Origin: Ulva prolifera
Lineage: Eukaryota > Chlorophyta > Ulvophyceae > Ulvales > Ulvaceae
Direction of reading: 5' to 3'
DNA length: 64,000 nt
Assembly (NCBI GenBank): GCA_023078555.1
Contig: CM041197.1
Coordinates: forward strand, 9,606,552 to 9,670,551
Shown here: in pieces, positions 1-64,000 of the stretch
Position numbering within the stretch: position 1 is the stretch's first letter
Layout: every line of letters starts with the position of its first letter
The notes under the pieces: model-generated
What the model saw: only the letters and a program-made list of their open reading frames with translations
What the model was told of the DNA's origin: nothing
The model's database searches: none
Made by a program: the position numbers and the translations under genes

Positions 1-162
1 TGCTGGCGCTCTCTCTAGCCGATTTTGGTGTCCAGTGTGTTCCGACATGTTCTTTTGCCCAGGTCGGTCGTGCTTGCAGACATCTCTCGGAGGATCTGAT
101 GCGGCTAGCCTGAATGACGCTGTCCGTGGGTGCTATCTTGAGCAAACGTTCGTGGCGGACGC

Positions 163-3100
163 ATGGGCGGTGCGCCGACAGCAAGCGGAGCAGCTGACAG
201 GATGCCTGGAGCTCACAGTGCTTCGGTGAAGCAGATGAAGCCTGCTGGGGGTGCTTTCGATCATAGCGCAGCGGTGGAGCGATCGACGTTTCTGCAGCAA
301 GTACAAAGGGTGATGAGCTCCGGTACAGATATATCCATCAGAAGCCCAGACGCTGCTCGTGAGTTCGTCAATCTGGTCAAAGAAGCATCGTCTCGCCCTA
401 AAGGTCCTCTGATACAAATTATGCAAGCGTCCGTAAACAAGGACGACAAACAGGTATGGAGACCTTCCCGTACGCCGAGTTTTTGCGAATGTGGAAAGCG
501 CTTGTTGTATAAGCCTTATCAATTGTGTGTGCTGCTCGTCATGTATAGTACCGTAATGGCTGTGACACCAGTGCCAGCTGCCAACGTACGTGCCGAGCGT
601 TCACCACGGCGAGGCTGTCGGGTAGGTTGCGGGCTAGCGTGCGAGCGTCAGGTCATCATCAATTGCCGCTGCAGAGCCGGTATCACGTACCGCTGTTTTG
701 ACGTTGTCGCACACATGAATGAGCCACTGATTCTATACGCAGGTGTTAGAAGCCCTGATAGAACATGGAATCCTCGTGGACTTGTGTTCGTGGTTGCAGC
801 TGTTACAGGGAACTGCCCAAGATAGCACAGAAGACAAGGCAAATCTTGTCACGCTGTGCAAGGTGGTGTCTGCTCTTCCAGTGACTCCTGAGCACATGCG
901 GTCATCAAGGATTGGGCACGTCTTGAGTTCCCTTTCAAAGGACAGCCTTCCTGATGTCTCAGAGGCTGCCACTAAAAGCCGAGACCTGCTACGGGATCGC
1001 ATGAAGTCTCTGCAGGTGCCAGGGGGCCTGAGCAAGCGAAGCATCGCCCCAGCGCAAACACCATCTGTGGCCACAAGGGCCTCCTCAGATAATGCGCATC
1101 CATCTGCAGAAGGCACTGCTGGTGATCCCATTGACAGCAAACAACCAGCACCAGCATCATCGGTGCAACAGCAATGCGCGCATGATCCCAAGCCTGCTTC
1201 CATGGAGACCGGAGCGATGCAGGGCGGCGCTGATGGGGAGGAGGCAACGGTTTCAGTCCCACTGCCACCCGGGCATCCCGCGGCCATTGCAGACGCAGTG
1301 CAGCCTGGTGGCAAGGGCGATGCAGCAGTTGGGAATGGGAAGCTGTCGCGCATTCAGGCATCGATCATTGGCCCAGCGCGCAAGGCGACGGAGGCGGTTG
1401 TTGCGAACCTCAAGCGTACGTTCTCGTCCGGGGGACCCGCAGGGACAACCTCGACGGCAGCTGCGGGAGGCGCGGCAGGTGTGAGTGCTACATATGTTGT
1501 TGACATGTATCACCTGCGTGCCGGTGACCGGAGGGCCTCATCTCGCAATTCATGCATGTGCATGCTGCAGGTGGAAAGCAGGATGGGGAGGGTGCGGTGC
1601 CGCGGCCGCGGAACGGAAGCTTCACTGGAGGCGGGCGTGGCCGCCTCGGGTCCCTCGCATCAGGGCGCACACCGCTACTCACGTCGGCGCCGACACCTCC
1701 AACTCTAGAGATCCCTGATGCTGCGGGGTGTGCAGCGCATCCCACATGCTCACACTCGCAACTTGTGCGGTTTGTTGTGTGCATGCGGACATGATCTCGG
1801 GGTGGCAACGTGGCATCGTAGGTGATCGGTCTGGAATGCCCTGCCATGCGAAGTGTGGCTTTCGCCTTGTTGTTGATTGTCATCCCCCCGTGCGCGGCTC
1901 ATATGGTACAGAGTGTACATTTAGTGATGCAGCCGTGCCGCCTCAATGTGTGTTGCAACCGTGCCGGGGCTGCCGGGGCTGCCAAACACCTGTAGCCGTG
2001 TGGTGACGTGCCAACGCAGCAGCGCACAGGCTGCATGCCAGCTCTATGCACCCCGCGTGCCAGTGCGTAAGCGCCCGCTCTGCACATTGGGGTCCCAGTG
2101 CATGCATTAAGCGAGTTGGTCTGCAGGGCACCTGAGCGAGCAAGACTAGTCGGAGCCGAGGCAGAGAGGAACCACGGAGCGGACGCCGAGACACCCGCAA
2201 GCAAGCGGCGGCGGTTGCGGGATGCTGGCAAGCCGATCAAGAAAGTTCAGTTCCGAGAGGGGGCGGAGCTCGAGAGGGTGTGCACCTAGCATTGATCGCT
2301 TGTGCCTCGCTGCGTCGTTGTGCAGGGGTCCGTTGCACACCCAATTCTATGGAATGCTGGACTTTGAGCCCGGCTCGTATGATCTGACAGGTCTCTGGAT
2401 TGCTAGCATCAGCTCGTACCACTGTGTCGAACTCGTGCGCGGCCGCCGTCGCACTTCTGTCCATGCTGACTGCCCGCGCTTCCCAACGATTTGTACATCA
2501 GACTGTTGCCATCAGCTCATCAGCTGCCGGCGGTGTTGCACAGCTTTAAAAAACATGAAGGAAAAATTACAAGAGAATCCGTGTTGGGAGATGGAGCTGT
2601 CGATCATGTGGGGCTTCTGCCGTAGCCGTGTCAGGTGCACAGTTCCTGACAGCGGCCTGGCGCCGTTGGTGCAGGTGCAGCTGTTCTTCAGTGACGAGAT
2701 CCCTGGCTTTGTGCCCGTGCCGGGCCGTGGCGACCCTGCGCCCGGAGATCACGGCGGCGGCGACGCTGGCAGTGGCAGCATGGGGGGATCTGCCAACAGG
2801 CAAGACGCAGAGGACAAGCACGCGCGCTTCCAGGCATCGACACGCAGGGAGCACCTAGGGGAGCGGGCGTTTAACCACCCTGGTTCGTGCCAGCTCGCTT
2901 TGCCATGCCCGCCGTTGCTTCGCTGCTGCCACGCGAAGCTCAATTTTGCCCCGGACTCATGTCCGTAGAGAGCGATGTGATGGACTGACTCACCGACCTC
3001 TGACCGCACTGGCGCTCTGCATGCATATCAGCATGCGGCATGTCCAAACGTCACCAGGCCGGAGGACCATCGCGATCAGACATGCTACGTGTCCTCACAG

Positions 3101-5369
3101 CATGCGGCGCTGCCCGGCCTGTGATCAGAAGCTTCTTTCTGACAGCGCAGCCCTGCACAGCCGCCTGGTGCAGGGCCGCATTGCGTACGTGCCGCAGCCG
3201 TTCCGGCGCTGCAAGCATGCAAGCCTGTGAGAGATTGCGGTCTGACCACTCCGATCGCGTCTGAACGTGTTCTGCATGCAGATTCTGAGTGCGCAAACGT
3301 GGACCGGAAGGCACTGGCACGGCTTCACAGCCCGCCAGACGTCGTGTTCCGGCCCCTGGAAGTGCCGCTGCCGGAGGCCTTCGCTCGGGGGGAGGAATCC
3401 ACGGAGGCTGCCGCCCGCGCGGCGTACTGCGAAGCCCACCCTGTGGCCGAGCGCGGGCACGACGGCGACAACGCGTCGAGGCTCAAGCTCCCGGTGGAGG
3501 ATCCGCCGGCAGCAGCGAGCAACCACTGGCATCCCGTGCCGCCGATGTTCAGCTTCAAGACACCCATGTCTGCTGAGAACGTGGAGAAGATGCAGCAGGA
3601 GCAGGCTGTCGCAATGATGCAGGTGCGGCGCTCAGTCGCTCCGTGGTCGCGTCTGTCTGGGCGGCTGTGTCCCTATCCACGCAGCCAGAATGGCTGCATA
3701 GACGCGGCAACGTGCATAGTGTGGCAAAGGCAGTTTTAATTCTGCAACGTTTGACCCAGCCATAACAGTGCCCATCTTGATTGTTTGCGTTGAAGCTGCA
3801 GCTTGCATAGGTCACACTCTTTTTCACAGTGTGTGGGAATCATTTTGGTGATACCTGAGCACCCCCATGCTTATCACATTATGGACTGCTGTGCCTTTGC
3901 TGGTCTGACTTTGGCCGCTTTTGCCAAAGTCAGACCAGCAAAGGCACAGCAGTCCAGAATGTGATGAGCATAATGCTTGGATTGGCCACTGCACATGGAG
4001 ACCTGCCGAGTTCAAGTGTGCTGCTGCGCAGTGCCAGCCCTCGAAGTGATGCTGTCTGCTGCAGGGCCAAGTGAAGCAGGCCATGCCTGTTGCCATGTAC
4101 AAGGCCGGTCTGTTTGCCCAGCGCCATGCCGCCGCCGCGGCAGCACGGCAGGCCGCCCAGCCCGAGAACCTCGCGCCCGGCGGCGGCCCAGACGCGCCAG
4201 GGCAGCCCGGCGTCGGCCGGCTGCCCCCGGGCCCTGGCACGCACATCCTGGTCGAAACCATGAACAGCAACGCCGGCATTGCGCCGGCCGTGGCGGGGGC
4301 GTACGTGCCCTTTGGCGGGCCGGCCATGTCGGACCTCGGCGCTCTTCAGTCCCAGCAGGCGGCGCCACAGCAGGTGCTGGCTGTCCACAGCATGCCGCTG
4401 CAGGCCCAGCCGGGCGCGCAGCAGGTGTCCAGCATGCCGCTGACCAGTGCCCCTGGGGTCATCTGGTTCCAGCACCCGCTGGCGATGAACTCTGACGACA
4501 TCGCGGCGATGACGGCGCCGCCGCAGTCCGGCCACACCGCGCCGGCTGGCCCGGACACGTCCGGCGCGATGCTCACGCCGGGAGCGCTGTACCATGATGC
4601 CAGCCGGGGGGCAGCTCTGGGGTCCGCGAACGGGGATATGGCGGCAAAGCGTGCCCGTATGGGCGATGTGCGGCATGCGCCGGTCCATGACGACCCCTCG
4701 CTCGGCCATGGTGCCACGGACAGCGGCATGGAGCACGACTATGTCAGCCGGAAGCGCTTCAAGGAGGACGCCGGCGGCGAGGCACGCCGGGATGGGGGGT
4801 ACGACCTTCGCGGCCCAACCGGCATCCTTGCCGAGCGGGAGCGCGGGGACCATGACGGCGTTCCGGATGGTGACGGACCTGATGCGCATGACGACATCTG
4901 GGGGGGCCGGGGGCGACACGACGACCGCGGCCGCGGGTGGCACGGCGGCGGAGGCAGCTACGGCCGCACAGGAGACAAGGGGGGCCGGTGGGGGGCGGAC
5001 GTGCGGGAGCGCGATCGCCCCCGTGACCGCGACCGGCGTGGGGACGACGGCGAGCGGAGCCGGGACCGGGACCGCGGCGACGGTGACCGATTTGAGTTCC
5101 GGGAGGCGGGCGGGAGAGACGGGGGTGGCCGGGGGGGCGGCCGGGGCCGGGGCGGGCGAGTGTGCACGTTCTGGAGCGGCCCCACCGGCTGCTTCCGAGG
5201 GGATGAGTGCAAGTTCCTGCATGAAGGGGAGGGCTTCTGCGGGCCCACCCCAGACTGGTTTCTCGAGAAGGACGGCGGCCGGGGAAAGCCGGGGCGGGGC
5301 CGCGGCCGGGGCCGCGGCCGCGGCCGGGGGCGTGGCGGCCGCGGCCGTGATCGCAGCGACTCGCCGTGA
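163..5369 (+). CDS. PNUTS-like protein phosphatase 1 regulatory subunit (PPP1R10 family)
   Basis: Nuclear PP1-targeting subunit; PNUTS-PP1 acts on RNA polymerase II elongation and termination factors in animals (family knowledge). Seven exons join in phase: 163-453, 743-1478, 1571-1727, 2127-2277, 2675-2882, 3282-3622, 4065-5369, giving 1062 codons. The spliced first two exons form a TFIIS N-terminal (LW) helical bundle. It contains an LVDLCSWLQLL helix and a SALPVTPEHMRSSRIGHVLS segment, which matches the PNUTS pattern. An RVxF-type PP1-docking motif, KKVQF, lies near residue 433 after a basic KRRRLR stretch. The last exon ends with a CCCH zinc finger (C-x8-C-x5-C-x3-H, about residue 994) and an RGRGRG tail. 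LW domain, RVxF, CCCH and RGG in this order is diagnostic. The start is the first ATG after an in-frame stop at 139-141. The middle is disordered and Gly/Arg/Asp rich. GC content rises strongly in the last exon. Confidence 0.85.
3867..3971. repeat. Long inverted repeat (hairpin) in the last PNUTS intron
   Basis: The arms 3883-3915 and 3923-3971 pair perfectly over 33 bp (core ggactgctgtgcctttgctg at the left), with a 7-base loop at 3916-3922. Pairing extends outward to 3867 and 3971 with two mismatches. The element lies in the intron between exon ends 3622 and 4065, so the transcript would carry a strong stem. It has no coding content or transposase. It may be a foldback/MITE-like insertion or a small-RNA hairpin. 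Confidence 0.9.
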
Positions 5370-7862
5370 GCCCACGCGCGCTCGGCCTGTGTGCTGAGGG
5401 TGTTGCGGCTGCCGACCGGCACGTGATGATTCGCATCTGCTGCCATCGCAGCATGGGAGCAGGCGTGGGGAGGGGGTGGTGGCCATGCAGATTCCCGCTG
5501 ATGGCCAATGATGTAGTGTGGCGTGTAGGAGCTCTGGTAATGGGCATGCTATGTGATGACTGCGCGTAGATCGATGGTGGCATAGAGCGGGCAGCGTAGA
5601 TGCGTGGGCTGGACAGAATCAGCTGCATGAATGTGGCAGATGCACAGTCACGATCTGGAACGAGCGGCAAGGAGAGGTCGCTCGCTAGGGACGGCATTGT
5701 AGGTTGCTCTGGGCTGGAACTGCCACCATGGCCTGGCGGTTGACATGGTGATCAGCAGATGTGTACGAGGCAACATGGTGATGAGGTCGAGTGCTTCACC
5801 GGTGTTCCTCTTGGTGGCGTGAGCATGGCGCATCTCTGGATGGTCCACGCACAGCTGCTCGCTGCACCGCTGCCGTGTCCAGTATATCTGCGTACGGCTC
5901 AATCTGCTGCCTCTCGAGTATTTCTGCTTCTTTGCCAGCAGAAACGCTGGGACCTGCCCTCGTGACCACACCATGGCATGAGTCCCTGCTCATGTTTCCG
6001 TAAGTGCCTGTAAGTATGGTTCCCCAGTCGAGATCGCATCTCTTCTACGATGTCTAGACGCAGATTCAATTGATAACGGATGTGCGTGTGTGTGTGTGTG
6101 TGTGTGCACGTGTGCGCCTCTGGTGGATACCGGCAATGTAGGACTGCTCTGGTGTCCGTAGAGCCTGAGCGTCCCTACAGGCACACCGAAGGGAAATGTT
6201 CTGTCTTGTTGTAATTGTGAATGCCAGGGCCACAAGATGCAGGGTTTCACAGCTGATTGAGCAACTATCACGTTCTACATCCACACCAGTTCGGATGACC
6301 ATGCATCTTTTGACCACTGCATGCATTGCACCATCTGCTCCATTGTCGTGGCGTACTGTCTGTCAGGTTATCAGTGTCTCCCGTCGGCTGTCAGTGACTC
6401 GAGGTAGGCAGTGCATCCCAGCCCTGTCAGTTTCACAAGGCATCCCTCAGCTTATTCTTCGCTATGATAGCTGAATGGTGGCTGAGACAGCGCATGGCAG
6501 ACGCACAATCCGCCGAGCACGAGGGCTCGCTGTCTGCCCAACATGCACACATGATGAGAGAGCACTTGCATCCCTACGTAGGGATGGTACCATGCCTGCC
6601 CATCATGGTATAGCATGCGCACATTGCTACAGAATGTTGACGATGTCCCTGTCAGAAACATGCTCTGACTGTCCACAGTCTGCGCTCGAGGCTCGCCATC
6701 CGCACACTCAACGGTGCACATTCCTTGCACCCTCACGAACGCACATACCACATGGGTATGATCTAATCATGCATATATGTAAGCTTCAAGGTAAAACCAC
6801 CATTATACACACGCAGCCTCCTGGTAAGCCATCAGGCAGTGGGACCCCAGTGGCCACCCCTCGGAGGCGGCGGTGGTTACTTCCAATTGGAATGGTGGTC
6901 TGCTCGCCTCTGATCAGCAGCAGAGCCGTCCGCGCCCAGGCGCGTGCGTGTCACCTCTAGACTTTTGATGGTTGGGGACACTGGTGGTGTTGTTGTTCGC
7001 GAGGTGTTGATCCTCGCTGGCCGCAGGCTTCGTACGGCAACGTTGCCGCTCCGGCTTGGCATGTAAAGTATGTGCACTTTATGTAGGACCCTGGCGACAC
7101 ACCCACAGCCGCCAGGCGCCCCCGTGCGGCTGGGGCGCACAGGCAGCAATGGCAATTGCTTAAGCACCACGGACCGACATGTGCAGCTGCGGCCGGCTGC
7201 GGGGGCGGCATTCCGCGCCGTACGTATCTCTGAGATAGCACAGTCCTTCAGCACAATTGATTGTAGCACTGGGGAGCCTGAACCGCTGTTGGAGTCCTGC
7301 GATATAGCAGTGGGCCAGCGATTCGGTGATGTAGTGACGTGATACTCCCCAGGAAATTGCAGATCTTGGGGGGGAGGCACTGTCGACGATTGGCGCCACT
7401 GTATCAGGATTTGGAACCTTGTGGCCTGGCATGCATGCACATGTCACAGATGTTGGTCAGCCTCGTCTGCTGCACAGCTGCCCACGAGCTGAATTCCTCC
7501 ACGGCCTCGCAGAGAAGTGCACAGGCTTTGAATCAGCCGAATGGGTGTTGGATTGCCTCGTTATCTCTGAGCAGAACCACATGGCTTGGCGGTGACGGCC
7601 TGTCGCGACATCGGAGATTTGACCCCGACATGCCCCGCACCGGCTTGTTGCCTCTGTCTCACACGATTGACCCGCGGTAAGGGTCTCAAGTATATATGCT
7701 GACATATCAGAGGCTATTTGAGCTGTAGCATTGATGCAGTTGGGCGTCTGCTTGGGAAACTGGTCACCTCGGACAGCTAAGCTGTGCCGCGACGTGCCCG
7801 TCGATTGACTTGCTAGCATGGCTGCTAGTGACTGAATAAATTCCAAAAATTCATCAACAGTC
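5370..7862. other. Intergenic region, no supported gene
   Basis: I see no ORF with recognisable protein character on either strand. ORFs of 90-190 codons on both strands around 6.9-7.9 kb are mutually overlapping and low-confidence. The region presumably carries the PNUTS 3' UTR and the promoter and 5' UTR of the SulP gene. It includes a GT dinucleotide microsatellite at about 6081-6117. Confidence 0.5.
6081..6117. repeat. GT/TG microsatellite
   Basis: Alternating TG units, slightly interrupted (tgtgcgtgtgtg...gcacgtgtgcg), sit between the PNUTS and SulP genes. This is a plain simple-sequence repeat. Confidence 0.9.
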
Positions 7863-10800
7863 ATGAGTGATTCGAGGCAGCCGTTACTGGATGGTAATTC
7901 CAGTTCTCGCCCCGCCAGTGGCATGGAGCGCCCTCTTGATTCGCAATCAGCGGGGCCGCCATCTGCCGAGCCTCAAGATGACAGCCAGACTGGCTTCGGT
8001 ATGACTTATATGTTTGCCGGGTCCTCTGCATGCTGCGCTACAGCGAGCAACCTTGTGCCCAATAATCAGGACTGCTGTCCTGGCGTCCTTTTAGCCCCAA
8101 ATAGAGCCGATCAGTGCCACATTATGCTTATGTGCAAATTGTTCATGTGCTGCTGCATATGGCGTTGGTAAGTTGGTCACCTTGAGTACAGCTCGCTCTG
8201 GATGCAGTGGGCACGGCAATGTCAATCTTGCAGTGTGCGACGTCGTGGATGGGAGCAGACATGCAAGAGGCACCGCTGCTTCGCAGTGCCGGCGTCATCA
8301 CCATCCCTTCGGCATTTGATGCCGAGACTCCTGCGTTCATAGCGGAGGACGAGGCGGATGGGGAGTCATCAGCCACGGCTCCGTTCAGCGCGAGAGGCTC
8401 GTTCTGCTCAAGGCCTTCGATGGAAGCAGGCCTATCTACACATCCGTCAATGGCCCGGACAGAAGCTGAGAGTGACATGCCGGCAACTGGATTTGCTGCG
8501 GCCATCGAGGCGGTGCGGCATCCAATGGTTCTCAGATAGCTTATGAACAGCGTGCTTGCTCCACTTCAAGGGCATAAGCGGGCGCGTGGGCCTTCGGGGG
8601 CGCGAGTCGCCGCATCCACCATCGTCACTAGGTAAAGCCCTCGACAGTTGTGCTTGACACGGCGTTCATCGCATCAAGCACGGCAAACAGGGACTGCACG
8701 CACCATGTAGCAAACGAGCCAACACCACTACTAAATAGTACTGCCAGTCAACGCCGTTTCCCTTGATGAAGCCTCTGGGATCTCACTGGCATACACATCA
8801 AGCATCACCACTTGTGATGTTCACACGTCATGCGCGCAGCAAGGCTGCTTTGGATGATCCAGAACCATTCACGCAGGCAAAGCAGCTGGGCAAACCCTCC
8901 GCCATGCATGACCAGCGAAGACACGCAGCGTGATCAGACGAAAGCAGTGGATGTGCCCTCATGCTTACATGCACCCATTCCTTGGCATCTCTGCAGTTTT
9001 TGTAGTGTGCCATGTGGCTTGGTCTGATGCCGCCCAAGATGACGACCTCAAAATCTGCCCCTACTACTCCATACAAGCACATACATCAGCACCTCCACAT
9101 ACCAACAACTCGCAGCCCACGGCCGCGGCTTTTCCCTGCTGAATTTTGTTCAGCCGTGTCGACGACAGCAACTGCCGCAGACAAGTACGCAGCAGTGCAG
9201 GCCCAGGACATCCTCGACATCGACCCCCCGGCCGTGCCCTACCCGGAAGCCCCCTCGCTGCCACCTGACACAGCGGAGGCCATCGCCGCACAGGTCGAAG
9301 AGCTCACCCACATCGCTGCCCATGCGCCGGCATACGCCGGCGCTGCGGCCGTCGAGGCGGCCGCGTCCGCCGCAACGGCGGCCGCCGCCGGCCGGCTGTC
9401 GGCCGACGGCCGCAGCGGCGCCCCCGGCGCTGCCTCGTCGGTGCCGCGCTCGTCCGCAGTCTTCCTGCGCTCCGACACCGCCAGCGGTGCCGCCGGCATG
9501 GCGGCTAAGCCGGCGGCGTCGTACACAGCCGGCGCACCGAAATCAGCGACGGCAACCGCGGCCGGACCGCACGCGACGCCGCCGCCGAGCATCGTCAACG
9601 ATTTCGTCGTCGGCATCGTGAATGCCGTCATCGTGCGGCTCTACCCACGTATTTCGTTGCCCCGTCCCCAGAGCACACACCACAAACCGCTCCCTATCCC
9701 TCGGCCCTCGCCATGCACGCTCCGTAACTGATACAGCACGACTCACGCAGCTCACATGCGACCACAGACGCCCCGCAATCGGGCAGCCGCGTGGACCCAG
9801 CGCACGCCGCGTGCTGTGCAGGCGCTGCCGATCACAGCGGCGTACCTGCCCATCGTGTACAGTGCGGCCGTGTACGCGCCGCACCTGCCGCTGCTTACGC
9901 GCCTGCTGTTCCTCGCCAACGCGGCCATCCAGGCCTCGATGGCCGCGCTGTCGAGCCTGCCGTTCGCGATCGGCCAGGTACAGGACCTCGGCCTCATCTT
10001 CCTCAACGCGATGACGAAGGACATCGCGGCGACGGTGGCGGATCCGGACCGCGCGCTCGCGACGGCGCTGCTTGCCTGCGCCTCCGCCACCGCCGCCCTC
10101 GGCGTCTGCCTCATCGTCGTCGGCAGGTGCACGGCACCGCTCGAACCCCCTCCCCCCGCCCCGCAGCCGGCCCAAATCTTGTGACCTGCTGCCGCCGGGG
10201 CCAGGCACTCGCCACTGCTGGCATGCCACATCCTGTCATGCTGCTCGCGCCATGCAACTCCCTGCTGCATTCACATAGGGTCGCGCCCAGCAAGCAGCCG
10301 CACCTCGCCGTGATGCCTGCCTCCATGACAATGGCTGAAGTGCTCCAGGGCCAGACACTCGCCTTCGTCTTGCACCTAAACCGCATAGCCACATCACATG
10401 CCTCTGGCGGAACAGACTGCCTTGCGAAGACCGGCTGACACAACGCAGCTCAGTGCGACCGCACAATACATGGGCACCATGCATGAGCGTCATGCATGCA
10501 GGCAGCGCATCGGCGGCCTCGTCGCCTACATCCCGCTGCCCGTCGTCGCGGGCTACCTCGGCTACCTCGGCTACTTCTGCGTTGCGGCGGCCTTCGCGCA
10601 GGTCACCGCGCTGCCGATCTCCGCGCCGCCGTCCTTCATCCTCCTGATCCTCCCCAACAACCTCGCGACGGTGCCGAACTCGCTCGCGCTGATCGCGTGC
10701 TGCGCGGTGCTGATGACCGGCGTGCGCGTGTGGCGTTCCCCGGCCGCGCTCCCGACGCTTCTGGTCGCGATCCCGGCATTCTGGTATGCTGTGCTGGGGG

Positions 10801-13800
10801 TGGTCACACTGGCAGGGGGGGTGCCGTGGGCGGACATGATGGAGTGGCTACAGGACCACCACTGGGTGGAGCGGCCGCCGGCGGAGTCCCGGCCGCAACC
10901 CTTCTGGGAGGTGCGGCCCTTGCCCCTGGCGCATCGTGCATATGATGCAGGATAGGCTCGCTTTTGTGGGATTTGGGGGCAGACACGAAGCACAGAGGCC
11001 CGGCTGTGTGTGGCAATACTCAACATGATTTTGTTTGGAATGCATGGCGGCATGTTGCAACATGTCTCAACATGTTGGCGGGCACGCATGCGTGGGTAAT
11101 CCGAGGGGCCCACGCTTTGCTCTATCTGGTGCCCTTGATGTCCGGCGATGGCTGCCTTGCTCGGCTGCAGAACGACGCACAGCCGGCACAACACCATAGC
11201 GGCACACTCGGCAACGCTCCGCCGATACCTGCGGCGCTACCTGCATCTCCGGCATTGTGTTTGTCACACCCTCACGCTTAAACCATCAGCCCCCGCCATC
11301 GCCGCCGTCTCACGCCTGCCCGCCCGCCTGCAGGCCTTTGAGCTGCTGTTTGTGACGCCGCTGTCGCTGGACAACATCGCGTGGGGCGCGCTCGCGCGGC
11401 AGCTGCCGACGATGGCTGTCGTCTGCCTCGTCTGCTCCCTCGGGACATCGATGGACGTGATGGCGATTCAGACGGAGGTGCCATGGGAGCTTGACACAGA
11501 CGTCGAGATTACCGCGCTCGGCGTTGGCAACCTCCTGGCAGGCGTGCTCGGCCTTGGCGGCCCAGGTGCCAACCTCCTTCAGCATGCGCAGAACTCTTTG
11601 ATCGGGTGTTGCCATCACCTTATAGCCCTTGTGTGTTAGGCGTGTGCAAAGTTTTTCCGCTCTCAGGTTAGCCACGATAGCACAGCTGTGTCACACTGCC
11701 AACTTCGACCGCGTTCTGTGCGCGATTGAGTCGCGACCGTGTCACAGCTGCGAGGGTGGCAGAAGCAAAAACACAAAGAGGAGGTCACGCAAGCCCATGC
11801 ATGCACCGTCTGCAGGGAGCATCATCTTCAGCCAGAGCGTGCTCGCGATCCGCAGTGGTGTGCGCACGCGGCTGCAGGGCCTCACGCTCGCCGCCGCGCA
11901 GCTCGTGATGTTCGTGCTGCCCTTCTCGCTCGTGCATCTGCTGCCCAACTTCTACTACGGGGCGCTGCTGGCCGTGCTGGGCATCGACATCTGCCGCGAG
12001 TGGCTGTGGAACACCCGCACGCGCATCACCGCCGCCGAGTTTGCTCTCTCCTGGCTCTCCTTCTGCGCCACCATCACGCTCACCAGCCTCATGCCGGTTC
12101 AGGTGCGCTTCTGGAATGCAGCATTTGCATCGCCCCTCCCGGGGCGGGCGCCTATGTTCCGGCCGTTGCCCTTGCGATCTGCCGGCTCCCCCATGGCTTG
12201 TGTTGATGTGTCGGCTCGACCGGCACCCTGAGTGTGAATGCTGTTGGTCGCATGTTCTGGCCACGTGCGCCAAAGTGTGGTGTCATTTTGGAGTCATACA
12301 AGCACATACTCATAAACACCACACGAGCGTACATGTCTTGCTTGTCACACCTGATTTTCGACCCGGTGCAAAATCGTCAGGCGCAGTGTATATGCCGCAC
12401 GGGGTGATATTATGCAATGTGCTGGTGTTCGATTCACCCGTCACGCCCATTTCATGAGCCAAGATCAATGTCAAAATCAATCTCCCATGCAATGCGTTCG
12501 CGTGTGCGGAACGCCACAGGCCACAGCGTGACAGCGCGCAGCGCGGTGCAGGGCCTTGAGGCGGGCATCCTGGTGGGGGTGGTGATGTGTGCGCTGCACT
12601 TTGCGTACGAGTACTCCGTGCTCCAGCTCGTGACGTTCACCGTCACCCCCAGCCGCTCCACGGCGATGCTGCCGTACCGCCACCGCCAGATCCTGTCGCT
12701 CTTCCAGGGCAACGTCGTCGCTGTCTCCCTCTCCGGTGCGCCCCCCCCTCCTGAGTCACGCCCATCGATATTTTCATCCGGCCCGGGGGCTGCCCCGCTG
12801 GAGTACGTGTTACAGATTCAATTCCGGGCCGCAGGGTGTCGTTGGCGGAATCGGGGACCAACGCGGATGCGGTGATCGTGCAACCCTGAGCTGGCGCCGC
12901 ACGCGCAACCCACAGTGGCGCCTGCATGCGTGCCATGCAGTCCCGCCCCAGCTGTGCCTTCAATTCCATGCATCGACGACCTGCTATCCAAGCACCCCCA
13001 CTCCACACCCGCAGCCCTCAGGATCAGGAGCCCCATGATGAAGACCCTCACAGTGTCGGCCGCTCCGCGCAGGCTACGTCTTCTTCGGGTCGATGGTCGA
13101 GATCGGCAAGCGCCTCAAGGCGACGGCGGCGCTGCTCGGCACGCGCTCCATGGCCGACCTCATCGCCGCCGCCGGCCTCGACCCTGACGGCGACGGGGGG
13201 CCGGGGGGCCTCGCCGTCGCCGCCGCCGCCGCCTCGGCCGCCGCGCGCCGCTTCCTGCTGCTCGACCTGCGCGCCGTCGTCGGCATCGACGCGACCACCG
13301 CGAGCTCGTTCGCGCTGCTGCGGCGCAGCCTCGAGACGCGCGGCGTGACGATGGTGCTGACGGGGCTCCGTGGGGATGACGGCGTGACGCGGCTGCTGCA
13401 GGCGAACGGCGTCATTGCCAAGGGGGGCGCGTGGGAGTCGGGGTATGGCTGCCCGGCGTTCGAGTCGTTTGACGCGGCGCTCGTGTGGAGTGAGGAGCAC
13501 TTCATGAAGGTGCGGGCGCGCGTGTGTGCGGCTGTGCGCAGTAGGCTGGTGTTCTCCATCAGCTGGTGGGCTCACTGCGTGCTGTGCGTCCGCGCTACGC
13601 TGCGTATGTGTCAGAGAAAGCGTGTCAGCTGCTGCTCAAGTAGCACTTCATGTGCATTTTGTCCTCATCAATTGACAAGCAAGCCTCCGGGGTTGGCGGT
13701 TTCAGCTCAACAGCACGGAGAGCCATGCGTGCAGGTCGCGGCAGCGAGCGGCCTCGTTGACGACCTCGAGGGCCGCACGCTGCGGCTTGAGGACTTTGTC

Positions 13801-14891
13801 GCCATGCATGCCGCCGACGCCGGCTCGGCGGCTGGGAAGGCTGACGGCAAGACCGCCGCGCAGCAGGCGGAGGCGGCCGTGAAGTCCGCGGCCAACACCG
13901 CGAAAAAGCTCGGCGGGTACCTCACGCCGGTGGAGTTTGTCGCGGGCGAGGTGCTGCATGACTTTGGGGACCCCGCGGATAGCATCGTGCTCGTGATGGG
14001 GGGCTCCCTGGTGAGCGTGTTGGACTTCCTGACCGGCACCGAGTGCGCCCCCTCTATACAGAGTTACGCCGGTCGGCCGGACTCTGTCCCTTTGTTGGCC
14101 GGACACTGTGCCATCGTGGCGCCTGTGCTGCAGCAGAAAGCTAGCGCTCCTGAAAGAGGCCCATGCACACAATTCCTACACTAGACTGCATCCGTTTCAT
14201 TGATGCGGCAACCACTGACTGTGCGCACCACATCGGTTTACCCGTTCCGCATGTGGTCCCGTCTATTCGAAATTGTCAATGCCCTCTTCAGGATTCGGCT
14301 AGGTGAATCCAGATTCACTTTACATCACTTTAAAAAACAAAAGAAAAACACTTTACAATATGCGCTGGGCAACAGCCGTTTGGCGCCGTTGCATCCTCGC
14401 AGAGGGTTGCCTCCGCGGCGGGTGTGGTGGGCACCTCTGTGCAAGCATTTGAAGGCGTCCGCTTGTCCTGCAGAGTGCCAGCACCGGAGGTGTTCGAAGG
14501 CCAGGAAGGGGACGTCACGCCGCGGCGCTCCCCAAGCAGCCCCGGCGGCCGGGCCGCACTGCCACAGAGCGAGGCGGGCACGCCGGTGCCGGACACCTGG
14601 GCGGCGACGATGCCCAACGCGCACGGCAAGGTTCGGCTAGCGCAGGCCGGGCCCGGCTCCGTGCTCGGCGCGCTGGACTTTACGTTGCGGCGGCCGCGCT
14701 CGAGCCAGTGCCTTGCAGTGACGGACGGCTCGGCGCTGGTGCTGAGCCGGGAGAAGTTTGCGCGCATGGCGTCGGCGGATCCACATGCGTACAGCCTGCT
14801 GCAGCAGATCATGCTGCGGTCGTCACTGCTGACCACGGCAACTACACAGCAGGCAATGGAGCGGGCGGTGCAGTGTGCATTCCCAGGGTAA
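7863..14891 (+). CDS. SulP (SLC26-like) transporter with STAS and cyclic-nucleotide-binding domains, Vsb1/YGR125w type
   Basis: Multi-exon membrane transporter. Exons placed by splice motifs and phase: 7863-7998, 8259-8512, a low-complexity exon from about 9154 to 9632, 9822-10126, 10502-10910, 11334-11565, 11816-12102, 12552-12735, 13073-13509, 13735-14010, and a last exon from about 14472 to the stop at 14889-14891. The joins around 8512-9154 and 14010-14472 are unresolved. Membrane exons carry SSLPFAIGQVQDLGLIFL, YIPLPVVAGYLGYLGY and, across an intron, GGPG-SIIFSQSVLA. These are the signatures of the fungal/algal YGR125w branch rather than plant sulfate permeases. The exon at 13073 encodes a STAS domain (FLLLDLRAVVGIDATTASSF). 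The exon at 13735 begins a cNMP-binding beta-roll (GEVLHDFGDPADSIVLVMGG), continued after 14472 (PGSVLGALDFTL). Yeast Vsb1 is linked to vacuolar basic amino-acid storage; substrate here is unknown. Confidence 0.85.
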
Positions 14892-15750
14892 CTGTCGGCG
14901 TGCGTATGTGGGGCGCAGATGGACCAGAGGTCATCCAGCGTTGTCTGTACCGGTGAAGGTGCACAGGTCCAAGGTGACTAAGTCTGAGTGAAGATGCAGA
15001 GACGACTGGCAGCCTTTGCCAAAGCTTTGAACAACTTTGGAACATGTGGTTAAGGTGCATGGGATGTCGGTAGGGGTGTCCGGTGACGTTGAGCACCCTC
15101 CTGTCCAATAAACGTCACCATTGAATGTAATGAACCTAAATCGATGATCCGACACACTAGCACAGCAGCAAGCCTGTTATGGCACATTGTCCTGACTGGG
15201 TACCGATAATCTTCATGTGTACAAAGCCATGATCAAGCCACTCCTTCTATACCAGGATCTTTATTTGTGTCGCCTTTCAAGTGTTTGAATGTGCAACGTC
15301 ATCGATTTGCGGAAGGTGTGGGATGACTACTCCTGTGTGAATGTCTTGTTTAGGCATGAATGAATTGGGCTGTTCTATTCACATGTTCGAGGCCCCCAGT
15401 CATGGCTATCAGTTGGGGCTTGGACAGCACTGTGTTCTGAAAGACATCTGCATAAGCTCGGTGCTGTTGTGAGCAGAGGGTTTCATTACCTAGCAAAGCA
15501 CACCACAATGATAGCCTATCATCGTAGTAAATTGTGACTGTATGCCTGTTATTAGCACACTGTGTGCATGCATGCCATCAATATTGCATTGTTGATTGAC
15601 ACAATGTCAGCCAGACCTCTGCAACGGAATCAGGAAGCAAAATAACCAGCCGGCATTGTCACAGTAATGGGCCATTCAACATTGTCAACAGCTCGCCATT
15701 AGCTGCTAGAAAAGAACGCAAAGCTGACCTTTCTATGTCACAAAACAACT
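14892..15750. other. Intergenic region between convergent genes
   Basis: No ORF is supported. The sequence is visibly less GC-rich than the SulP exons. It should hold the 3' ends of the convergent SulP and centrin genes. Confidence 0.6.
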
Positions 15751-16834
<1,084 letters not shown>

Positions 16835-18131
16835 GTTCAGTCCATGTGCGGCCTCCCCCGCGAGCAATTCGACTATCATCAAAACATCGCCACATGAACA
16901 CCCTTCGCCCAAAAGACAGCTAAAAGCTCACCATTGTGTAATAATCTGAGGAATATGGAGCTGTTGAACCTGGGTGTCAATCACACCAACAGATAGAATG
17001 TACCGGCGCGAGATAACAGTGCGGGGTATGTCTCAAAGGTTGGGTGTTGCAGACATGACCTATGTGAGACGGTAATATACTGTGGCTGTGATGAGGCGTG
17101 GGTGGTCTGGTCGTTCTGTTCAGCTTGACCACATTGACACAATTCAAAAAATGCCCCCACGCCACATACGAGCAACCGCGGCATCTGATGTGTCGAGCTC
17201 GTTTACATCGACCCTTCTCGATACGTCAAGCCGAAGTGGAGCCCGCAGGTGGCATGTATATCGGCTTGCTGTGATACAGCCCATATGCCGGTAGTGATCG
17301 GGATTCCCCAGGCATGCTTTTTGGGTTCGGAGCAGTACCAGGAGGCAACAAAGCGCACTTGGCTGCTTTCAAAGGCTGCCACTGGACGATCGCTTCAGAG
17401 AAATCCAACGATTGTTTCAATGTATAAGCACTCTTAGCATCATATCAGTGAAACCTCTTGCTGGTACGTGGCAGCTGTTCGCCAGACACCGGGCATCACA
17501 GCAGCCTCGCTCGAGATCAGAACTCGAGCAAAGAATTGCCACACAAGGACGAGGAGTTTTCAGAAATACATATATCACATTAGGATGCCGAAGCATTTTA
17601 CGTACAGTTGTGAGATCGATGTATTGACATGAGGTGCTCATCCCGGCCAAACTCTGCACTCTTGTATTTCCACGAAAAAAAAGTGGCAGCATATTGCAAT
17701 GTGACTGTATTCCTATGATGGGACAGAATGCGAGTTCCGAGTCGACATCACACCGTCTCCAGAGATTTGCGCGGGGGGATAGACAGTTGAAGCCCTGTCT
17801 ATGCGTGACTCCTTGAGAACTTAGCCAAAGATTCGGCAGCTACTCTGTCTTTGCTGGTCAGGCGTGCCCAATTGAAGATGCGCAGCTCTTTCATGGCCAA
17901 CGATGTAGCTTTGCACACTGCTGCATGCACACCGTTTCACTGTGCATCAGGACCATAGCAAGATGATGTTGCACCCATTTCTTTACCGATGGCACTATAG
18001 CTAGAAAATAAGGCATGGAGATCCACATGGACAACGACACTATCGTGTGCGAAGGCAGAGCATTTGGATATTGGCGCAACCAGATATGTCGGGCGCCTGC
18101 TCCCTATGGCTCCAACATATATGCTTACAGT
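16835..18131. other. Intergenic region, no gene recognised
   Basis: Moderate-GC sequence with only short ORFs (under 95 codons) on both strands and no recognisable motif. Likely holds the centrin promoter and the 3' flank of the next minus-strand gene. Confidence 0.5.
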
Positions 18132-20816
18132 CTATGCCATCTTTTTGCCAACGGCGTTCAGCCCTGCAGCTAGAGCTGCCAGCGGTGCAATGCAGGCAAT
18201 CTCATTGCATTTGACAGGCGTGTTGACACGTCGTAATCTCACCTTGGCAGCCATGTCATACCAACTCTGGCCATGATTCCACACATCTAGGCCAGGCAGT
18301 AATTTACCCTTCAAACACTCACTGCTGACATGTCTCCTAAGTGCATTTTCTGGCATTTCATCATCTCAATGGCATGGCCATCCAGGAAATTTGTAAACCA
18401 AGAAACGCCCTCACATGCAATTGCATCTTGCTTAGTACTAGTAATGAAAAAGTATGGCTCAGGATCCATGGTGTCCGACTAACAAGCTACTGCGCCGAGG
18501 TGGTTGGGCGAATATCTATACGAAGGTATGTCGACTTCTTGCCCTCATTCTCCAACTCTATAAATTTGGGAGTGCACAGAACATCCAGGTCGTCTGCCTG
18601 CATCGCAACTTTCTGTGCTGCAGCATGACAGATCAACTAGATGCACATCCAATTGTGCTGGAGAAAGAGCCCGGCTACCAATGAGAGCATGGATGCGGAT
18701 CCACATACAAATACGTCGCCAGGAAGCTCACACGAACTCTGTCATGACAAAACATCCCAAAGAAGAGTACAGCCAAAGACATCCACACCTCAAGAAACAT
18801 GCGCGCATGGCATATTGCACTGAGTGCATTCGCGACGGCTTCAGCGCCATGTGCAAGAAGGTATACGGGCTCCTTCTCACGCACACGGCCGGCAATGGCA
18901 CCAGCGAGTTTCTGTCTTTCCGTTTGCTCCTTGACTGGGAATTCTGCCTGCACAGATCAGCTGTATGTACCAGTGGCCCACCGCTTGAATGTGTACAACA
19001 CACACAACAGGCAACCCATTAGTAACGAATGTGCACAAGAGATGCAAAACCCTAGACATGAAGGCTCGCGAGGACAGCTCTGCGTGGGATGCTGGCCTGT
19101 CCACTCTTGTGTCCAGAACACATCAACAGATTCAAAAGAGCCATGTCCGCTGGTACAAGCTGATGCACTCTGCCGTGGTGAACATCAGATGAGCAGATCC
19201 AATAACAATTGGATGAAGCAGTATCCCATCTAGCGACTAATAGAGGTACAGTCGCTAGATGGGATACTGCTTCATCCAATCAATGGCTAGACCGTTCCAC
19301 AGGCATCAGAATAAGTACTGCTATCTGCATACAGCAGTGAGCACCAGAAGACAGCATGGTTGCGCACTGCGTCAACATCTTGATCCAATCTGTTGCCGTT
19401 CTTTGAGGTAAGGTAGAGCGCCAACGCACTATCATTCATTCTGCATGCACGCGGTCCAATCTGACTGCAGACTGTGGAGTTGCCGAGTCAGCTTTCGCCG
19501 GGCCAGCTTGGCATCCGCAACCAACAGTGCGGCTTGCCATCCAATGTGTCACCACCCCCAGCTCGCTTTGCTCACTTGTGATCTGGCTGAGTTCACCAAG
19601 CCAGCCTGGCGGCTTCTCATTTGAACATCCTTCGGCCCAACGCTGGGAACAATTATGGAACGGAGGTAGCTCAAATGCATGTGAAGGGGGCATGAGGATG
19701 AGGTGGAAGATGAGGCAATGCGACTGGAGGAAGGTGAACTGGTGGACATGAACCAGCGAGTCTGCACATGCAGAGCGTGGGACTTGCCACAGCTGGACTG
19801 AGGTGGGGAGTGGCCATTCCTGCTGGTGCTGGCTGGTGTCACAGCGGTGTGACAAGGCTTGTGCAAGACTCATGCCAAAGGTGGTCCCTCCTACCCGCAG
19901 CCTTGACATATCGAATTGCAACAACCGTGCCCAGAAAGTAGATCACGAAGCCTCTGCAGATGCTCGTAGCAGAGTAGCTTGGACACAATTGGCAATGTAG
20001 GCCGCTCGGCCATATTCCACCAAGAGTGGATCGGGTCAGGGCAGAAGCTCGGGCAGATCTCGCATGTTTGACTCTCGTGGCTGGTACACTCACACGGAGC
20101 GGTGGCACATCCCCTGCCCCAGAAGCGGTGCAGCAAGAGAGTGATCAGCAGAGTGCTGAAGAGCGCTTCAAATCAACTGACAAAACAGTGTGCCAGCACC
20201 AGCCTGCGCTCCTTGAGCTTTGGCCCTCTCCCCAGAGCCTCTGGGACTGATTCGCATTCTCCAAGCATGCCATGCTATACAAGGATCCGTCTTGAAGAGG
20301 AGGTGGCAGGAGGACGATTGGGGTGGGTGGACTGGGAAGGTGGAATATGGAACAAAGGCACGATTGCTGGTGTGCACCGAAAACGCCACCACTTCCAGGA
20401 GAGCTGCCTAGGCAAATGCAAATGCCTGGGGCGCGACTCTGTGAAAATGGCAAACGTACATCAGGATGCGCAATATAGGATTTAAAGAGGAGCACCCTTC
20501 GCGAAATGCTGGCTGGCAAAGTATGTCTTTGTCATCTCCGGCCAAGAATTTCCTCGCAACAGCAATTGCCTGCACAGTGTGTGATGTCATCGTTTCCCAA
20601 ACAAGTAAAACACCAGATGGAATCCTTTGATACATCACCACCCTCACGAGTAGCTGCACCCATTACAATCTCACCTTGACGGCCAAGTTTATTGACGGTG
20701 CACCAATGGTCAAGACTGTAGGTACGCTGTCATCCCTGCGTATGCAATGTGCAAGTTTTCCCGCCACAGCTTTGATGCTACTTTGCCCAGACACCTTCAC
20801 ATGTTCTACATCATCC
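18132..20816 (-). CDS. Tandem SpoVS-like (Alba-fold) domain protein, multi-exon
   Basis: At least two, probably three, copies of the bacterial stage V sporulation protein S fold are encoded by small minus-strand exons. Copy 1: exon 20675-20816 (EHVKVSGQSSIKAVAGKLAH, then VLTIGAPSINLAVK) splices in phase to 20569 and down (AIAVARKFLAGDDKDILCQP). Copy 2: a start at about 19900 (MSRLRVGGTTFGMSLAQAL), then exon 18804-18951 (LAGAIAGRVREKEPVYLLAH, GAEAVANALSAICHARMFLE), then an exon at about 18500-18595 (LDVLCTPKFIELENEGKKST, YLRIDIRP). A third, partial copy may be the terminal ORF ending at 18132 (AACIA-like segment, ALAAGLNAVGKKMA). Each copy follows the family order: K/L-V-strand, SVAGAxA helix, AIGAxAVNQAVKAIAIAR, then DLxCxPxF and a G-x-x-x-T strand. 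Full exon set and start are unresolved. Function unknown; the fold suggests nucleic-acid binding. Confidence 0.6.
19208..19280. repeat. Perfect 31-bp inverted repeat inside the SpoVS-repeat gene
   Basis: Arms 19208-19238 and 19250-19280 are perfectly complementary (left arm starts attggatgaagcagtatccc) around an 11-base loop. The position falls between putative exons of the minus-strand SpoVS-like gene. It differs in sequence from the hairpin at 3867-3971. Confidence 0.92.
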
Positions 20817-23800
20817 CTGCATTCAAGGTCGCGTGTCGAGGAAACGTCCTGTCCTGCCAAGAGCAGCAGCACTGCAGCTGGTCGCACGTTTCTGGTTCAG
20901 ACTCTGGCCTGGATGATCTGCCTGAACGTTGATGTTGAGAATCGTGTTTTCCATAAGGCTCTCTTCTTCTCGACAGTCGACCTTCCTGCCGAGGAACACG
21001 GCCTCCGGAAGACATTTGATCACGCCGCGAGAGCGTGTCAACAGGAACGGGGAGCACTTGAGACAACGCGCTCTAGATCACCCCACCTGAATTTACTTGA
21101 CGCAAGTTGCAGCAATTATGCAGGCAGTATATCCATGTTGGCGAGGGCCTTTGCAGTGAATGGACGAAACGATACCTGCTGTGTGTGGAATGAAACGCCC
21201 TACAGCCAGAAACAGCAATCGAATGACCGTGGCTACAATCAATTCGGCGTCTTCGATAACGAACGAGCGTGGTGGTGCTTATGACAGCCGTGCGCGCTAA
21301 TGTGCAGAGCATTGCCAGGCTAGATCCATCATACGGTCCTTTGTTGCAAGATACTGTAAATGAAACATAACGTGGTGCCCGAGTGCCTTTTTGTAGACGT
21401 GATTTTGTTGACGCCGGTTCCCGGGGGACAGCGCTCGGTGTGAATCCGCAGGACACCTCATCAAGTGAACACCGCGCATGGCACAGCAGGCGTCGTGTCC
21501 CACATCCCGAGGGCTGTGCATGAAATCTCAGCTGGTCGTAGGTACGTCATGACAACGCGCCGCTCCGTCATCATCACACAGTACTGCCCCTCATGCATTG
21601 CTGGATGCATCCAGCAACGGCGCCTCCACTGCACTACCTACCAACGTTGGCCAATGGGTGTCTTTGCAAAGCATGCACATTATGATAGTGGCAACCATAG
21701 TATGTGTGATCATCTCAAGTGGCAGCACTAATCCACAGCTGGTGTACACGTACGTGCTGCGAGCAGGCCTCTGTCCACTGCCCCTCCGCATAGCGCATCG
21801 CATTTGTCCGTTGACTTCGAGGGACGCGGACATCTTTCACTGCCGAAACTTCTGTGCCTATGTCTGGTGTCGACGCCTAGGATGACGAGCTTCCCAGTAT
21901 AGCGGACGCAGTATAGCTAGCTCGACATATTCCCACCAACAAGCAATTCCAAAAGATTTAAATGGCTCTTCTTGAAGAACTGTTTGGTGGAGGTGCGCTC
22001 GTAGCCCTGCAATGGTGGTGGGATCGACACAAGCTTGCCTAGCTCTGGGTTCGCCGTGTCTCATGCTGAAGCTTGCCAACGAATTATAGAGCAGTCGAAT
22101 CTGCCAATAGCAGAAACAGGATGGTTGGAGCTGTGGCCATCAGGACTGCACACCCACACGGTAACCTGATTTTCTCGACTGCCGAGATCGAGGACACCCG
22201 CTTGCGTTGCTCTCCTGGCACTACTCATTCGGCACGAAAGCCGCAAGCAGCTGGCTGTAGCTAGCTCTGAATCACACGAGTCCGCACGTCTTGATCGTTC
22301 ATGTACATGTACCTCTGAAAAGGACAGCGTGCACACGCATGGGCGGTAGGGCATTCGTCTCGCGTTGTCGTGTTTTTTTCGGGATGCCAGCGGATAAGCT
22401 GGCGCCAGAGCCCCCAGCTGCTGCGGCAGATTTTGGCGAGGCTTCCTCTCCACGCGAAGCACGCTCTGTCGTCAGATTTCAGTAGTTATGTTCCTGTCGT
22501 GCATTCCATGTGCTGTAACGAATCCGGTCTTCTGTTACGGCCGCGTGCACAGCCTGACAGCACATGCAGCAGCCAGTCCCATGGCGGACGACAAGTTTAA
22601 GCTACCGTCCGGACCGGCCGTGAACGACCACTCGTCGCACGTCTCGAAACGCTCAAGTCCAGTCAACACTCCTGTCCATATTCTTGATGTCCTGTGCCGG
22701 CGACGGGGTAACCTTCCCGCTGAATGCACACTAATCCGCCCGCCTTGCTTAGTGTCGATCTGAACTGCGCTTGCATATACTTTGCTGGGCATGCATATTT
22801 CTGCGGACGAAGAGTAATTGAGCCCGTGGAGTGCGAGAACAGTGGGCCTAAAGTTTGTCAAGCGCTGTTCTGGAATGGCCAGACGTGCCGACTGTGCACC
22901 GGGCAAACGTCTTCGAGCGCCACAGCGAGGCCGCAGGTCTGACCATGCCATCGGCGGTGCGGGCGGCCTGCTGGGCCACTGGGGTGCGCTAATACTCCCA
23001 CTCGGCACTTATGAAGCTTCTGATTCCGTCGGTTTGCGTGTTGCGAGTGAAAGTGTACCAGCTAAGTGCAACTGGGACGCTCTGAAAACGTTGCCAGCGG
23101 CGTAGGCGCTGCCAGCCTTGACTCTCTACGAGCTCCATGTGGCATTATATCTCGATGAGCCCTCTCAGTTTCGATGTGGTGCACTTTCGTAGGCTCGCCG
23201 CGACGGGAACCTCGCGTGACAATGCAATGCATTCCAAAGCGTGGCAGCCATGTAGGCCCAGTGGGCGCACCCCGCCCCGTTGACCTAAGAATTAAGCCAA
23301 TCCCTGCTATGTATGTAAGAGGTGGCGTGGTTTGCGGATCAGCTCTAAACAAAACGTTTGTGCGCGGCTCCATGCTGGCACTTCGAAATGTCGCCTTTCA
23401 TACATGCCTTCCATAGCGCGCACGCGATACACCATGCGACATAAGCTATGCAGAGCTCATTCTGGTTTAGTGCGACTGGGCTGAAACGTTGCTTGCGGTG
23501 CTATCTGCCTCTCTGACTCTATCCTGGTAGCATAATGGCATGCGACCCCACCGATGTAGCGCATCGTGCTGCACCAACACCTTGTACACTGACGTATCAG
23601 AAAGCATTCCAGGACAGCATCATGCCGGTCCTCGATCTCCATTAATCCAGCTTTGTTGAGCTCACAGTGCACCCGCTACAGTGCAGCAGGAAAGGGCCAG
23701 TGTTTGCCTGTGTAGCCTACTCAGCTGTTCATGTCCACATATCAGCTACTAGGGTTCAGTGAACCTTTCTCAAGGCAGTTACGCCAGATCTGGTGTCAGG

Positions 23801-24193
23801 TAGGCTGCTCAAGTGTACGGTGCAAGTATGCATGCTTCGGGTGATGCCAGCCCGCGGGCCACTGCATGTCACAACACCCCACCACGTGTACAGTGCATGG
23901 TATCGCAATAAACATCACTTGATCTGAAGACCCGCACAACACACTGTCCACAAACACCACGGTCCGCTCAGCTCAGCGCAGGTTCCCCTGGATCACTATC
24001 CTCGGTATGACTACTCTACCAGCCGTACTCCTCGATTAGAACAACATAGCTAGCCCACCATCCCACCACAGCCAGAGGTAAACTGATCCCCACACAAACG
24101 GCCGACGGCAGTCAACCCGGCAATCATCTTGCATGCGCTCCACCCTCCCACACCTCCCCTACGCAGCCTCCCACCTTCCAAGCAGCAGGAACC
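20817..24193. other. Large region without a recognised gene
   Basis: About 3.4 kb of moderate-GC sequence. Its proximal part probably contains 5' exons and the promoter of the SpoVS-like gene. ORFs at 22535-23008 (-, 157 codons) and 22488-22763 (+) overlap antiparallel, and neither shows known motifs. A short ATG-to-stop frame at 21961-22041 (+), 26 codons, has a tidy start and stop but no support. Confidence 0.4.
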
Positions 24194-24378
24194 ATGCAGC
24201 CCCATCAGCCCCATCGCGCGTGGGCCACGTCATCGATCAGCCAGCAGCCGCAAGACCGCATGTCACCCCGGTACCTCCCACTCGGTGGCACACCGGTGCC
24301 TGCCTGCCTGCGGCAATCTGCGATTCTACCCCCCGCTCTGCCTCCCGCTCAGCATGCTGCCCCTCCCTCACCCCCGAC

Positions 24379-24404
24379 CCCCCCCCCCCCCCCCCCCCCC
24401 CCCC
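24379..24404 (+). repeat. Homopolymer C tract (26 C)
   Basis: An uninterrupted C run lies upstream of the first placed GMC exon, in a pyrimidine-rich stretch. It is probably in an intron or the 5' UTR of the GMC gene. Confidence 0.95.
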
Positions 24405-24720
24405 TCCCCCCGCACTCTCTCCACCCGCATCCCGTGTCCACTCAGGCAATGCCTGCTGAGCCACCAATAGCCGAGACGCGAGTGGCGTTGGTGGACAGCG
24501 GTACCTCTGTGATGTTCTGTATGGGCAGCTGCCGGTCGGCCGCGCAGCTCCTGCGGAGATACCTGCCTCCTCGACATCCTCCCGGTGCTGCACACACCCG
24601 GTGTGTGGTCCAGATCATCTGGAGCCGCCAACGCCCTCTCGCGCGTGCCCTGTTTTGCGGCCGAGTAAACCTAGACCCACTTGACTGGACACGCGCCTGA
24701 GGCGCCGCCGTGGCATGCAG

Positions 24721-27142
24721 GTGGGGGGCTGCCGGCGCTGTCGGCGCCGGGGCTCGCGCGCCTATGGGCGCTGCTCTTCCTGTCCTCCCTCGTCCTCCTC
24801 CTGTGCGCACGCGCCGCGCGGGCGGACACCGGCGGCATCGAGGTGGAGACCGCCGACTTTGTGATCGTCGGCGGCGGCACCGCGGGCTGCGTGATTGCCG
24901 CGCGGCTGTGTCAGCGCTTCGGCGACGCGAGCATCCTGCTGCTGGAGCGGGGGCAGGAGCGCAACCAGACTGAGGAGGAAAGCGTGCGCGCGGTGCGGGC
25001 TCCCAGCTCCCGCCTTCCTCTCCTGAACGCATGCACGCAAAATGCGCTGGGTGGTTGCCTACAACGTGTGTTGCGGGGCACTGTTGCGGGGCATTGCTTT
25101 CGTTAGGACGGTGTGTATGCATGGAAGGCCGTGCCTAGTAGATCGCTGGCCAGCATTCCCTGCAGCTGTCCCCCGTACTGCAACCATGCACGCTATGCAT
25201 GGTGTTCCGGCCAGCAACATCCGCACTGTAATTGACGTCACGCTGACCGCCTGAAATCCCTTGAAAGTCTGCAGTCGAATCTGGTACAACTATGGGGTAC
25301 CGCCGCGAATGGCGTTTGGCGGCCGTGGCCAGTGGCCGAAGTGCACTTCGGCCGAGGCCACGTACGCATGCAGGGCAGTGCTGTGTGCAGTGTCTGGCCT
25401 CTGCCAGGAGGCTGTGTCAACTGGCTGATTGCATGTGGTGGCATGTACCAGATCCCATGTATGGTGTAGGTTACACATGATTATGTGTGCCAAACTGGAG
25501 TCCCTGCATGCATGCAGCTGCCAGTGTTCCTGCAACTGCTGTCCTGCATGCCTGGCATGTCTAATACAGCATACTTGTCACAGCATGTCTGTTACAGCTT
25601 GCTTGGCTCATCTCGCATGCTGACACTACTGGTGTCGCATGCATGGACCGTCCCCAGTGAATCTGACAGAGACAGCGTACGCAATGACAAACATTCCGGG
25701 GTGCTTCTGTGTGCTGATAATGAACACCGTGGGCAGCTCGTCTGGATCATGTTGCTGGTGTACATGTTGGCTGATGTTTGTTCAGGCCGCGTGTAACAGA
25801 CGGTGCACAATGTGGGCATTGCACCGCCTCGCCTCGCAGTCCAGTTCCATCAGCACCGCCTCAAACGCCGAACAGTCCCATGTCCAGGCACTTTAATGCA
25901 GCCTATCGACACTACCCCTGGGGCAAACTCCCCCCCCCCCCCCCCCCCCCCCCCCACCCCCCCCCCCCCCACGCACAACACCAGCTCCCAGCAGCGCAAC
26001 ACCGGCATACTCGCATTCCTACCCGCCTGCAAGGCACCGAAATACATCTCCTTCGCCCCTGCCCACCCCGGGTTTTGTGTGCTGTTTCATGTGCTGCTCT
26101 GCCATCCAATACGTCCAGCACCTTTCCGCTGCGTTATGGGCTGCTCACAGTCATCGCTGCTTTATGTCGTGTATGGCTCTCACATGACGGCCAAGGTTGT
26201 TTCTGTGCTGACGTCCGCAGGCGGATGGCATGCGACTGCGCACCCACGCATGCAGCACTCGCGTGTCCGCCGCGTGTCCGCCGCTTGCGCTCAGGGTGTC
26301 GGGGTGTGTGCAGATGCGGCGGGCGTTTGACACGTGGCTGAACCCTAACCTCGCGGAGGTGTGGCTGAGTGCACCCAACGCGGGCCTGGGCGGCCGCGCC
26401 GAGCCGATCATCACCGGCCGCACCCTCGGCGGCACCAGCGCCATCAACGCCGGCCAGTGGACGGTGCCGGGCCTGCGCGACGTCGAGGCCTGGGGCTTTG
26501 ACGGTGCGCCCTCATGCGCCCCTGCCTGCCTGCCAGTTCTGGGTTGCCTGTGCCCCTGCTCTATGCTCCGGCGATAGACGAATCACAGACGCGCGGGCCT
26601 TTGCATGGCAGAGCACCAAAGCACAAGGCAAGGCTATGCGAAACGAAATGTGGTATCCAGTAACTCTTGCAGTCATCTGCTCATCCTCAACCCAGGCGCT
26701 TTGGGCCGGACGCTGGTGATGCCTGCATATCAGGGCGACGGCGGCCGCCGCGATGCGGTCTTGCTCACTGCAGCCTCATGCATGCAGGCCTGAACGTGCG
26801 CACCGCGGGGCTATACTACGCCCGCGCGCAGTCCAAGCTCAAGGTCAGGCAGCCGCCGCCGCCGCTGCGGCACCAGACGTTTGTGCCGTGGCTGAACCAG
26901 GCTCCGGGCGCGGGCCTAGACACCTCGCGCTCGCCCGCGACACGCTTCGACACGAAGAACCGCGACCGCGCCGCGATCAACGCCGTCGCCGCGCTGCCGA
27001 ACGGCCGCCGCCAGGACTCGTGCACCGCGTACCTCTCGCCCGTGCTCAAGGGCTCCTGCAAGAAGAACCTCCGCCTGGAGCAGTCGGCGGTGACGACGCA
27101 GATCCTCGTGAGAGGCACGACGGCGGTCGGCGTCCGCTACAG

Positions 27143-27183
<41 letters not shown>

Positions 27184-28889
27184 ACCCCAACTGCCCTGCG
27201 GCAGAGTTCGACGTTTGAGGGATGCTGTAGATTTGGGATCTGCGTCGGCGGCCTGCTCTGCAATGGCCTGTGCCTGTTCTTGGTGTGTTCTTCCCTCCTG
27301 CTCCACATGCACGTGATCCGGTGACAGTCCTGAACTGACGGTCATCGGTTCGCGCTCTGGCAGCCTCATCCACGAGCGCCGCCACCACAGGCGCCGTTTA
27401 CTGAGGCGACTCAGCGTGGCAATGACTCAGCGTGCGGTGCAGGAAATACGACGAGGATGGAGTGGGGTTCGTGGAGCGGCTGGTGCAGACGCGGCGCGAG
27501 GTCATCAGCTGCGCCGGCCCATACGGCTCCCCCAACCTGCTGCAGCTGTCCGGCATCGGCCCGCGTGCCGTGCTGCGCCGCGCCGGCGTGCCGGTCCTGA
27601 TGGATCTCCCCGTCGGCACCTCCGTCCAGGTGTGAACGCACCGCCTCAGCAGCAGTGTTGGGTCGCTTTACAGCATTTTCAGGGCTGCCACCCAAAAAAC
27701 AGCCCTGGATATTCGGAATTGTTCTATGTCATCTGGCCCGATGACCCAACACTGCTCAGCAGGCCCGTGCTCCGGCACTTTGCCATGTCGTTTTGTTCCG
27801 TCTCCGCAATGGCGTGAGCTCTCGTGGTGACTTCCTCGTTTTGATGTGTGTAGCGTGTACATGCGTGACACGGTGTTGTGCACGGTGCCGCTCGTGTTTG
27901 TGTATACAACTTGTGTATGCGGCGCCGCTCACGCCTGGGGCGCATGCATGCAGGGCCGCCCGGTCGGTCGCATCGTCGACGTGTACACGACCGTGCCCCT
28001 CGCTCCCGAAAACGACCCTGCCCTCGTATTCTCCAAAAAGGCACAGAAGAAGTTTAACAAGGGCAAGGGCGGCGTCCTCGGCACCGCGATCACGTCAATC
28101 AACGGTGTCCTCATCTCTGAGGATGCGCTCGTCGCCGGCACCGCCGCGACGCCCTCCGACGTCATCGGCCAGCCTCTCTTCCTTCTCACCTGCCTCCTCA
28201 ACCCGACCTCCCGCGGCTCCCTGACGCTGTCACCGGACGCGCCCTCCCGCCCCCTCACCCCCCCGGACGTCACCCTCAACCTCCTCGGCACCGAGGGCGA
28301 GGCCGCAACGATGACGCGCTGCCTCGAGCGCCTCGGCGGCGTGAACGACCGCGTGCGCGCCGCCGGCGACCTCGGGCTCGTGAACATTGACCCCGGCCCA
28401 GGGGGCATCAACCGCACGTACATCGAGCGCACGACGACGGACTCGTACCACTTTGTCGGCGGCTGCGGAGTCGGGTCGGTCGTGGACGGGCGGTACCGCG
28501 TGCGCGGCGTCGGCGGGCTGCGCGTCGTCGACGCGTCCGTCATCCCAGAGATCCCGCGGTACGCCGGCGTGATGGCAACGGTGTACGCGCTCGCGGAACA
28601 CGCCTCGGAGCTCATCATCGCAGACGCGGGCCGCTACGGCTCGGACTACGACTCGGAGTCGGACAGCGGCAGCGACAGCAGCAGCGAGAGCAGCTGCGGC
28701 AGCGGGAGTGACTGTGAGGATGATGTGGCGGAGCTGCCGCTTTTTTACGAGGAGGCGGTGGACGGGAAGGTGACGCGGGGGTTCACCGCGCTGATACAGG
28801 ACAACGGGAGTGACAACGGCAGTGGGAGCGACGAGGAGCTGATTGAGTACGATGATTTGCAGATCCAGCCGTATCTGCTTGAGTTGTAG
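24721..28889 (+). CDS. GMC-family FAD-dependent oxidoreductase, N-terminus incomplete
   Basis: Glucose-methanol-choline oxidoreductase, of the group containing plant mandelonitrile lyase/HOTHEAD-like proteins. Exons in phase: 24721-24992, 26314-26503, 26788-27142, 27443-27629, 27954-28889 (about 646 codons). An upstream exon ending in phase 1 is needed and was not placed. The first exon has a hydrophobic leader (LWALLFLSSLVLLLCARA) and the FAD-binding motif VIVGGGTAGCVIAARL. The second has GRTLGGTSAINAG. The fourth has the GMC signature GPYGSPNLLQLSGIGP. The last exon carries the C-terminal catalytic region (YHFVGGCGVG, GLRVVDASVIPEIP, VYALAEHASELI), then a Ser/Asp-rich acidic tail. The first catalytic His is present; the position of the second is Gly (AGVMATVYALAE against the usual H/N). 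Substrate is unknown. The leader suggests secretory-pathway entry or membrane anchoring. Confidence 0.85.
25324..25362. repeat. Inverted repeat in the first GMC intron
   Basis: A perfect 20-bp palindrome at 25334-25353 (ggccgaagtgcacttcggcc) is flanked by further pairing of cgtggc (25324 side) with gccacg (25362 side). Located in the 1.3-kb intron 24993-26313. Confidence 0.9.
25930..25970 (+). repeat. Homopolymer C tract (about 40 C, one A)
   Basis: C run interrupted once, at 25956, in the large GMC intron. Same sense-strand polarity as the gene. Confidence 0.95.
27146..27183 (+). repeat. 38-base C tract immediately after a 5' splice site
   Basis: The exon ends at 27142 and the intron begins gtg followed directly by 38 C. 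It is one of several C runs placed just downstream of donors in this window. Confidence 0.95.
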
Positions 28890-31004
28890 GCACGCACACA
28901 GACGTTGTGGGGCACTCGCGCGGGCGTGAGAGGGTGGGGGGGGGGGAGGGGGGGGGGGGGTTCTCCGTGATCAGGCGATGTTGGGGTGGCGGTAGGGGAT
29001 GGGGGGCATGCAGCACAGAAAATAATTGCAATGCATGCAGTGCATGCGTGGGCAGGATTAGGATGAAGCCTGGTGACGCCAGGGGGTGGACATTGATGGC
29101 CAATATGTACTCGTGTGTTTCGATGTGTACGTGCTTTGTGCTTTTGTGTTGCGCTATTTCGGCCTTGATGATGGGTAGATGGGCACAGGGCGGCGATGGC
29201 CACTGGCTGGCACATGGGTGTGAGGGTGTGAGCCTGGCAATATGGTGCAGTCTACAGTCTGCTGAAGGACTGGGTCTGGCCGTGGCAGCTGTGGTCACTG
29301 ATGACCCACCAGGCAATCTGGATGGAGCTGGTGGAACAGCGCTGGTACAGCCCAGGCTAGTGCATGTAGTGCATGCATACAGCCAGGCATGTGGCAGTCC
29401 CAGGCTAGTACAGAGTGACACATGTGTATGCACCCAAGGCCGGTGATTCTCTGAAGACAGGCTCCATGGTTAATGCAGCCTGGGATGCTCTTGTCTCTTG
29501 TGAGAAGATTTCAGTGCACTATGAGAGTGGGAACACAATGCCCCTGCTGGACAGTGCCCCTGCAGTGCCCCTGCTGGCCAGAGGCAATCGAGACTCGAGA
29601 TAGCTGCCAGTAGGTGCCCCTCTCCATTGTGAGGTATCCCTGCAGCTGCTGCCTTGTGATGTGAGAAGTTGACAGAAGCTTCCAGAGGTGAAGGGTTCAC
29701 TAGAGGCCAGTGTGGGCACTGCTGCTGCTCTGCTGGGCTTGTGATGGTCACTGAGGGTGCCTCTGCTCTATCGGGCGCTGTGATGGCCAGTGTGACTGCT
29801 GTTGCTCTGGTTGAGGTCCGGTAGCAGGTCTGTAGGCAGTTCTGACGTCAGGTAGCTGAATGGCGCGGGGCCGTGTTGAAGGCACTCTGGAGGCCCTATG
29901 GCCTGGGCAGGCTTTGAAGGTTGCCAGAGCCAGGGATGTGCAGGCGGACTGTCTGGGTCGTAGGCTCAAAGCGGAGGAGGCCTGTGTTTCCGATGAGTTT
30001 GTGAATGCAACTGGACAAACGGATACTCTTGAGTGTCTCCCGGACGATCAGATCGCCCTCACAGAGCCTGGTGGGATTAAGTGACTTTGCTATTCGCATG
30101 AGGAAGTCGGACAGACCAGCACTGCCTGTAGTGGTTGAGTGTCTGTTGCATTACCACGCTGCCACAAGCTGCATCACAACTTACCGTGGTGTGACATAAC
30201 GGCCGTCGACCTGACAGGCTTGCCTGTCGTGGTTTCTTGGCTGCTATGAGAGTACCTGCTCTAGCAACAGGGCATGATGTGGACGACTCTCATGTGGCGC
30301 AAGGCGGGAGCTACAAGCTGTGTTGTACACCAACCTGGCAGTGCTCCGTTCTAAAAGGTGGATATGATAACATTGGAGTTCCGAATTACACAGAGCTTTA
30401 TGAGCAGGAATGTGAACATCTCGGCAGGTGAACCTCTGGTGCAACAGCTGGTGCACGGCACGACTCGTCTACGTGAGGCTGCTTTCGGAGCAACCTTCGA
30501 AACGACCTGTACCGGACAGCAAATTGTTTCGCATTGGGTGGTCCAAATCGAGTAGCCGCGATCCTCCATAGCGTGGTGTTGATGCGTGCCTCCTTGCCTG
30601 ACGGTAACAAAGTCGACAGTAACAGCAATGGTCAGTACAGGCCGCACCGCCAGTACAGGATGGGCACGCATAAAGCATGCCGCCCGCATAGAACAGGCTG
30701 ATACTGCCATGTTCAACATCCAGAAAGGGCAGCGACCTTCATCCGACCTGCGCTGCCATTTCTGGATCTGGCACTCTTACGTAGCTGCACTGAGCCCACG
30801 AATCGATGACCGTTCCGTCTTGCGTCTGTGTATGATACGATGCCCAATATATACAGTTAACCAGGGATACATCTCCATACCCAGCTTGGCCCAATTTCTG
30901 CGTTGAGAGCGCCATCCTGGTTGCCTACCTGACCGAGATACAGCAATGAGACATACACCCATGTTCGACCCCGAAAGATGGGTATGCAAAATTCTTATCG
31001 TTGA
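28890..31004. other. Intergenic region with a G-rich tract, no gene
   Basis: A run of G with one A interruption lies at about 28936-28960, right after the GMC stop. Around 29.5-29.8 kb there are short imperfect repeats of tgcccctgctgg type. ORFs are under 125 codons and antiparallel. No motif recognised. Confidence 0.5.
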
Positions 31005-34000
31005 CCTCATGGAGGCTCCTCAGATGCCTGACTTGGCCACACTCAACCCGTTCGCACTATGAACCCCACTTATGGAGCAGCGACAATCACATGAAGTCCC
31101 ATTCACGTGCAAAGCTGTACAATGGCAAGCAACGACCTGCACCAACCACAGGTGCCAAGCACAACTCAGACAAGATTCTCCTAGCCACGGCGGTATGGAA
31201 TGGTATGGAATTCAGCCCCGTTCACAGACAATTACAGGGGCCGACTCGCCAGACAGACTCCCACACCTACACCTATATGCAAAACAAGAAATATGGCCTC
31301 ACAAGCACGCCCAAGCCAGTCTCCAGAACATTCTGCAGGCCTTCTATGCCTCTACTGGCTTCCAAAAGCACCGGGAAGATGCACGACAGCGCGCTCAGGA
31401 CGCCCGCCACAGCTCACATGGCATGATCCAATCGAGACATCACTACGAACTCTCGACGAACCGATTGCGCATGTACCAGATGCAAGTGTTTCTTGTCAGA
31501 ATTCACCATGCGTCCCCGCGGCCGCCCCCGCGGCCATACCCCCGACCGCCCCTCTGGTCCCCCCGGCCCCCGCGCCCCCCTCGGCCCCCGCGCCCCCCTC
31601 GGCCCCGGCCCATGCCCAAGCCCCCCTCCCTCGCCTGCGGAGCCCCCTCCTCCTTCCAGTCGGAGCCCCACACATCGTTACCATCGCCGCCGTTCGCCGA
31701 CTGCCGTCGCTGCCGCGGCGCACCCCCCCTGCCACGCCCAGACCCGGCAAGGATGTCTTCCCCCTCCGCACCACCGTAGCCACGTGGCTGCTGGTGTCCA
31801 TTGCCAGTCACCGCGCCCCAGCTGTCGCCGCCTGCAGGCTGCCGCTCTCTACTCGCCGTCACCACACGGCGGCCGCTGGCTCTGGCTCCCACGGCGGCGG
31901 CGGCGGCAGCCGCGCCTCCAGCGCCGGCCATTCCGCTGACGCTAGCCGTGCTGCGTGCGCTGGGCATGCTGTACTCCTCGTCGGACATGTCGCCGTCCTG
32001 CATGTGAATCGCAATGAGGACAGCGGGTGATATGAGCAAATGCATGGCTGGCATGCACGCACGACCGGTCAAGGACACGCCATGGTGTAGCGTGGCAGAT
32101 CTGGCTCGACGTGCACACACTCCGACAAATTGCCACGCCGACAGGACCAGGGGGCACCCACATGCATGACCGGCATCAGCGAAGGCACACTGCCACAGAG
32201 TCATGCGATGTCCTTGTTTCAGGTCCAGGTCGTGAGAGACTGCGCGACACAGAGCATCTAGGGACCGCGCACAGGTGATGCAATGCGGCCACAATGGCCG
32301 ACCCTGACATCGGCCACACCGAGTCTCTACAGCAAGCCGAAAAGCAGAACAGACAAGGCCATACCAGCAAAACCCCCGCCCCTGCTGCGTCCTCCCGTGC
32401 ATCCGCCACGTCTGCCTGCACCGCCGCAGTCCGTGCCGTGCTGGCGCTGTCATCACCCCACACGCCATCACTGCCAACGCCGTCGGCGCCCCCAGCTGCC
32501 TCCGCCTCGCCGCCGGCGGCGCCGCGGGGCTGCGCTGGCAGCTGCGCCGCCGGCGCGCCGTCGGAGCCGCGGCGCGGGCTGCGCCGCGTTGACAGAGGCC
32601 GCTCGTCTTCTCCGTCCGGTAGCGCAGCGTAGTGGTCGCGCAGCTCAACGGCGCTGAGCTGGCGGCCGCTCTGCGCCGCCTCCCGCTTCTTGCGCTTTGC
32701 TTGCAGCGCACGGCTCTGCACACGCATGGGCAGCTGGCGCCGGGTGATGCCTGACACACATGAGCGCGACGGCATCGGCGTGGCCGGGCCGCTTCCGCGC
32801 AACACCAGCCCGCAGACCACGCAATAGCGCAGTACGCGCTCCACGAGCAACAGGATCTGGCAGCGCCCCGCAGCCACACGACTGAACACAGGCTGTCCAC
32901 AGCCGAGGCTGCCATGCACCGCAGAATTGTCAACGGACAACAGTGCACGTCCACCCGCGAGGGGCAGGAGAAGATGCTCTAAGGCCAAGTCGCCCCCGAG
33001 GAGCAGCAAGATACACTCTCGCTCAGAGCCCATGGTGAATGACAGTCACGGGTGAAAGCGACGAACAAGGGGAGACTTCAGAAGGTGTCAGGCGCACCTC
33101 GACCTCCATGACGGCTTCCACTCCAGAGACCGGGATGTCCGGCCGGTGCACGCCTGCGCGCTTCAGCACCTTCTCTGCAAACAGGATGAACTGCATGTTG
33201 GGCACGTGCCGCACGGGCGACGCGGGCACGCGCACCGGCCGGAAGCCCGCTGCGGCGAGCAGCTCGTCCTCCCGCGCCTTGGGCCCGCACGGCGTCCAGT
33301 CCCCGGACACCCCCGGCCCGCACAGGTAGTCCTTCGCCCCTGACAGCATCACTGCAGCCGGCCCCTGCACAGACAAGTTGGAAAGGATTGTGTAAGGTCG
33401 TGATGGCAACTATACATGATAATGATAATAATAAAAAATGAATCTAGATGTTATGGCTGTTGCGCGGCGGTGCTGGGAGCCGAGGTGTGCGGTTTCGAGA
33501 GATCATGCGCAAGTGTGGAATGTCGCTGTGTGTAGCTTTTCTCGCATTATACTCACACGCAGGGACCGTGCGGACGCTTCGGGCGTGCTGCGCAAGTTGC
33601 AGAGAGGAGCAATCGGGGGGGGGGACGCACTTTGCCCTTACTCTGCTCGACTTGAATATCAACCCGCAGCAGGCCATCCGCGACAGCTACATTCGCCCTG
33701 AACGGCACCCGCATCGCCTCCAGGAAACGCGCAAGCCGCGACTGCACGAGCTCCGAGTGCCCCTGTGGCCACGCAGCCGCCGCCCACTCCGCGGCCGCTG
33801 CCGCCGCAACCCCCCGGCTCAGAGGCAGGTCTCCGCCCACGTGCCGCAGCAGGATCTGCGCGTGGAAAGCCTTGCGCAGGATGCGGTCCGGGACCGCGGC
33901 CGGGCCGCCGGGGCCGGCGGCTGCCGCATCGAGCGCAGCCGCCGCAGCCGCGCAGAGGCGCGTCACGGCCTCCGCGTCGCCGACCTTGAGCACGCCGCAT

Positions 34001-34227
34001 GCCCACGCAGCGTTGACGAGCGCATCCAGCGACGGCGGCCGCGGGCTGCCACGGCGCTGCTCGCTCGTACCACCACCGCTCTCGGCAGGCGCGTCCGCCG
34101 TGGCAGGGGGCGGGCAGACGGTCTCAACGAGCGCGATGACGCTGCGCGGTGGGGAGGCGCCGTAGCGCGCGAGCGCGAGGAGGAGCTGCCCGGCACTCAC
34201 AGCCGACAGGCTGGCATCCTCCAGTGC
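31005..34227. repeat. Segmental duplication, copy 1 (intact RAP/RGG segment)
   Basis: This segment is collinear with 41840-44737. Shared landmarks include the 3' flank (ttcacgtgcaaagctg, aggtgccaagc, gatctagccacggcg-like), the RGG/serine-rich exon region (ggctctggctcccacggcgg against gaccgtggctcccacggcga), the RAP exon, and the upstream exon up to the splice acceptor (catcctccag). Copy 1 keeps open frames; copy 2 does not. Confidence 0.85.
31503..33033 (-). CDS. RGG-rich low-complexity ORF, separate gene or 3' part of the RAP gene
   Basis: Two exons, 32365-33033 and 31503-31997, join in phase 0 to a 387-aa frame. The product has a basic central stretch (RALQAKRKKREAAQSGRQLS), an acidic/serine segment (DGDMSDEEYSMPSARS) and a long C-terminal Gly-Arg region (MGRGRGGRGGRGGRGG). 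RGG tails usually bind RNA. The ATG at 33033-33031 overlaps the stop of the upstream RAP frame (33025-33023) by 11 bases. That is odd for two eukaryotic genes. It may mean that the RAP gene splices into this frame; the acceptor before GITRRQLPMRV would fit. The unusual Leu/Cys-rich N-terminus could then be intron. Only the C-terminal exon is strongly coding-like. Confidence 0.5.
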
Positions 34228-34462
34228 CTGCACGCAATAAGGGACTCGTGTCACGTGAGCGGTGCTCCTGTCAGGAGATGCTATACTACAGGCATGCCGA
34301 TGCTGGGTACCGATGCTGGGTACTGCACGACACACGCGGACCATGTCCCCGGCGTCTCGAGCGTATCAGAATCGCGTCTGAGCATCGGCCAGAATGTGTT
34401 CGTACTATGCGAGCAGCTGCATCTCGGGGAGGCAAGCTCTCGACAAAAACAGTCGCTACAAT

Positions 34463-34493
<31 letters not shown>

Positions 34494-36062
34494 GGGCGCA
34501 CGTTGTTGACGACAAAGCCTAGAATGTTCCCGGGATGGAAGCGCTGCGCCGCACACGCGCCGATGACCATGCATTGCTCCTGCACGGAGAATGCGTGTGT
34601 CCGGTCCCGGATCTGCTCCGTGGTCGCCGCGAGGAGCTCCACGGGTGCCGAGTCGAGGTCGACGAGCGCCCGCACGGTGTTTGCGAGTGCGCGACCGCCG
34701 ATCTGCTCCATGCGCGTCCTCAGATAGCGCTGCAGCTCCACGATGAAGGCCCCTCGGGCCATGGGGTCTGTCGCCTTGCCGAGGATGCGGAAGCGGAGCT
34801 TGGCGGCACCAGTTGCTGCCATTGAGACACACCTGGAGAGGCTGACTGTCACGCTTGCCGTTGTGCAGCCTTGCAGTGGTGTGATGTCAGGCCAGGCCTG
34901 GTTGTGCGAACAGTGTTGATGCATAGGGCACAGGGACTGCACCTGTCGATGTCCTTCGCGTCGCGAATCGAATCGGAGATCTGGAAGCGAATTCGGACCA
35001 GGAGGTCATTAAGGCAGTCAGCATAAACGCGGTCATTGCTGCGGCTGCCGAGGGTACCGAGGGCCCAGAGGAACTGCGTGTTGTCCAGGACGGGCGCCTC
35101 GTGCACCAGCTCAGAGCGCCATTTCTGGCTTAGGGCCGCGACCACAGGGCGGTTGTGATCTGCTTTGAGCGTCGCCATAGCCCACATGCACTTGCAAGCT
35201 TGTGCGGAATTCATGTCAGAATGCTTTTGTAACACCACGGACATCAGCGCTTTGACGGGGTCCCCGTCGAGGACTTGAGTTCGTTCTGCACAGGACGCTG
35301 AATGTTAGCCGGCCACTGTCAAATCGACAGGTGTAACAATCAATTCCGGTCAGGAAACATCGGTGCACCTTTCTGGGATAGCGAGCGAGCCATGTACGCA
35401 ATACGATACAGAGCGAAGGAGACCTCCTCGGGAGACATGCTGGCCGCTTCGTCTGTAACAACCTCTAAGAGATCATCAACTGTATCGCATTCTTTGAGCT
35501 CTGAAAGTAGGTCGTCTAGGTCACCGTCGTCTGCGGCGTTTCCAGCGACCACCTCGTTGTCCGAATCAGCGTTGGCTGCGTTTGAGGCAGTCATAGATGC
35601 AGCAGTCCGAACGACCTGCAAAACAAAACCACTCGCATGTCAAAAATATGTCTACTGTTTGCTAGCCACGACGTGTAAGCGGTGCCGCGGGGTGCGTGGC
35701 AGCGCCCGTTCCGTGGTAAGGTGTTGCAACAGCGCCGTATCAAGGAGACCTAGCGATAGCGATCGAGATGCACACACCGTACAATTCATTCTGCTGCGAG
35801 ATTCATAATGAATGTTGGGCAGACGGCTGCGGGGAAAGGATACGAAAGCCCGCGCTGTCCTTGCAGGCGTCGGCGCTGCGGCACTTGGCCTTGCTGTACA
35901 CGTACTCATGAGAACACTCAACGACATGATGTAATTACGACGCTGCCAGATGTGATAGCTATTCCTGGCTGTTGGAGAGCTGCAAACGATGGCGAACAAC
36001 GCACGGCTTGCGGCTGGCATGGCAAGGTGAAGCGCTAAGTAGCATCGCACGATCTGCACCAT
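33023..36062 (-). CDS. RAP-domain organellar RNA-binding protein (FASTK/OPR-like)
   Basis: RAP proteins of algae and plants act in organelle RNA maturation. Minus-strand exons: about 35844-36062, 35369-35615, 34943-35285, 34502-34832, about 33642-34227, 33023-33364. Exon 1 reads like a transit peptide (ASRALFAIVCSSPTARNS, CTARPSAAAPTPARTARAF). Middle exons are alpha-helical repeats typical of the family (NSAQACKCMWAMATLKAD, DNTQFLWALGTLGS, LANTVRALVDLDSAP, SLDALVNAAWACGVL). The last part resembles a RAP domain (RVDIQVE, then GPAAVMLSGAKDYL, ELLAAAGFRPVRVP). The final junction is not clean: donor gtaagg at 33641 gives phase 1, while the RAP frame from 33364 needs phase 0. Whether the gene ends at 33023 or continues into the RGG ORF is open. 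The 5' exons are far less GC-rich than the 3' exons. Confidence 0.75.
34463..34491 (-). repeat. 29-base C tract (sense strand) just after a RAP-gene donor
   Basis: This reads as G on the plus strand. On the sense strand the exon ends at 34502 and the intron begins gtgcgcccaa before the C run. A shorter run (33614-33623) similarly follows the next donor at 33641. Confidence 0.95.
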
Positions 36063-37211
36063 CAGTGTAAGGCAGTTTTATCATATGCATTCATTCCGGC
36101 GGTCAGAAACAGCATACCGGGGGCTGCCGCAGCGCTGCAGGCTGGCCTGTCTCTCAGTGTAACATCCTTGTAGCCACACATTTGTGCACAACGCCTCGTC
36201 TGGCTGGCACTCTGCAAATACGCCAGACATTCAGACTGCCACGAAGATACATGCATTCACAAAGCTGCCGGCGACATTTTGTCAGAACTCCAGGCCAGTT
36301 GCAGGTGCTTCACGGCATTGCAGTTCACACTGCAGGCAAGGTGACCGCCAAGGTGACCGCAACACATATGCGATACTTCAACATCTTGAAAGCATCTGTG
36401 ACTGATGCACCATAGCTATAGGAGGTGCTATATTAAGACAGGCACGAATGCAGCAGTGTCTCTGCATTCCCAACTTTTTGGCACTCAATGTAGCGGATGC
36501 GAGCCGTGTTGCTGACAATGACAATGGCACAATGTGTCCATGGGCCCAAAGGCAACCTGAACAACTACTGATGCAGCTGAGGTGGTATGCATACTGCACA
36601 TAGCCACGTATGCGTTTGAGTAGAGGCGCGCTAATACTGCGAGATGGCCATCGATCCCAGAGTGCGGAACAACCAAGCCATCGGACCACGGCTGTTATAT
36701 CATATCTACACCACACATTGCTGTGCGCGACGCCTCGCACCGTTGTACCAAATTGTGTGTGAATACTGTGCGATGCCCTCTGGATACCTCAGCCACGGCT
36801 AAATTGACTGAGCTATGCGTGATGGCACCTGTGGCTGGACTGTTCGAACACTGAGTAACTAGCACAAGTAGCATATTTTACAAAATATTTCAGTGTTCCA
36901 GGATTTCTACTGGCTCCTCATATGTGGCTACCGAGCTATGGAATGTCATATACAATCGGGGCATGAGTTAGACTCAAAACCACCTCAGCACCTGCTTGGT
37001 CGTCGTCCAGCATGGATAAGCCTAAAAGTCACCTTTTTTTACTTGAAGTGCATCAGGGGAAATTGCGTCGCCCTGGCTTCAGTCAGCTCCCACAAGTTCG
37101 TCAAGTTGACAGCTGTTGAGCAGTGGTATTCAACCATTGCTCCTGGAATCTCCACGGGTCAACACAACAACCAACAACAACCAATTGCACGGCAAATTCA
37201 AGAATCTCCAG
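36063..37211. other. Intergenic region, no gene recognised
   Basis: AT-richer sequence with short unconvincing ORFs. It lies between the start of the RAP gene and the 3' end of TAF10, so it should include the RAP promoter. Confidence 0.55.
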
Positions 37212-37598
37212 TCATACTTCCTTCTCATTGCCTTCTGTGACATCAACGTAGTACATCTGAGTCCTTAGATGTACGCCTTGGTCTGACAGCACTTCAGACA
37301 CTTCTTCTGTTGCAAGCGTGGCAGGAGCATTAGGATTATACCCAAGAGACTTGAGATGCTTGACACTGTGCTTCACACGCTGCTTTCTCAGGAGATACGT
37401 GTCGTGCAGCACCCCCCCGACGAATTTGCGTGCGGCAAGGCCCACTATTCGCAGCACACGATCATCGCGCACATCAACCCCTGCGCATCTCATGACATAG
37501 CGAACAAGCTCATCAGGAACTGAAGGCTCTTCGTCTTCTACATACTGCATCAGATCCGGCAGACCCGGCGGTACTTCGGACCGCTGCATCGCCTGCAA
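37212..37598 (-). CDS. TAF10: TFIID/SAGA subunit TAF10
   Basis: Histone-fold subunit of TFIID and SAGA. The single-exon frame of 128 codons contains the TAF10 core in order: DLMQYVEDEEPSVPDELVRY, VMRCAGVDVRDDRVLRIVGL, AARKFVGGVLHDTYLLRKQR, then NAPATLATEEVSEVLSDQGV and MYYVD. This corresponds to the family pattern (IPDxxxxYYLxxxGFxxxDxRxxRLxSLAAQKFIxDIxxDA, then LTxEDLxxALxEYGIxxxKPxYF). The start at 37598 is the first in-frame ATG, but an acceptor-like tgcag precedes it, so a short upstream exon is possible. Length matches small TAF10 proteins. Confidence 0.85.
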   Translation of the reverse strand: MQAMQRSEVPPGLPDLMQYVEDEEPSVPDELVRYVMRCAGVDVRDDRVLRIVGLAARKFVGGVLHDTYLLRKQRVKHSVKHLKSLGYNPNAPATLATEEVSEVLSDQGVHLRTQMYYVDVTEGNEKEV

Positions 37599-38317
37599 GC
37601 TGGCAGCACTTCCTGCAACCTGATGTATGACACAGAATCTAAGGAAGCTGTCTGTCCCACATCATAAAGGTGAAAGCTATTCAGGGGTCCGGCTTCCGGG
37701 ATGCCATGCCCGGCAATTGAAACATAGACGCGGAATGCGCAGTACAGAGGCAAGCGATCGCAACCGAGCACTCGATCCAATGTCGTGCGATATGCCTGCT
37801 TGTGTTCGTGCCCGTCCGGAACGTGTCTTGGCGAGGCACGGGCTGGAGTGTTGCACATAATGCATGCAACAGCACCAACCTGGGCAAACAACTGACAGCG
37901 GTGCAGGACATGGTCGACGCCATTAGCCTACTCATGAACACTACATTCTACACCCCTTAAAATTTGTTTTGTGAACACGCTGTTTTTTACAATGTGCTTG
38001 CACATGTACTCTCCCTGTGCACGGTTTGCAGTATCCTCCCCCTTGCAAAGTAACGCCAGACAGCAAGCCCATATTGACGCATGTGCAATGGCTAGACGGC
38101 ATCGTACGCTAGGCAACATTTTCGATACACATCGGGACAGTAGGCCTGTGGCTTCACACGACCGCACCAGCAACGGCGATGTGACGCCACGGATGCTGGC
38201 GAGTGCTGGCGAGAGGGAGTAACAACGGCCACCTCAGACCGTCCAATAAACGGCAGACATCATGCTGAGCAACATCAAACAATCCACACATCATGTCCCT
38301 CATGTCCCCAATGCAAC
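37599..38317. other. Intergenic region, no gene recognised
   Basis: Contains the TAF10 upstream sequence and the left flank of the retroelement. Only short ORFs. Confidence 0.5.
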
Positions 38318-38547
38318 ATGGTGATGCCAACGCCTGCTCGTCTCTCGATGATGATGCAACAATGCCGCCGCCAGCCGCCAGCAACGACCAGCACGACAGG
38401 GCTCACTGCGCCACCATCCACCCCCGCCCGCTTCCACCGACACCCCTCCTTCTCCGCCTCTTCCCCCGCCTCCTGGCCTGGCTGGCGTAGCAGCCAAGCA
38501 GCCCGCTGCCCGCCGGCCACAGCGGCACGCCGCAGCCGCCGGCGCAA

Positions 38548-38574
38548 CCCCCCCCCCCCCCCCCCCCCCCCCCC
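38548..38574 (+). repeat. 27-base C tract inside the retroelement
   Basis: Uninterrupted C run in the 5' part of the element, in the sense orientation of its ORF. Confidence 0.95.
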
Positions 38575-39142
38575 TGCGCAGGCCAGTGGGGGCACGGGCG
38601 GCAGCGCTAAGCAGCAATGTGCCCGGCGGGGCGGTAGAAAGACAGGCAAGGGACGGGGCGCAGGTAGCCAGTCGCAGCGGGCGGGTCCCCGCAGACAGGT
38701 CGGGCTCCGTGCGGCCGCATCGGCCCCGCCAGTGCAGCGGGCCAATGCGGCCCCACGGCTGCGCCTGACGCAGCATGTGCCCCCGGCCGCCCGGCGGGGG
38801 TGGGCTGAGTCGTGCACACGGGTGTGGGAGCTGGTGGCCGACGCGTGCACGCACGCGCGCGGCGACTGCGCGCGAGAGGAGGTTGTTGCCGCTTTCGAGG
38901 AGCTCATGCGCCTGCCCATGCGTCTGCTTGCATACAGCAGGGGGCGGCGCTCTGAGAAAGCGGCAGCAGCGCGGTGCCGCGACGATGCCCTTGGGCTGCC
39001 CGTGGAGATGTGGGAGGACACGCCGCACGGCCACTGGCCCGGGAGACGTAAGGCTCCCATGTCTGCTGATCAGCTGCAGGCGCAACAAATCGACAGATGC
39101 TTGCGCATCAAGTGCTCCATTCACAAAGCGGGCCGCGGATAT

Positions 39143-39170
39143 GCCATCCTGCAATCGATTGCAGGATGGC
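39143..39170. repeat. 28-bp perfect palindrome in the retroelement
   Basis: gccatcctgcaatc is followed directly by its reverse complement, with extra pairing outside (gcgggc near 39128, gcccgc near 39173). The coding frame of the element changes near here, so it may mark an insertion or a duplicated junction. Confidence 0.9.
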
Positions 39171-39264
39171 AAGCCCGCAGATGCACGGTCCCCGGCGGTG
39201 CAAGCCGGTCTGCGCGCATTGTTCCCACCAGTAGATCTGCCGGCTGCTCTGGAGCCTGACCCGG

Positions 39265-41686
39265 ATGTCCCCGCTCTGTGGCCTGACGTGGGAGGCGCTG
39301 GTGGCGGCAGCGGCCGCCGTGAGCGCACACCATCGAGGGTCATCGGCCGGCCCGTCCGGCTGGACGTTCGAAATGATCTGCGCAGCATGCCAATCCTCGG
39401 ACGCAGCCACCGACGCGCTGCTGGCCGTCGTCAACCACATGCTGTCCGGCATGCTGCCACGGGAGACGTTCCTGCTGGACGGGCTCGTCATCGACCTGGA
39501 GAAGCTGGACGGTGGCACGCGGCCGATTGCGGTGGGGGAGACCTGGTACCGGTTCGCGGCAGTGTGCGCCCTGCGCGAGTACGGCCGTGGCATCGGAGAG
39601 TGCCTGGCGCCGCTGCAAGTCGGCGTTGGCACGCGGGGCGGGACCGAGACAGTCGTGCACTGCCTGTCTTCCGCTCTCGCTGAGGGCGCTTCGGTGTTCT
39701 CGGTCGACATGAAGAACGCCTTCAACTGCATCGACCGCGCGGCCATGTTTGCCCCGTGAAGGAGCGTGCCCTGGCGCTGCTGCCCTTCACGCAGTGGGCG
39801 TACGGCGCTGGGACCTCGCTGCACATTGCCGGCGCTCCGGAGGACGTCGAGCCGGTTCTCTGCCAACGTGGCGTCCGCCAAGGTGACCCCCTGGGTCCCT
39901 CCTTGTTTGCGGTGACCCTGCAGCTTGTCCTCAAGCGTGTCGACGCGTCAGGCGCCGGCGCCCCTGTGGTGGCGTACCTGGACGAAGTCAGCATCGCGGG
40001 CGACCTTGCGGCTGGAGCTGCCGTACGCGTGTTCCGGCCGCACGCGTGTTCCGGCGGCTGTGCGTGGAAGCTGATGGCGTGCGCAGCATCGGGCTGGAGG
40101 TGAATCCGGCCAAATGCGGCGTCCACAGCGCCGACGCTGAGGCGGTGGCCGCTGTGGCCACGGAGCTCGGCATTCGGCATCTGCACGCGGGCTTCAAGGC
40201 AGTCGGCTCGCCGCTGGGCACCCCAGAGTACGTCGCCGAGGCGCTGGACGCGCGGGCACGCGAGGTTGAGGGCCTCGTCGAGACCCTCGTGCGCATCCCG
40301 CTCTCAGTGCAGGCGCAGTTCCTCCTGCTGCGTGTGTCCCTGAGTGTGTGCATGACGCACCTGATGCGGACGGTGCCGTATGCCGTGCTCGAGCCGCACA
40401 TGCGCAGGGCGGAGGCTGCTGTGTGGCGCGGTGCCGCCGCGATCCTGTGCCTGCCGCCTGATCATGAGGTTGCAGAGGCTGCTGCCGCGTCTGACAAGGC
40501 CACTGACGCTGAGACCCGGCGGCTGTCCTATCGGCTGATGTCCCCCGTCCGGCATGGCGGGCTCGGACTGACGATGCTGGTGGACAGCGTCGCTGACGCG
40601 GCTTTCCTGTCAGGGGCTGGCACGGCCGAGCGCAACCTCGCCGGCTGCCCGGACCTGCCTCACCCCCTACGCGGCCACAGGCGGGGCAGCCTGTTACAGC
40701 GCTGGCAAGGCTTGTTCGACGAGCTGGATGAGCTGCTAGGGTGGGAGGCCGACGCCCGCGACCTACCGGACGAGTTCGTCTCGGGCAAGCTGCTGGCGGC
40801 CCAGCGTGAGGTGGGGCGCTCGGTCGCGGACCATGCGGCCTCACTCCAGCTACAGTGCATCAACCTCGACACGCCGGCCGTCAGGCGGGAAGCGGCATGG
40901 CTGAAGAGCGCATTGGGGGTCCGGCAGGTGCCTTTCTCTCCGCTCTGCCGGGCTGCGTTCTCACCCTGGGCGACGACGTGTTTGTCCTGGCGGTGTGGCA
41001 CCGCCTGCGATTCCGCGTCCCGACGGAAGCCCCCCCCCCCCCCTTCTCCGTGCAAATGCACTGCAGGTGTTGCCGCCAAACTAGACCATGCCATGGTCTG
41101 CAAGAAGGTGGCAATGGAGACCCAGATGCGCCATGATAACCTGGCTCGTGCCTTGCGCCTGGTCGCCTCTTGCGCCGGAATGCAGTCTGCCCTGGAGCCG
41201 CTCTACCGTGCCCTTGCGATGGGCGAAAGAGTGGAGCTGAATCGCCGTGGGGACATCGCCGTGGTCATGCCGCGCCTGGAGATGGCGGCCGTGGACGTCG
41301 TAGTCACACATGCGCCGGCGGCCTCATCCGTGGCCGCTGCGGCGCGGGAGACGGGCGCGACGGCGGAGCGGGCGGAGGACAGGAAGCGGGACCGCTTCCG
41401 GCGGGACGTGCCTGACCATGCCGCGTTCCGGTTTGTTCCGTTTGCAGTCGAATCGTGTGGCTTCATGGGCAAGGCTGCCGTGAGGTTCGTTGGTCAGTTG
41501 GGGGACGTGGCCGCTGCCGGTGGGCGCATCTCCAAAGGCGCGTCTGTCCAATGGGCGCTGCGGGTGTTGGCAGTGTCGTTGCAGCGGGGCAATGCGGACA
41601 TGTATCGGAAGTCTGGGCTTGCCATCTCTCGGGAGCAGGGGTTGCGGCATGATGCGGGCCTGGAGGATGCGATCCTGCCGGATTGA
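39265..41686 (+). pseudogene. Frameshifted reverse transcriptase / PD-(D/E)XK-like endonuclease ORF
   Basis: The coding similarity runs through three frames: 39265-39759, then about 39756-40040, then 40046-41686. A further excursion occurs at about 40930-41045, where GAFLSALPGCVLTLGDDVFV is in another frame and the frame returns at a C run. The third RT motif reads YLDE instead of Y-x-DD. After the RT a Cys/His cluster (CKC...DHAMVC) and a segment GDIAVVMPRLEMAAVDVVVT followed by RFVPFAVESCGFMGKAA look like a restriction-type nuclease core. With at least four frame changes the copy is not expected to be autonomous. Confidence 0.75.
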
Positions 41687-41839
41687 GGTGTGAGTGCCGT
41701 TGTAGTGTTCGTGCGTATGTTGATGTTGATTCGGGTGAGATTCGGTTTCAGTGTTCTCTCCCGTTCACTCGTTTGCAAAGAAGCAGCTGTGAGGCACCCA
41801 CCGGTAAGCCTGGGAACGCAAGGGTGTCATCGGGGACGC

Positions 41840-44737
41840 GATGGAGGAACTTCTTGGATGCCTGGCTTGGCCTTCCTGTGCCCGTACGCACTTTGGACCG
41901 CACGTCTGGAGCATTCACAATTGCAGGCAGCTCCGTTCACGTGCAAAGCTGCATAGCGGCAAGCAACAACCTGCAGCATACGCAGGTGCCAAGCCCCACC
42001 CAGACGAAATTGATCTAGCCACGGCGACATTGAACACAGGTCTGTTCAGAGGCGATTACACAGCCCGAAACACCGGACAGATCTCGATGCAAGACACGGA
42101 ACGCATCCTCACATGCATGCCGACGGCAGGCTGCAGAACACTCTGCAGGTCTTCCATTCCCTTGAATAGTGGCAAGTTGCTCCAGTGCCCCACAATTGAA
42201 TTTTGTTCTGGCGGGAAAACCGACGGCTCGCTTCGCTTGCCTTCGGGATTTTTCCAAAATTTTCGAAATCTGGCGGGAAAACGATCGGTTTGCACCTTGA
42301 GACCCCTTCGTTTCAGCAGGAAAACCGACGACTCCCTTCGCTGGCCGTCGAGTCTTTCCCTGTCTCATCAGTTTTTGTCGGGAAAACCGATCAGTTTGTA
42401 GAGCGCTGGTTGCAACAGCACCAGGAAGATGCACAACGGCGCGTTGACCCACGTGACACGCTCAAATCGGGACATCGCTTCAGAAGACTTGACTCATGCA
42501 GTGCTCCGGCTGCAACTGTTGCATGTCAATACTCTCCATGCAGCCCGCACGGCCGTAGTCGCGGCCGCCCCTTTTGTCGCCCCTGCCCCAGCCTCCTCCC
42601 ACCCCTCTGAAGTGCCCCTCCTTCAACGCCGAGCCCCGCACATCATAATCGCTGCTGCCGTTCGCTGACCGCTGCCACTGCCGCGACGCCCTCCGATCAC
42701 GCCCTCCCCCGGCTGGGATGTCCCCTCCTCCACACCGGCGTAGCTACGCGGCCGCTAGTGTGCATTGTCAGTGCCCGCATGCTGCCGCGCTCTACTCGTC
42801 GTCCCTATGCGGCGGCCACTGACCGTGGCTCCCACGGCGACGGTGGCGGCTGCGCCTCCAGCGCCGGCCATCTTGCTGGCCGTGCTGTGGGTGCTGGGCA
42901 TGCTGTAAACTTCGTCAGACATGGCATTATCCTGCATGGAAATCGCCTTCAGGACAGAGGGTGGACTACGCGAGAGTGGCCGGCAAGTGTGCGCGACCTG
43001 AAATCAGGGCCACGGCATAGTGCATAATCGCGGCGCAGGCTCAACGCACACACACACACTGCTGTGGGCGTTCACGCGCGCAAGTGACCGAGAGCGCCCA
43101 CGTGCATGGCGTGCATGTGCACAGGGCGCACTGCCTGAAAGTATGCTCGACACGCGCCGTTTTTAGCGCGGCTGAGAAGAGCAAACAATACGGAGCATCT
43201 GGCTGTAGCGCCCGACATGGCGCAGTGACACCTCACGGGTGCCGACCCTCCCTCGGACCACATCAGGTCTCTAGCAAGCAAAAATGCAGAGCAGACAATA
43301 CCACACCAGCAATCCCCCCGCCGCTACTGCCACCCCCCCCCCCCAAGGCCCCCTGCATCTGTCACAACCTCCGCCTCCACGAGCAAAGCTCGTGCCGTGC
43401 TGGCGGCATCACCACCCCGCCGCCGTCGGCACCCTCCTCTGCCTCGCGAGCGATGGCGCTGCGGGGCTGCGCGAGCACGTCCACCGTCGGCGCCGCGGCG
43501 CATGCTGCGCCACGCTGACAGCGGCCGCTCATCTTCGCCATCCGGCAGCGAAGCGTAGCAGTCGCGCAGCTTGACGACCTTGTGCGGCCTGCTGCCTCCT
43601 TCGCTTCGCTTGCAGCACCCGGCTCAGCACAGGCATAGGTTACTGCCGGCGCGACATTCCTGGCATGCGGCGGCGGCGGCGGCCTCGGACCGCTTCCACC
43701 CGCAGCCCGCAGACCACGCCACAGCACAGCAGGGGAACCAGGAGCGTGTGAAGACAGCTTATCCGCGGCTGTGGTTGCCGTGCACCTTGTAATTGTCAAC
43801 GGACCAACAAGTCCATCTGAGAGGGGCAAGAGACAATGTTCGAAGGCCAAGTTGCCCTCGAGGAGCAGCGGGACATCTCAGAATTGATATTGAGCGACAA
43901 TCACGTGTGAGAGCGAGGAACAACGAGTGACTCCACAAAGCGTCAAAGCGCACTCTGGCCTCCACGACAGCTTCCATCAGGGAGAGCGGAAGCCCCCCGT
44001 GGCAAGTAGCTCGCCCTCCCGCGCCTGGGGCCCGCACGGCGTCCAGTCCCCAGACACCCCCGGCCCGCACAGGTAGCCCTTCTCCCCCGATAGCATCCAT
44101 GCCGCCGGCCCCTGCACCGGAACATTGAACATGATAATTCGAGGCTGAGACAGCAACTAAATATGACGTAAAACCTAGTTGTGGTGAAGTGGCTCTGCGA
44201 GCCAAGGCATGCGGCTGCAAGAGATCATGTGCACGTGTGAGATGTTGCGGTGAGTGGCTTTTCTCGCACAAACTCACACGCAGGGGCCGTATGGCCGCAC
44301 CGGCCGCCGGTACGCAGGTGCGGAGAGGAGCAGTCCAGGCGGCGGGGGGCACCACACTTTGCCCTCACTCTGCTCAATTTGCACATCAATTCGCATCAGG
44401 CGATCTGCATCGGCTACATCCGCCTACGACGGCAACCGCATCGCCTCCTGGAAGCGCGCGAGCAGCGACTGCACGTGCTCCGGGTGTCCCTGTGGCCACG
44501 CTTCAACCCCCCATCTCAAAGGCAGGTCTCCGCCCACGTGCCGCGTCTGGATCTGACCGTGGAATACCTTTCGCTCGCACCACCACCACGGCAGGCGCGT
44601 CCGCGGCGGTGGGGTCGGCAGGGGGGGGCTGACGGTCTCGACGGGCAAGACCGCTGCGCGGAGGGGCGGCACCGTAATGCACGAGCGTGAGAAGGAGCTG
44701 CCCGGAACTCACCGTTGACAGGCTGCCATCCTCCAGT
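41840..44737 (-). pseudogene. Broken duplicate of the RAP/RGG segment (copy 2)
   Basis: Collinear with 31005-34227. The RAP exon remnant still reads GPAAWMLSGEKGYLCGPG but stops resembling the domain after about 45 residues, because the region matching VRVPASPVRHVPNMQF and beyond is deleted. The upstream helical exon lacks roughly 200 bp of its middle. The donor equivalent to 33641 is kept (gtgagg). The RGG exon is interrupted by stops. A roughly 240-bp insertion (42160-42410) is specific to this copy. It contains only the 3' exons of the parent gene and starts right beside the retroelement. Confidence 0.8.
42200..42410. repeat. Tandem duplicated unit with four GGGAAAACCGA-type motifs
   Basis: Two diverged units of about 105 bp (from about 42207 and 42310). 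Each contains two related motifs: ggcgggaaaaccgac at 42210, ggcgggaaaacgatc at 42272, gcaggaaaaccgac at 42316, tcgggaaaaccgatc at 42378. Present in copy 2 of the segmental duplication and absent from copy 1, so it was inserted there or lost from copy 1. Confidence 0.8.
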
Positions 44738-44847
44738 AACTGGCCGCGTGACTGGCCAGTGACTGGACAGACGTCCCGGCCACAAAGCGCTGCGGAAGGC
44801 GACCGCTGCGTGGTGGCGGAGTGACAGCGCCCGACAAGCTGCCGGCG

Positions 44848-47800
44848 TCACACCTCCGACAGCTTCTCCTGCACTGCTATGCCCATGTGGCGGCCCGCAC
44901 CGGACCGCCGCACAAGCACCACGTCGCCGAGGCGCATGGCGGTGACGGGAATCGTCCGCCATGGCTCGTCAGCGGCCGCGGCGGCGTCGGCGCCGGGGCC
45001 CACGAGCTTCACCGTCTCGGCGTTCTGGAGGATGACAGAGTGCTCCGCGCCGTCAGCGGTTTCGACTGTGATGATGACTAGTGGCCGCGCCTCCACCTGC
45101 GCAATGTAGCCGAATGGGTCAATATTTCGCCTGTGTATCATTGTCTGTCCCAGAGGCTCCCAAGCTGTGACGGAGAGCCGCTTCAATGACCTCACGAATC
45201 GTACAGGCCACCCTGGCCTGTGTTGTGAGCTCCGACAAATGAAGCTACAGACGGGGACCCGCGCTCGCCTCTCCAGGCGGCAACTCAATGTTTTCCCGCA
45301 AAAGCGGCCGTAGCCAGTCACCAGGTCAAGTGGCCTCAACAGGGTGCTCCACATCCAAGCGCAACTGGACAACATGCATCAACGTGGCCGCCAGCTGTGC
45401 TACTGGCAGCTGATGTGCACGACGCCACAATCAGCAGCGACCGCGACTGGCCTGCAGAAGGAGGCAGGGGTGTTGGGGGGGGGGGGGGGGGGGGGGTTAG
45501 TTCACCTTGCAGCGGCCGACGACTTCGGAGCGTGTGCGGCCGCGGGCATCGGCGACGAGCACGGAGGCGCCGGCGCGCAGCTCGTCGAGGTACGCGGTCT
45601 TCTCGGCGGAGGCCTGGACGTATGCATGCACAGGGCCAGCGTTGACGCGGAAGGCACGGCTGTTGATGTACGCGCTCTCCTCGCACTGCACATGCGCTCG
45701 GTTGCCTCAGGCCTGGTGAAGGCTGGCACCGTGCTGCCGCACGGTGCCGGCGCACGGGAGACGGCGGCGATGCCATGGAGCAGCACGGGCGCTGCTGCGG
45801 TGCTCCGCGGGCGGCGGGGATGACAGGCCGCAACCGACACAGCAGTAGGGAAACATGGTGGTGCGGAACCCGGCTGCGCAGTGTATGCGATCTCACCGGC
45901 CCAGTCAACATAGCATGCATGATTCACCCTTTGCTGCGGACGGCCACAATCTCGCCTTCGCGGCCCTTCGAACCCCCCATTTCAGGGCCGACACCAGCGC
46001 GCAACAGCACACGACCATGAGTTCGTACCGTCGTGCGGCACAGGCTGCTGGGTACAGGCGCAGGTGTGTGTGACTGGATGGCGTATGCGGCGGGCATGGT
46101 GGCATTGTGTTTTGTGGCCAGGGGCGCCGGAGGGGGAGGGTGGATGCGCACCTCGGAGTGGACGAGGAACAGGGTGCGGCAGAAGTTGCCGACGAGCAGG
46201 CCCTCGCCCGGGGAGAGGCGGCTGCAGAGGTCGACGCAGACGCGGTCGCCCATCGGCAGCTGCCCCACCGCCGTCACCGTGGCCGGCTGCAGCGGCTGCG
46301 CGGAGCCTGCGAGCTCGTGCTCGCGCACGTGCGACAGCACCTCCCGCACCTGCAGCACCACCTCCATGCTTATGGCCTTATGTATGACGGTATGTATGAA
46401 CGAATCCATAGCCATACTGAATGCATCCCAAAGCCATACCCTTTTGGGCATTATTATTATTATCATTTCATTTGTTTTGTAGACAACTCTGGAATTCGGG
46501 ACGGAACGAGGCACCCGAGCTACATGCTTCCGCCAACTGAGAGGCGTGCATTCCGTGGGAAGGGATGGGGAGGATGTGAGGAGTGGTGGTATGCTAGTGT
46601 GCCGGTGACCGCGCCCTGGACGCTGGTCCACGTGCGGCAACGTGTCGAGGCATGCATGTGTGCAGAGACATGGATGCCTGATTGGAGAAGCCGTGGTTGT
46701 GTGGCTGTCGATGTCTCCGGGACCTGGTGCCAGACGGTGGATCGCTGGACTGCAGCGAAGTGGCTGTGCAGCCTCTGCATGGCCATGGCAAGCAGGAGCA
46801 CAAGCCCAGCATTGGCTGTGTACGGGCGACAGCGGCGGCTATGCAACTTCAGGCACAGGCGAAAGTATCCCTGGACAAGGTAGCAAGAGGTGTGCATCAG
46901 AACATGTCAGGATGTGTATCAGAACGGTTAACTGACAGCAGGGGCAGCTTTGACAGGGGCATGATCTGGCAGACCTGCGCGACGTCGTCCGTTGCGAGTA
47001 CAACCCCATCAACTCCTTTCTCCAAAGCGCCAAGCAGAGTCCGAGCATCTGCCGCAGTTGATGCCACCATCAGCAGCTGCAAGCGGCTGCTACCACCACC
47101 AGCCTGGGCTGCAGCGACCAGGTTCTCGGCTGGGATAATAGACCAGTCTGTGGCGTCTACGACGATGGTGCCGGCAAGGCCTCCGCTCGCCATGGCTGTG
47201 ATCCTGTGTTCGCAACAAGCATGCTCAGCATGTTGACCCGATGATCGTAAGGTTGCGGCAGCATTGCTCGTTGCAGAAAGCACACGTACTGACAAGGTGA
47301 AATCACTTGTACCAGGCCAACACCTTCACAGTTTCGAAGGTCATTCTCTGCTGTGGGCTGCATGCACATGGTGGAGACGCACTTCTGCTCGAGATCCTGG
47401 AATTCGTCCCCGTCACTGACACGCACAAACTCTCCGACCTCATTCCTTCCGAAAGAAGAAGCTTCTTCATCGTACAGCTTTCCACCATCTGTGGAGCCAT
47501 AGTAAAGGTTGGCAGATGCCAGGCTGAGCCAGCTCGAGCAGTCTTGGCCATCATCCACCAGAAACGTCTTGACTCCGGCCTCTACACATCCAGTGAACAC
47601 GCCCTACATTGAACTTGCGGGTGGGAGATATTGATACGTACACCAGTGATTCCTTTACGAAATATCTTCAAAGTCATGGAGAGGAGGCAACACGTCTCCA
47701 GCCGTGCAGCTTGAGTAAACATGCCTTCTCGTGAGTCATGACCCACACATCCTTGCCTGCTGAGGCATTTACGACGCATGTTCTACCACGGCTGCGATGT

Positions 47801-47862
47801 GCTTTCAGCCGTGGCCCGCGACTTGCAATTCGAGGTTGCTGCATACGCACTACCGCAGACAT
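44848..47862 (-). CDS. 3-dehydroquinate synthase II (DHQS-II), probably plastid-targeted
   Basis: DHQS-II converts 2-amino-3,7-dideoxy-D-threo-hept-6-ulosonate to 3-dehydroquinate in archaea; plant and algal homologues exist with unclear roles (family knowledge). Six exons give 421 aa with consistent phases: 47725-47862, 47324-47603, 46975-47195, 46152-46349, 45506-45685, 44848-45096. The N-terminus (MSAVVRMQQPRIASRGPRLK, then AHRSRGRTCVVNASAGK) is a typical plastid transit peptide. Family motifs in order: KDVWVMTHEK, VEAGVKTFLV, ATDWSIIPAENL, LEKGVDGVVL, PATVTAVGQLPMGDRVCVDL, PGEGLLVGNF, FRVNAGPVHAYV, NAETVKLVG, GDVVLVRRSGAGRHMGIAVQ. The first intron best fits a GC-AG type (donor AAG/gcatgt at 47724). 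A 22-base C tract follows the fifth donor. The 3' exons are much more GC-rich than the 5' exons. Confidence 0.88.
45475..45496 (-). repeat. 22-base C tract (sense strand) after a DHQS-II donor
   Basis: Exon ends at 45506 on the minus strand. The intron begins gtgaactaa, then runs into C. Confidence 0.95.
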
Positions 47863-48496
47863 ATAGCTCTGATTCTTTCTGCTTGAACGAAGAATATGCT
47901 CACGTGTCACTCGAACACCAGCGATGGTTCAAGGTTCTCAATGTCGCTGGCGCGATCACCGTTGGACGCTCAGCGGATGTGACTGCGTCCTTCCCACGCG
48001 GTACAGAGCAGTATGGCAAGCAGTCACACGCTTGGATTTGTATGTGTGCTGCGATTCAGTGATCACTATGAAGCATGCTCTATGCTGTCGTTGAACCTTG
48101 AACCGTGCACGATATTTTCCCTCATCAACCCGAAACCACTAAGGGGAAAGGGGTTGAATGTCCTGCACACCACTGTAGAAGCAAGGAATCCGGAGAACAA
48201 CACGCATATCACCGAGATCTGGATGGTACATGGAGCTACGTTGGTTCTGATAACGATGCACTGTGTTTTGAACTGTGCTCCACTGGTCGGCAAATTGTGT
48301 CAAACCGAGCCGTGCAGATGAAATGTTTTCCTTAACAATTACATCGCGGCCACTATATGACAGACATCTTCCCATTCCAGCTGTCCGCCGAGATGCCTGT
48401 TATGAAAGCCATGCACCCATGCAAGATCACCTGCCCCACAGAATCATCCAATCCATAATCAGCATTGCATGCGTCACCAACAGTAGAGTTTCAATA
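47863..48496. other. Intergenic region upstream of DHQS-II
   Basis: No supported ORF. It should contain the DHQS-II promoter and the 3' end of the next minus-strand gene. Confidence 0.6.
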
Positions 48497-51400
48497 TCAA
48501 CCCGCATCAGAGCTATCTTCAGCAGCTCCATAGCCTTCCACTATTGCGTCCTGTAGCAGTTCCTGTACCACCTCGTCCACTACCACACTTGTCGCAGATA
48601 GCCGTGCATCATGTGGTCCTTCATCCCCGCCAACCTTTTCAACAGGTTCTTCAGCGGACGCATCACTCCGCCCACCAGCCACAGCATCATCATCTCCTGT
48701 GACGTCCTGCATGACTGTGACTCCCCCGATGTCTCCACCGACCCCAACGCTACAAGATTTGTGAGGCTCTGTCGCCGCAACGGAACAACCACTCCGATGG
48801 CCCTCGCCTGGGGAGCAGTCAGCAGACTCACGTTGCGCCCCTGCCTCACACGCATCACCACGCGGGCTGTCGGTGCCAGGTGCAGGCCCCGGTTCCGCTA
48901 GCACAGCGCAGGCCCCATCTCCATCCCCAGCACAGCGCTCAGCGAGTGTACCAACGGCTCCCTGCAGCCGCGCAGCCTCAACGAACAAGAGCACCTGCAC
49001 ATGCTCCGCCGCCGCCGCCAGCCCCACACCTTGCCGTACACTGCCTCGCGGAGCAGCTCCTCGCGGTCGTGCCGCCCGTGCCGCAACCACGCCGCTTGCC
49101 CCCCGCGCGAGCAGGTCGCCCCTGCCACCCTCATCACCCACCGCCGACCCTGCCGCCTGGCTGCGGGGGCACAGGGACGCAGCGACAAACTCGATCATCT
49201 CCTCGACAACCTCGTCCACGGCTGTGTCCAGGCTGCATGCATGTGACAGCTCATGGCTCCGGCCCCCAGCCACATCACCTCTGCTGGCGCTCGCGGCAGC
49301 ACCGCCATCGGTGCTGTCCCCCGAGCTGCGTGGTCCGCACTGGCCCCATGTGTCATGCCCCGCCCCCACATGGCTGCATCCTGCGATGCTCTGGGCCACG
49401 ATTTCGACGCGTACACGCTCACACCCCGTCCCGATGTTGGCTTTGACCAATCCAGTGCCGCCTCCAGCTGTGGTGCGGAGCGTCACGTCAACGTGCCGCT
49501 GCACCGCCACCTCCACAGCCACACGCTGCACCACCGCAAGCCCGAGTGTAACCCTCCCTTGGGAGCTTGGTCCACGCTCAAGCCTGACATGTGGCCCCTC
49601 ACTCGCTACTCCGTCAGCGACCGGGAAATCGCCCCGGACGTGCGCAGCTGCTGCATCTCTGCCCGTAGCCGCCGGCGTGTGCGGGGGAACGCACAGCGTC
49701 ATGCAGACGTGCTCCCGCAGACCCATGCTGAGCGCAACGCGCTCGCTGGCAGCCGCAGCCAACTGGACATAGCCCGAGGCGGATGCGGAGGTGGCTGTAG
49801 CTGGGGCAGTGCATGCGGGCGTGCTGCGAGGAGGCATCGGCAAGATCGTCTCCGACGAGAGGGCCCGGTCTTCGGTGCACTCTCCCGCCTGAGCCTGCAC
49901 ATCAGCACAGTTGTTGCGGCCTTGCCAGCAACTCGGACACTGCAGCTAGTATGAAGGAGTTAACTTGCTATGCGTTTGCCTGAAGGTCAGAAGATCATGC
50001 GTGTAACGACGGCCGTGTCGTCGGAATTCCACACTCGTCTAATTCTCGAGGGGCATAGCCCCAGCAGCAGAGCCCTGGTCAAGCTTGAAGTCTGCACCCT
50101 ACGTGCTCGGCCTGAGAGCCTGCTTGCGATGTATTTTGCAAAGGTACAACGGAGCACCTGTGGGTCATCTGGCAAAGCCTCAATACCAGGTCGTGCATCG
50201 CGGTCCTGACCCGCTGGGGGCGCTGGACTGTCACTGCCTGAAGCTGCATCGCCATTAGCCACGACCACCGCTGGAGCAGCACGGCACGTTTCTTCCTGCC
50301 CGACCTCAGAGACAGCTGCGTCCTTGGGGGCCTCAGCAGCACCACCGCCCTCAGCAGTTACGTTGTGCCCAGGGAGAACAGCTGCCCCCTGATCTGCTGA
50401 TGTGCCAGACGCCTCAATTGACAGCCGTGATGGCGCTGACCTCAGCCCGCTGTTCGGGCCTGCACGAACGCTTTCCGGTGGTCCACTCAATCGCGACTGG
50501 CTGGGCCGTAGCAGTGCTGCAGGCTCGATTATTTGTACGTGAGGCTGCTGATCGTTCGCTCCGTCTTGTGGCTGCGTAAGGCTAGTCTGTGTGGCAGTTT
50601 CAGCTTGCTTGGATCTTCCAGGGATCCGCGTGTCAGGGGGTTTCCGTGCTTGGCTCTTACGCCCGGTTGGGGAGAGGAGAGCTAGTCTGGACTTGTGTGC
50701 AGGAACATAAGCTGCACTGCTGTGATGAAGTGCAGCGATGACTGGCTCCACGGTACGCATCGCCATTCGCAGGCGAAGTGCTGCCTGGTTGACCCTGCCG
50801 CCCTGGCGGAGCTCGAATGCGGAGGTCGGCTCAATGGGGACGCCAAGAGGAGTCACGTCACATAGGAAAGGATCCTCTGCACATGACTCTCGCCGCACAC
50901 GCACACGGACGAACTCGAATGCATCCAGGCTGCGCAGCTCTTCACCCAGTGCTGGCAGGTATGGAATTCCACTGCATGCACAGATTCTCTGGCACAAAAC
51001 AACACGTCTCTCGTGGGAAATCTGCTCGGACTACAACCGCCTTCACTAAGTTGCTGGCTTGCATTGCTACACAGGAAGAACGCCACATCGCTTAGGTCTT
51101 TGGGCTGTACGTTGGTGCAGCTTTTGGCTAGATACAGCTGCTCTGTTGCAAAGTACATGAACGTGCACGCGGTGTATGATCTGACATGGTTGAGAGCATA
51201 GAATTTATGTTCCTTCGAACAGGCCTGCGATCAGAGTATCGGTGCGCACTTGTGCACGAATGGACGGCCTCGTCCCACATTTCGTTCCCATGACGAGACA
51301 CACTCGACAGCATCGATGGTCTTGACACGCACGTTTCCAACCAGACGAAAAAACATTTTAAGAACGGGATCAGAATTGCAAACGAAGCCGCCTCGTGTAG

Positions 51401-51716
51401 CTAGGTGGCTGTCTACTCTCTCGCAGCATTGAAGCAGACGTTGTATTGCATCTGTGCGAGCCTGAACTGCCCTTATCGCATGCGCCTCGTGCTCCACGCA
51501 GTTGACGGGATTCCAGAGTTTGGAGTCGACGTTGCCTTTCCCCTTTCGCTGTAAAGCCTTTGCTCCATGTGCCTTCTTGCCCGACGTAGCAATGGAGCCA
51601 GGCGCTTTATCTGCGTCACGCTTGCTCCAGAATGCCTCTCGCCTAGTCTTCTGTTCTATTATGAACTGATCGATCCTTTCCAGAGGGCTGGGGTCTACTT
51701 TCCTGGTTACTGGCAT
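48497..51716 (-). CDS. Unrecognised multi-exon protein with acidic C-terminal region
   Basis: I do not recognise this family. Exons inferred on the minus strand: about 51231-51716, a short one near 51040-51150, 49987-50997 (or ending a little earlier) and 48497-49894. The N-terminal part is charged and helical (NPVNCVEHEAHAIRAVQART, DAIQRLLQCCERVDSH) followed by FFRLVGNVRVKTIDAVECVS. The third exon starts GIPYLPALGEELRSLDAFEF and has a conserved-looking FVRVRVRRES segment, then turns disordered. The last exon is low-complexity. It holds two similar short helices, VDEVVEEMIEFVAASL and VDEVVQELLQDAIVEG, suggesting a degenerate internal repeat. Continuous phase between 49987 and 49894 is plausible but not proven, so this could be two genes. 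GC content jumps in the last exon. Confidence 0.45.
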
Positions 51717-52397
51717 TGCTATCGATTGATCTCGGTTGAGTGGAGAACCTGTTCACATTGACACGCAACTAGTTGAAGAAAACGGGATTCATGACATTTT
51801 TTCACGCTGGATCTGCAGGACAGCAAAGCTATAGCGTGTCCTGCAGTCGGCCAGCGTGCCGGAAAACATCCACAGCAGCTCTGGTGGCGTCACAGCGCGA
51901 GCCTGTTCCCTTTTGAGAGGAGCCCCCTACGTCCCGCGAGTCTCTGGTAAGCCTCTGCGCGGCAATGGCTGAGGCTGGGCCGGTGGTACGCATGCATGGA
52001 AATGCAAAGCACTGGGCGAGCCTGCAAGCTGTGCAGCTGCAGGAGCGAAAAATCGGCAGCGAGTGTTAGCGAGCTTCATGTAATACGTATACGCAGCTCC
52101 GAGCAAGGTTGAAGGACATAATCTATACCTCTTGATGTTGGGTGTGGTTTACGAAGACATGTCACTGGAGTTGCCACGGTGCATGCTGCAGAACACACAC
52201 ATAGAACAAGGCATGGAAATGATTACCCCGAGAGTTGGGCTCTGCGATCAGTACTCGGAGCAGGCCTTGCCCGACCCTGATGAACGGGTGGCACAGCTCC
52301 TGAACTCGTTGTTGCAGATACAATAGAGAACTGCATAGCTCCAGGCGTTCCGCAGTGTGAATCATCTTTACACGGCTCATCAGACTCCTGAAGACAG
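51717..52397. other. Intergenic region with a small hairpin
   Basis: No supported gene. A 10-bp inverted repeat (ctgcaggaca and tgtcctgcag, about 51814-51847) is present. An ATG at 51966 opens a 7-codon frame to a GT and was not developed further. Confidence 0.5.
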
Positions 52398-52570
52398 CAA
52401 GATGTCGCACAACGTGCGTGCACATCCTGCTGGATGAGATGCTATTGCACTGCCGTACAACAAACAGTGCGGCACAGCTTCGCACGATGTCATCGGATCA
52501 ACTCGCCTTCATTCTGAAAGAGCCAGGCGATCCATACGCACTTGTACCATCGGTCAAAGAAGGTCCGCAA
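52398..52570 (+). other. Possible histone-fold exon (TAF13-like), low confidence
   Basis: A plus-strand segment bounded by an acceptor-like gaagacag and a good donor (gtatgc at 52571) reads HILLDEMLLHCRTTNSAAQL, then RTMSSDQLAFILKEPGDPYA. The pattern (LLDEM helix, then short loop, then SSDQLAFILK) resembles helix 2 and 3 of TAF13/SPT3-type histone folds. No matching first helix or following exon was found, and the next gene (MED11-like) lies antisense just downstream. It could be chance. Confidence 0.25.
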
Positions 52571-52594
52571 GTATGCTCGATTGTCCTGAGGTGC

Positions 52595-53128
52595 TCATGT
52601 ATCCATCGGCGTCCTGGGGTGACCATCTTCACCAGCAGCGTCTGCCGCTTTGCTGGACTGAAGCACCGCAATCGCCTCCCGCACATGCAGCTGGACATAC
52701 TTTGCCTTCTCATACACAGCGTGTGCCTCCGCCAGGTAGTAGTAAGTGGTCTGTTCCAGCTCCACTTGTGGCTGGTGTGCTTCCGTCATGGCATGCAGCG
52801 CATTCTGCACAGCGCTCACAGCAGGCTGTTGTCATCTCTGACAGAAAAGGTGAAAACAGCAGCAGCGGGCATGGGCATGAATGTAAATCTGTTACTACCA
52901 GACGTGCCAGCAGCTCTCCTGTGGATGAATTGCGGACTGTCGAGCGGGGATAGTGTCGCCACAAACCTGGCTGTCCAAAATCTTGTTCAGGAACTGCTCA
53001 CACTTTGCCTTGAGGCTCGGCGCATCATGGCTCTCTGTTTGCAGCATATCCATCACGTCGGCTGCAATGTTCATACAGTCGAGCGTGTTGCTCTGAATTC
53101 TGTCCAGCCCGGCTTGTGGGCTAGTCAT
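52595..53128 (-). CDS. Mediator subunit MED11-like protein
   Basis: Two exons, 52967-53128 and 52595-52804, join in phase 0 to a 123-aa protein, the usual MED11 size (about 115-120). The first exon is a helix beginning MTSPQAGLDRIQSNTLDCMN, then IAADVMDMLQ, KAKCEQFLNKILDSQ. The second continues NALHAMTEAHQPQVELEQTT, YYYLAEAHAVYEKAKYVQLH. This matches the plant MED11 layout: LxRLQ helix, hydrophobic VMEEL segment, C-x-x-F-M/L-x-x-I/M-x-x-x-Q, then a tyrosine-containing loop and a final E-K-x-x-Y-V helix. The family is short and divergent, so the call rests on pattern and length. Confidence 0.6.
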
Positions 53129-53677
53129 GGTCCTGCGTCCTGCTCAAGAGATCACATGAAGAGATGGACTACGACGTGGGCACCTTGAGACAGTCATACA
53201 GGTTACCACATTCTTCAGTGTTCAATGCGCCTGCAAAGTTCGTGCCGATGCAATATGTAGTGTACCAGTCGCTGGAAACTGTTGATCGACTGCACCCAAT
53301 GTGCTATCAGCTGCTTGAAGATCACACAAAATCACAAGTCTGCATCACTGTACGGGCATATGTGTGAGGCATTCTCTCGCTTTCGTGTGTCCGCACAGTT
53401 GAAGCGTCGCGCACGCCGCACCTACACCACGATCAACGATGAGCCCAATAGCCTGAAGACTGCTGCCACTTACCAGCTAATGAACAAGCAGTATTGCATC
53501 TGCCTTATGATGACTGTCTCTCGTACAACTGCAAGTTAGGCTTGTATAGGAGAACTCACGGGCCGGCGACGTAGTGATAGTACTGATTGTTGTTCGTTGA
53601 ATACCGAAGAACAGCCCTCGCATTGGCGCTAAATCTTAGTCGAGCCACGATTAGTTGCGGCTGACACGATCCTTGGC
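53129..53677. other. Short region between divergent genes
   Basis: Lies between the MED11-like start (minus) and the PTAC5-like start (plus), so it is a candidate bidirectional promoter. An ORF at 53164-53367 (+, 67 codons) begins 36 bases from the MED11 ATG but has no recognisable motif. Confidence 0.5.
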
Positions 53678-56600
53678 ATGAATCCGTGCAGAGTGGGACA
53701 TCCCCGCACGAGCCTGTGCCAGCATGTGTTGCGCAGGGGCCGGACTGGCCTCAGCGCACGTCGCGTGCACAGTAAACCGTACGTCACCATAGCACGAGCT
53801 AATAGTTCCAATGGGGGAGGTGATCCAACTCATCAGCAAAGGTGCGCCCATGACCAACTCTGGTCCATGCTGTGTCGGAAGAATCCGCCACGGCCAGTCG
53901 TCAACAAGCAATGCACACACAACACACGAGCGCAGGGATGATGAGCTATTGAGACGTGAGAATCAGCTGTGGCAGCGCATGGAGCTGCTGCTAGATCGCG
54001 AGGCAGAGCTTCGAGAACAGGAGCTTGCGTCAGCAAACAGGCGGGAAGCACACTTACAGTCGCAGGTGGACATGCTCCTGTCAATTCTATCCAATAATCA
54101 ATCAGACAAGAGTCTTCCACCGGGATCCGTCGGGAGCGTAAGCGAATCGCAAGGGCAACCGCCCCCCCGGATCGCTGATGTGCTACAGACCATGGAGCAG
54201 TCTGCAGCAAACCTATCGCACGGGACCTTCGCCGAAGACTACGGAGGCACTGACGCGCTCTCTGCAATCGATAATGCGTTGCACGAGGGCCCTGTGCGAC
54301 AGGAGGGTCCCGCATCCACCCCACCTTCCCAGCCCAACACCACACCTCCAACGCAGCCATCGTTCGCGCAGGAGCTCAAGGGCGTAGTAAACGGCGTGTT
54401 GACCGGAGAAGTAGACGCCCTGGAAGACATGCAATGGGAAAACCTGCGTGTGCCGAAGCGGCAAGGTGGATCTCAGGCATCTACAGGGCAAGCCACAGGC
54501 GCCCCGAGCAGCTCATCTAGCAGCCCCCCAGCCCCAACGACACCCACTCAGCCGTCCACCGCCTCTGCTCGTGGTGGAGCAGCCCCAATGAGCATCGCAG
54601 ATGCGATGGTGTCTGCAGCTGCTGCTGCAGCCGAGGCCGGGGATGGACCCGTCGAGGTCGAAAAGGCGCCAAAAGACGGCCCACCGCCGCAGCTCAACGT
54701 CGGCGATGATGACATCTACTGGGTTGCAGCCCTGCATGTGCGCCTGCCCCTCCATACCACTGCCTGTACCGCACCGTCAGGCAGCCGTCGGTGCCTGCCG
54801 CCCGGCCTCCGGATCACAGGCATGCATGTCCTCTTCAGGATACGGCTCAGTAGACCTGGGTTCGCTCTACTTTTACACGCGTCGTGTGTACGTACACTCG
54901 TGTCTGCATGCATACAGACACGCACCTGCTCCTGCAACCTGCCCGCCACAGACTCGAGCCGTGCGCCTCCGATCCCTAGCATTCTGTGTCTCGTAATGCT
55001 CCAGCACACAGCAGATCTGGCAGAGCGTGTGCCGGCGCCACATCATCCGACCCTCTGACTCCGATTACATCGGTTCTACAGAGACTCCTGGAATGAGACC
55101 ACCCAGCACTTCTCTGCCATGCCAGATCGCCCGCACGACCACATGCGTTGCCTTGCCTGCATGTGGTCCAGCTGGAGACACAGCATATGCATCAGCATCT
55201 CTCATGTACTTCCCCTCCCTCCCCCACGCAGTCTCCCCTGCTACGCCTGGTAGTTTGATCAGAGTGCTCTGCCGTGCAATGGCTCGGAAGCTGCCGACCT
55301 GTTGCCGCACACCCCCGTGGGCACCGCGTGAAAGCATCATTGGACACGTGTGCAGAAGGCACTGCTGAAGGGCGGCTGCTACTGCGGCGAGGAGGACGAG
55401 GACGACTTCTACTTCGGTGCCGGCACGCAGAGCGCCCTCCTGGCGTACCAGGCAATTAACGGCCTCCCAGAGACCGGCCTTGCCGACGCCGCCACCTGGG
55501 CCGCCCTCGGCATCCGCTCGGGCGCTGACATCGCCCCTGACTCCGGCGCCGCAGCCGCAGGCGCGCCCAACCCCGCCGAACAGGGGATGATCTGGCAGCA
55601 GGGCGACGGCGCCGCCGCTGGCAAGAACCCTGCCGAGGAGGGGATGATCTGGCAGGAGGGGGCCGGGAGCGCGGCGGCGGCCGGCGGGGCAGACCCTGCA
55701 GAGGACGGGAGGATCTGGCAGCAGGGCGATAAGGACGAGGGGTCGTTTGGCGGGCTGTTTGAGGGTCTTGGAGTGGCGGGCAGCGGGGGCGCGGCATCGG
55801 CGGAGGAGGACTCGGACGGCGCGCCGGCACGGATAACGGCAGCGAAGCGGCGGGAGACGCCGATGTACACCGAGTGGCCGATCCTGCGCGAGGGGGACGG
55901 CAACCGGGCGGTGCACACCGTGCATGTGCGCCCCTTGCACCACAAGCCAGGACTCCCGCCTGTGCGTGTATGCATGTATGATCACATAGCCATATGCATC
56001 TGGGCATTGACAACTCTTGCATCCGGGACCGTGACCAGGACCGCTTGTATTGTGCAGCTTTGGGAGGAGTGCCTGTCCGGCCACAGCGCGGCTGTCGCCC
56101 TCTTGAGGAGGTCCTGAGTTTGATTCTGCATGTGCGCTCGAGTACGGAGCCAGTTGTGCAACACCCCATCGCATTGTGAGTTTCATATGGTCGACTGGAC
56201 GGGGGTGCCGGGTGTTCACCCCTGTGTGTGCATGTGGACACAGTCAAGCGGAGTCGTCACGATGCGTCGGCGGCTTGTCAATCCAGGCTCACCTTTCCTA
56301 CCTCCATGCAGCCGCCATCACGGCGACAGGTGCACAGAGCCGCGGCCTGTTGTGTAGCGCAATGCAGTCTCTATCTATCACTGGCCGCCGACTGGGAGAC
56401 CCTTTCCGATAATGTTTGCATTTTCGCTGCACGTGGGAACGTCGTCCGGTGGTCAACATGCACCCATGCCCCCCCAGCACTGGAACATAGTAACTGACCG
56501 CAGAGCATGCGCGCTGCAGGTGATGCTGCAGCAGCAGGGCTTCCACCCTGACGAGGAGGACACGCAGTGGTGGATGTTCGGGCCGACGACGGTGAGCGCG

Positions 56601-56798
56601 ATCTCGACGTTCCAGGCGTGCAGCGGCCTGCCGGAGTCAGGGGTCTGCGACGCGCTGACGTGGCGAGCGCTGCTCGGCCCCGACGCAACGCCGGAGGGCA
56701 TCGACCTCGTGTTCTCGGGGGACAGCGACGACGAGGACATGGAGGAGACGGAGGGCCGCGTGTACCTCCTCGGCGAGCAGCGCTGGTCCAAGTACTAG
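53678..56798 (+). CDS. PTAC5-like plastid protein with two peptidoglycan-binding-like domains
   Basis: Exons: 53678-53778, 53936-54722, 55356-55925, 56520-56798, with phases matching (2, 0, 0). A small additional exon between 54722 and 55356 may be missing. The N-terminus is transit-peptide-like (SLCQHVLRRGRTGLSARRVH). A coiled coil follows (DDELLRRENQLWQRMELLLD, REAELREQELASANRREAHL), then a disordered Pro/Ser region. Domain 1 reads YFGAGTQSALLAYQAINGLP, ETGLADAATWAALG. Domain 2 reads MFGPTTVSAISTFQACSGLP, ESGVCDALTWRALLG. Between them are three repeats of PAEQGMIWQQG type. The coiled coil, WPILREGDGNRAVH linker and paired domains match plant PTAC5 of the plastid transcriptionally active chromosome. 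The DnaJ-type zinc finger of that protein is not seen; the frame ends with WSKY. Confidence 0.8.
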
Positions 56799-58609
56799 CG
56801 CGGCCGCGCGGGGCCCACATATCACTTTAACATGCAGGTGCTGGGGTGCAGGGCAGAGCGGGCCCGGTGTTAGCGTGGGCGCGAGGCCTTGCGCTGGGGC
56901 GGGGGACCGGGCACCGGCTGCAGTGTGGTGTGAATTGAGTGAGTGGTAGCGTAGGTCGGATCATCGGCGCGGTAGGGGGGGTGCGGTTGGGGCTCTACCC
57001 GGGCTGTGGGGGGTGCAGTGCATGGTGTGTGGCGCCTGCTTGTTGGCAGCTTGCAGTCCTCTGCGTCAGCGGTCTGGCGATCGGCGCATGGGGGCTGCTT
57101 CAGGGTGGACACAGCCTTGTTGTTGTGGTGGCACTGCACTGAACTGCCTCTCAGGGCCATGCATGAAGCCGTGGGTGGCTCGTTGCCTGGCGATGGCCAC
57201 AGCAGGGCGATGCTCCCGGCTGAGCAACAGCGTTGTAAAGTAACCAGCAACCCGAGTGGCTGTGGCGCTGCCCGCGGCGAATTCAACGTACACGAAGCAC
57301 GTGTGAGAGTGTCAGGCCTGTCACCTAAGTAGTGCCCTCCAGTCCATGCTCTGCGAGATCCTATTGACGATGGTGATGTGAATCACTTGAGAGGATGTTG
57401 CAAGAGCATCACTCCCGCCAGAACTGCTCAGCGCCGTGGGCCCTCCGCGTGGTAGCGCATCATGTGTCACAGTCACGCCGTGTCAGGATCGTGACATGCA
57501 TGTGTAACATTCACGGCGACTTCCGTGGGGGCTCCAGGGCTTCGTCACGCGGTCGCTCCGCCGGTCGTATCGCACTGAGCCTTCCGATGTAGAGCATGCA
57601 CAGTCTAGTTGAGCATGTGCAACGATGCCTGAGAGAATCTTCACTGGTGGAGTTGCCATCATCCTCAGCCGGGCCATGCTTTTGTGGGGCCTTTGGCCGG
57701 TGTGGTGGGCCAGCTTGGAGCAAGCCACAGCAAGTCGCGATGATGGAGGCAGAACACTGCGAATAGCAGCTGCACGGAGTACACAGCACGGGGTGTAGAC
57801 AGCGACCTATGGTGTCAGGGAACTGGCTGCGGAGAGCACTGCACAGAGATGTGGCACACGATCAGGTCAGTGTGTTTCATGCCGTCCAGGGGTGGCTGCG
57901 GCAGTAGGGTGTCAGCAGACTCTGGTGTGCATCTGGTCTGCCAAACTGCTGGAACAAGACTGACATCGCTCAGGTACAGCATTGTTGGTCATCTCGCACA
58001 GCGCGGTGTAATATGCAAGCCAGGTGGCCAGGGTGTGCAGCCGAGCCAGCTGCGCCTTGGGGGCAGACAGCAGCATTGGTGACATGAGCTGTTCGCAGGC
58101 AAGAGGGGGCTCCTCGAAACATCGGCACGACTCGTGCGTAATCAAAGAGTTCTCATGCTTCGCTGACCTATCGGGCACGTCATGGCGACCTCAGTGTTTA
58201 GGTTTGACCGTGTGTGAAGTGGCGTGTGAGCTGTCCAGACTTTCACAGCATTGGCAGCACTCTTCACCTTGGCTGAGCTTGGTCCCTTGGTGATTCACAG
58301 ACATCAGCTCTACAGGCTGTCGCATCACACAGTGGCCTGCTGTGTATTGCTCAGCCGGAGCTATGCCCCAGCGTGTGTATGATGCATGTCTTCATGCAGT
58401 GCACAACACTGCACACGCAGTTACACGCGTACACACCTACCAACTATTTCAGCTGTGTCCACAGCATAACACTGATACACTGAGCCTACAGCGATTACAC
58501 GCATCTGGCAAAGGCACGTAGTGCACGAGACAAAACAGCGGAGTGCCTGGGGCAGAAAACTGGCGCTAACACAAAACTGATGTGCATCAGGGAACAGCTC
58601 CCCCCCACT
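56799..58609. other. Intergenic region between convergent genes
   Basis: Downstream of PTAC5-like and PEX13. No ORF with protein character on either strand and no obvious repeat. Confidence 0.6.
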
Positions 58610-59577
58610 CTACTTGCCTGACCATGCTGACTCGAGAATTGCGGGCGCTGCAGCAGGAGCCGCAGCAGGCGCTGCGCCGCCGGCCTTTGCATCGCCAGGC
58701 TTCTCGAGGTTTGCTGCACTGCCCCGCCTGCCCAGAGGCAGCTTGTAGCCCAGCACCCGCAGCACAAACCTCGCGACCTCTCCCCACAGGAAGCTCGCCC
58801 GGTCAAGGAGCTGCAGCAGGGCCGTGATGAAGAAGTGTACGGCGTGGGCGTTCTCATCCATGAGGAACGAGATACGGCCGAAGAAGTGCATCAGGTTGTT
58901 CAGAGACTGCATGAACACCTGCCACTTGCTTGTCGCCCCCTCAAGCATGTTCCCTGGTTGTCCAGGCGGCTGACCAGGGGGAGGCATGCCAGGTGGAATG
59001 CCACTGGCTCCAAACCCGCTCCCATAACCACCAAATCCACCATACCCGCCGGTGCCATACCCCCCTCCACCATACGCTCCCATACCGTACCCTCCAGTCC
59101 CATAGCCGCCCATGCCCCCCCTGTATGAGTTCCCATACATGCTGGTCCCATACATGGATGAATTGTTGTACATATTGCCCCCGTAGGATGATCCGTACAT
59201 CCCCCCAGCCCCAGCCCCATACCCGCCATACGAGCTGCCGTACTGCCCAGCTGGATATGAGCTACCGAAAGCTGATGTGCCGTGCATGGTTCGCCCATAC
59301 ATAGGCTGACCATATGGGTCAGACTGCGTCCCGTACGGGTTGTCAGTGGTGTGCATGCCATTAGCGGTGGTGTAAGGATTGATGGCTGTGGATGGAATGG
59401 CTGGGTCTGCTTGGTTCACACCATCTCGCCACGGCCTTTCTGCAGCCGCTGCAAGTACACTGTCGCCAGCGGTTGTGGTGGTTCCGGTTTGCCACGGCTT
59501 TGGCTGTCCGTCGTTCGCGCTGCTTGTGCCGAACGGTGTTGCAGAAGTATGAGAAGTGGCTGCTTGCCAAGGCTTCG
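58610..59577 (-). CDS. PEX13: Peroxin 13 (PEX13), plant-type, first exon missing
   Basis: Peroxisomal membrane component of the import docking complex. One large exon of 322 codons was placed; an acceptor at 59578-59579 needs an upstream exon ending in phase 1, not found. The N-terminal part has three KPW/RPW motifs (AKPWQAA, PKPWQTG, ERPWRDG). A long Gly-Tyr region (SSYGGYGAGAGGMYGSSYGG and many further GGYG repeats) follows, then KWQVFMQSLNNLMHFFGRIS, FLMDENAHAVHFFITALLQL and LLDRASFLWGEVARFVLRVL. These are the family's membrane segments. There is no SH3 domain; the protein ends in an Ala/Pro tail, as plant PEX13 does, unlike the fungal and animal proteins. Confidence 0.85.
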
Positions 59578-60286
59578 CTGCATCATTATGCTAAAAGTGA
59601 GGTACCATGTGAGCATGCTAGGATGCTGCGTGCAAAAAATACATACTCAACGGAATTGCCGAAAGAGCTTTGGAAGCACACTGTCCGGGACCGCTTCATA
59701 TGACTCATAAATCAAGCACAGCATCAAGTGCATGAGGCAATGAGCATACCTGGCATATCCAATTTCTGCCGCTGATTGCGTGGCTCTTCTGCGAATACCT
59801 CGCCCCTCCTCACAGTAGCACCTGGCCAAGTGCTCGGCAATCCTTTTGGGAACCAAGTTTGCGAACTTCAAACGCGACTACAGTCTTCAATAGCCTGTAT
59901 TACTGGTGATCGGTAGTGTCGACTTAACCTGATTCGCAGCCGTGCACCGGAATTATGGAGCAAAGTGCACCAACGACTAGACAGCTGTCCACAATTCCCC
60001 TTGACTACTCCATCATGTTTGAGTTCATGACGGTATGGTGGTCGTTGCTGGCTCCCTCGAGGTTTCCTAGAGACCCACGGCATCCTGGATGAGGTGCGGA
60101 GGACACCCGGTCGCACTAGCGCCACGTCCAGACTTCTGGTCCGGCGTTTCTTGTGTGTAGATGCCAGCAGCCGTGACTGCGTCCCAGGCACGCCGATATC
60201 CGCGACGTTTACCTTGCATTGTCTCTCTCTTGACCTCGTCTACGTACGCAGCCGGTTGGTCACCTATCCCACCTAGTCTCTTCAAG
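59578..60286. other. Region between divergent PEX13 and eIF3c
   Basis: It must contain the PEX13 first exon and promoter elements for both genes. No frame was convincing; ORFs of 74-107 codons on the minus strand lack motifs. Confidence 0.45.
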
Positions 60287-63200
60287 ATGGTGCGCTCTCG
60301 ACAGCTTTGAGCGTCCGCGACAATCACAATTGGAAAACTATGTGAATGCATACCTGGCATCGTGAGGTGATCGCGTGGCATGTTTTTCCTTGTAGCAAGC
60401 AGCCGTCATGCAAAGTCCACCAAGCGAGCCAGCCAGTGCAGGATTCACGATTCTGGGGTCCCGGCAGCGACAGTGATGACGATTCTGAAGAGGAGGAGGT
60501 AACTTCCTCTGAGGAGGGATCAGAAGTCAGTGACTCGGACTCTGACAGCTCCGACGACGAAAATGCCGCCGGGTGCGTGATCGCTGCACTGAGCAAAATG
60601 CTCTGATCATGGGTACAGCCCCATTCAACCGCATGATAAACTGGCTGCAGGCGCTTTCTTGCCGGTTCGGACTCCTCAGATGAGGAGCAAGACAGGCGAG
60701 TGGTCAAGTCAGCGAAAGACAAGCGGTTCGAGGAACTGGCCAAATCCTGTGACGAGATGAGGGTATGCATTTCAGACTGCTCTAGCTGGTCTCGGATGCG
60801 CGGGCTTGTGCTGATTTTTATGGCAAGCTAGACTGTTACATGAATCCACCAGCTGGCCTCCCAACTGGGTCCAGGCCCGACCGCTTCAACACCAGTCTGC
60901 CGTGCAGAATAAAATCAAGGTTAATGACTGGACATCCATCCAGACTGTGTTTGACAAGATGCAAAAGCAGCTGGAGAAGGCCATGAAGACCGCAAATCTG
61001 ACAGCAGTGCCCCGCCTGTACATCAAGATGCTCTGCGAGCTTGAGGACAGCCTCAACGAGACCCTTGCCAACAAGGAGGTCAAGAAGAAGATGAGCAGCA
61101 CCAACGCCAAGGCCCTCAACACCATGAAGCAGCGGCTGAGAAAGCTGCTGCCCGAGTATGGTGAGTCCATGGCCAAGTGGCGTGAGGATCCTGTTGACAC
61201 TGAGGACGAGGAGGAGAGCGAAGAAGAGAGCGAAGAGGAGGACGAGGAAGGTGGTGATGGAGAAGCTGAGGATGAAGCCCTCCGCAGGTGCTTTCTCATG
61301 CAGGCTGCAACCGATCCAGCCACCTGAAACCCTCCAGCTGCCTGCCAGGTGATTCGCAGAAGGCAACACAAATATCGATGATCCCACAGCCTTCTGCATG
61401 TCTAGAAACTCTGAGCTACTGGCCAAGCACAACGCTGCAGGCCACCGTTCCTGGGACACCCATGCCTGTGGTCGACAAGGCTTGTTCGCCACAGTCAATA
61501 CACAGCCACGCTGCAATCCGTCCGATTTCCCGCCGAACCAAGGCCAAGCCACAGCAGCAGGGGTCAGTCGTAGCTGCAGCAGGTTGTATGCTGCCCTGAC
61601 ACGTAGCTGCAGTGCTGGACCGGGCTCGGGCTTCGGGGCGGAGTTCACAAAATGCCACGTGCAAGGCAAGACCGGCCAGAGCTGTCCCTGCAGGCAGGAC
61701 AAGAAGAAGGACGAGCTGCTGTCGATGGACCCCGAGAAGATCACGTACGAGATCGTGTCGGACAAGCAGCGCGCGATCGCGCAGGCGCGAGGCAAGCGCG
61801 GCACCGACCGCTACGACCAGCTCGAGATGCTGCAGTTCCTGGCCAAGGTGTCCAAGGGGCCCGTGCAAGAGATCGAGGTGCGCAGCCGCCACCGTGCCCA
61901 TGTTGCTACCCCCAGCCCCTCTTCTCGTTCTCCCCCGGGGTGTACATGGCGTAGGGATACATGCCCGGAACATTGCCTCGGTCGTGTGGCCGGTGAGATG
62001 CTGACACGGAAGTTTCGAACCGTGAGGCATGCCTCAGAGAAACGCTGTCGTGGTATCACAGATATACTTTACTTCACTCCATAACCTGTACCTCAGCAGC
62101 GTTCCGGTGAGGTCAGAGGCAAAGGGCAGCACATTCGAGGCCCGCAATATCTTTGTAACACCCGTAGAGTACAGCCTGAGCAAAACACATCTCAGTGTAC
62201 CTCCATCTTTGCTTGGCAGCAGCCGTGGTGTCAGCGCACTCACGGCGCGCCGAGCCGCGCGCCCCTGCATCGCCATGCGCCGTCATCCCTCCGCCTGGAC
62301 CTCCCTGGCGGCGTGCAGGTGCTGATGCAGTACGTGTCGACGCTGTTCGACCTCAGCGCGAACCTCAACACGAGCATCCCGGTGCACGTGTGGCAGCGCG
62401 CGGCGCGGGGCCTCTTCACCATCCTCGACCGCCTCGACGCCAACACGCACATCGTCCTCGACGAGACGCTCGAGGTCACGCCGGAGCGTTCCGAGGAGCC
62501 GTCCCCGGCGGAGTCTGTTCGCATCGCCGGCAACCTGCGCGCCTTCGTCGAGCGCCTCGACGACGAGTTCTTCAAGATCCTGCAGGTGTGCCAGCCGAGC
62601 CCCCAATTCCGCGGCGTGGTTCATCGGGCCTGCTTCTCGGGCGTGAGGCAGGTGGTGCCTGTGCTGTGCACATGTGTAGCATGGCCTGGGCTGACCGGCG
62701 CCATGCGGCTGGTGATGCGCGCTTGGGTTCCACACCCGGCTGTGCTTTTTTTCAAGTCACCACATGCATGGTTGGCATGCATGTGGTGCAGTAGGTGTGC
62801 AGCACAGCCCTGCATGGCAGGCGCGGTCACGGCGGGTGTGTGCAGCTGACGGACTCCCACACGACGGAGTACATCCAGCGGCTGCGGGAGGAGCCGGTGC
62901 TGCTGGCGCTGACGTCCAAGGCCGGCGCGTACCTGCGCCGCATCGGTGACACCCGCAATCTCGCGTTCCTCGCGCTGCGGGAGACCGAGCACTTCTACTA
63001 CAAGACGGAGTCGGTGTACGCGGCGATGTGCGCGCACATCGAGGCCGCGAAGGCCGCGCCCGACGGCGCCGTGCCGCAGCCGCCGGCCGACAGCACCACC
63101 GGCGGCGAGCCGGCCGAGGGTGAGGAGGGTGAGGTGTTCACGGAGCCGATCAAGCTGCAGATCCCCAAGGTGCGTGCTGTGTGCTGTGGCGTACGCGGCG

Positions 63201-63943
63201 CCCACGCGGCGCGTTCAATTTACTGTCTGATGTTCCAAGGGCACTTGCGCATACGCCAGGCGTGGTCCCGGATTCGCTGGTCCCCCCCCCCTCCACCTTG
63301 CGCACTGCTCAGCCTGTCCGGCATTGTGGTCGTTGCACAGCAGCTGCAGCTGTGGGGTCTATTCTGTTGAGCCGTGCTCAGCCAGAGTGTGCGGCTGACA
63401 GGGTGCGGGGTGTGCAGGACTATGAGCTGCCGGCGGACTGCCACGCGCTGATGAAGACGCTGACGGGCACGATCTACGTGCATGGAGACGAGCGCTCCAA
63501 GGCGCGCGCCGTGCTCGCGCACATCTACCACTGCTGCATCCACTCCGACTTCCACACCGCCCGCGATGCCCTCCTCATGAGCCACCTCCAGGTACTGCTC
63601 CCCCCCTCTGTGGTGCAATACCAGGGGCGCATTCACGCCTTATCAGGCCACGCCGCTGCCGCACAGCATGCATTTCGCGCAGCGCGCCCATCGACCACGA
63701 CCCCTAGCGTCTTCAAGCGTGCGTCATGCGGCCGCTGTACTGAGCGTGCTGTGCGCGTGCTGTGCAGGACCAGGTGCACAGCATGGACGTCACGACGATG
63801 ATCATGTACAACCGCGCGATGACGCAGCTCGGCCTGTGCGCCTTCCGAACCGGCCTCATCCAGGAGAGCCACACCTGCCTCGCCGAGCTGTACGGCTCCA
63901 ACCGCATCCGCGAGCTCCTCGCGCAGGGCATGTCCCTCAACCG
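60287..63943 (+). CDS. Translation initiation factor eIF3 subunit c, 3' end beyond the window
   Basis: Core eIF3 subunit. Placed exons: 60287-60289 (an ATG-only coding exon, probable), 60442-60572, 60651-60762, 60908-61287, 61694-61877, 62319-62585, 62846-63169, 63418-63591, 63768-63943, with phases consistent at all joins. Family landmarks: SRFWGPGSDSDDDSEEEE at the start, QDRRVVKSAKDKRFEELAKS, VPRLYIKMLCELEDSLNETL, KKKMSSTNAKALNTMKQRLR, DPEKITYEIVSDKQR, VLMQYVSTLFDLSANLNTSI, FVERLDDEFFKILQ, and DYELPADCHALMKTLTGTIY. The PCI region lies beyond the last visible exon, which ends in phase 2 with a donor at 63944. C-rich stretches follow the donors at 63592 and 63944. Early exons have mixed third positions; later exons are almost all G/C-ending. 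Confidence 0.9.
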
Positions 63944-64000
63944 GTGCGCCCCCTCTGTCTCCCCCTCCCCCCTCTCTCTCTCCCTGCCTCGCCTCTGCGG

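Follow-up and report, generated by a model that had tools for sequence, protein, structure and literature searches.

The 64,000-nucleotide stretch of Ulva prolifera DNA analysed here (the window) contains a six-exon SpoVS locus. It is a genuine gene of a green alga, its small product has two SpoVS domains, and within its algal family, which is uncharacterised, it is an ordinary member. What is new is a connection, at the level of the family, between tandem-SpoVS proteins and mRNA-export adaptors. The N-terminal tails of algal relatives resemble that of ALY/REF, and this sequence likeness suggests that the family handles nuclear RNA.

In the predicted splice model, the gene runs on the minus strand from 21015 to 18487 and comprises six exons, five introns, and 228 codons followed by a TAG stop (Table 1). 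From 5' to 3' of the gene, the introns measure 71, 105, 1055, 420, and 191 bases; all five begin with GT and end with AG, and their removal restores a single conserved frame. The initial annotation had described small minus-strand exons encoding parts of SpoVS between 18132 and 20816. The SpoVS exons were recovered, but the borders of that range were not: exon 1 lies outside it, and exon 2 begins at 20816. Exon 1 was absent from that annotation, as was the fact that many green algae and haptophytes have this architecture in common. The Ulva mutabilis protein P0001 begins similarly to exon 1, and a stop is present in frame upstream of this exon. Exon 4 was recognised via the Ulva mutabilis protein (MNDSALALYLT versus MSDRSLALYLT), and residues 180-226, which include exon 6, are 60% identical to it. 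An intron of the gene contains an inverted repeat (19208-19280) whose 31-base arms match perfectly around an 11-base loop; a genome-wide search found no further copy of it.

Table 1. Features of the tandem-SpoVS gene in the window, listed from 5' to 3' of the gene; bit scores are for Pfam SpoVS.
Feature	Position	Strand	Description
Exon 1	20888..21015	-	ATG at 21015; basic arginine-rich tail; donor GTGCGA; from the spliced model
Exon 2	20675..20816	-	Remainder of the tail and beginning of SpoVS domain 1, which starts at ~20800; ORF 20663-20896, 26.6 bits
Exon 3	20496..20569	-	Middle of SpoVS domain 1, AIAVARKFLAGDDKDILCQPAFREG; ORF 20408-20662, 26.5 bits
Intron 3	19441..20495	-	1055 bases, the longest of the five; GTGCTCCT...GCGTGCATGCAG
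Exon 4	19368..19440	-	Final strand of domain 1 (to ~19392) and linker; from the spliced model
Exon 5	18789..18947	-	Initial two thirds of SpoVS domain 2; ORF 18675-18956, 41.9 bits
Exon 6	18487..18597	-	Last part of SpoVS domain 2, then the TAG stop (18489-18487); ORF 18487-18636, 16.3 bits alone

A Pfam search of the spliced protein found two SpoVS stretches (PF04232; E 1.1e-37, 128.1 bits). Three separate minus-strand ORFs exceed the curated cut-off of 24 bits, and a fourth gives a weaker match (Table 1). This profile search on the translated exons, set beforehand, bore out the view that SpoVS domains stand in tandem within an intron-bearing eukaryotic gene; at E<=1 only SpoVS was matched, and neither Alba nor RRM. 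The recurring motifs noted earlier are present as corresponding motifs in both domains: 'SIKAVAGKLAH', 'SINLAVKAIAVARKFL', and 'DKDILCQPAF' in domain 1, and 'KLAGAIAGRVR', 'VANALSAICHARMFL', and 'DLDVLCTPKF' in domain 2. A third copy, which had been claimed as well, was discarded for 18132-18486: the ORFs at 18132-18365 and 18311-18478 gave no SpoVS match at E<=10 and lie past the TAG stop. A classical SpoVS is a single domain of ~86-90 aa; with 228 aa and two domains, the window protein is therefore called a tandem-SpoVS protein. It belongs to both the SpoVS fold and the Alba fold, in keeping with the Alba-type (nucleic-acid-binding) fold class first proposed, and the fold matches of the SpoVS pair include RNA-binding Alba proteins. 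A single-sequence structure prediction (mean pLDDT 67.6) was set aside.

We searched the 88.9-Mb genome (44 contigs) with the SpoVS profile and with the Ulva mutabilis protein. The matches fell in three and five places, respectively, all of them inside this gene, and neither query found a second SpoVS locus.

In the surroundings of the gene, an EF-hand gene (PF13499 and others; 15843-16505, minus strand) comes next downstream; its product presumably resembles centrin. Elsewhere in the window, exons match 3-dehydroquinate synthase II (PF01959; 45927-46838, minus strand, E 2.2e-18), which we take to be an archaeal-type enzyme and hence unusual in an alga, the N-terminus of eIF3c (62085-62846, plus strand, E 1.7e-16), and the C-terminal domain of GMC oxidoreductases (27831-28886, plus strand, E 3.2e-19). 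GC content falls to 50-55% near the SpoVS and EF-hand genes (14000-24000) and is 55-69% across most of the remainder.

Joined into one query, the exon peptides matched a protein of 226 aa from Ulva mutabilis (P0001; 63% identical over 99% of the query) and a fragment of 92 aa. P0001, the nearest relative found, has two SpoVS domains and the same end point; it is 68% identical to an early draft of the window protein, and 71% identical over 177 alignment columns. With the Ulva mutabilis protein as query, Botryococcus braunii and metagenomic sequences were matched as well. A profile search then matched 267 proteins at E<=1; the best 120 of these, from which the spread of the family was read, include the named green algae Sanguina, Pleodorina, Dunaliella, Trebouxia, Myrmecia, Botryococcus, and Ulva, and the named haptophytes Phaeocystis and Prymnesium. 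All 80 aligned proteins, chosen from 123, match Pfam SpoVS, and each of the ten inspected singly, the window protein among them, has two SpoVS stretches. In annotation, the family is labelled solely 'stage V sporulation protein S'. A literature search that took in few of the subscription journals found no paper that treats what SpoVS does in eukaryotes; PMC8119650 was discarded as a source, because the protein it mentions is stage V sporulation protein K, a different one.

To place the two domains, we calculated a tree of 96 rows and 89 columns from 58 domains of 29 eukaryotic proteins, 30 bacterial domains, and 8 phage domains; it came from a quick search, contains four long rows, and carries a warning of long branches meeting. 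Every first domain fell on one side of a branch, with an SH-aLRT support of 99, and every second domain did likewise, with a support of 95. The copies are thus strongly diverged and their duplication is old, as the initial annotation had held. With one clade for all first domains and one for all second domains, the simplest reading of this tree is a single duplication that preceded the split of the green-algal and haptophyte proteins, or preceded a transfer between them. The introns hold no record of the duplication, since the domains are interrupted at different points: in domain 1 or at its end, after residue 90 and in codon 115; in domain 2, after residue 192. An exon-by-exon duplication was rejected, as these positions do not correspond.

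A phylogeny with bacterial SpoVS, the check proposed in the initial annotation, thus resolved the two copies from each other; it did not resolve a donor group. The bacteria and phages formed one side of a branch with a support of only 21, and no donor was prominent among them. Acquisition from bacteria, also claimed there, is plausible from these sequences; with a branch support of 21, the donor, and even the direction of transfer, can be proposed only tentatively. The two-domain alignment served as query in scans of bacterial genomes and of viral contigs, from which we considered the best 80 of at least 548 and the best 80 of at least 527 confirmed loci, respectively. Among these best-scoring matches to a two-domain query, none of the 161 matching ORFs (160 loci) had two domains. 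One Firmicutes MAG contains two adjacent, separate single-domain SpoVS genes (L008, 3049-3591), possibly a pre-fusion arrangement. A viral origin was rejected, as all 80 fetched phage-like loci are single-domain. In a fold search of the viral library, a phage SpoVS ranked first; the giant-virus rows were weak (E>=0.0016, rmsd 17-24) and were given no weight. Viral contigs commonly carry SpoVS genes, with at least 527 confirmed matches in one scan (L088-L167 among them).

In the phylogeny of two-domain proteins, the window protein and its Ulva mutabilis relative form a pair (97) within a clade of 34 rows (100) that contains all seven named green-algal genera. The remaining 47 rows, including both named haptophytes, make up the opposite side (100). 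A separate observation is a motif-free clade of 12 rows on a long branch (100), consisting of P0088, P0090, P0091, P0095, P0098, P0099, P0104, P0106, P0112, P0113, P0118, and P0122.

The window protein has a tail of 48 residues ahead of domain 1; its first 46 aa include nine arginines and one lysine (pI 9.93). The tails of relatives have starts such as MSGVDMSLDDLINK, followed by RG-rich sequence and then RSAPYARP. The order is that of ALYREF, in which a UAP56-binding motif is followed by an arginine-rich RNA-binding stretch and PYSRP. When one 70-residue tail was searched against the PDB, the two top matches were to RNA and export factor binding protein 2 (ALYREF2, the ALYREF paralogue), with E-values of 0.32 and 0.41. 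A profile of 13 tails again placed entries of this protein on top (E 0.0031 and 0.0035), followed by an unrelated DUF4201 protein (8glv_F4, 0.033) and THO complex subunit 4 (THOC4, 0.049); as a sequence match to ALYREF2, this is modestly significant. With a profile of six tails, the E-values for ALYREF2 entries were 4.7e-6 and 5.6e-6, and a reversed control of six tails, five of them shared with that profile, had no ALY match in the PDB.

The 80 proteins were chosen after their tails had been viewed, with fragments and some near-duplicates left out, so that the following motif fractions describe the set and not nature: a strict SLDD-type motif occurs in 26 of the 70 tails that are 30 aa or longer, always starting within the first ten residues (shuffled tails average 0.0), a PYxR-type box in 44 of the 70 (1.6 in shuffles), and a broader SLDD-type pattern, sought in the first 25 residues of 71 tails including that of the window protein, in 39. 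The broader motif is present in 36 of 43 tails from the haptophyte-type clade and in three of 28 from the clade with the green algae, the three being Trebouxia, a Trebouxia-like contig, and Myrmecia. It is missing in Ulva mutabilis, Botryococcus, and the chlorophycean-type members. The motif thus occurs in both branches of the family's deepest division, which favours an ancestral motif that was later lost. These sequences suggest that it is old and was lost in Ulva mutabilis, the window's species, and the chlorophycean-type members; separate gains are possible.

Neither an N-terminal UAP56-binding motif nor a WxHD motif was found in the window protein, the former having been sought in its tail. 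A 'REPYGK' box at residues 18-23 fits a loose pattern, one with about 1.6 matches per 70 shuffled tails. An upstream exon carrying the UAP56-binding motif was considered and rejected: along the minus strand from 20880 to 25500 (~4.6 kb), the sole match was a weak one, CSLDEVS at 21468, which had no other support, and the loose pattern that it fits has three matches in the six frames of the entire window.

We also looked in the same genome for a canonical ALY. A strict DNA pattern gave no matches, and a looser one gave ten, against 15 for the reversed control; the subset of the ten that was inspected, those with a long frame spanning their middle, had surroundings unlike ALY. An approximate plant ALY RRM, used as query, had eight generic RRM-like matches at E<=0.01, the best at 31% identity; by this weak test, the genome showed no clear RRM-type ALY. 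One locus (L168, C7:530808-531065) encodes an RGG-rich stretch with FoP_duplication (PF13865, 39.5 bits), a domain known from CHTOP and ALY C-termini; a motif scan of 9.9 kb around and upstream of it had no match.

According to passages in PMC7614608 and PMC5095910, ALYREF contacts UAP56 solely through such motifs, its main RNA-binding sites are the flanking arginine-rich stretches, and UIF and LUZP4 were identified as adaptors by the same UAP56-binding motif. The haptophyte-type proteins, with that motif and arginine-rich stretches, therefore resemble ALY/REF adaptors. We tentatively favour, at somewhat less than an even chance, the reading that the tandem-SpoVS family is an RNA-binding adaptor of nuclear mRNPs that acts like ALY/REF. 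The window protein consists of a flexible arginine-rich tail and two SpoVS (Alba-fold) domains. In members with a full tail, a short N-terminal helix (the SLDDII motif) would dock on UAP56/DDX39, a helicase; RNA would be held by the RG-rich stretch together with the SpoVS pair, and the mRNP would be passed on to the export machinery. RNA binding, helicase binding, and export are all inferred for tandem-SpoVS proteins; since the window protein has no SLDD motif, an ALY/REF-like role of that protein itself can only be inferred. As the docking motif was not found in it, it probably retains the RNA-binding half, and would enter mRNPs by another route or have a general mRNP role. It is rather unlikely, if conceivable, that the family constitutes a second, independent kind of ALY/REF adaptor, with a duplicated bacterial-type SpoVS behind an ALY-type tail, in haptophytes and ancestral green algae, where it would take over the RNA-adaptor work of the RRM protein. 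In some species, the tandem-SpoVS protein may substitute for the RRM-type ALY.

Against the ALY/REF reading stand the absence of an RRM, the lack of the motif in the window protein, in Botryococcus, and in the 12-row clade, the acidic tail of Pleodorina (one basic versus eight acidic residues), and the 25 of 28 tailed proteins in the clade with the green algae that have no motif. This last fraction also speaks for a serious though doubtful alternative, an RNA-binding protein of general function in the cytoplasm or an organelle, which like other Alba proteins would serve in mRNA storage or translation. Its tail would resemble ALY only where a lineage recruited it to export, and the green-algal proteins would have no tie to export. 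Trypanosoma Alba proteins are described in a passage of PMC3141063 as cytoplasmic, RNA-binding, and active in translation. Chlamydomonas Cre06.g258850, annotated 'Stage V sporulation protein S', is entered in a table of PMC8320531 among carbon-concentrating-mechanism genes whose change in the gun4 mutant exceeds 8-fold; this suggests that the gene is regulated and has no housekeeping use. The motifs of Trebouxia and Myrmecia, across the deepest split, argue instead for ancestry and loss. Improbable, by comparison, is a protein-interaction scaffold with no nucleic-acid binding, the SpoVS pair serving as a built-in dimer for a partner protein: PDB entry 9a7h, as described, is an integrative YunD-SpoVS model from cross-linking data, and bacterial SpoVS function is called not established in part of PMC3141063, whereas most tailed members of the family have basic RG-rich tails and there are fold matches to RNA-binding Alba proteins. 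That the locus is a gene-prediction artefact of unrelated pieces or a pseudogene is scarcely credible: the exons are short, intron 3 spans 1 kb, and the model is a predicted one, but the five introns yield one frame that matches Ulva mutabilis end to end, without internal stop and with the 12 positions invariant across 80 relatives readable in it.

If the adaptor reading is true, SpoVS, a widespread bacterial protein with no established molecular job, would be shown able to hold RNA, and the RRM of a core export factor would be exchangeable for another fold. A green-algal and haptophyte family now labelled just 'sporulation protein' would gain a directly testable role.

The closest known proteins are the algal tandem-SpoVS proteins, Ulva mutabilis UM055_0035 and Chlamydomonas Cre06.g258850 (the latter known here by annotation alone); with its two domains, its basic tail, and the end point of P0001, the window protein does not differ from them in any essential way. 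Bacterial and phage SpoVS (PF04232) are single-domain among the matches listed, whereas the window protein has two domains. Unlike Alba, Rpp20/Rpp25, and Pop6/Pop7, it carries tandem copies in one chain and has no Pfam Alba match. ALY/REF (ALYREF, Yra1) differs from the window protein in having the N-terminal motif and a central RRM, and no second, C-terminal motif was seen in the tandem-SpoVS proteins. The haptophyte-type and some trebouxiophycean relatives nevertheless share with ALY/REF the SLDD-type motif and the RG-rich stretch, and the haptophyte-type relatives the PYxR box too, in the order of ALY; where ALY has its RRM, the family has the SpoVS pair.
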